From Fodinibius sediminis (GTDB lineage Bacteria > Bacteroidota > Rhodothermia > Balneolales > Balneolaceae): a stretch of 64,000 bases of DNA. The stretch is taken from the NCBI RefSeq assembly GCF_900182555.1, contig NZ_FXTH01000005.1, forward strand, positions 62,001 to 126,000, given 5' to 3'. Each line of letters begins with the position of its first letter. Within the stretch, counting starts at the first letter, position 1. The notes beneath the pieces were generated by a model. The model was not told where the DNA came from. It searched no databases and was given only the letters and a program-made list of their open reading frames with translations. The translations under genes and the position numbers were made by a program. Below are positions 1 through 64,000 of the stretch, piece after piece.

Positions 1-70
1 TAAGTTGTTGATTATTATCCGGCTGAAAGCTCCTGTCTCAAGGGGTTTTTCCGGACAATGGATTCAATGG

Positions 71-1444
71 TTAAAGCCTGCTTACGGCTTTTTTGAATTC
101 ATTGCCCCGGTCTTTATAGTTGTCGTACATGTCGAAGGACGAGCATGCCGGGCTAAGCAGTACTACTTCTCCCCGTTTGGCGCTGCGTTTACCCATCCGG
201 ACGGCTTCATTCATGGTATCGGCGGTCTTAAAATGAGGAACCACTGTTTTAAGCTGTTCTTCAATCATGGGTCTGGCTTCGCCGATTGCAATAATGGTGT
301 GAACCTTTTCGCGTATTTGCCCGGCCAGCTCACTATAGTCATTGCCTTTGTCGCGGCCGCCCAAAATCAGGGTGACCGGTACATTAAAACTGTCCAGGGC
401 ATACCAGACAGCGTTGATGTTGGTCGCTTTGCTGTCGTTCACGTATCGAACGCCGTTGACAGTCCGAACATATTCCAGCCGATGTTCAACCCCTTCAAAG
501 GTGCTGAGACTTTCGCGGATGACATCATTTTTGATTTCGGAAGCACGGGCGGCCAAAGCGGTGGCCAGGCCGTTGTTCAGATTGTGCTTTCCTGAAAGTT
601 TTACATCGCTGATAGGCATTAAAACCTCTTCTTCTTGGTTAACTTTGAGTATTATCTTTTCGTCACGAACAAACGCCCCGCCGGATGCTTCAATTTCCTG
701 CTGATTGGAAAAAGCCAGCAGACGGGGAGCATCTTCATTTTTTTTCAGGGTCTCAACATGTTCCCTTATGGTTGGATCATCATAGTTGTATATGAACCAG
801 TCGCCGGCGGATTGGTTTTCTGTAATTCTAAACTTCGCCGCTGCATATTTTGCAAAATCGTTTTCATACCGGTCCAGATGATCCGGGGTGATGTTCAGCA
901 GCAGGCTGATATGAGGATGGAAGCTGCTGATATGATCCAGCTGGAAGCTGCTGACCTCCAGCAAGACATCGCCTTTATGCTGCTCGGCATCGACATTGAT
1001 CGTTTCTGAAAAAGCGTGACCGATATTTCCGGCCGTCCGGTGTGCAAGGCCTGCCAGTGTCCAGGTATGATCCAGCCAGTTGGTAACCGTCGTTTTACCG
1101 TTGCTCCCGGTAACGGCCACAATCGAACGCTGGTTGAACCAACTGGCTACTTCAAGTTCCGAGAATACCGGCTTGCCCGACTGGACATAATGCTGTACGA
1201 CCGGTGCCTCGGTGGGTACGCCGGGACTCAAAACCACAAAATCGGCCTGTTCGGCCTCCCGGCTATGTCCCTTTTCCTCGAAAGGGATGGCCTGATCGGC
1301 GAGGGCCGATTTGACAGACGGAGTGATCGGGCCGTTATCCGATACAAAAAGATCGGCCCCCTGCCGCTTAAGCAGCAATGCAGCAGCCAGGCCACTGCGG
1401 GCGGCACCAATCACAACGATATGTTTATCCTGTACGTCTATCAT
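71..1444 (-). CDS. murD: UDP-N-acetylmuramoyl-L-alanine--D-glutamate ligase
   Basis: Cytoplasmic Mur ligase that adds D-glutamate to UDP-MurNAc-L-Ala with ATP, the second amino-acid step of peptidoglycan precursor synthesis. The protein is 457 residues, normal for MurD. An N-terminal Rossmann-like motif (VVIGAARSGLAAA) binds the UDP substrate, the central ATP loop reads TGSNGKTTVTN, and the family-typical stretches LDHLDRY-like (ITPDHLDRYE) and VNDSKATN follow. Its ATG overlaps the TGA of mraY by the four-base ATGA arrangement, which implies translational coupling. It is the last complete gene of the division cluster in the window; the next gene on this strand, expected to be ftsW, would begin beyond base 1. 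Confidence 0.97.
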   Translation of the reverse strand: MIDVQDKHIVVIGAARSGLAAALLLKRQGADLFVSDNGPITPSVKSALADQAIPFEEKGHSREAEQADFVVLSPGVPTEAPVVQHYVQSGKPVFSELEVASWFNQRSIVAVTGSNGKTTVTNWLDHTWTLAGLAHRTAGNIGHAFSETINVDAEQHKGDVLLEVSSFQLDHISSFHPHISLLLNITPDHLDRYENDFAKYAAAKFRITENQSAGDWFIYNYDDPTIREHVETLKKNEDAPRLLAFSNQQEIEASGGAFVRDEKIILKVNQEEEVLMPISDVKLSGKHNLNNGLATALAARASEIKNDVIRESLSTFEGVEHRLEYVRTVNGVRYVNDSKATNINAVWYALDSFNVPVTLILGGRDKGNDYSELAGQIREKVHTIIAIGEARPMIEEQLKTVVPHFKTADTMNEAVRMGKRSAKRGEVVLLSPACSSFDMYDNYKDRGNEFKKAVSRL

Positions 1445-2577
1445 CGAAGCTTGAGGGTTAACAGTCCGAGAATTCCAAGTAATACAGCGATAATCCAGAA
1501 TCGGACGACGATTTTAGATTCGGGCCATCCTTTTTTTTCAAAATGATGATGGATGGGAGCCATTAAAAAGATTCGTTTTCCCTCGCCGTACTTCCGCCGG
1601 GTATATTTGAAATAGGTAGTCTGAATTATGACAGAGATCGTTTCCATGAAAAAGATGCCACAGACAATAGGTAGCAGCAGCTCCTTATGCAGCATCAGAC
1701 CCAGGGCACCGAAGGCCCCGCCAAGGGCCAGTGATCCCGTGTCTCCCATAAAAACCGAAGCAGGATGGGTGTTGTACCACAGAAAACCCATGCATGCCCC
1801 CACCAGTGAAGCCGTAAAGATGGTAAGCTCGCCGGAGCCGGGGAGGTACATTATGTTGAGAAAATTGGAAAAATCGGTTCGCCCGGACACATAGGCAAAG
1901 ATACCCAGGATCAGCCCGGAAATAGCGGAAGTGCCGGCAGCCAGCCCGTCCAGTCCGTCCGTTAAATTTGTAGCATTGCTCACGGCCGTGATCACAAAAA
2001 TGACGACCGGGATATAGATGACCCATCCCAGCGCCTCTCCCAGAAAAGCGTAATCGATGTTGACATTTTTCAGGAAGGGGACTGTGGTAAGGGTACGAAA
2101 TTCGTGGAAGTCCGGCCAAAAATAGAGTACGCATCCCAAAAGAAGGCCCACGGTCACTTGTCCGGCAATCTTGAGGCGTCCACTGAGCCCCGACTTGTCT
2201 TTCTTTACTACTTTAATGTAGTCATCAACGAAACCGACGACCCCCAAAATGAGTGTAACCAGGATGATCATCCAGGTATAGATGCTGTCCATGCGCATCC
2301 AGAGCAGGGCGGGAATGAGTATTGCAAGAAGTATGATGATACCGCCCATGGTTGGGGTGTGGGCTTTCCCGAGATGGGTATCGAGACCAATGTCATCCCG
2401 AATCACCTCGCGAAGCTGCATCTGCTCGAGCCATTTAATGATCTGTCGGCCGATCATGATGCTGATGAAGAGCGCCATGGCAGCAGCCACGGCGGCTCTT
2501 GTGGTAATAAATTCGAAGGCGCCGAAACCCGGCGGTTGGTAATTAACTTCAAGCCAGCTCATAAGTTCGTATAACAT
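1441..2577 (-). CDS. mraY: Phospho-N-acetylmuramoyl-pentapeptide-transferase
   Basis: Integral membrane enzyme that transfers phospho-MurNAc-pentapeptide to undecaprenyl phosphate, giving lipid I. At 378 residues it has the usual multi-pass hydrophobic pattern and the signatures NATNLTDGLDGLA (metal and catalytic aspartates), MGDTGSLALGG and the C-terminal histidine cluster APIHHHFEKKGW. The start codon overlaps the murE stop (ATGA), and its own stop overlaps the murD start. The close packing leaves no room for murF, which normally sits between murE and mraY. Confidence 0.97.
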   Translation of the reverse strand: MLYELMSWLEVNYQPPGFGAFEFITTRAAVAAAMALFISIMIGRQIIKWLEQMQLREVIRDDIGLDTHLGKAHTPTMGGIIILLAILIPALLWMRMDSIYTWMIILVTLILGVVGFVDDYIKVVKKDKSGLSGRLKIAGQVTVGLLLGCVLYFWPDFHEFRTLTTVPFLKNVNIDYAFLGEALGWVIYIPVVIFVITAVSNATNLTDGLDGLAAGTSAISGLILGIFAYVSGRTDFSNFLNIMYLPGSGELTIFTASLVGACMGFLWYNTHPASVFMGDTGSLALGGAFGALGLMLHKELLLPIVCGIFFMETISVIIQTTYFKYTRRKYGEGKRIFLMAPIHHHFEKKGWPESKIVVRFWIIAVLLGILGLLTLKLR

Positions 2578-4055
2578 CAGGCCCCCGGCGATTTAGCGTT
2601 GTCATTTCCGGTGTCTAATGCTTCGCGGGCTATTTGCCGGTCGTCAAAATCAAGGCGCTGCCCCTTGATCTCCTGGTAGGTCTCGTGTCCTTTGCCGGCT
2701 ACCAGGACAATGGAATTCTTGTCGGCAGACTGGATGGCCTTTCTGATGGCTTCCCGCCGATCAGCAAGTCGGTGCACGGCCGAGGCGTCCTCAAATCCGG
2801 CCATGATATCGTCAATAATGGCTTCGGGATCTTCATCCCGCGGATTATCGGAGGTTACGGTGATTTCATCGGCATACTGTTCGGCCACAGTGGCCATTTT
2901 GGGGCGTTTCGTCTGGTCCCGGTTCCCCCCGCAGCCGAATAGGACATGCAGTTCCTGAGCTTCCGTTTTTATCGCTTTCAGTGTCTGCAGTACATTCGCA
3001 AGGGCATCCGGGGTATGGGCGTAATCTACCAGTATGGTAGGCTGCGACGCGGTGTCGCCGGTGATGCGTTCAAGCCGGCCGGGTGCGCCATCTGCCTCTT
3101 GCAGGGCATCGGCAATAGCTTGCTCGTCGACACCGAGTACTCGGCAGATTAAAAAAGCCTCCGTGAGATTATAGGCATTGAAAACGCCAAGCAGGGGACT
3201 CTCGATGAGCGTTTTGCCGATGCGGATGGTTAGTCCACTCGTACTGTTTGCCAGTATCTGGCACTCTATATCAAGGGCTTTTTTGAAACTGAAGGTGATG
3301 ATTCGGGCCGGGCAGTCGGAAATCATGAACAGGGCCTGGTCGTCATCGCCGTTGATGATGGCAGTTGTAGAATTATCCAGTGAATCAAAAAGCGACTTTT
3401 TGGCACGGGCGTAGTCATTCAGGCTGTCGTGGTAATCCAGATGGTCGTGACTGAGGTTCGTAAAAGCTGCCACGTCAAAAGAGATGCCTTCCACACGCTG
3501 CTGGTCCAGGGCATGGGATGATACTTCCATCACCAGGTGAGAGACGCCGGAAGTGACCATCTGCTTCATATCGGAAGCAAGTACAATGGGATCCGAAGTC
3601 GTCAGCTTGCTGTCAATAGTTTTCTGGCCCAGGTGTTTTGCAACAGTTCCCAGCAATGCAGCCTGGACGCCCAGCTTTCGCAGTACCTGGTAGGTCAGTG
3701 TCGATACCGTTGTTTTCCCATTGGTACCGGTTACGCCGATTACCCTCAGCTGATCAGCCGGATAGCCTTCAAAAGCCTGGGCAAGGGGGCCCAGGAGCCT
3801 GCGTGTATCAGAAACCCTGATGCTGCAGGCACTCTGGCCGGTATCCATTTTTTCTTCGCTGATTACAACCGAGGCTCCGTTATCGATGGCGTCTTCAACA
3901 AAAAGGTGCCCGTCTGCCTGGAAACCCCGGATCGCTATAAACACATCTCCCTCTTTCACTTTGCGCGAATCCTGGCAAAGCATACCAAGCTCGTCAGGCT
4001 CCGGTCCGGATACCTCAACGGGCTTGCAGAGTGTTATGAGTTCTTTAAAGGTCAA
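2577..4055 (-). CDS. murE: UDP-MurNAc-tripeptide synthetase, meso-DAP type
   Basis: Cytoplasmic ligase adding the third stem-peptide residue. The 492-residue protein has the ATP loop GVTGTNGKTTVST near residue 112 and the substrate motif TSDNPRDEDP near the C terminus; DNPR is known to select meso-diaminopimelate, so a DAP-type peptidoglycan is inferred. The first codon is TTG. No in-frame ATG or GTG lies between it and the ftsI stop about 30 bases upstream, and homology-like sequence begins at once (TFKELITLC), so TTG is the best start. The stop overlaps the mraY ATG. murF is absent downstream. Confidence 0.96.
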   Translation of the reverse strand: MTFKELITLCKPVEVSGPEPDELGMLCQDSRKVKEGDVFIAIRGFQADGHLFVEDAIDNGASVVISEEKMDTGQSACSIRVSDTRRLLGPLAQAFEGYPADQLRVIGVTGTNGKTTVSTLTYQVLRKLGVQAALLGTVAKHLGQKTIDSKLTTSDPIVLASDMKQMVTSGVSHLVMEVSSHALDQQRVEGISFDVAAFTNLSHDHLDYHDSLNDYARAKKSLFDSLDNSTTAIINGDDDQALFMISDCPARIITFSFKKALDIECQILANSTSGLTIRIGKTLIESPLLGVFNAYNLTEAFLICRVLGVDEQAIADALQEADGAPGRLERITGDTASQPTILVDYAHTPDALANVLQTLKAIKTEAQELHVLFGCGGNRDQTKRPKMATVAEQYADEITVTSDNPRDEDPEAIIDDIMAGFEDASAVHRLADRREAIRKAIQSADKNSIVLVAGKGHETYQEIKGQRLDFDDRQIAREALDTGNDNAKSPGA

Positions 4056-4084
4056 CGTAAAGCTGTGTGTTGTGAGTGTTTAAA

Positions 4085-6238
4085 TTACTTGCTGACTAAG
4101 GTTTTCAACGCTTTTGATTTGCCCCGGATTGTTATCGTTCGTCCTTTCTTCATCTGGTCCCCGGGGCGAGGAAACTGGGAATAGACGGTGCCGGATCCAA
4201 TCATCTTGATGTCAAAACCACGTCCTGCAATGAGCTGTGCAGCCTTGCGCATGCTCAGCCCCCCTACATCGGGAATGATGGAATAATCTTCCGGCAGGCC
4301 CGTAGTGTCTGCTGTAACCTGCTGGCCTGATAACTCAAGCATAATGTTATCGGATGCCTCCAGCGTATCGCCCGGTGTCGGCTGCTGGCCGGTAATCCAG
4401 TCGCCATCTCCTTGAAAGGAGTGGGAAATGGATTGCTTCCGGAGCAGTGACGCGGCTTCCTGCCGGCTGAGTCCCCGAAGATCGGGGGCATACGCCCAGA
4501 CGTCCTTTTTTGCACCTTGTTCAATAATCTGTTTTTCAATTTCATTATCCAGCCCGGCAATACGCTTGGCCGTCTGGCGAAAAATGGGACCCGCGGTCCA
4601 CCCGCCGTAGGGAGGATAGGTATCGGGTTCGTCGAGCACAATCAGCGCAACGTATTTGGGATCATCCGCCGGAAAAAAACCGACAAAGGAAGACCGGTAC
4701 TCATTGGTATAGCGTCCGTTAATCAGTTTCTGGGCCGTACCTGTCTTTCCGGCGACAGCCAGTCCCTCCACCTGGGCCTTGTGAGCCGTTCCTGAATCAG
4801 AGACCACCTTCTGAAAGGAGGGATACAGCTTTTCCAGCGTTCCTTTCTCAGCTATTTGACGAACAATAATATTTTCCTGTTCCCAGATGGTGTTGTCCTC
4901 GCTGTCCACCACCTTTTCAACCAGGTAGGGCCGCATCATCCGGCCGCCGTTGGCGAAAGCAGCATAGGCCTGTGCCAGCTGTATGGGAGTAACCTGCACT
5001 TCATAACCGATCGACATCCAGGGTAGGGTGACCTTGCTCCACTCGTACGGTTTGGGCAAACGCCCGGTCTCCTCATTGGGCAGGTCCACATTCGTGGGGG
5101 TGCCGAAGCCGAGATTCCGGGCATACTGGTAGAAAGTATCCCTGGACAGCCGCATAGCTATTTCGGAAGTGGCAACATTTGAGGATTGTTCGATGACCTC
5201 AGAGAAGGTCAGCGTTCCCAGTGGATCGTGATCGCGCATCCACTGGCCGTGGATCTTGACTTTCCCGTCGTCCGGGGTTTCAAATTGTTCCCTGAAATCC
5301 ACTTTTTCCTGTTCCACAGCAGCAATGGCCGTAACCAGCTTAAAGGTTGATCCGGGCTCAATCATGTCTGATATGGCAAAATTCCGTCGGTTGCTGGCGT
5401 TCAGAGAAGCCGAATTATTGGGATCGTAGGTCGGGTGGTTTGCCAACGCTTTGATCGCGCCCGTCTTGGGGTCCATTACAATGGCCGTACCGTAATTGGC
5501 ATCGGTGCGCTGAATGCCGGCTTTTAGCTCCTCCTCTACAATAGCCTGAATATGGGAATCGATGGTGGTATAGAGGGAGTAACCGCGCCGGGGCTGTTTC
5601 TTCGGTGCTCCCACATAGGCATAGATGCGCCCGTTGCGCCCGCGGCGAACCTGCTGTACCCCGTCTTCGCCGTTAAGTTCTTCATTGTACTGGTGCTCGA
5701 GCCCTGTCATCCCGGTTATTTCATGATTCACGAATCCGAGGACATGGGCCGCGAGAGAACCGAAGCTGTAGCGCCGTTCGTATTCTTCTTCCAGTATCAC
5801 TCCGCGGATATCAAGCTGGCGGAGGGCTTCATAGGCCTGGGCTTTCACATTTGTTCCCAAGACCACGTACCGCGAGCGGGAGGGAGCCCCCTTTATTTTT
5901 TGAAGGTACTGCCCGGGCGACTTGTAACTGTATTTGCCCAGTGTGTCACATACCTGTTGAATCTGGGTTTGGGTCAGTCCGCTGACTTTGGGATCGATGG
6001 CAATTTTATAAGCAACGGAGTTGGTTGCCAGTAAACTGCCGTCTTCGTCATAGATGTTGCCACGCTGGGCGGGAATGGAAATATAATCGATAGCCTGCTC
6101 GCTCCAAAGTTCTCGCAGAGCCGAGCCCTCCAGGAAGTTGAGACGAACCAGCTGCATACCAATGGCACAGGGTACTAAAAGTACCAGCCCAAAGATCACA
6201 AACATGCGATTCAATATGCCTGATTGCTCTTCCTGCAT
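4085..6238 (-). CDS. ftsI: Septal class B penicillin-binding protein with two PASTA domains
   Basis: Division-specific D,D-transpeptidase anchored by one N-terminal membrane segment (residues about 12-30). The 717-residue protein has a dimerisation domain, then the transpeptidase motifs SxxK (EPGSTFK, near residue 294), SxN (QSSNVAT, near 351) and KTG (GKTGTAQ, near 496). Two C-terminal PASTA repeats follow, at about 578-640 (APDLRGLSRQEAASLL) and 650-710 (IPDVGGLSMRKAAQLI). PASTA modules on a division PBP are best known from Gram-positives but also occur in FCB-group proteins. The gene abuts the FtsL-like gene with no spacer, and a roughly 30-base gap separates it from murE. Confidence 0.95.
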   Translation of the reverse strand: MQEEQSGILNRMFVIFGLVLLVPCAIGMQLVRLNFLEGSALRELWSEQAIDYISIPAQRGNIYDEDGSLLATNSVAYKIAIDPKVSGLTQTQIQQVCDTLGKYSYKSPGQYLQKIKGAPSRSRYVVLGTNVKAQAYEALRQLDIRGVILEEEYERRYSFGSLAAHVLGFVNHEITGMTGLEHQYNEELNGEDGVQQVRRGRNGRIYAYVGAPKKQPRRGYSLYTTIDSHIQAIVEEELKAGIQRTDANYGTAIVMDPKTGAIKALANHPTYDPNNSASLNASNRRNFAISDMIEPGSTFKLVTAIAAVEQEKVDFREQFETPDDGKVKIHGQWMRDHDPLGTLTFSEVIEQSSNVATSEIAMRLSRDTFYQYARNLGFGTPTNVDLPNEETGRLPKPYEWSKVTLPWMSIGYEVQVTPIQLAQAYAAFANGGRMMRPYLVEKVVDSEDNTIWEQENIIVRQIAEKGTLEKLYPSFQKVVSDSGTAHKAQVEGLAVAGKTGTAQKLINGRYTNEYRSSFVGFFPADDPKYVALIVLDEPDTYPPYGGWTAGPIFRQTAKRIAGLDNEIEKQIIEQGAKKDVWAYAPDLRGLSRQEAASLLRKQSISHSFQGDGDWITGQQPTPGDTLEASDNIMLELSGQQVTADTTGLPEDYSIIPDVGGLSMRKAAQLIAGRGFDIKMIGSGTVYSQFPRPGDQMKKGRTITIRGKSKALKTLVSK

Positions 6239-6661
6239 CTACTTTTCCACCTCTATCACCTTCTCGGCCGGTCCCCCGTTGACGAAGCCCAGCCCTTTGG
6301 CCTTGTCATATATTTCGGCCGGCCCGATCATTCGATCGTAGGTAAGCCGATAATTGCTGTGCAGGCGTTTTGCCTGGTTGTATTCGCGTTCCGCCTGTTG
6401 TACTTCGCGCAGTAATTCCTGGGTTGCAAATACATGTTTCAGGTACAGCATTCCCAGCAAACCCAATACAATAGCCCCGGTGATAACTTTCCAGGGTTTA
6501 ATTCTGGGAAAAGGAATCTTCTTCTTTTGGCTTTTTCCTCTGTTGATTTTCCGGCCGTAGACCTTCCCGTTTGATTGACTGGAAGATTTTTTTCTGTTTT
6601 TTTTCTTCTTTCGTTTATTGGGCCGGACGTTGTCCTTCTTCATGGGAGATTTTACCAGCAT
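6239..6661 (-). CDS. FtsL-like small division membrane protein
   Basis: A 140-residue protein between rsmH and ftsI, the usual place of ftsL. The first 60 residues are extremely basic (runs of K and R), then comes one membrane segment (VITGAIVLGLLGMLYL, about residues 58-78) and a short periplasmic helix rich in Q, E and R (LLREVQQAEREYNQAKRL) suitable for a coiled coil. The shape and position fit FtsL, which bridges FtsB/FtsQ and FtsI, but sequence conservation in this family is poor, so the name is by position. It starts 2 bases after the rsmH stop and ends directly against the ftsI ATG. Confidence 0.8.
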   Translation of the reverse strand: MLVKSPMKKDNVRPNKRKKKKNRKKSSSQSNGKVYGRKINRGKSQKKKIPFPRIKPWKVITGAIVLGLLGMLYLKHVFATQELLREVQQAEREYNQAKRLHSNYRLTYDRMIGPAEIYDKAKGLGFVNGGPAEKVIEVEK

Positions 6662-6663
6662 AT

Positions 6664-7608
6664 CTACGCCTCCGGGAGTTCGATTTTTTCGGCAACCCGC
6701 ATCTTTGCGCTTCGGGCAGCCGGATTCTGTTTTATTTCATCTTCCGTCGGGCGAATAATACCGCCGGAGATCTCCTCAATGGGAGTCAGGGGATTTCCAT
6801 AGAAGTCTTTTTCTATTTTACCTTCGTGGTTCCCTGATTTAAAGAACTTCTTGACGATGCGGTCCTCCAGAGAATGGTAACTGATGGCTACAATGCGTCC
6901 CCCCGTCTGAAGGAGGGCAAGGGACTGATCGAGAACCTCGCGTAGCATATCCAGCTCACGGTTAACCTCGATCCGGATACCCTGAAAGACCCGGGCCACA
7001 CTCTTGATTTGATGTTTGCCGTACACGACAGCCTCAACAGCATCGCGCAGGCCGATTGTTGTTTCAATGGGACGGCGGCTGATAATTTCACGGGCGATTT
7101 CACGGCTTAGCCGCTCCTCGCCGTAGTGGTAAATGACGTCACGGAGATCTTCATAGGAATACTCATTGACCACCTGGTAGGCGGTGATGCCGCGCAGGTT
7201 GCCCATACGCATATCCAGGGGACCTTCCTTTTGAAAGGTGAAGCCGCGTTCAGCTTCACTGATCTGGTGGGTCGAGACCCCCAGATCAAGCAGGACGCCT
7301 GACAGGCGGCCGTGCAGTTCCGGAGGGAGCAGCCGGCTCAGATAGCCAAAATTCCCCTTGATGGTTGAGAAACGGGGATCATTGCCAATGCGGGAGTTCG
7401 CGGCTGCCAGTGCCTCGTCGTCCTGGTCGAGACCGATGAGCTGTGCGTCGTTATTTAATTGAGACAACAATGCCAGGCTGTGTCCGCCACCGCCGAGCGT
7501 GGCATCAATATAGATACCGCCGGGATCCGTGATCAGGTATTCTACGGACTCTTCCAGCAATACCGGCTGATGCTCATAGTATGTTTCATTCTTGCTCATT
7601 GCTGTCAT
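6664..7608 (-). CDS. rsmH: 16S rRNA (cytosine-1402-N4)-methyltransferase
   Basis: SAM-dependent methyltransferase (formerly MraW) that modifies C1402 of 16S rRNA in the ribosomal P site. The 314-residue protein opens with the family hallmark HQPVLLEE, has the SAM loop DATLGGGGHS near residue 37, then GVLLDLGVST and the C-terminal SYHSLEDRIVK. The first 23 bases overlap the end of mraZ; a second ATG three codons in (MSKNETYYEHQPV) also overlaps and is an equally good start. Confidence 0.96.
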   Translation of the reverse strand: MTAMSKNETYYEHQPVLLEESVEYLITDPGGIYIDATLGGGGHSLALLSQLNNDAQLIGLDQDDEALAAANSRIGNDPRFSTIKGNFGYLSRLLPPELHGRLSGVLLDLGVSTHQISEAERGFTFQKEGPLDMRMGNLRGITAYQVVNEYSYEDLRDVIYHYGEERLSREIAREIISRRPIETTIGLRDAVEAVVYGKHQIKSVARVFQGIRIEVNRELDMLREVLDQSLALLQTGGRIVAISYHSLEDRIVKKFFKSGNHEGKIEKDFYGNPLTPIEEISGGIIRPTEDEIKQNPAARSAKMRVAEKIELPEA

Positions 7609-8053
7609 TATCAGTCATCACGCGCTCAAAAAGTTCTTGATACGATTCAAAGTCCAGGCCGGAATCGATTTCATCCAGTTTGGCAGGGGACCATATCTCT
7701 ATGCGTTCACCACTGCCGATAAAAATGGCTTTTCCATCGATGCCGGCCCAGTCAGTAAGTTGTGAAGGGAGTGGGATTCGGTTTTGGTTGTCCAGCGAAA
7801 GGTCCTCGGCAAAACGCAGGAAATTGCGTTTCACCGTGCGACCTTCTTTCGTAAAGCTGTTGATCTGGGAGAGTTGCGCCTCTACTTTCTGCCATTCATC
7901 CTCTGGGTAGAGATAAAGACAGGGTTCGAGCCCTCTTAATATAGTAAAGCGCTCTTGTGCTTGGGGATTGAGAGCCTTACGCAGTTTAGCCGGGAAGCTA
8001 ACGCGTCCTTTACTATCAACACTATGTTTATATTGGCCTTTAAAACTAGGCAT
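7586..8053 (-). CDS. mraZ: Transcriptional regulator MraZ
   Basis: DNA-binding regulator that opens the division cluster. It contains two SpoVT/AbrB-like beta-strand domains of the MraZ type: residues 1-50 (SVDSKGRVSFPAKLR) and about 75-125 (LSLDNQNRIPLPSQL). The length of 155 residues is normal. MraZ is known to form a ring that binds tandem TGGGN-type boxes spaced 10 bp and to repress its own cluster; exactly such boxes lie upstream at 8111-8135. The C-terminal 23 bases overlap rsmH. Confidence 0.96.
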   Translation of the reverse strand: MPSFKGQYKHSVDSKGRVSFPAKLRKALNPQAQERFTILRGLEPCLYLYPEDEWQKVEAQLSQINSFTKEGRTVKRNFLRFAEDLSLDNQNRIPLPSQLTDWAGIDGKAIFIGSGERIEIWSPAKLDEIDSGLDFESYQELFERVMTDNDSNEQE

Positions 8054-8110
8054 ATAACGGTCCCCAGAATTACAGCATATGTTATCGAATTCGACGAGTG
8101 GTCATGAACT

Positions 8111-8135
8111 CCCACATTCTACCACTTCACCCCAC
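8111..8135 (-). promoter_or_regulatory. MraZ operator: three GTGG boxes with 10-bp period
   Basis: Read on the minus strand, GTGGGG, GTGGTA and GTGGGA follow each other exactly 10 bp apart, immediately downstream of the -10 element. Known MraZ operators are three or four TGGGN boxes with 10-bp period, so this is inferred to be the autoregulatory site. The location overlapping the start of transcription fits repression. Confidence 0.8.
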
Positions 8136-8165
8136 AATGTACCCCGAAAGGATATAATATGTCAA
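8136..8165 (-). promoter_or_regulatory. Promoter of the division cluster
   Basis: On the minus strand TTGACA (8160-8165) and TACATT (8136-8141) are separated by 18 bp, a near-consensus sigma70-type promoter about 85 bases before mraZ. The MraZ boxes start directly after the -10 hexamer. Confidence 0.7.
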
Positions 8166-8219
8166 GAACTTATTCCAGAAAATGAAATTGGTTTTTCGGT
8201 CGTTCAGGGGATCACCATG

Positions 8220-8242
8220 CAAAAAGCCCAATGGGGCGTTTA
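8220..8242 (-). terminator. Probable rho-independent terminator upstream of the division cluster
   Basis: Minus-strand hairpin GCCC-CATT-GGGC flanked by AAA and followed by TTTTT, about 55 bases before the mraZ promoter. It would stop residual transcription coming from gltD and so insulate the two clusters. The stem is short. Confidence 0.5.
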
Positions 8243-8291
8243 GAGGTAGGTCGCTCCACATAAAAGTGATGATATTAGGGAGAAGAGAATG

Positions 8292-8318
8292 GTGGGGACG
8301 AGGTGGTAGAGTGTGGGA
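8292..8318 (+). repeat. Second MraZ-box-like cluster, inverted relative to the first
   Basis: The plus strand carries GTGGGG (8292), GTGGTA (8303) and GTGGGA (8313), the same three hexamers in the same order as the mraZ operator but on the opposite strand and with 11- and 10-bp spacing. The two clusters form a divergent pair about 180 bp apart. No convincing gene or promoter was found for the plus-strand copy. The rest of the 406-base gap between gltD and mraZ (8054-8459) holds only the promoter, operator and terminators listed here. Confidence 0.5.
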
Positions 8319-8401
8319 GAAAATTTGGGGCCACGATAAGGAATCACTTCAGAGAGTATTGGGATTCTCTGCCGTTGAAGTCCCGGGCAGGTGCAGGTAT
8401 G

Positions 8402-8433
8402 GCAAAAGGCCGACCTTTCGATCGACCTTTTGC
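8402..8433 (-). terminator. Terminator hairpin after gltD
   Basis: Inverted repeat GCAAAAGG...CCTTTTGC with an internal smaller repeat lies 27 bases after the gltD stop. The run of T falls inside the 3' arm rather than after it, so termination efficiency is uncertain. Confidence 0.55.
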
Positions 8434-8459
8434 ATTCTTAAGTGCGACTGTGGGTAATT

Positions 8460-9941
8460 TCAGGGCAATTCGGTAGTGCCGGTGAGATAGCGGTCGCATT
8501 CGCGGGCGGCTCCGCGTCCCTCATTGATGGCCCAGACAATCAGGCTTTGTCCCCGGCGCATATCGCCGGCGGCAAACACGCCCTCGACGTTGGTGTGATA
8601 ATCGCCGTGTTCAGCCTTGGCATTGGAGCGCTCATCGCGTTCAATATCAAGCTGCTCCAGTACGGGATTCTCAGGTCCCAGAAAGCCCATGGCGAGCAGC
8701 ACAAGATCCGCTTTCCATACTTTGTCGGTGCCGGGAATCTCGCGGGGCACTTTTCGGCCTTCTTCGTTGGTTGTCCATTCAATTTGGACCGTATGCAATT
8801 CTTTGACCCCGCCTTTGCCGTCACCCACAAACTTCTTGGTCATGATAAGGTATTCGCGCGGGTCGTCACCGAACTTGGCCTTGGCCTCCTCCTGTCCGTA
8901 GTCCAGCTTGTAGATGTTGGGCCATTCGGGCCAGGGATTATCCTCATCCCGGTGATCGGGGGGCTTGGGAAGGATCTCAAACTGGGTAATGCTGTTGCAG
9001 CCGTGGCGCATGGATGTACTTACACAGTCCGTACCGGTGTCGCCGCCGCCGATAACAATCACATCTTTATCCTTGGCGGAGATAAATTCTTTTTTGTGAT
9101 CATCCTTCAGCAGCTTTTCGACATTGGCATGCAAAAAATCCATGGCAAAGTGGATGCCATCAAGATCACGGCCTTCGATGTTCAGGTCGCGGGCTTTCGT
9201 GGCCCCGCCGGCCAGGATAACGGCATCATATTCGTCGGTAAGCTCCGGGGCCGGAAGGTCTGTGCCAACTTCCGTCTCGGTTATAAAAGTAATTCCTTCT
9301 TCCTTCAACAGGTCTACCCGGCGCTCGACGACCGTTTTTTCCAGCTTCATATTGGGGATGCCATACATGAGAAGCCCCCCAATGCGCTTGTCCCGTTCAT
9401 ACACGGTAACATGATGACCGGCCTTGTTGATCTGGGCCGCAGCTGCAAGGCCCGCGGGGCCCGAGCCGACCACCGCCACCTTCTTATCGGTGCGGTTTTC
9501 CGGTGGATGCGGTTCAACCCAGCCTTCCTCAAATCCTTTGTCAATGATGGCCTGCTCAAGGCTTTTGATAGCTACCGGCGTATCTATAAGTCCGAGCACA
9601 CAGGAGCCTTCGCAGGGAGCCGGGCAGGCCCGCCCGGTAAACTCAGGGAAATTATTTGTTTTATGCAGGCGGTCAAGGGCTTCTTTCCATTTGCCCTTGT
9701 ACACAAGGTCGTTCCACTCGGGAATAAGGTTGTGAACGGGACACCCCATGGTACGGCCCTTTTTATCTTCGCCCGTTTGGCAAAAAGGGATCCCACAGTC
9801 CATGCAGCGGGCTCCCTGTTCCTGAAGTTCCTCTTCTGACAGATGATCATGAAGCTGATCCCAGTCTTTAACTCGTTGGTTGGGATCTCTGTTCGGAGCT
9901 ATTTTACGCTCAAACTCCATAAAACCAGTTGGTTTACCCAT
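8460..9941 (-). CDS. gltD: Glutamate synthase small subunit
   Basis: Beta subunit of NADPH-type GOGAT, which passes electrons from NAD(P)H through FAD and iron-sulfur clusters to the large subunit. The 493 residues contain the N-terminal cluster ligands CMDCGIPFC and CPAPCEGSC, the FAD loop [12 protein letters not shown] (about residue 150) and a second dinucleotide loop [11 protein letters not shown] (about 300). The C-terminal segment [14 protein letters not shown] is typical. It lies 78 bases downstream of gltB and ends before the 8402-8433 hairpin. Confidence 0.96.
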
Positions 9942-10019
9942 AGTAGTTGATATACAATTTAGTTGATTTAATATATTTGTTGATGCGGCAGATCGTCTGG
10001 TCTGTTGTGCCTTCCGCAG

Positions 10020-13000
10020 TTATCGATTCTGAAGGAAGGCCTCCATTTCCGCCTCGTCTTTTTCAAGACCTTCTTGTTCAGCCTTTTCGATCGATTGTTG
10101 CATCTTTTTAAAGTCCTTGGGGAGTACTTTAACAAATTTGTGGATCATCTCATCCCACTTTGCGAGTACTTTCCAGCCCCGGTGACTGTCGGTGTATTCG
10201 GCGTGGCGGCGGATCATCTCGTAGACTTGCTCAATTTCCTCTTTATCATTGAGCTGCTCCAGCAAGACCCGGTCGGTGTTGCATCGCTTGTGAAACTGCT
10301 GGTTGCTGTCCAGGATGTAGGCAATACCGCCCGACATGCCGGCCCCGAAATTCCTGCCCGTCTCCCCGAGAACGACTACACGTCCGCCGGTCATATATTC
10401 ACAGGCATGATCGCCCACGGATTCAACGACGGCATGAAGGCCGCTGTTTCGCACACAGAACCGTTCACCTGCTTTTCCGCGGATGTAGGCCTGCCCACTG
10501 GTGGCTCCATAGAAGGATACGTTTCCGACGATAATGTTTTCCGCCGGATCGAAGCGGGCATTCTTTGGAGGATACAATATCAGCTTGCCGCCCGAAAGGC
10601 CTTTGCCAAAGTAGTCATTGGCGTCCCCTTCCAGTTCAAGGGTCATGCCGTTGGGGATGAAGGCGCCAAAACTTTGCCCGGCCGATCCTTCGAACTTGAG
10701 GTGGATCGTATCTTCGGGCAATCCTTTGGATCCATAACGGCGGGTGAGCTCGCTGCCGACGATGGTGCCCACCACCCGGTTCGTATTTTTGATGGGCAGG
10801 GTAGCACGGACACTCTTTTCGTTGGCCAGTGCCGGTTCACAGATATCCATGAGTGTCTGGATATCAAGAGCATTTTCCAAGCCGTGATTTTGCTTGATCA
10901 TGCATCGTGTGCCCACCTCATCGGCCCGGTCCGGGCGGTGCAGGATGGGGGATAGGTCCAGGTACCGGGCTTTCCAGTGGTCGGTTTTCGCCTGGACGAG
11001 CTTGTCAGTTCGCCCGATCATCTCATCTACGGTGCGGAAACCCAGTTTAGCCATGTATTCGCGGAGCTCCTGGGCTACAAACTTCATAAAATTAACCACG
11101 TAGGCCGGATCACCGGTAAACTTATGGCGCAATTCGGGATTCTGGGTAGCGATGCCCACCGGACACGTATCGAGGTGGCATACGCGCATCATGATACAGC
11201 CCAGCGTGATCAGGGCACTGGTGCCGAATCCGAATTCTTCGCCGCCCAGCAGGGCTGCGACAGCAATATCCCGGCCTGTTTTAATTTGTCCGTCCGTTTC
11301 GAGCGTTACACGGCTTCGAAGATCATTCAACACCAGCGTTTGATGGGTCTCGGATATCCCCAGCTCCCACGGAAGTCCAGCATGTTTGATACTGGTCTGC
11401 GGTGAGGCTCCGGTGCCGCCGTCGTGACCGCTCACCAGGATGACATCAGCATGCCCCTTGGCAACGCCCGTGGCAATGGTTCCTACGCCAACAGCAGAGA
11501 CCAGCTTTACATTGATGCGGGCATCCTTGTTGGCATTTTTCAGATCGTGAATCAGCTGTGCCAAATCTTCAATCGAATAAATATCGTGGTGGGGCGGGGG
11601 GGATATAAGTCCCACGCCCGGCGTTGATAGCCGTACATCCGCAATCCAGGGATATACCTTTCGTCCGGGCAGCTCACCGCCCTCGCCGGGCTTGGCTCCC
11701 TGGGCCATCTTGATCTGGATTTCATCACCCTGGGTCAGGTATTCGCTGGTGACCCCGAATCGTCCCGAGGCTACCTGCTTGATGGCGCTGTTCTTGGAAT
11801 CGCCATTCGGTTCAGGGGTATAACGGGCCGGGTCTTCGCCGCCCTCGCCGGTATTGCTTTTACCGCCGATGCGGTTCATCGCTATTGCCAGTGCTTCGTG
11901 TGTCTCCTGGCTGATGGATCCATACGACATGGCTCCGGTCTTAAATCGTTTGCATATTTCTTCGACCGATTCGACTTCTTCAATCGGTATGGACTGGGAT
12001 TCGTCGATATTAAAATCCATCAGGTTTCGCAGGCTTGCGGGCGGATCCGATTGTTCGTCAATCAGGTTCGAGTATTCTTTATAGAGTTCATAGTCGCCGT
12101 TCTTGGTGGCAAGCTGCAGGGTGTGGACCGTCTTGGGATTGTAAGCGTGGTATTCGCTTTCTTTCCGCCATTTATACTGTCCCCCTTCATCCAGAACCTG
12201 TCCGTTGGTGCGGTAGTTCGGGAAGGCCTCATGATGACGCATCTGAGCTTCCCGGGCAATGGTATCAAGGCCGATGCCCCCGATGCGGGAATCCGTCCAG
12301 GTGAAATATTTATCCACAAGTTCCTTGTCGAGTCCGAGGGCTTCAAAGATTTGAGCACCCCGGTACGATTTGATGGTGGATATACCCATCTTCGACATCA
12401 CTTTGACAATCCCCTTGACAACAGCCTTGTTGTATCCTTTCTGGGCTCGCTCGAAGGAGAGGTCAAGGTGACCTTCCCGGATCAGGTCGTGCAGACTTTC
12501 GTAGGCCATGTAGGGATTGACAGCTTCAACACCATATCCCAGGAGCGTACAGAAGTGATGTGTCTCACGCGGTTCCCCCGATTCCAGTACCAGTCCCACT
12601 TTTGTCCGGTTGCCCGAACGGATCAGGTGGTGATGGAGGCCGGCCACAGCCAGCAGGGCCGGGATAGGTGCTTTTTGACGGTTAAAGTCGCGATCAGAGA
12701 GAATCAGGATGTTAACGCCATCCTCAATCGCCTGGTCCGCGGCATCAAAAAGATTGTCCAGGGCCTGTTCGAGTCCCTCGCCGCCTTTCTTGACATCAAA
12801 GAGGATCGGGAGCGTTTTGCTTTTGAAGCCGGAGAGATTAATGTTCTTAAGTTTCGCCAGTTCCTCATTTTTGAGAACAGGTGTTTTCAACCGTATTTGG
12901 CGGCAGTTCTCCGGGGTAGTGTCCAGGATGTTGCCTTCAGATCCCAGGATTGTCTCCGTGGAGGTAATCAGTTCCTCACGGATAGGATCAATGGGAGGAT

Positions 13001-14579
13001 TGGTTACCTGGGCAAATAGCTGTTTGAAATAATTGTAAAGCAGCTGTGGTTCGTTGGAGAGCACCGCAATAGGCGCATCATTTCCCATGGCGCCTACCGG
13101 CTGCAGCATGTTCTCGGCCATGGGCCCCACGTTAACATTCAGATCTTCGTAGGTATAGCCGAATACTTTCTGCCGGTGTACAATCTCATCGTGGGAGATA
13201 CCGGGTTCATCCTGCTCATTGTATGGCAGGTCATGGAAATCAACAAGGTTGTCATCGAGCCACTCCCGGTAGGGATGTTCCTGGGCTATCTGATGTTTAA
13301 TCTCTTCATCGCTCTTGATGCGTCCTTCTTCGGTATCGATCAGGAGCATGCGGCCCGGCTGCAGGCGATCCTTGTATACAATGTTTTCCGCGGGGATATC
13401 AAGCACCCCGACTTCGGAAGAAAGTACGATCATGTCGTCGCTGGTCACATAGTATCGGGAGGGACGCAGCCCGTTGCGATCGAGCGTAGCACCCACCGTT
13501 TTTCCATCCGTGAATGCGATGGAGGCCGGACCGTCCCAGGGTTCCATCAGGCAGCTGTGATATTCATAGAACGCTTTCATTTCGTCGTCCATGCTCTCAT
13601 GTTTCTCCCAGGGTTCGGGAATCATCATCATCATGGCATGAGGCAGTGAACGGCCACTGAGAAGGAGAAATTCCAGGCAGTTGTCAAATTTTGCGGAGTC
13701 ACTTCCGTCTTCCTGGATAATAGGCCTGAGCGTATCCAGGTCGACATCGAAAAGATCGGTCGAGAGCTGAGCCTCGCGGGCACGCATCCAGTTTTGGTTG
13801 CCCCGCAGCGTATTGATTTCACCGTTGTGAATAAGATACCGGAACGGGTGGGCCAGCTTCCAGTTGGGGAAGGTGTTGGTGCTGAATCGCGAGTGGACCA
13901 GGGCCAGGGCCGATTCCATTTTGGGATCGGTCAGGTCCGGGTAAAAATCCTTGAGCTGTGTGGAGGTCAACATCCCCTTGTAGATAATGGTGCGTGAGGA
14001 GAGGCTGTTTATATAGAGATAGTCTTTATCCTGGATCTCGCTGTTTTCAATTCGCTTGGTAATCTTGCGGCGGATAATATAGAGTTTACGCTCAAAATCA
14101 AGCTCGGTATGGATATCCCGGCTGCGGCCGATGAACAGCTGCCGCACCGAAGGTTCAGCATCCTTTGCAGACTGTCCCAGGTAAAAGTTGTCGGTAGGTA
14201 CTTTTCGCCATCCCAGCACTTCCTGTCCTTCCTCTTCAACGACTTCCCTGATAATCTTTTCACAAGCCAGCCGTTCTTCCCGATCGGGCGGAAGGAAAAT
14301 CATTCCAACTCCATATTGTCCGCGCCCGGGAAGGTCGATACCCAGTCCCCTGCAGGAGTCGCTTAGGAAATTGTGGGGAATCTGCAGTAAAATACCCGCC
14401 CCGTCACCAGTATTCTTTTCACTTCCGGTGGCTCCCCGGTGGTCGAGGTTATGTAGAACAGTGAGTGCCTGTTCAACAATTTTGTGGGATTCTTTTCCCT
14501 TAATATTCACTACAAAACCAATTCCGCAAGCATCATGTTCATGGTGGGATTGGTATAAACCCTGATCAGAAGACATCAT
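10020..14579 (-). CDS. gltB: Glutamate synthase large subunit
   Basis: Alpha subunit of GOGAT that makes two glutamates from glutamine and 2-oxoglutarate. The 1519-residue protein begins with a short propeptide ending at Cys18 (HDACGIGF), the N-terminal nucleophile of the class II amidotransferase domain (to about 430). The central domain, the FMN-binding synthase barrel (about 800-1200) with the 3Fe-4S ligands [12 protein letters not shown], and the C-terminal GXGXG beta-helix follow. Two ATGs in a row open the gene. It lies 42 bases after thrA on the same strand with no terminator between, so readthrough from the methionine operon is possible; a weak TTTACA-N18-TAACAT match sits close to its start. 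Confidence 0.97.
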
Positions 14580-14621
14580 TATTTATGTTAGGTTATCTTT
14601 ATTGAAGTTGTAAAAAAGTAT

Positions 14622-17030
14622 TTACTTAAGTTGTTTGGCCGTTTTCATAATATCACTCAGTACACCTGCAGCCGTTACTTCCTTGCCGGCACCCGGCCCC
14701 TGAATGATCAGCGGAGTCTGGCTATAGAATTTAGAAAAAATCTGAAAAAGATTATCCGTGCCCCGCAATTGGCCAATGGGTGAATCGATGGGAAGGGATT
14801 CTATACCAATGGAGATCTTACCATCAGACAGTTGTCCCGTATATCGAAGCGTTTCATTTTTACTTTTAGCTTTCTGCATTCGCTGATGCCAATAGGCGTC
14901 GTATTTTTTCAAGCGTGTAAGAAAGGCTGATTGGTTGACTTCTGCAAGTTCTTCCGGGATCAACGACTCCACCTGCAACTCGTCGCGTTCAATTTTGAGC
15001 CCCAGGGTGCGAGCCAGGGTCAGAAATTTGCGTGCCACATCCTCCCCGGAAAGGTCATCACGGGGATCAGGCTCGGCATAACCGAGTTCCCGGGCCTTGG
15101 TGATCGCCTCGCTGAAGGGGACATCCTGTTCGAGCTGATTAAAGAGGTACGTCATCGTGCCTGAAACAACGCCAGATATTTTTTTGATTTCGTCGTTGCT
15201 GTCCCGCAAATTTTCGAGCGTGGAAATGACCGGCAGTCCGGCTCCCACGGTTGTTTCGTAGCGAAAGGTGGCATCATTTCGCCGGGCTTCCGACTGAAGC
15301 TTGTCAAAGAAAGACTGCTCAAAGGTATTGGCCAGCTTGCTGGGCGTTACTACATGAATGCCGTTGGCAAAAAGCTGTGGATAAAGACGTGCCACCTCCG
15401 CACTGCCGGTGGCATCAACAAAGATGATATTATGCCTGAACGACTGGGTAAGCTTGTCAATGAGAATTTCCCAGTCTGTCTCTTCAGCCCGGGACCAATC
15501 CAGGTGATCGCCGCTGGCCTGCACCTGCAGACCTTGGTCATCCCAAAGGGTATGCTGGCTGTTACAGGTCCCCAGCAGCCGGAAATGCAGTTCCTTGGTA
15601 TCTGCTCTTTCAAGCTGTTGGAGCAGCGTCTGTCCAACGGCCCCGGTCCCGGCCACAAATAGATCGACCGTCGTTTTCTGGTGCTGCAGATAATCATTGA
15701 GCAGTCGGGCTGCCCGCCGTGCTTCATCTTCTTCGAACAGGAAAGAAATAAAGCGTTCGTCACTGTTTCTGCTGATATGCAGGGGGCGGAGATTTTTAGA
15801 GGCCAGCAGGTTCCATATTCGTTTGGTGAGCTGCTCGCCGTCTTTAAAATAATTGCTGAACTTTTTCACCTTGTAAATATCCTCTTTGATATTCAGCGCA
15901 ATGTTATGTTCTTCGGTCCAGCTGTGAATCGAGTCGCGCATATTCTCAAAGAGCGACTGAAGCACGAGAAAGCGCGCCGGTTCAAAAGAAGAGCTCCGGT
16001 GAAATGAGATCGCTTCGGGCTCCGCTTCGCCATCAAGGTGGCGGGTCAGTGTGTCCAGCAGATCAGATGCATGCTGGTCTTCAACCTGCAGCCGCGTGAA
16101 AGGCCCTGTAATGGTAATGGTTTTGAACGCGCCATTTGACTGGTGTGCGGCATTAATACGTGTGCCGGGATGCGATGGATTGTAGCTGTTTTTTACGAGG
16201 ACTGTCGTATCCTTGTCGTTGATTGGTCGTATGGTCTTGGGATGAATGACCTTTGCTCCATGCGCCGAAAGTTCGCCGATATCCGCGAAGCTGAGTTCCT
16301 CGATAGGCTGTGCCGTGGGGACCCAGCGCGGGTCTGCTGTTAAGACGCCATTTACATCCGTCCAGATTTCAAGATGATCCGCTTCTAGGGCATCGGCAAT
16401 AAGGCCGGCGGTATAATCAGAGCCCGACCGGCCCAGGGTTGTAATACGTTCTTTGGCATCCGATCCGATGAAACCGGTAATTACCGGGGTCGTCTCAGAC
16501 TGCTGCAAGAATTTGCGGGCCAGTTTCCGGGTAGGGCCCTCTTTTACTTTCGCCTGTCCAAAGGTGGAGTCTGTCTTGATGAACCGGTGCGCTTCAAAAG
16601 CTTCCGCCTGCAGTCCTTTGTGGGAGAGGGTTGCGGCAAAAATGAGGGCCGAAGCACGCTCTCCCACCGACAGGATGCGGTCTTTCCACGCCCTGCGGTC
16701 TTCATCTTTCAGTACCTGATCGCTGGCCGTCTGTCTTAGTTCTTCAAAAAGTTCGGTCAGCTCCCGCCGTGACGGGCTGTCCGGGCCCACCAGTTGCTCC
16801 AAAAGAGCTACATGCTTTTGTTCCAGGCGATGGATCTGCTGTTCGGCATCTGAAGGGGCCTCAGCCAGTGCTATAAGGGCATCCGTTACTCCTTTCAGCG
16901 CTGATACAACCACAAAAGGGCGAGCCGCCTGAGAGCGGTCAATGACCACCCGGGCCGCCTGTTCTATAAAGGCTGCATTCTGCAGGGATGTACCGCCAAA
17001 TTTTAGAATATGAATCGGAGATTGCTTCAT
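14622..17030 (-). CDS. thrA: Bifunctional aspartokinase / homoserine dehydrogenase
   Basis: Fusion enzyme for the first and third steps of the aspartate pathway to threonine and methionine. The 802 residues comprise the kinase domain (KFGGTSLQNA at the N terminus; GRSGSDYTAGLIA near 210), an ACT-type regulatory linker (about 310-450) and the homoserine dehydrogenase domain (GTGAVGQTLLQQL near 463; GVVSGTMTYLFNQL; GYAEPDPRDDLSGEDVARK). It begins 2 bases before the metX stop region ends, so metX and thrA are probably cotranscribed and coupled, supplying homoserine to MetX. Confidence 0.96.
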   Translation of the reverse strand: MKQSPIHILKFGGTSLQNAAFIEQAARVVIDRSQAARPFVVVSALKGVTDALIALAEAPSDAEQQIHRLEQKHVALLEQLVGPDSPSRRELTELFEELRQTASDQVLKDEDRRAWKDRILSVGERASALIFAATLSHKGLQAEAFEAHRFIKTDSTFGQAKVKEGPTRKLARKFLQQSETTPVITGFIGSDAKERITTLGRSGSDYTAGLIADALEADHLEIWTDVNGVLTADPRWVPTAQPIEELSFADIGELSAHGAKVIHPKTIRPINDKDTTVLVKNSYNPSHPGTRINAAHQSNGAFKTITITGPFTRLQVEDQHASDLLDTLTRHLDGEAEPEAISFHRSSSFEPARFLVLQSLFENMRDSIHSWTEEHNIALNIKEDIYKVKKFSNYFKDGEQLTKRIWNLLASKNLRPLHISRNSDERFISFLFEEDEARRAARLLNDYLQHQKTTVDLFVAGTGAVGQTLLQQLERADTKELHFRLLGTCNSQHTLWDDQGLQVQASGDHLDWSRAEETDWEILIDKLTQSFRHNIIFVDATGSAEVARLYPQLFANGIHVVTPSKLANTFEQSFFDKLQSEARRNDATFRYETTVGAGLPVISTLENLRDSNDEIKKISGVVSGTMTYLFNQLEQDVPFSEAITKARELGYAEPDPRDDLSGEDVARKFLTLARTLGLKIERDELQVESLIPEELAEVNQSAFLTRLKKYDAYWHQRMQKAKSKNETLRYTGQLSDGKISIGIESLPIDSPIGQLRGTDNLFQIFSKFYSQTPLIIQGPGAGKEVTAAGVLSDIMKTAKQLK

Positions 17031-17032
17031 CG

Positions 17033-18091
17033 TCAGGAAGAAAGCGTTGCTGTTGGTGTTTCCATTAAAAAGGGGGTAATAATATCATTCATCTGTTTAA
17101 ATTCCATAAGGAATGCATCATGCCCGTGAATGGATTGAAGTTCCCGGTACCGGGCGTTGGGCAGGAGCTGTGATAATTCGTGTTGCTCCTGGACAGGATA
17201 GAGCAGGTCCGAATCAATTCCGATGACCAGGGACGGGACGTCGACCTGCCCCAATACCTGTTCCGCTGATTGGCGATTACGTGCAATATCGTGACTGTCC
17301 ATGGCCTGGCTAAGCCGGACATAGGAAACAGCATCAAAGCGGTCCACCAGTTTCTGCCCCTGGTAATCCAGGTAGGATTCTACCTGGAACTGATCCTGGT
17401 CGTCTCCCTGCTGCGACAATCGCCCGAATTTGTTTTCATAATCCGTGTCCGACCGGTAGCTGATCATGGCTATCATACGGGCCAGTGCCAGTCCCCGGCG
17501 GGGCGGGTTTTCCGGGTTGTAGTAGCCTCCCTGCCAGTTGGGATCGTTATAGATCGCCTGGCGCTGGGTATGGCTGATGCCAATAGCCCACGGACGATGG
17601 GCCTTGCCCATGCCAATAAACACGGCTGCCTGCGGGCGATCATCCATGATAGACCATTCGAGGGCCTGCATGCCGCCCATGGAACCGCCAATAACGAGTT
17701 CAATACTTGGAATTTCAAGATCGTCGAGCAGCCGCTGCTGCATGCGAACCATATCCCGGATGGTAATCCTGGGAAAATCAATGCGGTAGGGTTTTCCCGT
17801 CTCGGGATTTATGCTGGCGGGCCCGCTCGTACCGTAGCAGCTGCCCAGTGAATTAGTGCAGATGATAAACTGCCGTTCCGGGTCAAGCGTGTTGCCCGGC
17901 CCAAAAAGACCGTCAAACCACTCGTCGACAGCTGTATTGCCGGTCAGGGCATGGCAGACAAGCACGACATTGTTCCGGGCTTTGTTCAGTTTTCCCCATG
18001 TCTGATAAGCTACTTCCGGTTCCGGAATCGTAAAACCCGATTCCGTAATAAAAGGTTCTGTTAGCTTGTGTTGTTGTACGCCTTTATTCAT
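17033..18091 (-). CDS. metX: Homoserine O-acetyltransferase
   Basis: Alpha/beta-hydrolase-fold enzyme that acetylates homoserine from acetyl-CoA. The 352-residue protein shows the oxyanion motif CHALTGN, the nucleophile elbow VIGGSMGGMQALEW (Ser) and the C-terminal catalytic Asp and His (GIDSDLLYP and IHGHDAFL). It sits between the OsmC gene and thrA in a SAM-riboswitch-led set and makes the substrate for the MetY encoded upstream. Substrate choice between acetyl and succinyl donors is not settled by sequence inspection alone. Confidence 0.94.
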   Translation of the reverse strand: MNKGVQQHKLTEPFITESGFTIPEPEVAYQTWGKLNKARNNVVLVCHALTGNTAVDEWFDGLFGPGNTLDPERQFIICTNSLGSCYGTSGPASINPETGKPYRIDFPRITIRDMVRMQQRLLDDLEIPSIELVIGGSMGGMQALEWSIMDDRPQAAVFIGMGKAHRPWAIGISHTQRQAIYNDPNWQGGYYNPENPPRRGLALARMIAMISYRSDTDYENKFGRLSQQGDDQDQFQVESYLDYQGQKLVDRFDAVSYVRLSQAMDSHDIARNRQSAEQVLGQVDVPSLVIGIDSDLLYPVQEQHELSQLLPNARYRELQSIHGHDAFLMEFKQMNDIITPFLMETPTATLSS

Positions 18092-18155
18092 AATAGCTGT
18101 TATCTGTCAGACGGTAAGAGGGAGCCCGGCGGATTCTAACACACAATATGTCTGA

Positions 18156-18695
18156 TTAGTTGACGAAACTGACGGTTCCTTCAACCGGTACGGGGTTTTC
18201 AATGATGTCCAAAACCGGACAATTCTTGAAGGAGATCTCTTTGAGACGTTCGAGTTTCTTTTTATCAGTTTCATCTGTTTCAATCTCAGTAACGATATTA
18301 ACATTGTTAAATCCGGAGCGTGCCTCATCCGACAGGTTCAGGAACCCCCGCAGGTCCAAATCGCCTGTTGTTTTTATTTTGACCGATTTTACATCGATGT
18401 CGAGAGCAAGGGCATGCGCCTTTATCACAATTTCCTGGCAGGCGGCCAACGCACCAAGTATGTATTCCACGGGTGTGGCTCCCCGATTGGTACCGCCCAG
18501 GCTTTCCGGCTCGTCGGAGATAAATTGAAATTCACGTATGTTTACCTCAGACTGCAAGCCTTCTTCGAGCTTTGATTCAGCCTTGAAGACGACATCCGCC
18601 TTTTCCGGGTTACTGCTTATTTCCTCTGCCAGGGTCTGTACCGCCTGCACAATCTTTTGATCCAAATGTTCTTTTTCTTGAACTGTGTTACTCAT
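18156..18695 (-). CDS. OsmC/Ohr family protein
   Basis: A 179-residue OsmC-fold protein. The two redox cysteines of the family are visible (LAACQEI near residue 85, and FKNCPVLD near 158), consistent with a thiol-dependent peroxidase or sulfur-handling role. The position inside a methionine/cysteine assimilation operon suggests protection of, or sulfur transfer to, MetY products, but this is inference. A perfect 9-bp hairpin separates it from metY. Confidence 0.85.
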   Translation of the reverse strand: MSNTVQEKEHLDQKIVQAVQTLAEEISSNPEKADVVFKAESKLEEGLQSEVNIREFQFISDEPESLGGTNRGATPVEYILGALAACQEIVIKAHALALDIDVKSVKIKTTGDLDLRGFLNLSDEARSGFNNVNIVTEIETDETDKKKLERLKEISFKNCPVLDIIENPVPVEGTVSFVN

Positions 18696-18727
18696 AAGTG
18701 ATTGATTAATTTACATTTTTTTAATGT

Positions 18728-18751
18728 GCCCTGCAGGTAATTCTGCAGGGC
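18728..18751 (-). promoter_or_regulatory. Intercistronic hairpin between metY and the osmC-like gene
   Basis: Perfect 9-bp inverted repeat GCCCTGCAG/CTGCAGGGC with a 6-base loop. On the minus strand it is followed by ACATTAAAAAAATGT rather than a T run, so it is more likely an mRNA processing or stability element than a terminator. Confidence 0.45.
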
Positions 18752-18774
18752 GCGATGTCGGGCTTTACCGCCGC

Positions 18775-20600
<1,826 letters not shown>

Positions 20601-20637
20601 TCAGTTGGTGACTTGTTTCCGGTTCATTTTATTTCCA

Positions 20638-20699
20638 ATAAAAAAGCCTCTTCCCCAATCCTGCTCCTGTTTCTGGAGAAGATTTTGGAAGAGGCTTTT
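20638..20699 (-). terminator. Terminator of the SAM riboswitch expression platform
   Basis: Minus-strand hairpin with arms AAAAGCCTCTTCC and GGGGAAGAGGCTTTTTT enclosing a second small stem. It lies about 30 bases after the aptamer and about 40 bases before the CoA-binding gene. SAM binding is expected to favour it and switch the operon off. Confidence 0.85.
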
Positions 20700-20729
20700 C
20701 AGTCATTTCGAATCGTCAAGTCTCTTTAT

Positions 20730-20853
20730 TTATCTTCCTCCGGACTACTGGAGCAGGAAGTAGCACCTTTCTCCCCACCACAAATATACAGTGAGATGAG
20801 TAAAGCGGTTGCTAAGGCGTCTTCGGGCCTGTTCCCTCAGCCTTTCTTGATAA
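20730..20853 (-). ncRNA. SAM-I (S-box) riboswitch
   Basis: Read on the minus strand, the aptamer has the diagnostic S-box core: TTATCAAGAAAGGCTGAGGG, then a GGCCC arm, GCCTTAGCAACC, and, after a variable stem, GGTGCTACTTCCTGC and a closing GATAA that pairs with TTATC to form P1. A strong terminator follows. Placement before metY, metX and thrA fits. The family is well established; the pairing was judged by eye. Confidence 0.92.
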
Positions 20854-20884
20854 CAATGCTCAGCAAATAACAAAGAACAGTGCA

Positions 20885-20922
20885 AAAAAAAAGCCCTCCG
20901 GGATTTTCCGAAGGGCTTTTAA
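20885..20922 (-). terminator. Terminator after the leader peptide
   Basis: Minus-strand hairpin AAAAGCCCTTCGG/CCGGAGGGCTTTTTT with a nine-base T run, 25 bases after the leader-peptide stop and about 30 bases before the SAM aptamer. It can act as an attenuator for the whole operon or as the end of a separate short transcript. Confidence 0.85.
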
Positions 20923-20946
20923 TTTGGTTCATTCAGATGAAACGAA

Positions 20947-21027
20947 TTAAGCCTCCGGATGTGTACAGGGCATACAAAGCCGTATAATGCACATCCAACA
21001 GATCATATTGCAAGCAACTCGTTTCAT
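20947..21027 (-). CDS. Short Cys- and Met-rich leader peptide
   Basis: A 26-codon reading frame with an AAAGGA ribosome site 5 bases before its ATG. It begins MKRVACNMICWMC and ends CMPCTHPEA. Five codons are Cys and four are Met (including the start). A promoter lies 27 bases upstream and a rho-independent terminator begins 25 bases after the stop; the SAM-I riboswitch of the methionine operon follows. This is the layout of a translation-sensing attenuator for cysteine and methionine, but no such leader is known to me for this operon. It could also be an independent small peptide. The call rests on composition, ribosome site and context. Confidence 0.55.
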   Translation of the reverse strand: MKRVACNMICWMCIIRLCMPCTHPEA

Positions 21028-21053
21028 GGGTATCCTTTTATAAATTCAAGGCT

Positions 21054-21082
21054 AACATAATTGTTTTTTGCAAACGATACAA
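21054..21082 (-). promoter_or_regulatory. Promoter of the leader peptide and methionine operon
   Basis: On the minus strand TTGTAT (21077-21082) and TATGTT (21054-21059) are 17 bp apart, giving a start site about 20 bases before the leader ATG. The -10 region also resembles the TAnnTTTG element of Bacteroidota. Confidence 0.5.
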
Positions 21083-21095
21083 GTATAAAAATAGG

Positions 21096-22793
21096 TTATT
21101 TTGATATCAAATCTACTGCTGAGGCGGAAACCTCTTCGGTTATGATATAAAAATTGGGATCCACTTTGAAGTCTGTACCCTCAGCAATTTTAACCGTTTT
21201 CCAACGTTCGGAAACGGGATAGATGAACGAATAGTCACTGCCGGAAAGGGTTACCTTCAGGGGCATGTCAAACTGGTCGACATCCGCCTGCCAGCGGTAA
21301 TGCAGGCGGTGTTGCTTGTCGATATAATAGCGGAAGGTGGGAAGCTGGGCATAATGCAGGTATTGATCAAAGAGGTCGTCAAGGTCTTTGCCGGAATGCC
21401 GGATGATATACCGCTCGACCTGGTCGGCCGTAACCGTTTGATGGTAGAACTCTTTGTTGAGACCCTGCAGGATCTGTTTCCAGGCGGCGTCGTTGTCAAT
21501 GATATGGCGGATCATGTGCAGCATATTGTGCCCTTTGTAGTACATGTCGCCGGAGCCTTCATTGTTCAGCCCGTACTTGCCGGTAACAGGGGTGCGATTC
21601 TGAATTCTGTCGCGTAGCCCCCTGGTGTACTCGGCTGCTGCCTGCTTTCCAAACCGGCATTCGGTGTAGATGGATTCGGCGTAGCTGGTAAATCCCTCAT
21701 GGACCCACATGTCAGCAATATCTTTGGAGGTAATGTTGTTGCCCCACCACTCGTGGGCCGATTCGTGGATGATGATGAAATCCCATTTGAGTCCCCAGCC
21801 CGAGCCCGACAGGTCCTCGCCCATGTAACCATTCTGGTACTGGTTGCCATAGGCCACTGCACTTTGATGTTCCATGCCCAGATGCGGGGTTTCCACCAGT
21901 TTATAGCTGTCCTCGTAGAAAGGGTAGGGGCCAAACCACTCTTCGAAGCAGCGCATCATAGGTTTGACTTGCTGAAACTGTTCCCTGGCCTTGTCCAGGT
22001 GCTGCTCCAGCACCCAGTAGCTAAGATCCAGTGGTCCCCTCTTTCCCTGGTAGGTATCGGAGAAATTGACGTAGTTGCCGGCATTTACTGCAATATTGTA
22101 GTTATTAATGGGGTTCGACACGAACCAGCTCCAGGTGGTCATGCCATTGTCATGCGGAGTTTTGGCCCGAAGCCGCCCGTTGGATACGTTAACCAGGGGG
22201 TCGGGAACGGTTATGTGGATCCCCATACTGTCGGGTTCGGCTGTTTGATGATCCCTGTTCGGCCACCAGGCACTGGCTCCCAGTCCCTGGTTGGCGGTTG
22301 CTATCCAGGGAGTACCCCCCGAATCTTTGCCCCATACAAAACCGCCATCCCAGGGCGCCCTTTCGGCAACCCTGGGCCGGCCGTGGTAATAGATCACAAG
22401 CGTATAGAGGGAATCATGCTGAAGTTGGCCTGGGACGTCCACAAAGTAGGCGTTGCTGTTTTCAACTCGCGCGTAAGACAGCTGCTGTCCGTTTTGGGTA
22501 ACCTGATCAATAACCAGGGGGCGCTGAAGGTCAATCTGCAGTTTTTGAGGCCTCCCGGTGACCCGGTAGGTCATCTTGTTATAGCCTGTAATACTGGAAT
22601 CTTCCGGCTGTACCGTGACATGAAGATCGTAGTAAGTAACCTCCCACCAGGCGCGCTGGGGGGTGATGGAGCCGCGGAGGCTGTCAGAACGGGTGGCCAG
22701 GACGCCGGAATCCTGGGCAGCCGCCGAAAAAGCGAATACTGTCAGGAGGACGGGTAAAAACAGTATGCGATGCAGATGAAAGGGATGTTTCAT
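21096..22793 (-). CDS. M1-family zinc aminopeptidase, secreted
   Basis: A 565-residue gluzincin peptidase. An N-terminal signal peptide ends near FSAAAQ (residues 1-27). The M1-type beta domain follows, then an exopeptidase-like motif GMEHQ (near 306) in place of GAMEN and the zinc motif HESAHEWWG (near 343) with the downstream glutamate in WVHEGFTSYAES. It is shorter than PepN and lacks the large helical C-terminal domain, like many periplasmic members from this group. It lies downstream of era on the same strand. Confidence 0.92.
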   Translation of the reverse strand: MKHPFHLHRILFLPVLLTVFAFSAAAQDSGVLATRSDSLRGSITPQRAWWEVTYYDLHVTVQPEDSSITGYNKMTYRVTGRPQKLQIDLQRPLVIDQVTQNGQQLSYARVENSNAYFVDVPGQLQHDSLYTLVIYYHGRPRVAERAPWDGGFVWGKDSGGTPWIATANQGLGASAWWPNRDHQTAEPDSMGIHITVPDPLVNVSNGRLRAKTPHDNGMTTWSWFVSNPINNYNIAVNAGNYVNFSDTYQGKRGPLDLSYWVLEQHLDKAREQFQQVKPMMRCFEEWFGPYPFYEDSYKLVETPHLGMEHQSAVAYGNQYQNGYMGEDLSGSGWGLKWDFIIIHESAHEWWGNNITSKDIADMWVHEGFTSYAESIYTECRFGKQAAAEYTRGLRDRIQNRTPVTGKYGLNNEGSGDMYYKGHNMLHMIRHIIDNDAAWKQILQGLNKEFYHQTVTADQVERYIIRHSGKDLDDLFDQYLHYAQLPTFRYYIDKQHRLHYRWQADVDQFDMPLKVTLSGSDYSFIYPVSERWKTVKIAEGTDFKVDPNFYIITEEVSASAVDLISK

Positions 22794-22932
22794 GGGTGCC
22801 GATTATAATAATACGGGGTATAATGTGCGTAGTTGGCCGGATTGCCTTTCAGGATCACCCGGCAGGGTATGCCGGAAATGACTATAGTGGCTGTTGTCAA
22901 GAGTACGTAAAAGTATCGGACGCTGGTTTTCC

Positions 22933-23820
22933 TTAGTAGCCATAATGCCTGACCCGATTGGGATCTTCTCTCCATTTGTCGCGCACCTTGACATGCAGGT
23001 CCAGGTATACCTTCTTGTCTACAAAGTCTTCAATGACCTCCCGCGCATTTTTTCCCAGCTTCTTGATGGCTTTACCGCCTTTGCCAATCAGGATTCCTTT
23101 CTGGGAGTTTCGGTTGACGATGATGTCTGCGCTGATGTAGTCAAGGTCATCCCGCTCATCGTATTGCACGATATCTATGGTGGAGGAATAGGGGATTTCC
23201 TGGTGATAGAGCAGGAAAAGCTGCTCGCGGATCATCTCTGCCACAAAAAACCGAACGGGCTGCTCGCTGAGCATATCCTTGGGATAAAAGGGCGGGCCCG
23301 GTTTCAGGTTCTCCTTGATGGCTGTCATCAGTCCCTGCAAGCCCTCGCCATTGAGGGCTGAGACCAGCAGCGTCTGGTCAAAGTCGAACCGCTCCTGGAT
23401 GTTTTGGGTCACGACCTTCACCTGCTGCTCCGAGGTTTTATCGATTTTATTGATAACCAGGAAAATCTTTTTTCCTTTCATTGAGGCAAACATCTTAAAA
23501 ATTCGGCCGGGCACCTCATAGTCGGTGACATCCACAATGAGCAGGATGATGTCTGCATCGGTACGTGCGCGGTCCACGGTCTTCATCATGGCCTTCTGCA
23601 GTTCGTAGCGCGGGTTGATAATTCCGGGGGTATCCAGAAAAATAATTTGCAGGTCATCTTCCGAATGAATGCCCAGAATCTGGTGGCGGGTGGTCTGTGG
23701 TTTATGGGTGGTAATGGATACTTTGCTGCCCAGCAGCCGATTCATTAATGTGGATTTGCCGGCGTTTGGCTTGCCAATGATGGCCACATAGCCCGATTTA
23801 TGTTGTTCAGAATGTTGCAT
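22933..23820 (-). CDS. era: GTPase Era
   Basis: Ribosome-assembly GTPase that binds the 3' end of 16S rRNA. In 295 residues it carries the G1 loop GKPNAGKSTL, G3 DTPG, G4 NKID and a C-terminal KH domain (GILIGKGGKAIKKLGKNAR). It follows pdxJ by about 30 bases on the same strand and is probably cotranscribed with it. Confidence 0.96.
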   Translation of the reverse strand: MQHSEQHKSGYVAIIGKPNAGKSTLMNRLLGSKVSITTHKPQTTRHQILGIHSEDDLQIIFLDTPGIINPRYELQKAMMKTVDRARTDADIILLIVDVTDYEVPGRIFKMFASMKGKKIFLVINKIDKTSEQQVKVVTQNIQERFDFDQTLLVSALNGEGLQGLMTAIKENLKPGPPFYPKDMLSEQPVRFFVAEMIREQLFLLYHQEIPYSSTIDIVQYDERDDLDYISADIIVNRNSQKGILIGKGGKAIKKLGKNAREVIEDFVDKKVYLDLHVKVRDKWREDPNRVRHYGY

Positions 23821-23850
23821 GGTGATGTCTTTGTGATAAATGGCCCGGTG

Positions 23851-24582
23851 TCAGGCTCTGTTTGAATCGTTCATGATGGAAAGGAACTTTTTGACGGTTT
23901 CATCAAGCCCGTAAAACAGGGCTGAAGAGACCAGTGCATGACCAATGCTGATATCATTTAAATGAGGGACTTCCTCAACCAGGGCTTCCAGATTGTCAAG
24001 ATTCAGCCCGTGACCAGCATTCACTTCCATGCCCAGCTCATAAGCCTGGAGCGCTCCCGTCCTCAGGCGCTGGAGTTCCTGCTCCCGGTCTTGTTCGGTG
24101 GTGGCATTGGCATAGGTTCCGGTATGCAGCTCTATTATGTCGCTGCCCAGTTCACCGGCCAATGCAATATCTTCTTCATTGGGATCCAGGAAAAGGCTTA
24201 TTTTTATGTCGGTTTCACGGATCCTGGGGAATACGCGCTGTTGAAAATCATCAAATACAGTTTCCATATTCAGCCCTCCTTCGGTTGTCAGCTCTTCACG
24301 ACTTTCCGGTACCAGCGTAATAAGGTCCGGATTCACTTCCGTACAGATGGTCAGCATTTCTTCGGTAGCGGCCATCTCAAAATCAAGGGTCCCGGTCACG
24401 CTTTTTTTAAGTGCATAAACATCTTCATCACGGATATGCCGCCGGTCGCCCCGCAGGTGAAAGACAATACCGGCGGCCCCGGCTTGTTCACAGGCGCCAG
24501 CGGCTTCAACGGGATCGGGATACCCTTCGCCCCGGGCGTTTCTGAGGGTGGCAATATGGTCGACATTTACCAAAAGTTGCAT
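23851..24582 (-). CDS. pdxJ: Pyridoxine 5'-phosphate synthase
   Basis: TIM-barrel enzyme that condenses 1-deoxy-D-xylulose 5-phosphate with 3-amino-2-oxopropyl phosphate in the DXP-dependent route to vitamin B6. The 243-residue protein shows the hallmark LLVNVDHIATLRNARG at the N terminus, HLRGDRRHI and the C-terminal GHGLNLDN and SIGHALVS. It is divergent from the NlpC/P60 gene, with 92 bases between the starts. Confidence 0.96.
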   Translation of the reverse strand: MQLLVNVDHIATLRNARGEGYPDPVEAAGACEQAGAAGIVFHLRGDRRHIRDEDVYALKKSVTGTLDFEMAATEEMLTICTEVNPDLITLVPESREELTTEGGLNMETVFDDFQQRVFPRIRETDIKISLFLDPNEEDIALAGELGSDIIELHTGTYANATTEQDREQELQRLRTGALQAYELGMEVNAGHGLNLDNLEALVEEVPHLNDISIGHALVSSALFYGLDETVKKFLSIMNDSNRA

Positions 24583-24674
24583 ATTTTAATATCTGCCTTA
24601 ATTTTATCGTTGTTATTGAACCTTTAAATATAGATCATTTAATGGAGTAGTTTAAGCTTTAAATCATCGGTTTT

Positions 24675-25232
24675 ATGGTATCTTTGAACAAAATACTTAT
24701 GCTGCTGTGTATTCTTTCGCTCACGATAGGATGCGGGGTCGTCAAACAATCGGCCCGTTCCCCGGTGGCGACGGCTGCCAGTGATACCACAAATCGTGAG
24801 GCTGCATCGGATACTGAGACAGTGACCCCGTCGCCCATGGCGGCTGTGAGTATTGCATCGATTAACGAAGCCCGGGCTTCGCTCATGCAGGCCTACCGCG
24901 ACTGGAAGGGCACCCCCTATCGTCTGGGGGGAGGGTCGCAAAGCGGGGTGGATTGTTCGATGTTTATTAATATCGTATTTGCCGAGTATTTTAATATTGA
25001 TTTGCCTACCAATACACGGACACAGCTTAATGTCGGGGCCGGGGTGCGCAGGGCGGCCATAAAAACCGGGGACCTCATTTTCTTCCGTACCGGTCGAAAA
25101 ATGCTGCATGTAGGGGTTATGCTGAATAAAGAGGAGTTTTTGCATGCTTCCACCTCCAAAGGGGTTACTATCAGCCAGATATCTCAAAAGTACTGGGCCA
25201 GTCGTTATCTGGCTGCCCGAAGGGTGTTGTAA
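24675..25232 (+). CDS. NlpC/P60 family lipoprotein (cell-wall endopeptidase)
   Basis: A 185-residue lipoprotein with lipobox LTIGC (Cys20), a low-complexity Ser/Thr/Ala linker (about 25-60) and an NlpC/P60 domain. The catalytic cysteine is Cys94 in GVDCSMF and the histidine is in KMLHVGVML (His145), with a further His in FLHAST. Proteins of this form cut peptide bonds in peptidoglycan stems, typically D-Glu/DAP. Outer-membrane attachment is inferred from the lipobox. Confidence 0.92.
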   Translation: MVSLNKILMLLCILSLTIGCGVVKQSARSPVATAASDTTNREAASDTETVTPSPMAAVSIASINEARASLMQAYRDWKGTPYRLGGGSQSGVDCSMFINIVFAEYFNIDLPTNTRTQLNVGAGVRRAAIKTGDLIFFRTGRKMLHVGVMLNKEEFLHASTSKGVTISQISQKYWASRYLAARRVL

Positions 25233-25333
25233 AGCAGAAAAGCGATAAAAAGACCGGACATCCTTTCCAATGATCCAATTTCTGTTATATTAAGGCCGAA
25301 CAATTAAACTATACTCCAGATAATCTACAGCTT

Positions 25334-26482
25334 ATGTACTCATATTTTCGTGCTTTCGGGATCCTGTTCATCATGTTCAGCTTTATCTCATGCTCATCAG
25401 ACCCGGCGGAATCACCGGATTACATCCCGGTTGAACAGTCTGATTTCCAGGTAGAGCACGACGGTAAGCAGGTGGATCTTTTTACCCTGGAGAATGAACA
25501 GGGAATGAAAGTTCAAATCACGAATTACGGAGGCAAAATTGTTTCTGTGTTGGTGCCCGACCGAAACGGGAAGCTCGGTGATGTTGTGCTCGGTTATGAG
25601 ACGGCCCGGGAGTACTTCGACGGGATTGCCTCCCTGGGGGCAACCATGGGAAGATACGCCAACCGCATCGCCCAGGCACAGTTCACCCTCAATGACAGCA
25701 CCTATCAGCTCGACAAAAATAATGGAGAACATTCTATCCACGGGGGAATGGAAGGATTCCGCCACCAGGTGTGGGATGCCAATCAGATCGACGGCCAAAC
25801 CCTGGAGCTCAGCTATTTCTCTGAAGACGGGGAAGGCGGCTATCCAGGTAATCTGGAAGTGACCGTCACCTATAGCGTGACGGAGGATAACGAGCTTAAG
25901 CTGGAGTATGAAGCCAGCACGGATAAGCCAACCGTCCTGAATATGACAAACCACGCCTTCTTCAATTTGTCCGGAGAGGGATCGGGGAAGATTTTGGATC
26001 ATGTGCTCTTTGTGGATGCCGTCCAGTATACTCCGGTTGACTCAACGGCCATTCCAACGGGCGAGCTGCGGGCAGTGGAGGGAACGCCCTTTGACTTCAC
26101 CGAGGCTACTGCAATTGGTGCGCGCATAGATGCAGACAACCAACAGCTTGAATATGTAGGAGGATACGATCACAATTATGTGCTTAATAAAGAAGAGGGA
26201 GCCCTGGCCCTGGCCGCCCGCTTGTTCGATCCGGAATCGGGGCGTGTGATGGAGGTTCATACGACCGAGCCCGGCTTGCAGGTTTATACAGCAAACTCAC
26301 TGACCGGTGAAGGGAACCAGGTGGGTAAGGGCGGGCATGCCTATGGCCCGCAGTCGTCGGTTTGCCTGGAAACCCAGCACTTTCCGGATTCGCCCCACCA
26401 TCCCAATTTTCCCTCCACGGTGATTACGCCGGATGATGGCTACCAGTCTACAACGATTTATACCTTTTCAACCCGGGAGTGA
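25334..26482 (+). CDS. Aldose 1-epimerase (galactose mutarotase), lipoprotein
   Basis: A 382-residue mutarotase that interconverts alpha and beta hexose anomers. A lipobox-type signal (FSFISC, Cys20) targets it outside the cytoplasm, unlike E. coli GalM. Family motifs include GRYANRIA, the histidine in MTNHAFFNLSG, GGYDHNYVL and the catalytic glutamate in CLETQHFPDSP near the C terminus. It follows the NlpC gene in the same direction, but about 100 bases apart. Role in periplasmic sugar use is inferred. Confidence 0.93.
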   Translation: MYSYFRAFGILFIMFSFISCSSDPAESPDYIPVEQSDFQVEHDGKQVDLFTLENEQGMKVQITNYGGKIVSVLVPDRNGKLGDVVLGYETAREYFDGIASLGATMGRYANRIAQAQFTLNDSTYQLDKNNGEHSIHGGMEGFRHQVWDANQIDGQTLELSYFSEDGEGGYPGNLEVTVTYSVTEDNELKLEYEASTDKPTVLNMTNHAFFNLSGEGSGKILDHVLFVDAVQYTPVDSTAIPTGELRAVEGTPFDFTEATAIGARIDADNQQLEYVGGYDHNYVLNKEEGALALAARLFDPESGRVMEVHTTEPGLQVYTANSLTGEGNQVGKGGHAYGPQSSVCLETQHFPDSPHHPNFPSTVITPDDGYQSTTIYTFSTRE

Positions 26483-26647
26483 GGGCAAGAGATAAAAACT
26501 GAAAGGCAGCTTTTTATGCCGAAACCGGGATGGGGGCATGCTGCAGTGATAGGGATCCCCTTCTATATTTTCCTGCACAAGAACTATTTATGGAAATAGC
26601 GTGTTGAAGAATACCTGATCATAGTTGCTCAATAATCGGTGGATGTT

Positions 26648-28264
26648 ATGGATAATAGAGAAGCATCTTCTTCCGGCCCGGATCCCGGTTTGCTGCACTT
26701 TCTGGAGCAGCCCGCTTCCTATCCCCATGCGCCGGAAGAAGTGCATCATATCCAGACTCATATCTCGCATGTTTTCATAGCTCCTCCCTACGTCTATAAG
26801 CTAAAGAAGCCGGTAGATTTTGGATTTTTGGATTACAGCAGCCTTGCAAAACGGAAGAAGTACTGTTACCGGGAGGTGGAGCTCAACCGGCGTCTCACTG
26901 ACGATGTATATCTGGGTGTGGTAGGGATAGCCGGGAAACACGGTGATTATCGCATCATCCCGCTGGAGGAAGAAGGGGAGGCCGAGACCGTTGCAGAGTA
27001 TGCCGTCAAGATGCGAAAGCTTTCGGACCAGTATTTCCTGCAATTTCACATCGAAAACGGGACGCTTACTGTCGACAAGCTCAATCGCGTGGCAGATAAA
27101 CTCGCCCGATTTTATCAGGAGCAGCAGGATGAAGCACTTGCCCGGTGGGGATCGATTGAACAAATAAAGGTGAATACCGATGAGAACTTTCAGCAGACAA
27201 GGCAGTTTATCAGCGATACGATAGACCGCCCTGCCTATGACGTGATTACCTATTACACCAATACCTACTTTCAAGAGCATGAAAGCCTGTTTCTAAAGCG
27301 GCAGGAGCAGGGACGTATTATCGATGGCCACGGCGATCTCCATCTCGATCATATTTACATTAGTCCGGAAAAAGTCATGGTCTACGATTGCATAGAATTC
27401 AATGACCGGTTCAGGTATGGCGATCTGGCTGCTGACCTGGCCTTCCTGGCGATGGATTTGGATTTTAACGACTGCTGGGAGCAAGAACGGCATTTTGTAG
27501 ACCGGATGGCCCGAATGCTGGGGGATGATGATTTGATTCGTATTATCAATTTTTACAAATGCTACCGGGCGTATGTGAAGGGGAAAGTTAAAAGTTTGCA
27601 GAGCACCGAGCACGAAGTACCGGTCGCTGAGCGGGAGAGGGCTCGCCGGCTTGCCACACGCTATTTTAACCTTTCACTGCGTTATGCGCTGGCCGGCTCG
27701 GATGTTCTGGTGTTGATTGTCATGGGGCGTGTGGGAACCGGAAAAAGTACCCTGTCCAAGCATTTGTCGGAGAAACTGGGCATGCCACGGTTTTCGTCTG
27801 ATTACATACGGAAACGGTCCATGGATCAGCCCCTTACCGAGCGTACCCCCGCTTCCCGGCGGAATAAACTGTATTCCAGGGAGCAGTCTGCAAAGACCTA
27901 TGCCACGCTGAGAGCAAAGGCGGCTAATGCCGGGAACAGTATGATATTGGACGCCACGTTTAGTAAAATAGAGGAACGAAGACGGCTGACCCGGGAGCTG
28001 GAGTCTGAAGGTATCGATTATATTTTCATCGAAGTCCGGGCTGCGGATGCCATAATCAAAGAGCGGCTGAAAGCACGTGAGGAGCAGCCGGGGATAATTT
28101 CTGATGCGCGACTGGAGGATTTTAAAAGCCTGAGCAGGGGGTATGAACCCCCTGTCGAACTGCAGGATAACCACAGCGTCCGGGTTGACAGCGGACAGCC
28201 GGTCGAGGAAAGTATCAGGGAGTTGTATACCCGGCTGGCTGAACGAAATTTAAAGATTAACTAA
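26648..28264 (+). CDS. Two-domain kinase-like protein (aminoglycoside-phosphotransferase-like plus P-loop kinase)
   Basis: A protein of about 538 residues. The N-terminal 340 residues resemble the APH-like COG2187 domain (YVYKLKKPVDFGFLDYSSL; catalytic-loop-like IDGHGDLHLDHIY; VYDCIEFNDRFRYGDLAADLAFLAMDLD). The C-terminal domain is a P-loop kinase with GRVGTGKSTLSKHL and a LDATFSKIEERR segment. This fusion is widespread but its substrate is unknown. The upstream GTG at 26639 gives three more residues; the ATG at 26648 is preferred. The 3' end lies within a few bases of the CoA-transferase start. Confidence 0.85.
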   Translation: MDNREASSSGPDPGLLHFLEQPASYPHAPEEVHHIQTHISHVFIAPPYVYKLKKPVDFGFLDYSSLAKRKKYCYREVELNRRLTDDVYLGVVGIAGKHGDYRIIPLEEEGEAETVAEYAVKMRKLSDQYFLQFHIENGTLTVDKLNRVADKLARFYQEQQDEALARWGSIEQIKVNTDENFQQTRQFISDTIDRPAYDVITYYTNTYFQEHESLFLKRQEQGRIIDGHGDLHLDHIYISPEKVMVYDCIEFNDRFRYGDLAADLAFLAMDLDFNDCWEQERHFVDRMARMLGDDDLIRIINFYKCYRAYVKGKVKSLQSTEHEVPVAERERARRLATRYFNLSLRYALAGSDVLVLIVMGRVGTGKSTLSKHLSEKLGMPRFSSDYIRKRSMDQPLTERTPASRRNKLYSREQSAKTYATLRAKAANAGNSMILDATFSKIEERRRLTRELESEGIDYIFIEVRAADAIIKERLKAREEQPGIISDARLEDFKSLSRGYEPPVELQDNHSVRVDSGQPVEESIRELYTRLAERNLKIN

Positions 28265-28274
28265 CCATTTGTCT

Positions 28275-29561
28275 ATGCATCAAACATTTAACTACACAAG
28301 CGCAGATGAAGCCGTTAAGCTCATTAATTCGGGGGATCGCGTGTTTGTGCACAGTGTCGCCGCTGCTCCGCAGGAATTGATTAACGCAATGACGGATCGT
28401 GCTCCCGAGCTGGAAAATATTGAGGTTATTCACCTGCATACCGAGGGCGAGGCTCCCTATGTGAAGCCCGAGTACAGCGATACCTTCAGTACCAATGCCC
28501 TCTTTGTGGGAGCAAATGTCCGGAAAGCGGTTAATGAGGGCAGTGCGGATTACCTGCCCATTTTTCTAAGTGAAGTACCGGGACTTTTCCGAAAGGACAT
28601 CCTGCCCGTCGATATGGCCCTGGTCCAGGTTTCTCCACCGGACAAGCACGGTTATTGTTCGCTGGGCGTCTCGGTGGATGCGTCACGGGCAGCTTTGCAG
28701 TCTGCAACCAAAGCGATTGCGCTGGTAAATCCGAATATGCCTCGGACCCACGGGGATGGTATTTTTCATGCCAGCCGGTTCAATGCATTGGTAAAATCCG
28801 AGGCCCCGCTTCACGAGCTTGCCATACCCGCCCCTGACGAGGTGGAGCAGCAGATTGGCAAGAACTGTGCAGAGTTGGTCGAGGATGGCGCAACGCTTCA
28901 AATGGGGATTGGAGCCATACCGAATGCGGTGCTCGATGCCCTTGGAAATCACAAGGATTTGGGAATCCATACAGAGATGTTCAGTGACGGGGTCATTGAC
29001 CTGGTGGAAAAGGGCGTGATCAACGGAAAGAAGAAGGCCAAGCACCCGGAAAAGATTGTGGCTAGTTTTGTGATGGGCAGCCGTCGCTTGTATGATTTTG
29101 TAGATGACAATCCCATGCTGGCCATGCTGGACGTAGCTTATGTGAATGATACTGCTGTCATTAGGAAAAATCCCAGGGTTACGGCTATCAACAGTGCAAT
29201 GGAGGTCGACTTCACCGGACAGGTGTGCGCCGATTCCATAGGCACCTATCACTATTCCGGGGTGGGGGGGCAGATGGATTTTATCCGTGGAGCCTCTCTG
29301 AGTGAAGGGGGAAAGCCCATCATTGCGCTGCCCTCGACAACCCGCCGGGGCGAGAGTAAAATCGTAGCCAGCCTGAAACCGGGAGCGGGCGTAGTGACGA
29401 CCCGGGCCCATGTCCATTATGTGGTCACGGAGTATGGCGTTGCCAATTTATACGGAAAAAACCTTCACCAGCGGGCGAGGGCACTGATTGATATTGCCCA
29501 TCCCGATCATCGCGAAGCGCTGGAGCGAGAGGCTTTCGAGCGGTTTAACCAGTTCGGGTAA
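28275..29561 (+). CDS. Acetyl-CoA hydrolase/transferase family protein (4-hydroxybutyrate CoA-transferase-like)
   Basis: Family I CoA transferase of about 428 residues. Seen motifs are GDRVFVHSVAAAPQEL at the N terminus, the GIGAIPNAVLDAL loop and the catalytic glutamate in GIHTEMFSDG, then the C-terminal GGQMDFIRGA and HVHYVVTEYGVANLYG. These match the 4-hydroxybutyrate/acetate CoA transferase branch; the true acyl partner cannot be read from sequence. The ATG at 28275 is chosen over an in-frame TTG two codons earlier. A bidirectional hairpin lies just after the stop. Confidence 0.88.
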   Translation: MHQTFNYTSADEAVKLINSGDRVFVHSVAAAPQELINAMTDRAPELENIEVIHLHTEGEAPYVKPEYSDTFSTNALFVGANVRKAVNEGSADYLPIFLSEVPGLFRKDILPVDMALVQVSPPDKHGYCSLGVSVDASRAALQSATKAIALVNPNMPRTHGDGIFHASRFNALVKSEAPLHELAIPAPDEVEQQIGKNCAELVEDGATLQMGIGAIPNAVLDALGNHKDLGIHTEMFSDGVIDLVEKGVINGKKKAKHPEKIVASFVMGSRRLYDFVDDNPMLAMLDVAYVNDTAVIRKNPRVTAINSAMEVDFTGQVCADSIGTYHYSGVGGQMDFIRGASLSEGGKPIIALPSTTRRGESKIVASLKPGAGVVTTRAHVHYVVTEYGVANLYGKNLHQRARALIDIAHPDHREALEREAFERFNQFG

Positions 29562-29567
29562 ACAGAA

Positions 29568-29600
29568 AAGGCCTTGCAAAAAATTCACTTGCAAGGCCTT
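29568..29600. terminator. Bidirectional terminator between the CoA transferase and tRNA-Leu
   Basis: Arms AAGGCCTTGCA and TGCAAGGCCTT enclose an 11-base loop; T-rich or A-rich flanks occur on both strands. It can end the plus-strand CoA-transferase message and the minus-strand tRNA. Confidence 0.75.
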
Positions 29601-29604
29601 GTAG

Positions 29605-29688
29605 TACCCAAGAGAGGACTCGAACCTCCACGGCCAAAAGGCCACATGCTCCTGAAGCATGCGCGTCTACCAATTCCGCCACTTGGGC
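29605..29688 (-). tRNA. tRNA-Leu (anticodon CAG)
   Basis: Minus-strand 84-base class II tRNA. The acceptor arm GCCCAAG pairs with CTTGGGT (one G-U), the D arm has GGAATTGGTAGAC, the anticodon stem CATGC/GCATG encloses TTCAGGA with anticodon CAG, a long variable arm follows (GGCCTTTTGGCC) and the T loop is GTTCGAGTC. CCA is not encoded. Confidence 0.95.
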
Positions 29689-29795
29689 ATCAATACCGCT
29701 TCCATACAGCGCTTTGAAAACAGCACTCAAATATAGGGAGCTTTAGGGAGAAAGTTCAACCCAATTTGAAAATTTTCTCAGAGCCTTTGAAGGAG

Positions 29796-30998
29796 CTAGT
29801 TTTGATGGCGTTCGTTGAAGATGATACGCATCATCTCCTTGTAGCCTTCCGTCAGCTCAACCTCACGACGGGCCATCATGAGTTCCACGGCTTCCAGTGC
29901 CTTCTCAATCTTGTAAGGCTGGATGACATTGGATCCGACCCAGCTGAACGAGCGGATGAATTTAGGGGGGAAGTCGCGGGAAAGAATATTGCAGCAGACC
30001 CCTGTTACGGTCCCGGAATTGAGAACAGCGTTGATGGCCGTTTTCGAATGATCTCCCAGGATGACCCCCACAAACTGCTGACCGCTGTCCCGGTCTTCGC
30101 CGTCATCCCAGTGGGGCACCCGTACGTTGCTGTAGTTGGTTTTTAAATTGGAGATGGTGGCTCCGGCCCCAAAGTTACACCACTGGCCAATAACGGAGTG
30201 TCCGATATATCCGTGATGGGCCTTGTTAGAATAGGAGTGAAAAATGGTATGGCTGACTTCGCCTCCCACTTTGCTGACTGGGCCAATGGTGGTATTGCCA
30301 TAGATTTTAGCTCCAGCTTTAACAATGGCCCCTTCGCAGACGGCTACAGGACCTCGGAGGATGGAGCCAGCCATAACCGTCGCATCCCGGCCGATATAAA
30401 TGGGGCCTTTCCGTGCATCCAGTACACAGCCGGCTTCAACTTCCGCTCCCTTTTTGATGATAATGTTGTCTTCGTCTTCAAGGGCAGCCCGGCTCGAAAT
30501 GGTAATGTTTTCCGAATCGCTGGAACCTGAAAGCTGAAAGTCTCGTATAATCTCACGCCCGTTGAACTGGAAGAGTTCCCACAGGTGGCGGATACAGTCA
30601 AAGGGTTGTGACTGTATGACCAGCAGGTTACTGAAAGAGGGGCTGCCTTCTTCAATCCAAGCCTGTGAATTCCGGCCGTCCACGCATGCGGCTACAACGG
30701 TTGAGTCAACCTGGAGGCAGGTGCCGTTGTTGAGATTCTGTACTTCTTGCAAAAGCTCTCTGGTGGGAAGATATCGCGCATTGATCCAAAGGCAGGAATC
30801 ATCAGGAGTAATTTCCCCTGTGTCAAAAACATTCCGCAGGTTAGGTCGAACAATCCGGGCAGAGGATTCTTTTCGCAGGGCACGCTGCCATTTTTGCCGG
30901 ATGGTATAAATGCCGATTCGGAGGTCATCCACTGGACGGCTGAGTGTAAGAGGATGAAAATTCGTCAATTGGTCATCCTCAAAAAAACACAGTTTCAT
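29796..30998 (-). CDS. GlmU-like putative sugar nucleotidyltransferase / acyltransferase
   Basis: About 400 residues. The N-terminal part starts KLCFFEDDQLTNFHPLTLSRPV, typical of the Bacteroidota GlmU-family protein, but lacks a clear pyrophosphorylase GXG loop. The C-terminal half is a left-handed beta-helix of hexapeptide repeats (IYIGRDATVMAGSILRGPVAVCEGAIVKAGAKIYGNTTIGPV). It is divergent from glmS, suggesting that it uses the glucosamine-6-phosphate branch for UDP-GlcNAc. The ATG at 30998 is chosen; a TTG two codons upstream is closer to an AAGGGG site. A stand-alone UDP-GlcNAc synthesis role is inferred. Confidence 0.8.
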   Translation of the reverse strand: MKLCFFEDDQLTNFHPLTLSRPVDDLRIGIYTIRQKWQRALRKESSARIVRPNLRNVFDTGEITPDDSCLWINARYLPTRELLQEVQNLNNGTCLQVDSTVVAACVDGRNSQAWIEEGSPSFSNLLVIQSQPFDCIRHLWELFQFNGREIIRDFQLSGSSDSENITISSRAALEDEDNIIIKKGAEVEAGCVLDARKGPIYIGRDATVMAGSILRGPVAVCEGAIVKAGAKIYGNTTIGPVSKVGGEVSHTIFHSYSNKAHHGYIGHSVIGQWCNFGAGATISNLKTNYSNVRVPHWDDGEDRDSGQQFVGVILGDHSKTAINAVLNSGTVTGVCCNILSRDFPPKFIRSFSWVGSNVIQPYKIEKALEAVELMMARREVELTEGYKEMMRIIFNERHQN

Positions 30999-31129
30999 AT
31001 GCAATTTCCCCTTGTTGATGTTGAAGCAAGTATTTTAAAATCTCTGTCAGAATGATAAATTGCAGTAATCAGTCAAGCAGAGATACGAACAGTATAATAA
31101 AAATCATTACTAATATTGGATAGTATTTT

Positions 31130-32968
31130 ATGTGTGGAATAGTTGGGTATATAGGAAAACAACAGGCCAGTGATATCATCATTGAAGGGCTCAAACGGCT
31201 GGAATACCGCGGTTATGATTCGGCGGGCGTTGCCCTGCTGAACGGAACGCTGGATATCAAGAAGGGAAAGGGAAAGGTGCAGCGGTTAAAAAGCAAGCTT
31301 GCGGCCAGTCCCTGCCGTGGAATGATCGGCATCGGTCATACGCGGTGGGCCACCCACGGCGCACCCAATGACATTAATTCCCACCCGCATGTGAGCCAGT
31401 CCGGGAATATCGCTCTTGTTCACAATGGTATCATTGAGAACTATGGATCGTTGAAAAAAGAGCTGAAAAATAAAGGACGATCTTTCCAGACCGATACGGA
31501 TACTGAGGTGGTAGCGCAGCTGATCGAGGAGATTTACGAAAACGGGGAGAATGTAAGCTTCGAGCAGGCGGTCCGGCTGGCACTCAAGCAGGTGGTCGGA
31601 ACCTATGGACTGGCTATTCTGCATACCGATGAACCCGACCGAATCATCGTGGCACGCAAAGGGTCCCCACTGCTGCTGGGGATCGGCGATGGCGAGATGT
31701 TCATCGCCTCGGATGCATCGCCCATTGTAGGGCATACCAACAAGGTTATTTACCTGGATGACGGGGAGATGGCGATTGTCAGGAAAGACGGTTACGAGGT
31801 GAAAACCATTGAGGATATTCCGCTGACCAAAAAAGTGCATGAGCTGGCCCTGAGCCTCGATGAAATTGAAAAGGGAGGATATCCCCATTTCATGCTGAAG
31901 GAGATTTTTGAGCAGCCGCGGGCGGTGGCCGACTGTTTGAGGGGACGCCTTAACGTGGAGAATCATTCGGTGCAGCTCGGGGGCCTGACAGACGTCATCG
32001 ACCGGCTGGCTGCGGCCGATCGACTTATTATTGCGGGCTGCGGCACCAGCTGGCACGCCGGCCTGGTCGGAGAGTACCTTTTTGAGCATCTGGCCAGGCT
32101 CCCGGTGGAAGTGGAATATGCTTCGGAATTTCGTTACCGCGAGCCGCTTATCAGTGAAGACGATGTGATGCTTGTTATTTCACAAAGCGGCGAAACGGCT
32201 GATACGCTGGCCGCACTTCGGACGGCCAAAGAGCACGGCGCCCTTGCGCTGGGGGTGTGCAATGTCGTGGGGTCGACCATTGCCCGCGATACGGATGCGG
32301 GGGTCTACACCCATGCAGGACCTGAAATTGGGGTGGCCTCGACCAAGGCGTTTACAACCCAGGTTTCGGTACTGGTCATGATGGCTATTCTGCTGGGACA
32401 AAAACGCGGCACTATTGACAAGGAGTACGCCGCCCGGCTCATCCGTGAGCTCAATGATATTCCGGGAAAAATTGAGAAAATCCTGGATCAAAGTGACTCC
32501 GTGAAGCGAATGGCAGAGCTGTTTACCTATGCCCCGAACTTTCTCTACCTGGGCCGCACCTATAATTTTCCTGTTGCACTCGAGGGTGCTTTAAAGCTTA
32601 AGGAGATCTCATATATTCACGCAGAAGGGTATCCTGCGGCGGAAATGAAACATGGCCCCATCGCACTTATTGATGCCATGATGCCGGTCGTTGTGATAGC
32701 GGCCACCGACCATACCAATGACAAGATGATCAGCAATATCGAGGAGGTGAAGGCACGGAAGGGACGCATCATTGCCATCACCGGCGCCGAGAACAAGGAA
32801 GTGATAGACCTGGCCGAGTTCAGCTGTCCTATTCCGGAAACCGAAGATTGCCTGTCTCCTTTGCTGACTTCTATTCCCCTGCAGCTGCTGTCGTACTATA
32901 TTGCGGTTAACCGGGGCTGTGATGTTGACCAGCCCAGAAACCTTGCCAAGAGCGTCACGGTCGAGTAG
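31130..32968 (+). CDS. glmS: Glutamine--fructose-6-phosphate aminotransferase
   Basis: Isomerizing aminotransferase that makes glucosamine 6-phosphate, entry step to amino-sugar and peptidoglycan synthesis. The 612 residues comprise a class II amidotransferase domain with Cys2 as nucleophile (MCGIVGYIG; GHTRWATHG; VHNGIIENY) and two SIS domains (GCGTSWHAG; SQSGETADTL; KEISYIHAEGYPAAEMKHGP). The C terminus LAKSVTVE is canonical. It is divergent from the GlmU-like gene with about 130 bases between; no glmS ribozyme is visible there. Confidence 0.97.
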   Translation: MCGIVGYIGKQQASDIIIEGLKRLEYRGYDSAGVALLNGTLDIKKGKGKVQRLKSKLAASPCRGMIGIGHTRWATHGAPNDINSHPHVSQSGNIALVHNGIIENYGSLKKELKNKGRSFQTDTDTEVVAQLIEEIYENGENVSFEQAVRLALKQVVGTYGLAILHTDEPDRIIVARKGSPLLLGIGDGEMFIASDASPIVGHTNKVIYLDDGEMAIVRKDGYEVKTIEDIPLTKKVHELALSLDEIEKGGYPHFMLKEIFEQPRAVADCLRGRLNVENHSVQLGGLTDVIDRLAAADRLIIAGCGTSWHAGLVGEYLFEHLARLPVEVEYASEFRYREPLISEDDVMLVISQSGETADTLAALRTAKEHGALALGVCNVVGSTIARDTDAGVYTHAGPEIGVASTKAFTTQVSVLVMMAILLGQKRGTIDKEYAARLIRELNDIPGKIEKILDQSDSVKRMAELFTYAPNFLYLGRTYNFPVALEGALKLKEISYIHAEGYPAAEMKHGPIALIDAMMPVVVIAATDHTNDKMISNIEEVKARKGRIIAITGAENKEVIDLAEFSCPIPETEDCLSPLLTSIPLQLLSYYIAVNRGCDVDQPRNLAKSVTVE

Positions 32969-33109
32969 TAATCTCCAGCAGTCATTGAATTGCGAATGCA
33001 TCGTATATGGCAGAAGAGAAGAGCGGGGGGCGACCTTTGGCCTGCAGGGATCATAACTTTTTTGTATGATGCCCGTATACTTGCCTAACCGGGAATAAAA
33101 TGAATACTT

Positions 33110-33427
33110 ATGATTACAAAAATACTTGTCAATAGTCTTGCCGTACTAGCTATCGGTTACCTGCTGAAAGGGATCAGGGTTAAAAACTACTGGACTGCTC
33201 TCGGGGCCGCGATTCTGCTTGCGCTGGTCAATGCGTTTGTAAAACCGATAGTGGTGTTTTTGACACTCCCGATTACCATTATCACCCTGGGCCTGTTTCT
33301 GGTGGTAATCAATGCCCTTATGCTGATGCTGGTTGAAGCCTTGCTGGATGGACTGGAGATTAAGAATTTCTGGTGGGCGGTGGTCTTTGGAATACTGCTT
33401 TCTTTCGTAAATGTAATCTTTCTTTGA
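33110..33427 (+). CDS. Phage-holin-4-superfamily / YvlD-type membrane protein
   Basis: A 105-residue protein made almost entirely of four hydrophobic helices (ILVNSLAVLAIGYLL, AAILLALVNAFVKPIV, IITLGLFLVVINALML and FWWAVVFGILLSFVNVI). The KPIVVFLTLPITIITLGLF core is characteristic of the holin-like family PF04020. Despite the name these are chromosomal membrane proteins of unknown role, not phage remnants. It converges on the methyltransferase gene with no base between the two stops. Confidence 0.88.
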   Translation: MITKILVNSLAVLAIGYLLKGIRVKNYWTALGAAILLALVNAFVKPIVVFLTLPITIITLGLFLVVINALMLMLVEALLDGLEIKNFWWAVVFGILLSFVNVIFL

Positions 33428-34060
33428 TTACGCCACGTGCGTATTTCCCAGGGAGATGCTTCGCTGTTCACCACTGTTGATTTCCAGGGTGTATACTTTG
33501 GCCGGGGGAAGATTACGCAGGACAATTTTCTTATCCTGCCCGTATTTTTTAACAATTTCCTCCTCAAAATCACTTTTGAAGTTTCGAAACTTCACATATT
33601 TGAAGTAGCTGATGCAGGCATCGGAGGAACATAGACTAAGCTTTTTCTTCCAGATTTCCTGGCTGATCTCTTCAGGCATATTTTCGTAGGGAAGACTTGA
33701 GAAAATGAAGTCGTATTTATAGTCAGGCTGGAATTGTAGAATGTCAGCATGATGCACCTGGAGGTTGGGCCGGCGGTACTGGCTCTTGACGATCTGGTAG
33801 AACTTTTTATGGATTTCAACAACATCCAGCTTGTCTTCCGGCCGCAGATACTTGAGGATCTGTTTGGTCAGTGGACCGGTACCGGGTCCGACTTCCAGGA
33901 TTCGCAGGGGAGGGCAGGCTTCTGTACTTACCTCTTTCCTAAGTTGAGCAACCAAGTCTTCCGCAAGGAATTTAGAGCTGGGTGCTATAGCCCCCGTCTG
34001 TTTTAAATCCTTGAAGAAGTAGAGTAAGTGTTTCAGAGGTTTAACAGTAGATTTCGCCAT
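33428..34060 (-). CDS. Class I SAM-dependent methyltransferase (phospholipid N-methyltransferase-like)
   Basis: A 210-residue protein with the SAM loop ILEVGPGTGPLTKQIL and acidic loops DVVEIHKKFY and HADILQF. The N-terminal FFKDLKQTGAIAPSSKFLAEDL is characteristic of the COG3963 group, related to both rRNA dimethyladenosine and phosphatidylethanolamine methyltransferases. A membrane-lipid substrate is therefore likely but not proven. Its gene stands alone on the minus strand. Confidence 0.85.
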   Translation of the reverse strand: MAKSTVKPLKHLLYFFKDLKQTGAIAPSSKFLAEDLVAQLRKEVSTEACPPLRILEVGPGTGPLTKQILKYLRPEDKLDVVEIHKKFYQIVKSQYRRPNLQVHHADILQFQPDYKYDFIFSSLPYENMPEEISQEIWKKKLSLCSSDACISYFKYVKFRNFKSDFEEEIVKKYGQDKKIVLRNLPPAKVYTLEINSGEQRSISLGNTHVA

Positions 34061-34279
34061 AGTGAGTTAAAGGTAATAAAGCTGATACAATTTGACTAAT
34101 TCTTACTCCAGAGCATCACGAACCGCAAAGGGACGGTCTGCCTTTGCCGCCAGATAACATATATTGGCCAACGATTAGAAAAAATACAAATTATATTTTT
34201 TTACATCTATGTTCATTGTTATGCTTGAATCATTCCGTTACAAGCGCAACCTTTGGTAAGCTAAAAACAACCCCAGATA

Positions 34280-36796
34280 ATGCGATACGCTGATATGATT
34301 TTTTCGAATTTGACAGATAATAAAAGAGCGGTTTCAGTGCTGTTGATGGTATTGCTGTTGGCAGGGTGTACGTCCACACGGAAAACCGCCCAGCAGCCGG
34401 CTTCATCCAAGCAGGCCGACAAAAGTGAATACGAGGCCTACGACAAAGTGATAACTGATGAGGCCGAGAGTGATGAAGGCCTCTTCAAGGTCCACAAGGT
34501 TGACGGCAAATATTACTACGAAATACCCGACAGTCTGCTGGGACAGGAGATGCTGCTGGTAAGCCGCATCGCGGGAACGCAGAATGATCTGAGTTTTGGC
34601 GGGGCGGGCATGAAGGCTCGTTCGCAGCAGGTAGTGCGGTGGCAAAGGAAAAATGGCAACATCCTGCTTCGACACGTTTCACACGAAAGCATTGCCGATG
34701 AGGACCATCCCATCTACCGGTCGGTGCAGAATAATAATTTTGAACCAGTGGTTCACAGCTTTGAGATTGAAACGATCGGGAAAGATACGGTTTCCCGGAC
34801 CCGTGTTATCGATGTGACGGATTTCTATACCTCTGATGTACAGCTTATAAGCGGGTTGAGCAAGGCACAGCGCAAGCAGTTCCAGGTACGACGCCTGGAT
34901 GGCAGCCGCAGCTTCATCGACAGCATTCGGTCTTACCCGGAAAATATTGAAACGCGTCATATCCTGACGTATGATTCCAATAACCCCCCGGCTGATGCTG
35001 CAACGGGAACCATATCGCTTGAAATGAACCAGTCGATGATCCTCCTGCCGGACGAAAAAATGGAAAAGCGGACGGTTGATAATCGCGTGGGCTATTTCTC
35101 GATTGACCAGGTGGAATATGGAGGTGAACGGCACAGGGCCGACCAGCAACAGTTTGTTACGCGCTACAAACTGGTACCCAAAGACAGGGAAGCCTATCTG
35201 GACGGCCAGCTGGTGGAACCCGTCGAGCCTATTGTATACTATATTGATCCGGCGACACCCAGAAAATGGCGGCCGTATATCAAACAGGGGGTTGAAGACT
35301 GGCAGAAAGCCTTTGAGGCGGCCGGGTTCAAGAATGCGATTATTGCAAAAGATCCACCTTCTGAAGAAGAAAACCCTGAATTTTCGCCGGAAGACGTACG
35401 CTATTCGGTCATCCGGTACATCGCCAATGATATTCCAAACGCGATGGGACCGCATGTACACGATCCCCGAACGGGGCAGATCCTGGAAAGCGATATTCTC
35501 TGGTACCACAACGTGATGAACCTGCTGCGCAACTGGTACTTTGTTCAGACGGCAGCAGCCAATCCCAAGGCCCGGTCCATACAGTTTGAGGATGAAGTGA
35601 TGGGTGAGCTCGTCCGGTTTGTTTCCTCCCACGAGGTGGGACATACCCTCGGGCTGCCGCATAACTGGGGATCCAGCTATGCCTATCCCGTCGACTCGCT
35701 GCGTTCGCCCTCGTTCACGGCCCGGCACGGGACGGCCCCCTCCATCATGGACTACGCCCGTTTTAACTATATCGCCCAGCCCGGAGACGGGGTGGAAAAT
35801 TTTCACCCCGCCATCGGGGCGTATGACGAATGGTCGATCAAGTGGGGTTATACCTGGTTTCCAGAGACCATGAGCCGTGAAGAGCGGGAGGCCACACTCC
35901 ATGAGTGGACCCGCCAGCGGGCTGATGATCCGGTATACTTTTATGGCCGGCAGACAGGAAGTAAAATTGATCCCCGCTCGCAGAACGAAGATCTCGGGAA
36001 CGATGCCATGGAGGCGAGCAGGCTGGGTTTAGCCAACCTGGAACGAATTACCGACCGGCTGATAGCATGGACCGAGCGTGAAGGGGCTGATTTCGAGGAG
36101 CTGGAAGAACTTTATAACAACATTATCGGGCAATGGAGCCGCTATATGGGACATGTGACCAAGAACGTGGGCGGTGTCTATGAAAATTATAAAACCTATA
36201 GCCAGGAAGGACCCGTCTACGAACCGGTGCCCCGGGAGATCCAGGAGCGAGCGGTTGATTTTCTGTCAGAACGTGCCTTCGTGGTGGCAGACTGGATGCT
36301 GAACAGGGACGTTTTGAGCCGGATCAACCAGTCGACAGTAGTAAATAATATGCGAAATGCCCAGGTGCGGGTGCTCAATGATTTGACGAATCCCCAGCGT
36401 ATTGCCCGCCTCATTGAATTTGAGGCCCGGAGCACAGCCGATACCTATGATGCCCTTGAGATGATGGACGATGTTCGGGAGGGAATCTGGAGCGAGCTCA
36501 GAGATGGTCAGTCCATCGGGGTCTACCGCCGGAACCTGCAGCGCGCCTACATCGAACGTATGGAGTACCTGATGAATGAAGAATTGCCGAACATATCTTC
36601 TCCCATGAAAGAATATTACGGGTGGACGGATGTTGACGTCAGTCAGTCGGATATTCGTCCCATTGTCCGCGACCAGCTTGAGATCCTGCTGGATGATATA
36701 CGCCGGTCGGAGGGGCGTTCGGGCGATCGGGCAACGGAAGTTCACCTGTCGGATGCCCGGGTCCGTATCGATAATATTCTGGATCCCGGGGAGTAA
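34280..36796 (+). CDS. Zinc-dependent metalloprotease with DUF5117/DUF5118-type domains, lipoprotein
   Basis: An 838-residue exported protein with lipobox LLLAGC. An N-terminal region of about 60-320 corresponds to the DUF5118/DUF5117 beta-rich part (QEMLLVSRIAGTQNDLSFGG), and a metzincin-like centre reads SHEVGHTLGLPHNWGSS near residue 450, the HExxHxxGxxH zinc site with Glu as catalytic base. The conserved downstream PSIMDYARFNYIAQPGD supplies the Met-turn. These large proteins are common in Bacteroidota; substrates are unknown. Confidence 0.9.
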   Translation: MRYADMIFSNLTDNKRAVSVLLMVLLLAGCTSTRKTAQQPASSKQADKSEYEAYDKVITDEAESDEGLFKVHKVDGKYYYEIPDSLLGQEMLLVSRIAGTQNDLSFGGAGMKARSQQVVRWQRKNGNILLRHVSHESIADEDHPIYRSVQNNNFEPVVHSFEIETIGKDTVSRTRVIDVTDFYTSDVQLISGLSKAQRKQFQVRRLDGSRSFIDSIRSYPENIETRHILTYDSNNPPADAATGTISLEMNQSMILLPDEKMEKRTVDNRVGYFSIDQVEYGGERHRADQQQFVTRYKLVPKDREAYLDGQLVEPVEPIVYYIDPATPRKWRPYIKQGVEDWQKAFEAAGFKNAIIAKDPPSEEENPEFSPEDVRYSVIRYIANDIPNAMGPHVHDPRTGQILESDILWYHNVMNLLRNWYFVQTAAANPKARSIQFEDEVMGELVRFVSSHEVGHTLGLPHNWGSSYAYPVDSLRSPSFTARHGTAPSIMDYARFNYIAQPGDGVENFHPAIGAYDEWSIKWGYTWFPETMSREEREATLHEWTRQRADDPVYFYGRQTGSKIDPRSQNEDLGNDAMEASRLGLANLERITDRLIAWTEREGADFEELEELYNNIIGQWSRYMGHVTKNVGGVYENYKTYSQEGPVYEPVPREIQERAVDFLSERAFVVADWMLNRDVLSRINQSTVVNNMRNAQVRVLNDLTNPQRIARLIEFEARSTADTYDALEMMDDVREGIWSELRDGQSIGVYRRNLQRAYIERMEYLMNEELPNISSPMKEYYGWTDVDVSQSDIRPIVRDQLEILLDDIRRSEGRSGDRATEVHLSDARVRIDNILDPGE

Positions 36797-36943
36797 TGAC
36801 CCCGTACTTGTGGGACTGGTCTAAGGCCCCGGCTTCTACAGGGCTTTTGGAGTGGCCATACGGCAAAAAGGGGTTGACGGGAACAGGTTGTATGTAAAAG
36901 GTTATATCAATTAAGTTGATGGCAAGTGGACCAGAGGTATATA

Positions 36944-38014
36944 ATGGAAAAAATTATAGCTGTATTACTGGTTGGTGTCTTTATCGGGGCCTGCAGCGAT
37001 GAGCGCAGATCTTCTGCTCCGCCAACGGAGATTGCGGGGACTACCTACAGTGGAATTATTCCCTGTGCTGATTGTGAAGGGATTCTCTATGAGCTTGCTC
37101 TGCATGAAGATCAGCACTATGAATCCAGTTCCATTTATCTAGGCAAAAGCAGCCGGCCGTTTACAGAAACCGGTTCCTATGCGATTCGTGACGACTCGAT
37201 TCTGGTGTTGGAAGAGAGGTCAGGCGGCGAGAGGTATTTTATGATTGATGACAGTACACTGGTGATGCGCGATCGCAACAAGGAAAAGATAACCGGATCG
37301 CTGGCCGCTCGTTATATTCTGAATCGCGGAGACAGGCCGATGGCTGGTGAAACTGGGCAGTGGGATGAACTTCGTGAACAGGGCATCGACTTCCGGGCGG
37401 CCGGAAATGAACCATTTTGGAATCTGGAAATAGATTTTGACAAGCTGATGCGCTTTAAGGCTCTGGATGGTGATGCGGTAGAAACCTCGGCGCCGGAGAT
37501 GAAGAAGGATACCGCCAGCCGGGCTCGGCTGCTGATGGCTGAGACCGGACAAGGCATCTGGAAAGTCGCCCTCTATCCGGTGGGATGTCTCGATAGCATG
37601 TCGGGCAAGTACTTTTCGCACCGCGTAGTTGTAACATCCGGTGCCGATACGTTCCGGGGATGCGGGGAGTTTATCAATGATCGCTATCGCCTGCATGATT
37701 TCTGGATATTGCATTCGTTTGACGGGGAGGAAATTGCACATCAGCAACAGCCGGTCCTCAGTTTCAATCTGGTCGACAGCCGGGTGCAGGGCAACAGCGG
37801 TTGCAATCAGCTGATCGGAGAAATCATCGCAGACGGAGAACAGCTCTCCCTCGGCCGGCTTGTCAGTACTAAGATGGCCTGTTCGGATTCCATGAAATTG
37901 GAAACGGCATTTTTGGATGCGCTGTCCCGGACTGACAGTTACAAGGTCAGCAGGGGAGAACTGTTGCTCTTGCAGGATAACGACACGCTTATGGTACTGC
38001 ACCGGGCTGAGTGA
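36944..38014 (+). CDS. NlpE/META-domain lipoprotein
   Basis: About 356 residues with a lipobox (GVFIGACSDE). Three modules can be seen: an NlpE-like N domain with the CxxC-bearing IPCADCEGI and the GSY strand; a middle domain with GNEPFWNLEI and CGEFIND (COG3650-like); and a C-terminal META/HslJ domain (GNSGCNQLIGEI and KMACSDSMKLE). NlpE in E. coli senses envelope stress and copper; META domains bind ligands in the envelope. The ATG at 36944 is selected because AGAGG lies 7 bases before it; the GTG at 36926 is less likely. Converges on the aminotransferase gene. Confidence 0.85.
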   Translation: MEKIIAVLLVGVFIGACSDERRSSAPPTEIAGTTYSGIIPCADCEGILYELALHEDQHYESSSIYLGKSSRPFTETGSYAIRDDSILVLEERSGGERYFMIDDSTLVMRDRNKEKITGSLAARYILNRGDRPMAGETGQWDELREQGIDFRAAGNEPFWNLEIDFDKLMRFKALDGDAVETSAPEMKKDTASRARLLMAETGQGIWKVALYPVGCLDSMSGKYFSHRVVVTSGADTFRGCGEFINDRYRLHDFWILHSFDGEEIAHQQQPVLSFNLVDSRVQGNSGCNQLIGEIIADGEQLSLGRLVSTKMACSDSMKLETAFLDALSRTDSYKVSRGELLLLQDNDTLMVLHRAE

Positions 38015-38023
38015 AGAAGGCCG

Positions 38024-39172
38024 CTACAGGTCCGTGAGAACGTCCAGCAATGCCTGAAGATCTTCGTGGTCGTTATACACGTTGGGAGATATTCGAAGGG
38101 CCGATCCGCGCAGTGACAGGTGAATGTTTTCCTGGACAAGCCGTTGATTAAGTTCCGCCGGGTCAATATGTGCCGGGAACCGGATGCCAAACAGATGATG
38201 CGCCCGCCATGCCGGTTCCTCAATTTGATAACCGTACGGTCGTAATTCCCGGACGAGTTCCCCGGTCAATTTCTTACAGTAGGCCTGGATATTTGAGATT
38301 CCCCACTGCCTGAGTTGGCGCAATGCTTCAATCATCATGGGAACAAGGATAAAATTACTGCGCTCTCCCACATCAAATCGGATGGCTCCGGGCTGATACC
38401 GGTCGCTGTAGTTTACCAAACCTGAAAAGTCTTCACTGTTTTCACGCTCGATCCATCCTTCTTCAATAGGGATCCCGTTGATGAACTTTTCGCCAAAATA
38501 TCCCAATGCGATGGAGTAGGGCCCCAGCAGCCATTTATAGCCGGAGCAGATAACGGCATCGGGCCTGATGCTTTGCACGTCAAGGGGAAGGGCGCCAACG
38601 GACTGTGTGCCATCGATCACAAAATAAGCATCAGCTTCATGCGCCCGTGCTCCAATCTTTTCCAGATGAAAGAGTGTCCCGTCAGCCCAGTGCACATTTC
38701 CAAGGGCAACCAGCAGGGAACTGGCATCAATGGCATCGAGAATCCGTTCATTCCACTTTTCTCCTCTGCCTTCCGGGGCGGTCGGAGCTTCAATAATGTT
38801 CAGCTGGCAGTCATGGCGGGCACAAAACTGTCGCCATGGATAAACGTTGCTGGGAAACTGTTCGCCAGCGATGACAATAGAAGTTCCTTTACGGTGGTCC
38901 AGATTCCCTGCAACAGTGGATAAACCATAGGAGGTGGAAGGAAGTATGGCAATATTTTCGGCCTTTGGGGTATGGATTAAATGCGCAAAAAGATCTCTGA
39001 GCTGATGGCTCTCCTCAAAAAAATGATCGGGGCTTATTTCCCAGGGGCGGCGCTTCCTTTGAATTCCCGCTATGCCGGCGGTTTCCACCGTTTTCAGGAG
39101 CGGGGCCATATAGGCGCAGTTGACGTAATGGTGATCGTCGGGCAGAGAAAAACGTTGTTTTTGGCACTCCAT
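38024..39172 (-). CDS. Class V aminotransferase (cysteine-desulfurase-like)
   Basis: A 382-residue PLP enzyme of the NifS/CsdA superfamily. The N terminus has HYVNCAYMAPL, the PLP phosphate-binding stretch is NIAILPSTSYGLSTVAGN, the aspartate is in FVIDGTQSVGALPLD and the PLP lysine in ICSGYKWLLGPYSI. No cysteine-desulfurase active-site loop with a catalytic Cys is evident, so a kynureninase- or desulfurase-like role is open. Nearby genes give no pathway clue. Confidence 0.85.
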   Translation of the reverse strand: MECQKQRFSLPDDHHYVNCAYMAPLLKTVETAGIAGIQRKRRPWEISPDHFFEESHQLRDLFAHLIHTPKAENIAILPSTSYGLSTVAGNLDHRKGTSIVIAGEQFPSNVYPWRQFCARHDCQLNIIEAPTAPEGRGEKWNERILDAIDASSLLVALGNVHWADGTLFHLEKIGARAHEADAYFVIDGTQSVGALPLDVQSIRPDAVICSGYKWLLGPYSIALGYFGEKFINGIPIEEGWIERENSEDFSGLVNYSDRYQPGAIRFDVGERSNFILVPMMIEALRQLRQWGISNIQAYCKKLTGELVRELRPYGYQIEEPAWRAHHLFGIRFPAHIDPAELNQRLVQENIHLSLRGSALRISPNVYNDHEDLQALLDVLTDL

Positions 39173-39244
39173 CTGATATCTCGAAAAAGTAAGCCTTACA
39201 TTATCATGCAGGGATTTCTCCTGGTAACATTAAGGGTTCCCCCT

Positions 39245-39916
39245 TTAATCTTCAAGCGTCAACTGGTCGGTTATGCGGAAACTTTCCGGTCCCAGTTGAA
39301 AAAGAACATCAAAGAGGGAGCACCAGGGCTCAAACTGTTCGAAATGCTGGTGATAGCGTGGATGGCAAAAGGTCGGTTCTGCCTTGTTTTCGGCCTGGCG
39401 CAGGTAATGGCGGCTGTCATATTCCTGGTACAGCAGGTCGGCCCCTACACGTTTGGCAAAGCGGTCGGGGTCGGAGGTGTACCCGGGGAGGGTGCTGGCC
39501 ATTTCGTACTGCAGCCTTATATCCATAAAGCGGAGCAGCCTCCGCTGCATGTGCATGACAAAAGGCATCAGGCGGGTATACTGGCGGGCTGATTCCAGGT
39601 CGGCTTTTATTTCAGGTTGATAGAAATCGTAATAAATGCTGTTGCTGTAGTTGTATTTGAGGGTACGCAGCAGCGGTGAAATCCAGTCCGCGGAGTGGTT
39701 GATTCGAACTTCTCGAATGGGTTTTTTCCGGTCTTCCGTCCGAACGGGAATGTTGATCCACTGGGTACCACTGGGCACGCGGATTCGGGCGCGATGCACC
39801 CGGCTTTTGCGCGACCACTGTTCGGTGTCCTGCAGAACGATACGGTCGGCCTGCTGCATGATGGCAAGATCATAGAGGTTGGGCGCCAGCTGTGGTGATA
39901 GAAGTGCCAGTGTCAT
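39245..39916 (-). CDS. WbqC family protein
   Basis: A 223-residue protein matching the WbqC family: LLSPQLAPNLYDLAIMQQAD, VLQDTEQWSRKSRVHRARIR, WINIPV near residue 52 and HSADWISPLLRTLKYNYS. Members occur in O-antigen clusters and are thought to act on sugar nucleotides or as acetyl or formyl transfer enzymes; the chemistry is not settled. It is divergent from gltX. Confidence 0.85.
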   Translation of the reverse strand: MTLALLSPQLAPNLYDLAIMQQADRIVLQDTEQWSRKSRVHRARIRVPSGTQWINIPVRTEDRKKPIREVRINHSADWISPLLRTLKYNYSNSIYYDFYQPEIKADLESARQYTRLMPFVMHMQRRLLRFMDIRLQYEMASTLPGYTSDPDRFAKRVGADLLYQEYDSRHYLRQAENKAEPTFCHPRYHQHFEQFEPWCSLFDVLFQLGPESFRITDQLTLED

Positions 39917-40093
39917 CGGGTTCGTTTATTTGAAAGAAGCTTTCAGGCTCTGCGGTAGACCAATGATAGGTTTTTTAAAGACCCGGAGCAACGGTCGTAA
40001 AATATTAGTGAGACAATCATTAACATTAATGCTGAAGAAGCATTATTTTTAACCACGCCAAAAAGGAATTCAAAAATAATTTATATAGTATAT

Positions 40094-41581
40094 ATGGAAG
40101 GTTCTGTACGTGTACGATTCGCACCGTCACCCACCGGTCTGTTGCACATTGGTGGACTGCGCACGGCATTATATAACTATCTGTTTGCCAAAGGACATGA
40201 GGATGGGGTCTTTGTACTCCGGATTGAAGATACCGATCAGACCCGTTACGTAGAGGGGGCCGAGGAAGATATCATCAACTCCCTGGTTTGGACGGGCATG
40301 GACTTTGACGAGGGGCCCGGAAAGCCGGGCGGGGTGGGTCCCTATCGACAGAGCGAACGTAAGGATATCTATGAAGAATATGCGGAGCAGCTTGTAGAGC
40401 AGGGGCAGGCCTATTATGCCTTTGACACCCCGGAGGAGCTGAATGATATGCGCGAGCGTCTGAAAAAATCCGGCAATCCTTCTCCCAAGTACGATGCCAT
40501 TACCCGTATGTCGATGAAGAACAGTCTCACCCTTCCCCAGGAAGAGGTGGATCGCATGCTGAAGGACGGCGATGATTATGTGATTCGGCTGAAAGTGCCG
40601 CGGCGCGAGACCATCCGATTTGAGGATGAAATTCGGGGCTTTGTCTCTTTTGAAAGCAAAGGGCTTGACGACCAGGTGCTGCTGAAGTCGGACGGCATGC
40701 CGACCTATCACCTGGCTAATGTGGTGGATGACCACCTGATGGGAATCACCCATGTGATACGGGGCGAGGAATGGCTCAGCAGCGCTCCCAAACACATCCT
40801 GATGTATGAATATTTTAACTGGGAACCGCCCCGCATGGCCCACCTGCCGCTCATCATGTCGCCCAGCGGCGGTAAACTTTCCAAGCGCAAGGCTGAAAGT
40901 GAGGGTATTCCCATCAATACGCGGGATTATATCGACCAGAAGTTTGAACCCGAAGCGCTGGTCAATTTCCTGGCCTACCTCGGATGGAGCCCGGGCGACG
41001 ACAGTGAGGTCCACACAATGGATGAGCTTGTCGACCTGTTTTCGCTGGACCGCGTGAGCAAGGGCGGGGCGGTGTTCGACTACAAGAAGCTGATTTGGTA
41101 CAATGAACATTACCTGCGGGACAAACCGGCTGAGAAGCTGTGGCCGCGGGTCAGGGAGATCGCCGGCGAGCACGGTCTCGAGCCCGATGAAGAATATATG
41201 AAGCAGATTATCGAGCTGATGAAAGACCGGGTCAGCAAGATCGAGGATTTTGTGACCATGGGGCGCTTTTTCTTCGATGATCCGGAGGAATATGAGGAAA
41301 AAGCGGTTAAGAAGTGGAAAGACAACAGCGGGGAACTGCTGCAGGCCTATGTCGATAAAATTGATGAGCTCGACGAGGAGGACTTTGAGGCCAAGACCCT
41401 GAAGAATAAGATCAAGGAAGTTATCAAGGCCCATGATGTTGGCTTTGGTCCACTGATGATGCCACTTCGGGTGGCTGTTTCGGGTATGGGATATGGCCCC
41501 GACCTGACGCCCACAATCGAATTACTGGGCAAGGAGACAACCATTCGCCGCATCCACAGGGCCATCGAGAAGCTGGGTTGA
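40094..41581 (+). CDS. gltX: Glutamate--tRNA ligase
   Basis: Class Ib aminoacyl-tRNA synthetase that charges tRNA-Glu. The 495-residue protein has HIGH-type signature APSPTGLLHIGG, the DTDQTR-like RIEDTDQTRY, the KMSKS-type loop GGKLSKRKAE and a helical anticodon-binding C-terminal third. The ATG is preceded by an AT-rich leader (40016-40090). A strong terminator follows. Confidence 0.97.
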   Translation: MEGSVRVRFAPSPTGLLHIGGLRTALYNYLFAKGHEDGVFVLRIEDTDQTRYVEGAEEDIINSLVWTGMDFDEGPGKPGGVGPYRQSERKDIYEEYAEQLVEQGQAYYAFDTPEELNDMRERLKKSGNPSPKYDAITRMSMKNSLTLPQEEVDRMLKDGDDYVIRLKVPRRETIRFEDEIRGFVSFESKGLDDQVLLKSDGMPTYHLANVVDDHLMGITHVIRGEEWLSSAPKHILMYEYFNWEPPRMAHLPLIMSPSGGKLSKRKAESEGIPINTRDYIDQKFEPEALVNFLAYLGWSPGDDSEVHTMDELVDLFSLDRVSKGGAVFDYKKLIWYNEHYLRDKPAEKLWPRVREIAGEHGLEPDEEYMKQIIELMKDRVSKIEDFVTMGRFFFDDPEEYEEKAVKKWKDNSGELLQAYVDKIDELDEEDFEAKTLKNKIKEVIKAHDVGFGPLMMPLRVAVSGMGYGPDLTPTIELLGKETTIRRIHRAIEKLG

Positions 41582-41603
41582 TTGTGGAGTCTTGGTTTCA
41601 CAG

Positions 41604-41637
41604 AACCCAACAGGTTGCTTCAATCTGTTGGGTTTTT
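41604..41637 (+). terminator. Rho-independent terminator after gltX
   Basis: Arms AACCCAACAG and CTGTTGGGTT separated by an 11-base loop and followed by TTTTT, 23 bases after the gltX stop. Confidence 0.9.
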
Positions 41638-41740
41638 CTCTGTGATCGGGCGGATGCCAAAATATGGCAAATACGCATACAGATTGTATCTTCCTGCATA
41701 TCAAAATGACTAGCTCTAAACTAATGACGGAGGCGATTAA

Positions 41741-43453
41741 ATGAAGCGAAAGCTCCTCGCAATGGCAGCTGTTTGTAGCATTGTTTTTCTATTTGTTGGC
41801 GTAGGGTATGCATTTCCCGGGGAATCAGCCGGGGGGGCGGGAGTCACCGGATCCTGGCTCAGCATACTGCCTCCACTGGTGGCCATAGGCATAGCCTTGT
41901 TATTTCGGCAGGTTCTCTTTGCCTTGTTCCTGGGGATATGGTGTGGTGCCTTTTTGATCGGGGATCTCTCATTTTCCGGGGTCTTTACCAGCTTCTTCAC
42001 CACGCTCAGCGGCTATATTGTTCCGGCAACAGCCGATGTAAGCCATATGAGTATTATTGTTTTCACCTTGCTGATTGGCGGGATGGTGGGAATTATTACC
42101 GACAACGGAGGCACCCGGGGCGTAATTCAAAACATTACCCGGTATGTCAGGACCAAAGTGCATGGTCAGCTGGTGACGTCCCTGATGGGTTTTATTGTTT
42201 TTTTTGATGATTATGCCAATACCATGGTGGTCGGCAATACAATGCGGCCGTTGACGGATAAGCTTCGAATTTCTCGTGCCAAGCTGGCCTACCTGGTGGA
42301 TGCCACTGCTGCTCCTGTTGCCACTATAGCCCTTGTCAGTACCTGGATTGGGGCCATGGTGGGCTTCATAGCTGATGCTGAGGAGAAAATGCCCAAATTT
42401 AATGAATCAGCCTACGCCGTTTTTATCAACTCGCTGCCGTATAACTTTTATGCTTTTTTCACCATTTTCTTTGTGCTGCTGATTGCCTGGTCGGGGCGCG
42501 ATTTCGCAACGATGCTCAAGGCGCGCATCAAGCTCTATAAAGCCAAACACGATCCTACGCTGGACACCTACAACCTCTGGAAGGACAAAATTGAGGATGA
42601 TGAAAAGAAGAAGACCGTATCGCACTGGAGCAATGCGGCTGTTCCCATTGGCACGCTTATTCTGGGTACTGTCGCCGGTTTGCTTGTTACAGGAGAGGGA
42701 GGTACGGTCCAGTCTATTATCGAAACTGCAGACTCCTACAAAGCCTTGCTTTGGGGCTCGCTCCTTTCCATTGTTGTAGCCATAGTGATGACGCTCGCCA
42801 GGCGACTATTATCCGTTGATGAGCTGCTCGAGGGGATGATGGAGGGGATGCACACGATGTTCGACGGCCTGCTTATCCTGGTGATGGCGTGGGCCCTCAG
42901 CGCCATCACGGTTGAATTGGGCACCGCAGACTATCTGATGTCTGTCTTTGGAGATACACTTAACCCGTTCTGGCTGCCCGCCCTGGTCCTGGTACTGTCC
43001 GCACTGACATCTTTCGCTACAGGATCCAGCTGGGGTACAATGGGGATCCTGATGCCCCTGGTGGTCCCACTGGCCTGGGAAATAGGTAACAACAGCGGTT
43101 TGCCGTTTGAGATGACTCATGAAATCATCTATGCAAGTGTAAGTGCCGTTCTGGGGGGCTCGGTATGGGGTGATCACTGTTCTCCCATCTCCGATACGAC
43201 CATTCTGAGTTCTATTGCCACCCAGTGCGATCATGTGGAGCATGTAAATACGCAGCTGCCCTATGCGATGATTGTGGGCGGTATCAGTATCTCAGGCATG
43301 GCGGGCATACTTGTTTTTGGTATCCCCTGGTGGATAATCTATCCGCTGGGAATTGCAGTCATTGCAGGCATTATCTACAGGTTTGGCGAAGTCCCGGACC
43401 CGGAGGAGTACACACCGGAGGGGAAGGAGGCGGCAATGACATCGCTGGATTAA
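41741..43453 (+). CDS. Na+/H+ antiporter NhaC family protein
   Basis: A 570-residue polytopic membrane protein. After a signal-like hydrophobic N terminus ending near GYAFPGE, about eleven membrane segments follow. The family core includes FFDDYANTMVVGNTMRPLTD and GGSVWGDHCSPISDTTILSSIATQCDHVEHVNTQLPYA. NhaC-type carriers exchange Na+ for protons, but the family also holds malate/lactate and amino-acid exchangers, so the substrate is open. A good ribosome site (GGAGG) lies before the ATG at 41741. Confidence 0.9.
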   Translation: MKRKLLAMAAVCSIVFLFVGVGYAFPGESAGGAGVTGSWLSILPPLVAIGIALLFRQVLFALFLGIWCGAFLIGDLSFSGVFTSFFTTLSGYIVPATADVSHMSIIVFTLLIGGMVGIITDNGGTRGVIQNITRYVRTKVHGQLVTSLMGFIVFFDDYANTMVVGNTMRPLTDKLRISRAKLAYLVDATAAPVATIALVSTWIGAMVGFIADAEEKMPKFNESAYAVFINSLPYNFYAFFTIFFVLLIAWSGRDFATMLKARIKLYKAKHDPTLDTYNLWKDKIEDDEKKKTVSHWSNAAVPIGTLILGTVAGLLVTGEGGTVQSIIETADSYKALLWGSLLSIVVAIVMTLARRLLSVDELLEGMMEGMHTMFDGLLILVMAWALSAITVELGTADYLMSVFGDTLNPFWLPALVLVLSALTSFATGSSWGTMGILMPLVVPLAWEIGNNSGLPFEMTHEIIYASVSAVLGGSVWGDHCSPISDTTILSSIATQCDHVEHVNTQLPYAMIVGGISISGMAGILVFGIPWWIIYPLGIAVIAGIIYRFGEVPDPEEYTPEGKEAAMTSLD

Positions 43454-43497
43454 AAGAAAGAAATTAATGCGGGCAGCCGGCTGATCCAACCGCTTTC

Positions 43498-44274
43498 CTA
43501 AGGGGTCGGCAGAAGGGGAAATTCATAATGGTTTTCTTCGGTAATTTCCTGGGTTCCTGCTTTAAACCGGCGTTCCCTGAACGTCACTTGGTGGTTTTTA
43601 TCAATGAGCAACAGCGTTGAGCAGCGGGTGCCGTAATCCTCTCCTTTGATGAAAACGGGAGAAACCTTTTTTTCTATTTCTTGCGGGATGCCTGTATCCG
43701 GCAGCTGGCTGTCAGGGGCCTGGGCATCATCGTATAGAAGCTCAAACAGAGCTTCTTCAGAAAAGTACGGCTGCTTGAGAAGCTGTTCCAGGCGTTCCTT
43801 GGATCGGTTGACCTTTGGCCATGGCTTATCCAGCAGGTGATTGCTGAGACCGTAAATGCCGGATGACAGCTGACGAATTTCCTGCTGCTGGTTGGAGTAG
43901 TAATACAATTTTTCGGGCGTTCCTGCCAGGAGGTTGAAGCCCATGTACCGGTCGGCTTTCTGGTGGACATCACTGAGATAATCACCGGGTGGACGAGTCT
44001 TTTTCAGATAATCCAGGACCAGGTGACCACGGCTGGGCGGGTGTGCTTTTGAAATACCCGGATCCCTGAAATTTGTGACCGCGGAAAACCGCCCGGTGCG
44101 GCTGATGCCCATCCACGTACCGCCGGCCTCCAGATCTTTTCCGGCCAGGATATCATGGTGGTTGTCCCAGAATCGGGCAGCACGGGTTGGCCGCTGGTGG
44201 TGTTCATCGCGGTTGGCCGCAAGGACCAGCGGGTATTCGGGATGATGGTTATATGCAAATGCAATGAGACACAT
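43498..44274 (-). CDS. NRDE family protein (TANGO2-like)
   Basis: About 258 residues. The N-terminal NRDE motif is MCLIAFAYN...LVLAANRDEHHQRPT, with the invariant second-position cysteine typical of Ntn-like proteins, and the body has AGKDLEAGGTWMGISRTGRFSAVTNFRDP. In eukaryotes TANGO2 affects lipid and heme handling; the bacterial function is unknown. The ATG at 44274 is chosen because it gives the canonical MC start; an ATG six codons upstream would add a hydrophobic tag. Confidence 0.9.
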   Translation of the reverse strand: MCLIAFAYNHHPEYPLVLAANRDEHHQRPTRAARFWDNHHDILAGKDLEAGGTWMGISRTGRFSAVTNFRDPGISKAHPPSRGHLVLDYLKKTRPPGDYLSDVHQKADRYMGFNLLAGTPEKLYYYSNQQQEIRQLSSGIYGLSNHLLDKPWPKVNRSKERLEQLLKQPYFSEEALFELLYDDAQAPDSQLPDTGIPQEIEKKVSPVFIKGEDYGTRCSTLLLIDKNHQVTFRERRFKAGTQEITEENHYEFPLLPTP

Positions 44275-44419
44275 ACAGATAAAAATAATCATTCAAATTT
44301 AACGGGGCCACTAAGCTTTCATATTAACAATGATTGGTAAATATTAATTCTCAAAACATTTTCACATATTCTACGTGAAAGAGTAAAAATGAATACGTAA
44401 CCTTTTTAGTACTCTTTAG

Positions 44420-47065
44420 GTGAATATTACAGGCCGGGAATATATTCTGTTGGTGGTGGGGCTGCTTGCAGCAGTGTGTTTTTTTGTTATCTATCCTTCG
44501 CAGGATCCACGCAGTACGATTGAGCTTACCATGGATAAAAGTGAAATCCGGCAAAAAGCTGAACAAAAGCTGGACTCATTCGGTTATGCGGTTCAGCAGT
44601 TTGACAGCGATGTATCATTCGGAGTGCGCAGTGAGCTCCTGGATACCCTTCAAGAACGCATAGGGCGGCCGCAGTTGATCAATCAGTTGCGGGAAGGTAC
44701 GGTTCAAAATATATCGGCCTTTTACTGGGAGGTCACTTTTGATCCCATTACGGATAGCCAGCAGGACGGGACGCACAATGCTGGCAGCGATGAGCCGGAG
44801 GAGGGCCCCGGCCGCTTCGAAGAGGGCATCCAAATGCGTTTTGATATGAACGGGGATCTCCTGGAAATGCGTAATTCACAGGCTATCATGCCCCTGGCCA
44901 TGGTTCATCGGCCTGTGTTGTCCTCTCTTTTTGGTGATGAGCGGGAACAGGCGAAGGAGCAGCTTGCGATGCTGAGTGATTCGGTGATAAGCCGCCAGTT
45001 TCTGGTTGAGATGCGACCCCGCCGATCTGAAGCGTACAACCGGCAGGAAACCATGCTTTCACGGCTGGCAAGGAGTCTTGAACAGGAGCGGCCGTTTCGG
45101 CTCTATACCGGGGATATCGAGAATATGGCCTCCTATTATTTGTCCCGCACAGGATGGGAACCTTCTGTTTTGCAGGGGGATACCGTCAGGCTGGGCCGGA
45201 TTGGCAATATCAGTACGGCTACTATTCGCTACGATTGGACCAACCCTCAGCTGCGCCAGCAGCAGTCCATCAGTTTGCGGGTGACCGCTACCGGAGCACT
45301 GATTGACATGAATACCTCTTATCAACTCGGTTCGGAAGAAGGAGTTAATTTACAGGAAATCTGGCCCGTATTACGCAATGCCCTCATTTTCCTGTTTTGC
45401 CTGGGGGGCATCATTATTTTCTTTTTTCGAATTCGTGCCCGTGCCATCGATACCAAACCTGCACTGATGATTGCAATTCTGGGGGGGACTGCGGCTGCTG
45501 TAGCCATGCTGTTGTCGGTAATTCCCCAGGTTGATTTCTTTACGGATCCCAATAACTGGACCACCGCTATTGTGATCCTGATAGGGGTCGGAATCACGGG
45601 AGCAGCTGCTTCCCTGGCCTTCTTCGTATTCTCTGCCATCGGGGATTCTATTACCAGGCAGCATTGGCCGGAGAAATTGAATATCTACGATTATTTGAGG
45701 CAGGGGATGATTTTTAATAAACCCGTCGGTTATGCCATTATGCGGTCGGTGATCCTGGCCTTTATTATGGTGGGACTCTGGACCGTAATGCTGTGGCTGC
45801 TTCCCCATCTATATATCGACATATCTCAAGTCTTCCTGCATGAAAAAGCTGTATGGGCTCCGCTGTATCTGCTGTTGTACAACGGATGGGGTGCGTTGAG
45901 TGTGGTACTGGGGATCTTTTTGGTGCTGGGCGGACAGGCTTATGCACAGACCAAGAGCAAAATAACTGCTTCCCTGCTGATGATTTTTGCCTGTATTGTG
46001 GTAGCTCCGGTCGTGGGTTCGTACGGTCCGGTTACGCAAGAGCTTATCATGGCCTCAGCCATGGGACTGGCGCTGGTCTTTATCTACCTTGAGTGGGACG
46101 CCGTCACCGTGCTGCTGAGCTATTTTCTTTTCCTGGGACTTGTTCGTACCAGCGCGGGCTGGACGGTAGACGGCACATTGGATGGCTACGTATTTCTTTT
46201 CTATATGATGGTCATTGGGGGGCTGTTTTTATTTGGAATAGTTGCTGCACTGCAGGGCAGGGAGGAGCAGTCCCTCTCCCGGTTTGTGCCTGAGTACGTA
46301 GAGGAACTGGCTCAGGAAGAGCGAATAAAACAGGAGCTCCAGATTGCCCGGGAGGTACAGCAGTCTTTCCTGCCGGTTAAAACGCCCGAATTTGAATACC
46401 TAGAGCTGGCAGCCATATGTAAGCCCGCCTACGAAACGGGGGGCGACTATTATGATTTTATACAGCTGGATGATCACCGGGTAGCTGTGACAATAGGTGA
46501 TGTAAGCGGAAAAGGAATCCAGGCTGCCTTCTATATGACATTCATTAAAGGGATACTACATAGTTTATGCAGGGAGATTGAATCGCCGGCGGAGCTTCTC
46601 AAGAAAACCAATCGTCTTTTCTGTGATAATGCGGCCCGCGGTGTATTTATCTCATTGGTATATGGCATTATCGACCTGGAGAAACAGGAATTCTATTTTG
46701 CACGAGCCGGGCACAATCCCATCCTGCATGTCAATGCCGCTGCAGGAAGCATCAGGGAGCTGCAGCCGCGGGGACTGGGGATAGGGCTGACCACCGGCAA
46801 GCCGTTCGATGATAACATAGAGGAGATGAAGCTCCAGCTCGACAGGGATGACCTGCTGATTCTTTATACCGATGGCATTGTAGAAGCCCTGAATGAAAAT
46901 CATACCTTCTATGGAACCCACCGGTTTAATAACCTGCTGGGCAGGCAGGGCAATGCGTCCGCAGCAAATATATTAACAGCCATATCCGAAGATGTAAATG
47001 CTTATATTGGCAATGCCAAACAGCATGATGATATGACCATGGTGGTGATGAAACTGGTGAAGTGA
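44420..47065 (+). CDS. Membrane-bound SpoIIE-type PP2C phosphatase
   Basis: An 881-residue signalling protein with a GTG start. One N-terminal membrane segment (residues about 9-28) is followed by an extracytoplasmic region of roughly 280 residues, then several membrane helices (about 315-605) and a cytoplasmic PP2C/RsbU domain (about 640-881). Catalytic metal residues are seen in GGDYYDFIQL, IGDVSGKGIQAAFYM, LYTDGIVEAL and QHDDMTMVVM. A coiled-coil linker (ERIKQELQIAREVQQSFLP) joins the parts. Such proteins dephosphorylate anti-sigma-factor antagonists; the partner is not in the window. Confidence 0.92.
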   Translation: MNITGREYILLVVGLLAAVCFFVIYPSQDPRSTIELTMDKSEIRQKAEQKLDSFGYAVQQFDSDVSFGVRSELLDTLQERIGRPQLINQLREGTVQNISAFYWEVTFDPITDSQQDGTHNAGSDEPEEGPGRFEEGIQMRFDMNGDLLEMRNSQAIMPLAMVHRPVLSSLFGDEREQAKEQLAMLSDSVISRQFLVEMRPRRSEAYNRQETMLSRLARSLEQERPFRLYTGDIENMASYYLSRTGWEPSVLQGDTVRLGRIGNISTATIRYDWTNPQLRQQQSISLRVTATGALIDMNTSYQLGSEEGVNLQEIWPVLRNALIFLFCLGGIIIFFFRIRARAIDTKPALMIAILGGTAAAVAMLLSVIPQVDFFTDPNNWTTAIVILIGVGITGAAASLAFFVFSAIGDSITRQHWPEKLNIYDYLRQGMIFNKPVGYAIMRSVILAFIMVGLWTVMLWLLPHLYIDISQVFLHEKAVWAPLYLLLYNGWGALSVVLGIFLVLGGQAYAQTKSKITASLLMIFACIVVAPVVGSYGPVTQELIMASAMGLALVFIYLEWDAVTVLLSYFLFLGLVRTSAGWTVDGTLDGYVFLFYMMVIGGLFLFGIVAALQGREEQSLSRFVPEYVEELAQEERIKQELQIAREVQQSFLPVKTPEFEYLELAAICKPAYETGGDYYDFIQLDDHRVAVTIGDVSGKGIQAAFYMTFIKGILHSLCREIESPAELLKKTNRLFCDNAARGVFISLVYGIIDLEKQEFYFARAGHNPILHVNAAAGSIRELQPRGLGIGLTTGKPFDDNIEEMKLQLDRDDLLILYTDGIVEALNENHTFYGTHRFNNLLGRQGNASAANILTAISEDVNAYIGNAKQHDDMTMVVMKLVK

Positions 47066-47093
47066 ATAATGAAGACGAACTAATATAATTCCA

Positions 47094-47591
47094 ATGACGG
47101 TCCGCAGCGTTTATCTGTTCCTTGTTGTTTTTTTGTTCCACAGTCAGTTGGCGACGGCTCAGACGATCGACTGGATGAGCCTCGAAAAGGCACAGTCATT
47201 GGCTGCTGAATCCGGCAAAAAAGTACTGCTGTATTCCGAAGCACAGTGGTGCGGGTATTGCAAAAAGATGAACAAGGAGGTTTTTCCAGAGCAATCGGTA
47301 GTGGACAGCCTCCATAAATACTTCTACCCGGTGCGCATCGATATTGAATCAAAGGATGCAGTACTGTTTAATGATGAGCGCTTCACTGAACAGTCACTTG
47401 CCCGGGCTTTTCGGGCGATACGGACGCCTACTACAATATTCATTAATTCGGATGGTTCGCTCATAGGAACTCAGCCCGGTTTCCTGCCCGCTGAAATATT
47501 TGATAAACTACTGGCATATGTAGGTCGTGATTACCACCGGCGGCTCAGCTTTGAGGAATATCTGGGTAACCAGGGCATTACAATTGATTAA
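47094..47591 (+). CDS. Periplasmic thioredoxin-like protein
   Basis: A 165-residue secreted thioredoxin-fold protein. The signal peptide ends at about residue 22 (LATAQ), and the redox site is CGYC (Cys53, Cys56) in EAQWCGYCKKMN. Tail motifs TPTTIFINSDG and YEEYLG-like LSFEEYLG match the DUF953/thioredoxin-7 type. It is 28 bases after the phosphatase and similar in layout to the protein at 48334-48846. Confidence 0.9.
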   Translation: MTVRSVYLFLVVFLFHSQLATAQTIDWMSLEKAQSLAAESGKKVLLYSEAQWCGYCKKMNKEVFPEQSVVDSLHKYFYPVRIDIESKDAVLFNDERFTEQSLARAFRAIRTPTTIFINSDGSLIGTQPGFLPAEIFDKLLAYVGRDYHRRLSFEEYLGNQGITID

Positions 47592-47667
47592 GATATTTTT
47601 ACTGTAATCGGCTTTTGATATTAATATATTGGCAGAGATATTGAATTAGCGATTATTAACCCCAGTT

Positions 47668-48324
47668 ATGGTACTAAGCCAAGCAATAGAAGATTACCTG
47701 AAAACGATTTATACTCTTCAGTCTGAGGGAGACCGAGCTTCTACGACCCAAATTGCCAAATCTCTGGAGGTTTCCTCTGCCTCGGCGACCAATATGATCA
47801 AGCGTCTGGCCAAAATGGGGCTGGTCGATTATAAGTCGTACAAAGGATCCCGCCTCACCACATCGGGTCGCAAGATTGCCCTTGAGATTATACGCCATCA
47901 TCGCCTGTTGGAGCTGTACCTGCTGGAAGTCATGGGCTATTCGTGGGATGAAGTGCATGATGAGGCCGAAAAGCTGGAGCATCATATTTCAGAGCGTTTT
48001 GAAGATAAGATTGCAAAGCTCCTGGATGACCCGACCCACGATCCACACGGCGATCCGATTCCGACCAAAGAGGGACTGATGCCTGAGATGGATTCGCAGC
48101 CCCTTATTAATGCCGAGGTCAATCAGCAATACATTGTCAGCCGCGTAAAAGATCAGGATCCGGAAGTACTGCGGTATCTCGAGGAGATCGGGCTGCTGCC
48201 GGGGGTTAAGATAACAATCAAGGAGAAGGGGCCTTTCAAGGGACCGATAACGCTGTTGGTCGAAAGTGATCAGCAGGTCGTCGGAAACGAGGTAGCCTGC
48301 AGTATATTTGTTGCAGAGCTGTAG
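47668..48324 (+). CDS. DtxR/MntR-family metal-dependent transcriptional regulator
   Basis: A 218-residue regulator with an N-terminal winged helix (STTQIAKSLEVSSASATNMIKRLAKMGLV; YKGSRLTTSGRKIAL), a metal-binding/dimerisation domain (HHRLLELYLLEVMGYSWDEVHDEAEKLEHHISERFEDKI, with the expected Glu/His ligands) and a C-terminal SH3-like FeoA domain. It would repress uptake genes when Fe2+ or Mn2+ is abundant. Two palindromes matching DtxR-type boxes occur upstream of the TonB receptor gene at 51115-51170, making it the likely target. Convergent with the second thioredoxin gene. Confidence 0.93.
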   Translation: MVLSQAIEDYLKTIYTLQSEGDRASTTQIAKSLEVSSASATNMIKRLAKMGLVDYKSYKGSRLTTSGRKIALEIIRHHRLLELYLLEVMGYSWDEVHDEAEKLEHHISERFEDKIAKLLDDPTHDPHGDPIPTKEGLMPEMDSQPLINAEVNQQYIVSRVKDQDPEVLRYLEEIGLLPGVKITIKEKGPFKGPITLLVESDQQVVGNEVACSIFVAEL

Positions 48325-48333
48325 GAAGGGGAG

Positions 48334-48846
48334 CTAAAAGCCGTTCTTTTTTTGAAAGGCTTCAAACGACTGGTGGTGATAAGCCTCGGTTGCGATATAC
48401 GTTAACAGGGGCTTGAGTGTTTTTTTATCCACGAATCCTGTTATATGGAGCAGATAATCCCCTCGAGCGTTAAGAAACACCAGGGTGGGCACTTGTTGTG
48501 CTCCGAATTTTTGAGCCAGCCTAAGAGAGGTGATCTTTTGTCCCCGGTAGTGGTGTTCGGCTTCCCGGTTGTCACGATTGATGCGTGTTAGAACGAACTG
48601 ACCAGACAATTCAACAGTCAGCGCCGGATATACTTCATTTTTCAATTTATGGCACCAGCCGCACCAGGGAGCCCAGACATCCACAAGTACGGGGCGGTTG
48701 CTGCTGTCGGCTCTGGCAAGCGCTTCCTCAAAAGGGAGCCATGTCAGTGATTGAGCATGACCGGCGGATGGCTGTATCGAAAGCAGGAGCAGTACAACCA
48801 GGCTGCCGGGGAGCATTGTTTTAGCATTGTTCATGAAGGGAAGCAT
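48334..48846 (-). CDS. Periplasmic thioredoxin-like protein, partner of TonB receptor
   Basis: A 170-residue thioredoxin-fold protein with a signal peptide (SIQPSAGHAQ) and active site CGWC in APWCGWCHKLKNEVYP (Cys62, Cys65). It is 18 bases downstream of the TonB receptor on the same strand, so the two are probably one transcript. The receptor itself contains an NCGVCGTN cysteine pair that could be a substrate; this is inference. A second start at Met5 is possible. Confidence 0.88.
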   Translation of the reverse strand: MLPFMNNAKTMLPGSLVVLLLLSIQPSAGHAQSLTWLPFEEALARADSSNRPVLVDVWAPWCGWCHKLKNEVYPALTVELSGQFVLTRINRDNREAEHHYRGQKITSLRLAQKFGAQQVPTLVFLNARGDYLLHITGFVDKKTLKPLLTYIATEAYHHQSFEAFQKKNGF

Positions 48847-48864
48847 AATTTGGTGACCCGGACG

Positions 48865-51099
48865 TTATCGCAGATTCAGGCGCATACCAGCGGCAAATGT
48901 GCGGCCCACCATTGGACCCCAGCTGTAGATGGTGTCAAATTGTGGACCGAATGGAGCATCGGCACCAACCAACGGACTGCCCTGGGTATAATTGAATAGG
49001 TTCTCGACCGAAAGGTATGCTTCAAACCCAAGGCCCCGGGCATTGTTAACGTTCGCGAACTCTCTGGTAAGCTTGATATCGTGGGTGGTATATGCTGGCG
49101 ACCAGCGATCACGGCCGAAACCTTTAACATAGCTGTCAGGCATGCGTTTCGATCCGACCAGGCTGCCGCTATATCCTATAGACAGCTTAACAGCCTTGAT
49201 ATTGTACGATGCCCCAAAGGCTCCGATATATTTGGGCGCATAGGCCAGGGCCTGCCGCCGGCTGTCTTCCTTGGTAAAAACATTCATGAGCGTAAAGCTG
49301 GCGTTATAACTCAGTGGGAAAAGGGTAAAATTTTGATCCAGGTCAACTGAGAAACCACGACTGACGGAAAAGCCATCCAGGTTTTCGTACACAATGAGGT
49401 TGGGATCCTGATCATAATCCGGGATAATTTTGTTTGAAAAGCGGGTATAGAAACCGTCTAGCGTTAGTGTCAGTGGATTGGAGTCCAGCCTAAAAATATG
49501 TTCCAGGCTCACCGTAATACTATGGGAACGTTCAGGTTCCAAGTTCTCAGAAAAGACTACTTCTCGCGAGCCGGTGAGGGCCGCGTGGTCTTCCGTAAAA
49601 ACATTTACCACCCTGAAACCGGTGCCTGTGGCCATCCGGAGCGTAGTGTAGGCACCGGGACGATATTTTAGTGACAGTCGCGGGGCGGTGACGAATCCAT
49701 GTTCGCTGTGATGATCCAGCCGAATCCCGCCCAGCAGTGTGAGAGTCTTCAATGTGACTTCGGCCTGGCTGAATATACCCGGAATGAGACGGCGGTCCGG
49801 GCCTCGCGCCGTAGCCGGGGTGTTGTCATTATAATACTCGTAGCGGGCGGTAGCGCCGGCCAGAAGCACCATAAGTTCAGAAAGCGGCTGGGTCCAGGTT
49901 GCCTGGCCAAAGGCAATACGCTGGGTTGCAACATACGGGGTGGGCCCGTAATAGCTGTCCTGGTGGTGATGGGTTATTGCACTGCTGATACGAAGATTCT
50001 GGTCCAGGCCAGCCGGGAAATAATTCCCCAGCAGTTCAAAACGACGCGTATCGATGGATTCGCCGTAGATCTCATTTGAACCGCGGAGATCGTCGGAATA
50101 GGCCCGAACACCCCCTGTTCGATTTTCATCGTAAATTTTTGCCGCCACATTCATCCGCTCGCTGCCATTGGATCCCAGCAGGGTCCCCTTTCCAAAAAAA
50201 GAGAACCGTGATCGTTTGGCGGTATCATTGAAGAGATCAGCATTTTTATCCCTGAAGCGCTCCATTCGCAGTATATTGCCGCTGATAAAACTTTTAAATC
50301 GATCAGTCTTGGGCGAAGCGGCAAGATTTATATTGGTTTCGGAGGTACTTTTGGCATATACGTCGGAAACCAGTGAGGGAGTGTTTGCAGGATCTTTTGT
50401 AATGATATTCACCACGCCTCCGAGGGCCTGCGTACCATAGAGAGTGGACTGCGGTCCCTTGATAACCTCCACCTGGTCGATGATGGATGGACTTATTCCA
50501 TTCAGCCCATAGACGGAGGCCAGTGCTCCCATGACGGGCATGCCGTCGATCAGTACCGCTGTATTGGGACCTTCAACGCCATTGATCCGTATGGCATTGG
50601 TGCCGCAGACACCACAATTCAGCTGGGTGGAAAGACCATTGACCTGATCAATAAGATCCATGATGTTTGAACTCATACGACCCTGTTCCAGCCGACGAGG
50701 AGATATGACCGATACTTTGACCGGGGAATCCTTGACAAAGGTTTCTCTCATGGTACCGGTGACAACAACCTCACCAAGCTTTTCTATTTTGGGCTTAAGA
50801 GGGATCTGTAACCTCCGTTCTTCGCCGGCCCGGATGGTCACCAGCTGACGATGTGTGTGATACCCTACAGTCGAAACGACCAGGGTATAGGAGCCCGGTT
50901 TAATATTATCGATGAGGAAGATGCCGCTGCTGTCAGTGGTAGTTCCTCGCTGGATATTTTGCAGTGCTACATTCACCCCGTTTATGGGAGTTCCATCGTC
51001 GATTACAACTCCCCGGATCTCACCGTTTTGCTCCTGGGCTGATAAGGACTGGGGGAAGAATGTCAGGGAGATGAAGAGAATAACAGGTAAAATTGCCAT
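48865..51099 (-). CDS. TonB-dependent outer-membrane receptor with CarboxypepD-like domain
   Basis: A 744-residue receptor with signal peptide (LSAQEQ), an N-terminal carboxypeptidase-D-regulatory-like domain (IRGVVIDDGTPINGVNVALQNIQRGTTTDSSGIF split over residues 30-100), a plug domain with NCGVCGTNAIRINGVEG and YGLNGISPSIIDQVEVIKGPQSTLYGTQALGGVVNI, and a C-terminal beta-barrel ending in MRLNLR. Two TTTAG-N6-CTAAA palindromes lie 16 and 56 bases upstream, implying metal repression and a metal-chelate or heme substrate. The thioredoxin gene follows. Confidence 0.93.
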   Translation of the reverse strand: MAILPVILFISLTFFPQSLSAQEQNGEIRGVVIDDGTPINGVNVALQNIQRGTTTDSSGIFLIDNIKPGSYTLVVSTVGYHTHRQLVTIRAGEERRLQIPLKPKIEKLGEVVVTGTMRETFVKDSPVKVSVISPRRLEQGRMSSNIMDLIDQVNGLSTQLNCGVCGTNAIRINGVEGPNTAVLIDGMPVMGALASVYGLNGISPSIIDQVEVIKGPQSTLYGTQALGGVVNIITKDPANTPSLVSDVYAKSTSETNINLAASPKTDRFKSFISGNILRMERFRDKNADLFNDTAKRSRFSFFGKGTLLGSNGSERMNVAAKIYDENRTGGVRAYSDDLRGSNEIYGESIDTRRFELLGNYFPAGLDQNLRISSAITHHHQDSYYGPTPYVATQRIAFGQATWTQPLSELMVLLAGATARYEYYNDNTPATARGPDRRLIPGIFSQAEVTLKTLTLLGGIRLDHHSEHGFVTAPRLSLKYRPGAYTTLRMATGTGFRVVNVFTEDHAALTGSREVVFSENLEPERSHSITVSLEHIFRLDSNPLTLTLDGFYTRFSNKIIPDYDQDPNLIVYENLDGFSVSRGFSVDLDQNFTLFPLSYNASFTLMNVFTKEDSRRQALAYAPKYIGAFGASYNIKAVKLSIGYSGSLVGSKRMPDSYVKGFGRDRWSPAYTTHDIKLTREFANVNNARGLGFEAYLSVENLFNYTQGSPLVGADAPFGPQFDTIYSWGPMVGRTFAAGMRLNLR

Positions 51100-51114
51100 A
51101 AGACTAATTATATA

Positions 51115-51130
51115 TTTAGCTTAATCTAAA
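51115..51130 (-). promoter_or_regulatory. DtxR/MntR-type operator palindrome 1
   Basis: Perfect palindromic arms TTTAG and CTAAA separated by 6 bp (TTTAGCTTAATCTAAA), 16 bases upstream of the TonB receptor ATG. Matches the general form of DtxR-family boxes. Assignment to the regulator at 47668 is inferred. Confidence 0.6.
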
Positions 51131-51154
51131 TATAAAGGTATGGCTACTTTATTA

Positions 51155-51170
51155 TTTAGTCAAGGCTAAA
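51155..51170 (-). promoter_or_regulatory. DtxR/MntR-type operator palindrome 2
   Basis: Second TTTAG-N6-CTAAA palindrome (TTTAGTCAAGGCTAAA), exactly 40 bp from the first, about four helical turns. Both flank the likely promoter of the TonB receptor. Confidence 0.6.
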
Positions 51171-51276
51171 ATAGATACTAAGGCCCGGGACAGGGCATGA
51201 ACGGGCAAAAGGCCGCCTCATTCAGGGAGGATGAGCAGCGGCTGCATTGATGAGGCTGTCGACAGTCTGTTTATAA

Positions 51277-52497
51277 TTATGCCGGTACCCCTTCTTCTGG
51301 TGTGGCGGGCTGTTTTCTTCGTTCTCCAACCCGTCTTTCACGGCTCCTGGACCGTTTCCGGCGATCCCACCAGATAATGAATCCGGTAACAGGCAAACTG
51401 CCGCATACAAGGCTGGCAAAAAAAGCGATGATCTTTCCCGGGAGTCCGCCTATGGCACCTACATGGATATCATAATTCATGGCCACAAGTTTTTCGCCGC
51501 TGTCTTTTTCTTGATAGCTGTTGGCAGCCAGCAGGCTGCCGGAATATTGGTCAAACTGAAGAGTGCTCCGGTTGTAATAGGTCTGACCGTCGGGACGTAC
51601 GGTGGCCTGAATAGTTCCCTGCGAATCAGTCGGTGCTGTAAAAGTAATAGAATAGGCTTCGGGATATTCACGCCATGTTCTGGAATAGGCCTTATTCAAG
51701 GCGGATAAAGCTTTTCCGTCTTCAGGAACGGATGAAACAACTTTTTGGGAGGAGACAGGGGGGAGGTTATATGTTCCACTGCCAAGGAAATGGAGACTCT
51801 TTTGAACAAAAGGGAAATACCAGTAAAGTCCGGTGAAGGCGATGATGAGGCTGATTGCCAGGAAATAGAACCCCAGTACATTGTGCAGGTCATAGTTGAT
51901 GCGCCGCCAGGTTGACCCCCATTTTATTTTAAAGCTCTTCTTCTTACCGATCCTGTTCCACCTCTTGGGCCACCACAGTATTATACCGCTGATGAGCAGT
52001 ATGATAAATAGCACCGTACTCCAGACGATGATGGGTTGACCGACCGGGGTGGCCAGCAGCAAGCTCCAGTGGATGCCTTTGACAACCTGGAAGAAATCAT
52101 TTTTCTCATTGATGATGCCTTCAACTTCGCCATTATAAGGATTGATATAGGCAGTCTTGTACACTTCCATCGACCCGAAGTAAGTCCAGGAATCCAGGCC
52201 GCCCTTGTAGAGCATGGCCGACCAGTTACGCCCCGGATCCTTGTGGGTGGTTATGCCGAAGGGCAGATGATCGACATTTAACGCATCCGCTGCGTTTTCC
52301 TGGAGCTGGTCGATTGGCAGTGTTTGCCGGCCTGCGGGAATCTCATCCGCGAAATAGATGTCTTCATGAAGCCAGGTCGAAATTTCCTCCTGGAAAACAA
52401 ACAGGCAGCCCGTGATACTCAGTGTAAGTACTACCAGGCCGGTGATGAGACCGACCCAGCGATGCAGCAATAAAACAACGTCTTTGAATGAAGTCAT
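51277..52497 (-). CDS. PepSY-associated TM helix family protein
   Basis: A 406-residue inner-membrane protein of four helices, at about 10-35 (LHRWVGLITGLVVLTLSITGCLF), 155-180 (IVWSTVLFIILLISGIILWW), 210-235 (FYFLAISLIIAFTGLYWYF) and 355-380. The large loop between helices 1 and 2 holds PepSY-type segments. The family neighbours siderophore receptors and is thought to reduce or release iron from siderophores in the periplasm. Here its upstream partner is a decayed TonB receptor. It lies between the TonB receptor and that remnant, all on the minus strand. Confidence 0.9.
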   Translation of the reverse strand: MTSFKDVVLLLHRWVGLITGLVVLTLSITGCLFVFQEEISTWLHEDIYFADEIPAGRQTLPIDQLQENAADALNVDHLPFGITTHKDPGRNWSAMLYKGGLDSWTYFGSMEVYKTAYINPYNGEVEGIINEKNDFFQVVKGIHWSLLLATPVGQPIIVWSTVLFIILLISGIILWWPKRWNRIGKKKSFKIKWGSTWRRINYDLHNVLGFYFLAISLIIAFTGLYWYFPFVQKSLHFLGSGTYNLPPVSSQKVVSSVPEDGKALSALNKAYSRTWREYPEAYSITFTAPTDSQGTIQATVRPDGQTYYNRSTLQFDQYSGSLLAANSYQEKDSGEKLVAMNYDIHVGAIGGLPGKIIAFFASLVCGSLPVTGFIIWWDRRKRSRSRERRVGERRKQPATPEEGVPA

Positions 52498-52510
52498 GGG
52501 TAATTTGAAT

Positions 52511-52941
52511 TTATAAGTAAAACAGCGGTGATATTACGGGCTTTTGAACAGTTCGACATCTGTTAGGCTGGCGGGACCATGAGTACCACTGGTCAAGGAT
52601 GACGGGTCGTTGAACATGTCTGCTGTACAGGGAATTCCCGAATGGAACAGCAGCCGTCTCCACGGGCATGGATGTTCGCTGGTTGGGGCAGTCGATGCCG
52701 GAGACCACCCGGAGTAAACACCGGCTGGTATGTTTTTCAGGGTATAGTAGCCCAGGGCATCGCTGAGGCTTCCGCACCGGGTGTCTTCGGAGTGGAGGTT
52801 GATATCCGGTATCGGTTTCCAGTCGGTCTTTATCACCCGGCCCTGTATGGTACCCGTCTGTGCCAGGTCCTCTCCTCCCAACAGAAGTACAAAAGTGAGC
52901 GTAGATAGCGATTGGGTGACTGTTTGCTGACTGCTGTTCAC
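52511..52941 (-). pseudogene. Decayed TonB-receptor 5' end (CarboxypepD-like domain) next to the PepSY gene
   Basis: A signal-peptide-like start and the first part of a carboxypeptidase-regulatory-like domain are readable (GTIQGRVIKTDWKPIPD; GYYTLKNIPAGVYS). The frame then shifts, and the continuation VVSGIDCPNQRTSMPVETAAVPF is found in another frame. The plug and the whole barrel are gone, and the rest is scrambled to a stop 13 bases before the PepSY start. Receptor-PepSY gene pairs are common, so this looks like a deletion and frameshift remnant of the cognate receptor. It could still give a short exported peptide. Confidence 0.7.
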
Positions 52942-53007
52942 TGGTATTATGAAGTTGGCACTGTTGGGATGTATGCTGGGTAAGGCAAACGGTTTATTTG
53001 ACTTTTA

Positions 53008-53060
53008 TTTAGACTGTTTTTAAATAAAGGGCTGTAAATATAATTTATATTGAGTCTAAA
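53008..53060. promoter_or_regulatory. Degenerate DtxR-type half-sites upstream of the PepSY unit
   Basis: TTTAGAC at 53008 and GTCTAAAT at 53054-53061 are single good half-boxes of the motif seen at 51115-51170; each lacks a clean second arm at N6. They lie between the decayed receptor and the divergent IS1595-like gene (gap 52942-53151) and may mark the same regulon. Confidence 0.35.
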
Positions 53061-53151
53061 TGGCAAGTTTTGACTCAAATATTCATGAAGGTCGTGGTTC
53101 CCCGTACCGAAAGGGATGGGGTCTTGACTGGAACAGTTATTTTATTTTTTA

Positions 53152-53763
53152 GTGACATCATGGTATGCAATGAATAATAAATACGTTAATCGTTCAAAAA
53201 TATCAGAGGCAAAATTTCGGGAATTGGTCAGGCTTTTTGCCCTCGATTTGACAGCTACACAGATAGCCGGGCTTTCAGGCTTAAACCGTAATACGGTAAA
53301 CCGCTATATAAAAGCCATCCGAAGACGTATCGCAGAGTATTGCAGGGTGGTGGCGCCGGTGTCGTTTTCATCGGAGGTCATGCCGGATATTCAGGAGTGC
53401 AAAGAAATTACTATTCTGGGCATCTGCGAAAAGGAAGGGGTGGTTTATACTTCCTTTTACAGCGATGAGAAGCAATTGCAAAAAGCCGAAGTACGGGACT
53501 GCCTGGATATGATAGTATATTTGGATAACGGTCAGCAGTATTGGATGACGGATCGAGCCACTATTCAGGAAGAGGATAGTTTAAAAGTCAACTGTATTGA
53601 CGGCTTTCGCGGATTTCTGAAATCAAGGCTTGAGAAGTTTAAAGGAATTCATTCCCATACCTGTTATTTGCACATGAAGGAATCGGAGTTTCGCTATAAT
53701 AATCCCAAGAATGAACTGTACCACCTGATATTAAAAATTATACGCAGTCATCCCCTCTTTTAG
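53152..53763 (+). CDS. IS1595-like transposase-derived protein without catalytic signature
   Basis: A 203-residue intact frame. The N terminus is a transposase-type helix-turn-helix (DLTATQIAGLSGLNRNTVNRYIKAIRRRIAEYC) and the C-terminal third matches the ISXO2/IS1595 tail (FLKSRLEKFKGIHSHTCYLHMKESEFRYNN). The middle, where IS1595 transposases carry LDESYFG, HTDGWxxY and NGIESFW, reads SSEVMPD, LDNGQQYWM and NCIDGFRG, so the catalytic acids look lost. The frame is not broken, and no terminal inverted repeats were seen. A domesticated DNA-binding protein or a very old IS copy are both possible. Start 53152 gives MTSWYAMNNKYVNRS; the Met at codon 7 (53170) is the better match to family starts. 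Confidence 0.7.
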   Translation: MTSWYAMNNKYVNRSKISEAKFRELVRLFALDLTATQIAGLSGLNRNTVNRYIKAIRRRIAEYCRVVAPVSFSSEVMPDIQECKEITILGICEKEGVVYTSFYSDEKQLQKAEVRDCLDMIVYLDNGQQYWMTDRATIQEEDSLKVNCIDGFRGFLKSRLEKFKGIHSHTCYLHMKESEFRYNNPKNELYHLILKIIRSHPLF

Positions 53764-53907
53764 TCAAGTCCGCCTGCTTCTACCAGCCGGGAACTAGGAC
53801 ACATCAGGAGAATGAACATGATGATCAGGCAACGAGCAGGACGAGGCATGTCACATACTGCCGAGGGCAACTCCGCACAATCTTCATGACGAGCACGCAT
53901 AAATAAA

Positions 53908-53929
53908 CCTGCCCGGAGGCCCGGGCAGG
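53908..53929 (-). terminator. Terminator hairpin after the heme-binding lipoprotein
   Basis: Perfect 9-bp stem CCTGCCCGG/CCGGGCAGG with a 4-base loop, followed on the minus strand by a T-rich TTTATTT, within about 30 bases of the gene stop. Nothing else was found between 53764 and 53955. Confidence 0.75.
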
Positions 53930-53955
53930 CATAAAACATGCAGGATCAATGGTAT

Positions 53956-56900
53956 TTATTCATTCCTCTTTTTTAATGTGGAGAGGAATTCGATCATGTC
54001 GCGAATTTGATCTTTTTCCAGGATGGTTCCCATGGGGGGCATACTGGATGGGGCCGTCCTCTGTTCTTTGATAGTGTTTTTTTCAATTTTACGGGTGGTG
54101 CCGTCCGCCGATTGCAGGGTCAGCATATCTTCGGTCTCTTCCTGAACAATACCGCTTAATTGTTCTCCGTCTTTCAGTGTGACGGTTACGGTTCCGAAAC
54201 CCGGCGCGATGCGGGCCCCGGGATCCAGCAGTGCCTCCAACATCTGTTCACGATTCAGGGTTGAGCCTATGTCGGCCAAGTCAGGGCCAACTGTTCCACC
54301 GTTTCCGCCAACCGCATGGCAGCGCATACACTGGGCAGCCTCATGCCGGAAGAGCAGCTGACGTCCGTTTTCGGCATTACCGCCGTACAGCAGTTCCCGG
54401 TTGGATGCAACCACGTCGTCCGATGACGTTGATGCCTCGTATTTTTTGAGCTGACGGGCGAGTTCTTCTGAATTATTGCTTTTTGCTGCCATAATGAGAT
54501 CAAGCTGCAGTTCCGGTGGATAATTCCCTTCGCTGAGTTTGGTGAGTTCCTGTGCAATGAGGTCGTTGGCCGGGGCAGAGTGCATCTCCCCCAGGGTTTC
54601 CAGCACTACCTGCTGTTCACTGGGTGCTCCCTCGCCCAGCACAGAGGAAAGAAGGTCTGTGATCTGCTGGTCAGTCAGATCCAGCGTCGGCGCCATGGCC
54701 AGTGCGGTCATGCGTACTTGTTCATCCTGGTCGCTCAAGGCCGTCTGAATGGCTTCCTCAATTTGACTGAAGTCCATCGTTTCCAATCCTTTGAGGGCGG
54801 CAACGCGCACCCGGGGTGAAGTATCATCCTGAAGGTGGGCAAAAAGGCGGTCAATAGCGTCGCGGTAGTTCAAATTACTGATTGCCTGGATAGCAGCAAC
54901 CCTGATCGGGGCGCTCTGCGCATTCAGCAATGGGTCCACAATCATCGCAAGGGCATCTCGCGCATGTTCCGGGTTCAATTCGGGTTTACCGCGATAACGT
55001 CCGGTCACGCGATCGAGCTGTGGCGGGTTTGACCAGACGCCGAGGGTAGCCACCGCTTCTATTCTCATGGAGTCGGGAGCTTCCTGCCGAACCGCATAAT
55101 TGGCCAGTCGTTCGGTTGCTTCTGCTCCACCCGTTCGAAGATTGGCATTGATGGCCCGCCGGATCAGCGCATCGTTGGAAAAGGAGGTTTCGTCCAGCAG
55201 CAGTGCCAGATCCGGCAGAGCTTCATTAATAGACCAGTCATCATTGATGGCCCGGGCTGCTTCAGTAACTATATATTCATCCTCATCATCCAGGAAGCGG
55301 GCAACGCCGGGGTGTTCCATTCTTCGAAGGGCTACGACCGCTGCAATGCGCAGCGCCCGGGAAGGGCTGTTTTCAAGGGCCGTAATGGCATCCGCATTGC
55401 CTATCTGGGCCAGAGCAAGCGTACCGGCATGGCGGAGGTATACATCCTCGTCGTTGTTGGCTTCCAGCATGGCAATAATCGGTTCTGTAGCCTGCTGATA
55501 TCCTATTTCTCCAAGTGCCTGGGCAGCAAAAAAACGGGGACGGGCTTCTTCATCCTCCAGCAGTGTTACCAGCTGCCGGGCTGCCGGTGCGTACTGGACA
55601 TCCCCCAGTACTTTGGCCGCTTGTGCCCGGACTTCGGGATCATCATCCCCGAGCAGTCCGATTAGTGCTTCGGCATGATCGGCATTTGTTCGCGCCAGCT
55701 GGCCAATGCCCCAGATGCCGTGCAGACGCGCCAGCTGTTCACCGGTCTCAATAGCTTCTTTCAGAACAGACGCACCCGCGTTGCCCCGTTCTGCCAGTTC
55801 AAACTGGGCTTTCATGCGGACACGCATGTCCTGGTGTCCCAGCAGCCCGGCAAGTTCCTTCCCGGAATGGGAAGAAAAATCCTCTGCTAAAATCTGCTTG
55901 GTTTCTTGTCGAATCTGGGCATCGGCTGTCTCCGGGGTGTCCAGTTTCCAGATTCGGCCCTTGTTTTTTGTTTTCCAGCCCTCAATCCAGTCGGCAAAAT
56001 ACAGAGCGCCATCCGGCCCGAAATCGAGGCCGGTAGCCAGGATGCCCTGTTCAACCACCTCGTCCGTCTTAAGGTCAAAGCCCGCTCCATTTTGTTCAAG
56101 AGTAAAGGCATGAATGCGGGAGCTGGCGGTGGAGCCTGTATACTCGGCTACAAAGAAATGGTCCTTCCATTGTTCACTCAGAGCTGTGCCGGGATTGTAG
56201 GCCATGCCGGCCGGTCCGTTGTGGTAGTTTGCAATGGGAGGGATGAAATAGGCAGCCTGTCCTTCATGGCGTGGTTTGTACATCTTTTCGTCCATCCACA
56301 CCTTGTAATCGTTGTTGTTCGGGTCATCATATTTGCCAAACTGCCAGTTGTGCCGCCAGCCCGTGTCCGATCCTTTCACGAGATAGACGAGCCGCTCTGA
56401 TTCGCCGGGATGATCACCGTCATTGTCAACACTCACCAGGTTGCCATACTTGTCAAACGAAAATTCAAAGGTGTTGCGCACGCCCATGGCAAAAATTTCA
56501 AAGTTGCTTCCATCCGGATCGCTGCGGGCGATGATTCCCCGGTTAGGGTATTTCCAGTGTTTGCCGTTTGGTCCCTTGCCATTGAACCCGATATCGCCAA
56601 TGCCCCAGTAAATACGTCCATCGGGACCATAGGTGGCTCCCGACATGCCGTGGCCACTGAAACCGATATGTACGCCGTAACCATGACTGATGGTTTCCTT
56701 CTCATCGGCCATCCCGTCATCATTGGTATCCCTGAGGCGCCACATGTCTGGAGCTACCCCAACATAGACATTATCCTGAAACGAGAGGATAGCGCCGGCG
56801 ACATCGGTAACCTCGGAATGAAAATCCTCAATGAACAATTGGGACTGATCAGCGACGCCATCGTCATTCAGGTCTTCAACCCGGTATACCTTTTCTTTTT

Positions 56901-57387
56901 GTACGGTCAGGTCCTTCCAGTCGTGGGAGCCGTCTTCATTACGGTCCGGGAGCCAGTCCTTGTTGTTTTCACTCCGTTCCGGCGACAGCTCACGATGCAA
57001 AAAGTCCCTGCGGTCCTCTACCGTGCTCCAGGTCATGGCCTCATCCATCCAGTTTCGGTGATCACGGATATCAAATTCGGAGCTCCAGCTTCGGGTGGTA
57101 TTGGTTACAAACAGCCGCCCCTTGTTGTCAATGTCCAAGCCCACGGGATCAATAATCAGTTCCTCGGAGGCCCAGAGATTAAGCTCCACACCCTCGGCCA
57201 GCTCAACAGGCACTTCTTTTTCAATATTCGCTGCTATTTCTGCAGCTTTCTGAGGCTTAAGGGTGTTGATTTCTTTTTTTGGTGGCTCTTTGCCGCTGCA
57301 GCCTGCCAGGATAAGCAGAAACAGGGCCGGCAAAAGGCCGGTGTTAATTCGGGAGAGCAGTCGTTGGAACAGGTTAGAGTGATGCAT
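53956..57387 (-). CDS. PVC-type heme-binding dehydrogenase lipoprotein with HEAT repeats and cytochrome c
   Basis: About 1143 residues. A lipobox (LLILAGC) is followed by a six-bladed-propeller-like PVC heme-binding dehydrogenase domain (about 60-490; GHGMSGATYGPDGRIYWGIGDIGF; GVRNTFEFSFDKYGNLVSVDNDGDHPGE). A long HEAT-repeat tract (about 510-960, e.g. GDDDPEVRAQAAKVLGD) and a C-terminal cytochrome c domain with CMRCH near residue 1020 follow. Members are thought to oxidise sugars or alcohols in the periplasm. The Met at 57387 begins a normal signal sequence; the in-frame ATG at 57450 would add 21 residues. Confidence 0.9.
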   Translation of the reverse strand: MHHSNLFQRLLSRINTGLLPALFLLILAGCSGKEPPKKEINTLKPQKAAEIAANIEKEVPVELAEGVELNLWASEELIIDPVGLDIDNKGRLFVTNTTRSWSSEFDIRDHRNWMDEAMTWSTVEDRRDFLHRELSPERSENNKDWLPDRNEDGSHDWKDLTVQKEKVYRVEDLNDDGVADQSQLFIEDFHSEVTDVAGAILSFQDNVYVGVAPDMWRLRDTNDDGMADEKETISHGYGVHIGFSGHGMSGATYGPDGRIYWGIGDIGFNGKGPNGKHWKYPNRGIIARSDPDGSNFEIFAMGVRNTFEFSFDKYGNLVSVDNDGDHPGESERLVYLVKGSDTGWRHNWQFGKYDDPNNNDYKVWMDEKMYKPRHEGQAAYFIPPIANYHNGPAGMAYNPGTALSEQWKDHFFVAEYTGSTASSRIHAFTLEQNGAGFDLKTDEVVEQGILATGLDFGPDGALYFADWIEGWKTKNKGRIWKLDTPETADAQIRQETKQILAEDFSSHSGKELAGLLGHQDMRVRMKAQFELAERGNAGASVLKEAIETGEQLARLHGIWGIGQLARTNADHAEALIGLLGDDDPEVRAQAAKVLGDVQYAPAARQLVTLLEDEEARPRFFAAQALGEIGYQQATEPIIAMLEANNDEDVYLRHAGTLALAQIGNADAITALENSPSRALRIAAVVALRRMEHPGVARFLDDEDEYIVTEAARAINDDWSINEALPDLALLLDETSFSNDALIRRAINANLRTGGAEATERLANYAVRQEAPDSMRIEAVATLGVWSNPPQLDRVTGRYRGKPELNPEHARDALAMIVDPLLNAQSAPIRVAAIQAISNLNYRDAIDRLFAHLQDDTSPRVRVAALKGLETMDFSQIEEAIQTALSDQDEQVRMTALAMAPTLDLTDQQITDLLSSVLGEGAPSEQQVVLETLGEMHSAPANDLIAQELTKLSEGNYPPELQLDLIMAAKSNNSEELARQLKKYEASTSSDDVVASNRELLYGGNAENGRQLLFRHEAAQCMRCHAVGGNGGTVGPDLADIGSTLNREQMLEALLDPGARIAPGFGTVTVTLKDGEQLSGIVQEETEDMLTLQSADGTTRKIEKNTIKEQRTAPSSMPPMGTILEKDQIRDMIEFLSTLKKRNE

Positions 57388-57619
57388 TTCTGTTTTCAGC
57401 AAATTAGGTTTTGTGCTCGATTTCGGATACAATAAATAACAATTTATCAATCATAGCAATTAGATGTTTCCCTTTTTGCGTTCCTTCTAAAAACCGGTCA
57501 TCATGGATGGCGGAGGGGAACTATCCCGGAGGCTCTGGATTAAATTCTTTGGCAAGTTACGGCAGAATGATATTTTATCCAGGGCTTGTATTATTATACT
57601 CAATCAGAATTACCGTGAG

Positions 57620-58210
57620 ATGTCCCGTTCCGAAAAAGTAATCCTGAATATTAAGAATATGGTATGTCCGCGCTGCATCATGGTAGTGCGTGATACGCTG
57701 AGTGAAATGGGATTCATGATTGAAGAGATCAGCCTGGGTAAAGCGGTTGTAAGAGCAGACGATTCCGTATCCATGGAACAAGTGGATGAAAAACTTAAGG
57801 AATACGGCTTCGAGCTGATCCGGGGCAGGCACCAGCAGCTGGTGGAACAGATTAAAACGCTGTTGATACGCTACGTTAAGGATTTGGAGCATTCGGAGGA
57901 AACACCGAAACTTTCCGACTACCTGTCAGCCAACCTGCATCAGAACTATTCGTCACTGAGTTCCGCCTTTTCCGAAAGGGAGGAAACCACTATTGAAAAG
58001 TACCTCATCTTCCTAAAAATAGAGCGGGTCAAAGAGCTGCTCTCCTACGGTGAAATGACGCTGAGCGAAATAGCCTATCAGCTCAATTACAGCAGTGTAG
58101 CCTATCTCTCCAATCAGTTTAAGCAGACGACCGGCATGTCGGTTACGGACTATAAAAAAGCCAGTGACTCCTTCCGTAAATCGCTGGATGATGTCGATGA
58201 AACCGAATAG
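57620..58210 (+). CDS. HMA-AraC fusion transcriptional regulator, copper-module activator candidate
   Basis: About 196 residues. An N-terminal ferredoxin-like metal domain has the CxxC motif NMVCPRCIMVV (Cys16, Cys19), and the C-terminal half is an AraC/XylS helix-turn-helix pair (FLKIERVKELLSYGEMTLSEIAYQLNYSSVAYLSNQFKQTTG). Similar fusions occur widely in Bacteroidota next to copper genes. The gene immediately precedes the CopZ-like and CopA genes. A direct repeat suited to AraC binding lies between it and copZ. The ATG at 57620 is chosen because it starts the metal domain; an in-frame upstream ATG at 57503 would add 39 unconserved residues. Confidence 0.85.
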   Translation: MSRSEKVILNIKNMVCPRCIMVVRDTLSEMGFMIEEISLGKAVVRADDSVSMEQVDEKLKEYGFELIRGRHQQLVEQIKTLLIRYVKDLEHSEETPKLSDYLSANLHQNYSSLSSAFSEREETTIEKYLIFLKIERVKELLSYGEMTLSEIAYQLNYSSVAYLSNQFKQTTGMSVTDYKKASDSFRKSLDDVDETE

Positions 58211-58236
58211 GGGCATCGAATTACCTCCCTCGTAAA

Positions 58237-58268
58237 AATTCTACAACAAAGAGATATAATTCTATAAC
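58237..58268 (+). promoter_or_regulatory. Direct repeat AATTCTAYAAC with 21-bp period (putative AraC-type operator)
   Basis: Two 11-base copies, AATTCTACAAC (58237-58247) and AATTCTATAAC (58258-58268), start exactly 21 bp apart, two helical turns. The spacing is the classic araI1/araI2 spacing of AraC-family half-sites. They lie between the HMA-AraC gene and copZ, so the fusion regulator is the natural ligand. This is inference from pattern and position. Confidence 0.5.
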
Positions 58269-58331
58269 GCAGGACCCATGGTCATCACGTAAGTTTCTAT
58301 TCGAAAATCAGTTAACCCAGGAATTGAGAGT

Positions 58332-58586
58332 ATGACCAATATGAACACAGGTAAAACGTCTTTGGATACAGCATATATACAAATAGGTGAAATGGGGTGC
58401 AGTGGCTGCGCCAATACCATTCAGGATGCCCTGAATAGCCTGAATGGGGTGGAAAAGGCAACCGTCGATCTTGAAAAAGAGTCGGCTGCGATTTCTTTTA
58501 ATGCTGGTACCGTTTCGAAGAATGATTTCGAAAGAGTCATCAGCGAGGCCGGCTATGAATTCCGGGGATTTCGTTTAGCACCATAG
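58332..58586 (+). CDS. CopZ-like copper chaperone
   Basis: An 84-residue HMA-fold metallochaperone with GEMGCSGCANTI (Cys23, Cys26) and the expected beta-alpha-beta pattern (VEKATVDLEKESAAISF). It would shuttle Cu(I) to CopA encoded 71 bases downstream. The start at 58332 gives MTNMNTG; a second Met at codon 4 is also possible. Confidence 0.9.
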   Translation: MTNMNTGKTSLDTAYIQIGEMGCSGCANTIQDALNSLNGVEKATVDLEKESAAISFNAGTVSKNDFERVISEAGYEFRGFRLAP

Positions 58587-58657
58587 CGGAGCATCGATTC
58601 GATGGAAGGGGTTTGATCTCCATAAATGTCCCATAACAAAACGACAGAACTGATGAT

Positions 58658-61171
58658 ATGACAACAGCCGAATTAAGGAAATTAACGCTGAGGGTTGAGG
58701 GCATGCACTGTGCCAGCTGCGTATCTGCGGTTGAGAAATCACTACAGCGACAGGAGGGCGTGGAGGAGGCTTCGGTCAACCTGGCAACGGAATCGGCGTC
58801 CATATCCTATGACGCCCGGAAGGTATCCGAAGAGGAACTCAGGGAAAGGATAGAAGCTGCCGGCTATTCCGTGAGCGATGAACAGCAGCTATCTCGCACC
58901 CTTAAGATAGAAGGGATGCACTGTGCCAGTTGCGTAAATTCGGTACAGCAGATGCTCGGGAAGATGGACGGTGTGCGGGAAGTCCGGGTGAACCTGGCAA
59001 CCGAGACGGCAAGGGTGACCTACCGGGGAAAACTGACGCTGGAGGATTTTGAAAAAGCCGTGGAGGCGGCCGGATATAACCTGGTGCGGGAGGAATCGGA
59101 GTCCGGCACGTCAAAAGCAGAAGCAAAACAGCAGCGCGAGCAGGAAAAGCTGGATAAGGCCTGGTCTAAAATGTGGTGGGCATGGGCTTTGACCATCCCT
59201 ATTATGCTGTGGATGATTCCTGAAATGATATGGGGGTATCCCTTGCTTGGCGAGATCGGCTTCGAGCTGGGCATGATTGGCCTTTCGGCTGTCGTTATTT
59301 TTGTCCCCGGCTGGGAGACCATCAAAAGTGCGTGGAAATCAGCGATCAATATGATGCCCAATATGGATGTGCTTATAGCCATGGGGGCCCTTGCTGCTTT
59401 ATCCACGGGGGTGGTAGCCCTGCTCCATCAATTCGGGCTGGCACCGGCTTTCCACAGTTTTGCCGGTATTGCAGGTATGATTATGGCTTTCCATCTCACC
59501 GGTCGATATATCGAAACCAAGGCGAAGGGCCGGGCATCGGATGCTATTCAGAAACTGATGACACTCGAGGCAAGAGAGGCGACCGTGGAACGCGATGGAG
59601 AAGAATTGAAAATTCCCGTTCAGGATTTTCAGCCCGGTGACATTATGGTGGTACGACCAGGGGAAAAGATTCCAACTGATGGACAAGTTATCGACGGGAG
59701 CAGTAGTGTGGACGAGTCTATTGCCACAGGTGAATCCATGCCGGTGGCCAAGGAAAAGGGCGACGAGGTCATAGGTGCCACCCTGAACAAGCATGGCCTC
59801 TTGAAGGTCGAAGCCACTAAAGTAGGAAAGGATACCTTCCTGAGCCAGGTGATCAGGATGGTGGAAGAGGCTCAGGGGTCCAAGGTGCCCATCCAGGAGT
59901 TTGCCGATCGCATTACCGGCATTTTTGTCCCGGTTGTGCTGGGTATATCGGTTGCGACGCTGGCCCTGTGGCTGCTGTTTCCGGGGTTCTTTGGCGATAT
60001 TGCGAGCTGGGCATCCGGTTTTATACCCTGGATTAACCCCGGTATGGGAGAGGTGGCCCTTGCATTTTATGCGGCTATTGCGGTACTGGTTATTGCCTGT
60101 CCCTGCGCATTGGGATTGGCCACGCCTACGGCACTCATGGTGGGTTCCGGCATGGGCGCTGAAAATGGGGTACTCATCCGAAGGGGAGAGGCAATACAGG
60201 TAATGAAAGATGTGGATACCATCATTTTGGATAAAACCGGTACTATCACGGAAGGACAGCCGGGGGTGACGGATGTCCTCACCCTGGGATCCGTGCCCGA
60301 GGAAAAGATGCTCTGCCTTTCGGCTTCCGCCGAGAAAGGATCCGAACACCCGCTGGGACGTGCCATCGTGGAGTATGTCGAAGGAAAAGGCATTGAGCTG
60401 AAGCCGGTTAACCGGTTTCAGGCCATAACGGGCAAAGGGATTCAGGCTACGGTGGATGAAACAGAGGTACTGGTTGGAACGAGAACATTACTCCGTGAAT
60501 CGGGAGTTGAACTTGGCGCAGAAATAGAAAAACAGGTTGAGGAGCTGGAAAAACAGGCAAAAACAGCCATGTTGGTAACCGTTGATGGGCAGGTAGCCGG
60601 TATCATTGCTGTGGCCGATCCCATTAAAGAAGACAGCAAGCAAGCAATCGCAAAGTTCAGGCAGTTTGGCCTGACACCGGTTATGATTACGGGAGATAAC
60701 GAGCGAACGGCCCGGGCGGTGGCCTCCGAAGTCGGCATTGAGGAAGTGATTGCCGGCGTATTGCCCGACCAGAAATCGGCCGAGGTGAAACAGCTGCAGC
60801 AGCAGGGAAAGATTATTGCCATGGTCGGCGACGGGATTAATGATGCCCCTGCACTGACCCAGGCGGACGTGGGCATTGCCATAGGCACGGGAACCGATGT
60901 TGCCATAGAATCGGGGGATATTGTACTGGTCAGGGGCGATCTGAGTGCCGTCGTAAAATCGGTAAAATTAAGCCGCGCCACATTTACAAAAATCAAGCAG
61001 AACTTGTTTTGGGCCTTTTTCTACAACATAGTGATGGTTCCACTGGCCGTATTGGGTATGCTGCACCCCTTGCTGGCCGAGGCTGCCATGGCCTTCAGTT
61101 CTGTAAACGTGATTGCCAACTCACGGCGCCTGAGTAAAAAGAATATTCAACCCGATTACCAAACAGAATAA
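58658..61171 (+). CDS. copA: Copper-exporting P1B-type ATPase CopA
   Basis: An 837-residue pump that expels Cu(I) using ATP. Two N-terminal HMA domains ([11 protein letters not shown], Cys18/Cys21; [11 protein letters not shown], near 89-92) precede eight membrane helices. The actuator motif is ATGESMPV (near 357), the transmembrane metal site CPC in [13 protein letters not shown] (near 478), the phosphorylation site DKTGT (near 525), [10 protein letters not shown] and [10 protein letters not shown] (near 724). The C-terminal [14 protein letters not shown] carries the IB-1 signature MxxSS-like residues. It completes the HMA-AraC/copZ/copA module. Confidence 0.96.
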
Positions 61172-61205
61172 TCTTATTTTGGAAAATCCGTTATTTTAGT
61201 TTTGC

Positions 61206-61523
61206 TTGCGTCTCTATGGTGAAATTACCCCAAAAGATATATTAGCCCACCGTTCACCTCTTGTGCTGGTCCTGCTTTTAAGCAGTGTGATGCTTTCGAC
61301 GGCACTGTCTGCGATCACACTGCTGTATGATATGAAAATGAATGCGGGCAGCAGGGATAGGCATGCTGCCGGAAATGCGGATCAGATGTCTTCCGCTCAA
61401 GAATCCTGTGCCTGCCAGGAGGTTTGTATTCAGGTCTTGTCTGAACAGCATGATGAAAAAGTGAGGTGCGTGCCGAGTGTTACAGCTACATTTCCCAGGA
61501 CGTATGAAACAGCTCTATGTTGA
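61206..61523 (+). CDS. Hypothetical small membrane protein, Cys/His/Met-bearing tail
   Basis: A 105-residue frame 35 bases after copA. A single hydrophobic stretch (VLVLLLSSVMLSTALSAITLLY) is followed by a polar tail with Met, His and Cys residues (CACQEVC) that could bind metal. The start codon is TTG and no ribosome site is evident; internal GTG and ATG starts exist. I do not recognise the family. The position after copA and the residue content suggest a copper-linked role, but the frame may also be non-coding. Confidence 0.35.
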   Translation: MRLYGEITPKDILAHRSPLVLVLLLSSVMLSTALSAITLLYDMKMNAGSRDRHAAGNADQMSSAQESCACQEVCIQVLSEQHDEKVRCVPSVTATFPRTYETALC

Positions 61524-61629
61524 TATTACAGGCAAGTGGGTGGAAAAGGACAAAAGTTAGCTTCCATCTATTCTCCGCAGCTTCTCACAGTCCTTATTTT
61601 ATTACGGTCTCTCATGATTGAGTAGTTTC

Positions 61630-62352
61630 TGGGGATTGAGGGGCAGCTGGATGTTACGGGAGATGCGGTGGCTTATGGCTATAGCGCTGCGGGGGGCTTT
61701 GGCAATGAAGGGAAGTTGTTTTTCTGGAAGTTAGCCACGCTGGTCCTCATCACGCTTTTGGATGCTGAATTTAAATACGGTCGATTATGACCACTTCGCA
61801 CGCGATCGAGGGGTTGGCCAGGCTTACGCCCCCCATCTGCGGGACGACGACAGTATTGGGGATGTTCCGCTCAAAGAGCTCAGAAACGGAGATCAGCTAA
61901 TCATCAAGCCCGGCGAGAAAATCCTACCGAGGAGAGGGGCATTGAAGGAAACACCTTCTGAGCACTTCATTGTCCGGGGTATTCGTGGAGGTAATGGATG
62001 AAATCTTCGAGGTTTCGGACTTTAATTCGGTAAAAAAGGTTACCGGCACGGTGAAGGGTAGACAGCTGGCCGTAAAAAGTCCGGATATTTGGAAGAACGC
62101 AATATTGGTATTCCTGACCGCGGATGATGGATGATTCAGCCGCAGAAGGTAAAACAACTGTTTTTTGGGCACGTGCAACCTATCGTAAGATGATTAAGAA
62201 TTTCTGGTGGGCCAGTGGCTACAATATCATAGCAATTCCGCTGGTTGGCTGGGTCTGGAATTAATTAAAGTCCCGCGGTGGGAGCCGTGTTGATGTCCAT
62301 GAGTACAGTGGCAGTGGCCGTGAATGGTTCGGATTTTGAGGAATGGACGTGA
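61630..62352 (+). pseudogene. Decayed CopB-like P-type metal ATPase
   Basis: Fragments of a P1B ATPase are readable in order but in several frames: AVAYGYSAAGGFGNEGKLFF followed by WKLATLVLITLL (membrane part), HLRDDDSIGDVPLKELRNGD with LIIKPGEKI (actuator), FEVSDFNSVKKVTGTVKG (nucleotide domain) and [20 protein letters not shown], then AVGAVLMSMSTVAVAVNGSD to a TGA at 62350. The catalytic core is missing and stops interrupt every frame. The pieces match the CopB branch, distinct from CopA upstream. Confidence 0.8.
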
Positions 62353-63086
62353 CTAAAAAGAGAGAAGTACGACCGCTCTCGAAAAAAAATATTACTTTTG
62401 CAAATATTTTTCATAGTTGATGTAAATATTGGAGCCACACCCATGATCTGAAGGATATAACAGGAAATACTGTTCATTTTCTAACGGGCAGTTCTTGCTG
62501 CATGTCCCATGTGTGATCTCTCGATAACACATTTTTAGAGCATGCCGGTGATTTGGCTTTCGGAAAATTAAGCATAGGATGTTTGCTGTTCGGTGAGGCA
62601 GGCTATGGGAAATCCGTCCTGGAAGAATAAATAATGGGTCTGCGGGGGGATGCCTTTTACCCGCTGGAATCCGATTGTTTAAGGATTAGGACCTTTTAAG
62701 TGGCCTTTTTAACATGCTATCACTGAAATTGGTTAGTTTAGAATTGAAATAAATTTCCGGAAATATAAAAAACATGCATAAAACTATTCGTTGGTAGATG
62801 ACAAGGATGGCAAAATTACTTATTATAAGAGATAAAATAATGCATTGAGAGGATGGATTAAGAGCTTTGAAAGCTTAAAATTGACACGACGGTATGCGGC
62901 CTTTCTCTTATTTGCCTAAATAACAATTCCTGCAAAGCCTTAACTTATGTAACGTAAAAAAGGCTTGCCTATTATGAGAAAAATTTTTTAGTTAATAAGC
63001 AAATCATTTGCACTATTGCACTATTTTCTTGTTTTGGATTGCAAAGTCTGGGGCAGGATTTTAACTCTAACCAAAAAGGGACATAC
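62353..63086. other. Gene-free AT-rich stretch
   Basis: No reading frame with convincing coding features was found on either strand. A short frame near 62442-62516 ends in SSCCMSHV, which could be another metal-protein remnant but is too small to call. A direct repeat GCACTATTGCACTATT lies near 63012-63027, upstream of the SusC-type gene. Confidence 0.4.
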
Positions 63087-64000
63087 ATGAAGACAAAACT
63101 ACAAATTAAGCCAAATATGAAGTGGCTGATATCTTTGGGGGTCTTTGTGGCAGCGCTGCTTCTTTCGGGAACAGCAGCCGCACAAGATGCATCAACGGTG
63201 TCAGGTACAGTTACTGACCAAGCGACTGGCCAGCCACTGCCCGGGGTGAATATCTCAGTCCAGGGTACAACGACTGGTACCACAACAGATGCAGAAGGAA
63301 CATATGAATTGAGGGTTCCGAGTCTGCAGGATACGCTTCGATTCACATTTATCGGTTACGAAGTGACAACAGTGCCTATTCAGGGTCGCACAACGATTGA
63401 TGTTCAGATGCAGCCAACTACGATCAGCGGTGAAGAACTGGTTGTGGTGGGATATGGTACGCAGCGAGCGAAAGATTTAACAGGTTCGGTTTCAGTTGTT
63501 GATGTAGGTCAAATGACCCAGGTACCGGAAACACAGGTGGCAGAACAGCTGCAGGGGCAGGCCTCCGGAGTTACCGTGCTTTCCTCGGGACAGCCGGGTG
63601 AGGAGCCGAGTGTTCGTATTCGCGGTTTTAGTACCTTTGGCAATAACGAACCGCTTTATGTAGTTGATGGCGTTCCTACTCAGAATATCAATGATTTGAA
63701 CTCCAATGACATTGAGTCCATGCAGGTGCTGAAAGATGCTGCTGCAGCATCCATCTATGGTTCACGTGCCTCCAACGGGGTAATCGTGATTACGACCAAA
63801 AAGGGTAGTGGAGATGTACAGATTAACTATAACGCCTATTACGGTTACCAGGTGCCCCAGAGTGGCAACGTATGGAATACCCTGAATCCTCGCGAAATGG
63901 CCCAGTCGGTTTGGACTGCTCAGCGTAATGCCGGTCAGGACCCATCGCACCCGCAGTATGGCAGCGGTGAAGATCCGGTACTGCCTGATTTTATTGATCC
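63087..64000 (+). CDS. SusC/RagA-type TonB-linked outer-membrane protein (5' part)
   Basis: The first 304 residues of a nutrient transporter; the gene runs past the window edge. A signal peptide ends near AAAQD, a carboxypeptidase-regulatory-like domain follows (VSGTVTDQATGQPLPGVNI; TDAEGTYEL), then the TonB-box-like EELVVVGYGTQRAKDLTGSV and the SusC plug signature (QLQGQASGVTVLSSGQPG; IRGFSTFGNNEPLYVVDGVP; SMQVLKDAAAASIYGSRASN). The AAAAAGGG ribosome site lies 6 bases before the ATG. A SusD partner is expected downstream outside the window. Confidence 0.93.
   Translation, partial: MKTKLQIKPNMKWLISLGVFVAALLLSGTAAAQDASTVSGTVTDQATGQPLPGVNISVQGTTTGTTTDAEGTYELRVPSLQDTLRFTFIGYEVTTVPIQGRTTIDVQMQPTTISGEELVVVGYGTQRAKDLTGSVSVVDVGQMTQVPETQVAEQLQGQASGVTVLSSGQPGEEPSVRIRGFSTFGNNEPLYVVDGVPTQNINDLNSNDIESMQVLKDAAAASIYGSRASNGVIVITTKKGSGDVQINYNAYYGYQVPQSGNVWNTLNPREMAQSVWTAQRNAGQDPSHPQYGSGEDPVLPDFID

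Follow-up and report, generated by a model that had tools for sequence, protein, structure and literature searches.

The classical amino-acid attenuators are the trp, his, leu and ilv leader peptides. According to the accessible portion of a paper from 2010, attenuators of this type were then known only from Proteobacteria and Actinobacteria, with Firmicutes being added in that same work (PMC2965389). Streptomyces lividans possesses a leaderless peptide, MetL, which ends in ARCMCRRMCAF and is located before metNIQ (PMC8079986). The locus of Fodinibius sediminis described here resembles that of MetL in carrying Cys and Met codons in a leader ahead of methionine genes; MetL, however, precedes a transporter operon, and the available part of the source reports no typical intrinsic terminator and makes no mention of a SAM-I riboswitch (PMC8079986).

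Organization of the metY leader region

The window, i.e., the entire 64,000-nucleotide stretch of F. sediminis DNA that was analysed, carries on its minus strand a leader region situated between a peptidase M1 gene and the methionine operon. The latter comprises genes for a CoA-binding protein (PF13380; 20103..20600), MetY (O-acetylhomoserine sulfhydrylase, TIGR01326; 18775..20091), an OsmC-like protein (18156..18695), MetX (homoserine O-acetyltransferase; 17033..18091) and aspartate kinase/homoserine dehydrogenase (14622..17030). The small CoA-binding-domain protein often heads the metY operon in Balneolales and has no clear role in methionine synthesis. In the direction of transcription, the leader region consists of a promoter-like stretch (21082-21052), a leader frame, a first terminator (terminator 1), a SAM-I aptamer and a second terminator (terminator 2). 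This arrangement of frame, terminator and SAM-I was confirmed and is most unlikely to have arisen by chance; the fold of the leader lies 4.68 sd below that of its dinucleotide shuffles, none of 200 being as good.

The leader frame (20947..21027, minus strand, ATG to TAA) encodes the 26-residue peptide MKRVACNMICWMCIIRLCMPCTHPEA with five Cys and, counting the start, four Met residues, as had been claimed in the original prediction, and Cys and Met are its putative control codons. The terminator that was said to stand close behind its stop codon was also found: terminator 1 (20889..20920) is formed by a stem of 13 pairs with a loop of six and a T run reaching onward to 20884, with 26 bases between stop and stem. 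The terminator scan alone proves little, because 0.6 such sites were also found per shuffled region.

The aptamer (20856-20727) matches the RF00162 covariance model with 73.6 bits against a gathering cut-off of 44.4 (E 2.3e-15). Terminator 2 (AAAAGCCTCTTCC...GGAAGAGGCTTTTTT, 20640..20699), located between the aptamer and the first gene, was recognized in the sequence, the fold and the genus alignment, and was missed by the simple terminator scan, whose loop limit is eight. It is presumed to be the expression platform of the riboswitch, SAM binding itself being inferred. A T-box or other Rfam element as first sensor was rejected, since the window contains no Rfam match at gathering score apart from SAM and one tRNA; in 18 and 20 related loci, SAM alone reached that score.

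Conservation of the leader frame in Balneolales

A collection of 174 SAM-I loci was analysed, consisting of all 63 matches of one search plus a hand-made spread of others, with 94 loci from the order Balneolales (five families, f1 to f5), 45 from other families of Rhodothermia and 35 from families elsewhere in the phylum. Each locus was scored by the best Cys plus Met count in 12 codons of any short frame within 200 nt upstream of the aptamer. A count of at least five was reached in 63/94 Balneolales, 0/45 other Rhodothermia and 1/35 other-family loci, and of at least four in 67/94, 2/45 and 2/35, respectively, the shuffle means being 1.8, 1.2 and 1.4. The predicted pairing of leader and SAM-I is not confined to this genome.

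Separate calling of leaders, within 230 nt and at a threshold of four, yielded 67 Balneolales leaders, all of which stand before metY or before a CoA-binding gene that precedes metY. Within the order, 67 of the 75 metY-side SAM-I loci have a called leader, as opposed to none of the remaining 19 (Fisher p 6e-14, without correction for relatedness). Eleven of these 19, when translated, resemble MetH by eye, and the one that was tested is MetH-like. Among the eight metY-side loci below threshold, inspection revealed short Cys frames in two (G046, G049) and a CCC variant in a third (G045), while no Cys frame was seen on inspection in G015, G025, G033, G055 and G131; the MetY of G025 is only 30% identical. 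The notion that a leader is retained where SAM-I has been lost is unsupported, as seven Balneolales genomes lacking a match to SAM-I gave none to MetY either (E 1e-60; no positive control).

The called leaders bear the signs of a translated frame. Their start codons are ATG (64), GTG (2) and TTG (1), all gaps within the frame in an alignment of 12 genomes of the genus are multiples of three, and pN/pS is 0.50 in frame versus 0.75 and 1.13 in the two shifted frames. Over 64 distinct leader peptides, Cys accounts for 18.1% and Met for 13.0% of residues, compared to 0.8% and 2.3% in the long frames of the window; Cys is encoded by TGT 180 times and by TGC 90 times, occurs in all 67 leaders (minimum two) and is commoner than Met. 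Outside the Cys/Met run the peptide drifts, with little conserved across the order, and Cys and Met swap places without any fixed Cys spacing (61 to 64 distinct peptides). What persists is placement, as the run keeps to approximately 4 to 12 codons ahead of the stop. Across 63 loci, Cys/Met is absent from the last codon; its fraction peaks at 0.84 eight codons before the stop, where Met alone reaches 0.59 and is strongly enriched at this central stall position, and is 0.10 from sixteen codons on. The peak coincides with the position at which a stalled ribosome would decide the outcome.

A TTCTTT motif of unexplained function is present at 20877-20872 of the window, and in relatives it is mostly found 14 to 21 nt upstream of the aptamer. 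It occurs at most 40 nt ahead of the aptamer in 62/67 leader loci, 7/8 metY-side loci without a called leader, 5/45 other-Rhodothermia loci, 21/35 other-family loci and 0/19 copies not before metY.

Predicted alternative pairings around terminator 1

Folding and covariation indicate that the mutually exclusive pairings expected of an attenuator may indeed form, in that region 3 (AATTAAAAGCCCTTCGG, 20908..20924) can pair either with region 2 (CCGGAGGCTTAATT, 20945..20958), the putative 5' strand of an antiterminator that overlaps the stop codon, or with region 4, thereby forming terminator 1 (regions 3:4). A feature on which the original prediction had not remarked is a 1:2 stem between the start of the frame (region 1, ATGAAACGA, 21019..21027) and TCGTTTCAT (20945-20937), just past the stop. 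This stem beats shuffles in all 12 genus members, but is not general outside the genus, where it reaches p<=1/30 in only 17 of 55 loci.

A terminator motif follows the leader stop in 63 of the 67 leader loci, and the four f4 loci G037, G040, G043 and G057 possess a leader without a canonical terminator 1. In these four, the start-codon region can pair with sequence behind the stop, the paired letters varying by species. Where terminator 1 is present, a stop-side segment, whose first base lies anywhere from 14 nt ahead of the frame end to 4 nt past it, pairs with the terminator 5' arm at on average 8.5 of 11 positions, for example as CCGRAGG/CCTTCGG (the genus Fodinibius), GCGGAGGG/CCCTCCG, GCAGAGGG/CCCTCTG or GCATAGGG/CCCTGTG. 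When the terminator arms were permuted among loci and the segment was chosen anew, the score of the own arms was 18.67 versus 16.92 for the best of 1000 permutations; this control is fairer than covariation shuffles, because the antiterminator segment had been picked as the best-matching one.

Among 48 distinct core pairs, standard pairs occupy 77.5% of cells versus 70.8% in shuffles, cells altered on both sides number 58 versus 19.6, and the covariation score is 0.288 versus 0.184 (0/500 shuffles as high in each case). In the same set, pairs with a change on both sides (80/500 as high) and further pair types (50/500) were not above shuffles. Sliding the pairing register reduces all covariation measures. 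A count with a narrower anchor, which left out 13 of 63 loci (12 of them from the genus), gave a modest excess of 3.46 versus 2.86 of 5 positions, and pairing in the narrower register is weak (3 to 5 of 8) in the f4 loci G051 and G053 and the f5 loci G038 and G041. By duplex energy, a cruder control, the own arm reached -13.9 kcal/mol, foreign arms -10.9 and shuffled segments -6.8, and the own arm ranked in the best quarter against foreign arms in only 40/59 loci. None of these pairing controls (permutation, shuffles, duplex energy) takes relatedness into account. Within its own genome, the strict antiterminator-terminator triple occurs once, at this locus; a looser AGGG pattern found no match in that genome, this locus included, and is hence uninformative.

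In the window leader, the nascent antiterminator is computed to fold at -14.8 kcal/mol when the ribosomal A site is placed at codon 18 or 19, whereas with the A site at the stop no fold is predicted before region 4 is made. Over 63 loci, and assuming a 14-nt footprint, the free nascent RNA reaches -15.1 kcal/mol with the ribosome eight codons before the stop versus -1.5 at the stop. As judged from predicted pairings and covariation only, region 2 would therefore be exposed by a ribosome on the Cys/Met run and covered by one at the stop. With region 4 completed, the terminator is more stable than the alternative fold in every computed state, so that the outcome must be kinetic. The same holds for known attenuators.

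The original prediction would have been refuted by relatives lacking the frame or carrying frameshifts in it, or by transcripts always starting behind the first terminator. The alignment of relatives proposed there revealed the frame in 67/75 metY-side loci, gaps in threes, and a stop-side antiterminator and terminator that are conserved and co-vary, and the proposal of a Cys/Met attenuator stacked on a SAM riboswitch survives as far as sequence can test it.

Putative promoter and order of transcription

The Bacteroidota promoter consensus is TTG / TAnnTTTG. A putative promoter of this type (21052..21082) is supported by the genus alignment and by matrix score; it comprises TTG at 21082-21080, a 20-nt spacer and the -7 element TATGTTAG at 21059-21052, all conserved in the 12-genome alignment. 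The promoter originally placed at 21054-21082 fits this conserved TTG / TATGTTAG arrangement, although a sigma-70-type scan instead picks 21110-21082, with 1.0 such site expected by chance.

A promoter matrix was built from 45 leader loci with exclusion of near-identical training sequences; training and test sets overlap, which makes it partly circular. In this genome it scores 7.9 on the leader side versus 2.7 in the gap between terminator and aptamer. The leader side outscores that gap in 56/63 loci and is no better than downstream in the other seven, and the best promoter-like site of the whole 420 nt lies at the leader in 50/63. For 15 of the 19 SAM-I copies that are not before metY, the best promoter-like site ends at most 15 nt from the aptamer and scores lower.

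In 45/54 loci outside the genus, the start codon follows the TA of the -7 element at a distance of 11 to 15 nt, which, given the usual Bacteroidota promoter layout, predicts that the RNA starts at or beside the ATG. The AAAGGA claimed as a good ribosome-binding site is present at 21038-21033 (minus strand) and may act as a Shine-Dalgarno site here, but it is not conserved even within the genus alignment, and, with leaders outside the genus predicted to start at or near the RNA 5' end, it is no general feature.

Proposed mechanism and rival explanations

It is proposed, with a probability of roughly 0.85, that the region combines two devices in series, first a ribosome-mediated attenuator of transcription that senses sulfur amino acids and then a SAM-I riboswitch. 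In the absence of transcript or expression data, the frame, the codon placement, the predicted alternative pairings with their covariation and the module order are what can be regarded as demonstrated from sequence. It is inferred that the leader is translated, that ribosomes stall and transcription terminates, that each amino acid elicits a response and that the modules act by AND logic. Transcription would start just ahead of the leader frame. When Cys- or Met-charged tRNA is short, the ribosome would stall on the Cys/Met run and leave region 2 free as region 3 emerges, and the resulting 2:3 antiterminator would allow polymerase to pass terminator 1; when both charged tRNAs are plentiful, a ribosome at the stop would cover region 2, and the 3:4 hairpin would terminate transcription. 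If the leader were left untranslated, the 1:2 stem, a pairing seen in the genus, would form and terminator 1 with it. Polymerase that has passed terminator 1 would meet the SAM-I switch and terminate at high SAM. As the two terminators stand in series, full expression would require both low charged tRNA and low SAM.

The original prediction had offered a separate short transcript as its alternative, i.e., a functional metal- or thiol-binding peptide whose message ends at terminator 1, with the SAM switch acting independently. The high Cys content, the promoter-like site and terminator of its own and the in-frame pN/pS of 0.50 would all suit such a peptide, yet little of it is conserved apart from the Cys/Met run, the Cys spacing is not fixed, and Cys and Met replace each other among 61 to 64 distinct peptides. 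Moreover, the last codon is never Cys or Met and the placement of the run is tied to the stop, whose adjoining segment co-varies with the terminator, a property that a plain transcript end does not need. An independent switch is also poorly matched by the promoter scores, as only 7/63 leader loci score equally between terminator and aptamer, while 15/19 of the copies not before metY have their best, lower-scoring site within 15 nt of the aptamer. This explanation is consequently poorly supported and is left with a slight chance. The least credence is given to control of terminator 1 by an arrest peptide or an unknown metabolite-binding RNA in place of codon-by-codon tRNA sensing; the strong fold of the leader is compatible with it, but outside the Cys/Met run the coding part shows no conservation across the order, be it as peptide or as RNA, and SAM and one tRNA are the only Rfam families to reach the gathering score in the window.

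A closer variant of the attenuator holds that the leader acts through Cys alone, Met codons being tolerated since SAM-I already reports the methionine side. The occurrence of at least two Cys in all 67 called leaders, where Cys is commoner than Met, is in keeping with this variant, as is the below-threshold locus G049, whose frame is Cys-only and whose stop side can, by eye, pair with a downstream arm. The strong enrichment of Met (0.59) eight codons before the stop and the Met-rich character of six leaders without SAM-I outside the order (see below) speak against it, and it is considered unlikely without being dismissed. The preferred reading remains an attenuator that responds to both sulfur amino acids.

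Occurrence beyond Balneolales

At first the leader seemed to be confined to Balneolales, on the upstream side of SAM-I, but a MetY-based search and 60 further metY-upstream regions disproved this. Of 393 MetY loci the best 80 were taken, and a frame with at least five Cys plus Met in 12 codons was sought within 1600 nt upstream, without a shuffle control. Among these 80, such a frame was found in 29 of the 32 best loci, mostly Balneolaceae or Balneolales, and in 23 of the other 48. Twelve of the 60 further regions were flagged; none of these came from the eight other-Rhodothermia regions or from families f21, f27, f34, f40 and f41.

Twenty-three positive loci were examined, 14 of them labelled Melioribacteraceae, Melioribacter, Ignavibacteriales, Bacteroidetes/Bacteroidota or bacterium, and nine from families f26, f44 and f50. 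A terminator follows the frame in all 23, and the stop region pairs with the terminator 5' arm at a mean of -11.6 kcal/mol versus -4.8 for shuffled segments. SAM-I lies behind the leader in 17/23 (cmscan); the other six (L304, L308, L310, L311, L317 and L253) have a Met-rich Cys/Met leader and a terminator, with no SAM-I at gathering score. These data suggest that Melioribacteraceae and some related MAGs also carry attenuators of this kind ahead of metY, either combined with SAM-I or without it. L308 has an additional terminator ~155 nt past the first, and no Rfam family matches the stretch that separates them.

Other layouts were also observed. In five loci (L251, L257, L259, L262 and L263; Pontibacter, Botryobacter, Splendidivirga), SAM-I comes first and a Cys-rich frame follows just after it, within ~430 nt before metY, ending for example in CCSRMCMCCCCC, or in ...MCMCCCCC in Pontibacter and relatives. 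No terminator was seen in the three of these loci that were inspected; the sensor order is reversed here, and control is possibly translational. In Thermophagus, Marinilabilia, Breznakibacter, a Marinilabiliaceae genome and Carboxylicivirga (L245, L246, L258, L265 and L268), Met-run frames (MMMCMMM, MMMGRMSM) lie within ~330 nt before metY and are followed by a long hairpin that is alike in several of them; no Rfam match, and hence no SAM-I, was found there at gathering score.

These layouts can be accommodated in a broader hypothesis, for and against which the odds appear even, namely that metY is under a modular 'sulfur codon' control common to Balneolota, Ignavibacteria-type bacteria and part of the Bacteroidia. 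A leader reading the charged tRNA of both sulfur amino acids would be swapped, reordered or stacked with SAM-I, the series AND gate would belong to Balneolota and Melioribacteraceae, and ribosome loading on a leaderless message would start attenuation outside Fodinibius. If the system works as read here, it would constitute a deep evolutionary case of an attenuator wired in series with a riboswitch, in which charged tRNA for Cys and Met is read first, followed by SAM, the product side of the same pathway. Modules that occur together, apart and possibly reordered before the same gene would show how RNA logic gates assemble and what each sensor adds, and the predicted leaderless start makes the role of Shine-Dalgarno-free initiation in attenuation testable.

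Comparison with known systems

The proposed attenuator shares with the classical ones a frame of control codons, an antiterminator strand that overlaps the stop, an intrinsic terminator and, in the genus, a predicted 1:2 stem. It differs from them in its mixed Cys and Met control codons, in the SAM riboswitch in series and in the predicted leaderless start outside Fodinibius. The Cys leader peptides of Actinobacteria likewise consist of short frames that precede sulfur genes and carry their Cys runs close to the stop, as far as the accessible text of the sources goes (PMC1262725, PMC4633059); in contrast to the present case, that text gives no conserved terminator as found (PMC1262725), and the genes concerned are cys or cysteine-related, with no riboswitch mentioned in the parts available (PMC1262725, PMC4633059). 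An intrinsic terminator and proposed ribosome-mediated attenuation are also features of uORFC-8-2 before cysS in Rhodobacterales, which has two tandem Cys codons but concerns a tRNA synthetase gene and Cys only, again without mention of a riboswitch in the text available (PMC8632094).

Two further systems, each known from part of its source, combine sensors in a related manner. The tandem attenuators of Salmonella mgtCBR likewise unite two sensors within a single leader RNA, including a codon-rich leader peptide, but respond to ATP and proline, act additively and involve no SAM riboswitch (PMC3641672). Mycobacterial B12 riboswitches with uORFs (metE, ppe2) similarly join a riboswitch to a short translated frame, in one case before a methionine gene, yet sense B12 and exert translational control, and the available portion of the source describes no run of sulfur codons (PMC11260477).

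No leader peptide in series with a SAM riboswitch was found in the open-access literature searched, subscription journals and preprints being mostly uncovered, and the accessible text of open-access papers naming both elements does not describe the series pairing. Each part and the mechanism class are known; what appears new within the literature searched is the series of Cys/Met leader and SAM-I, together with the phylum and the modular spread of that series.
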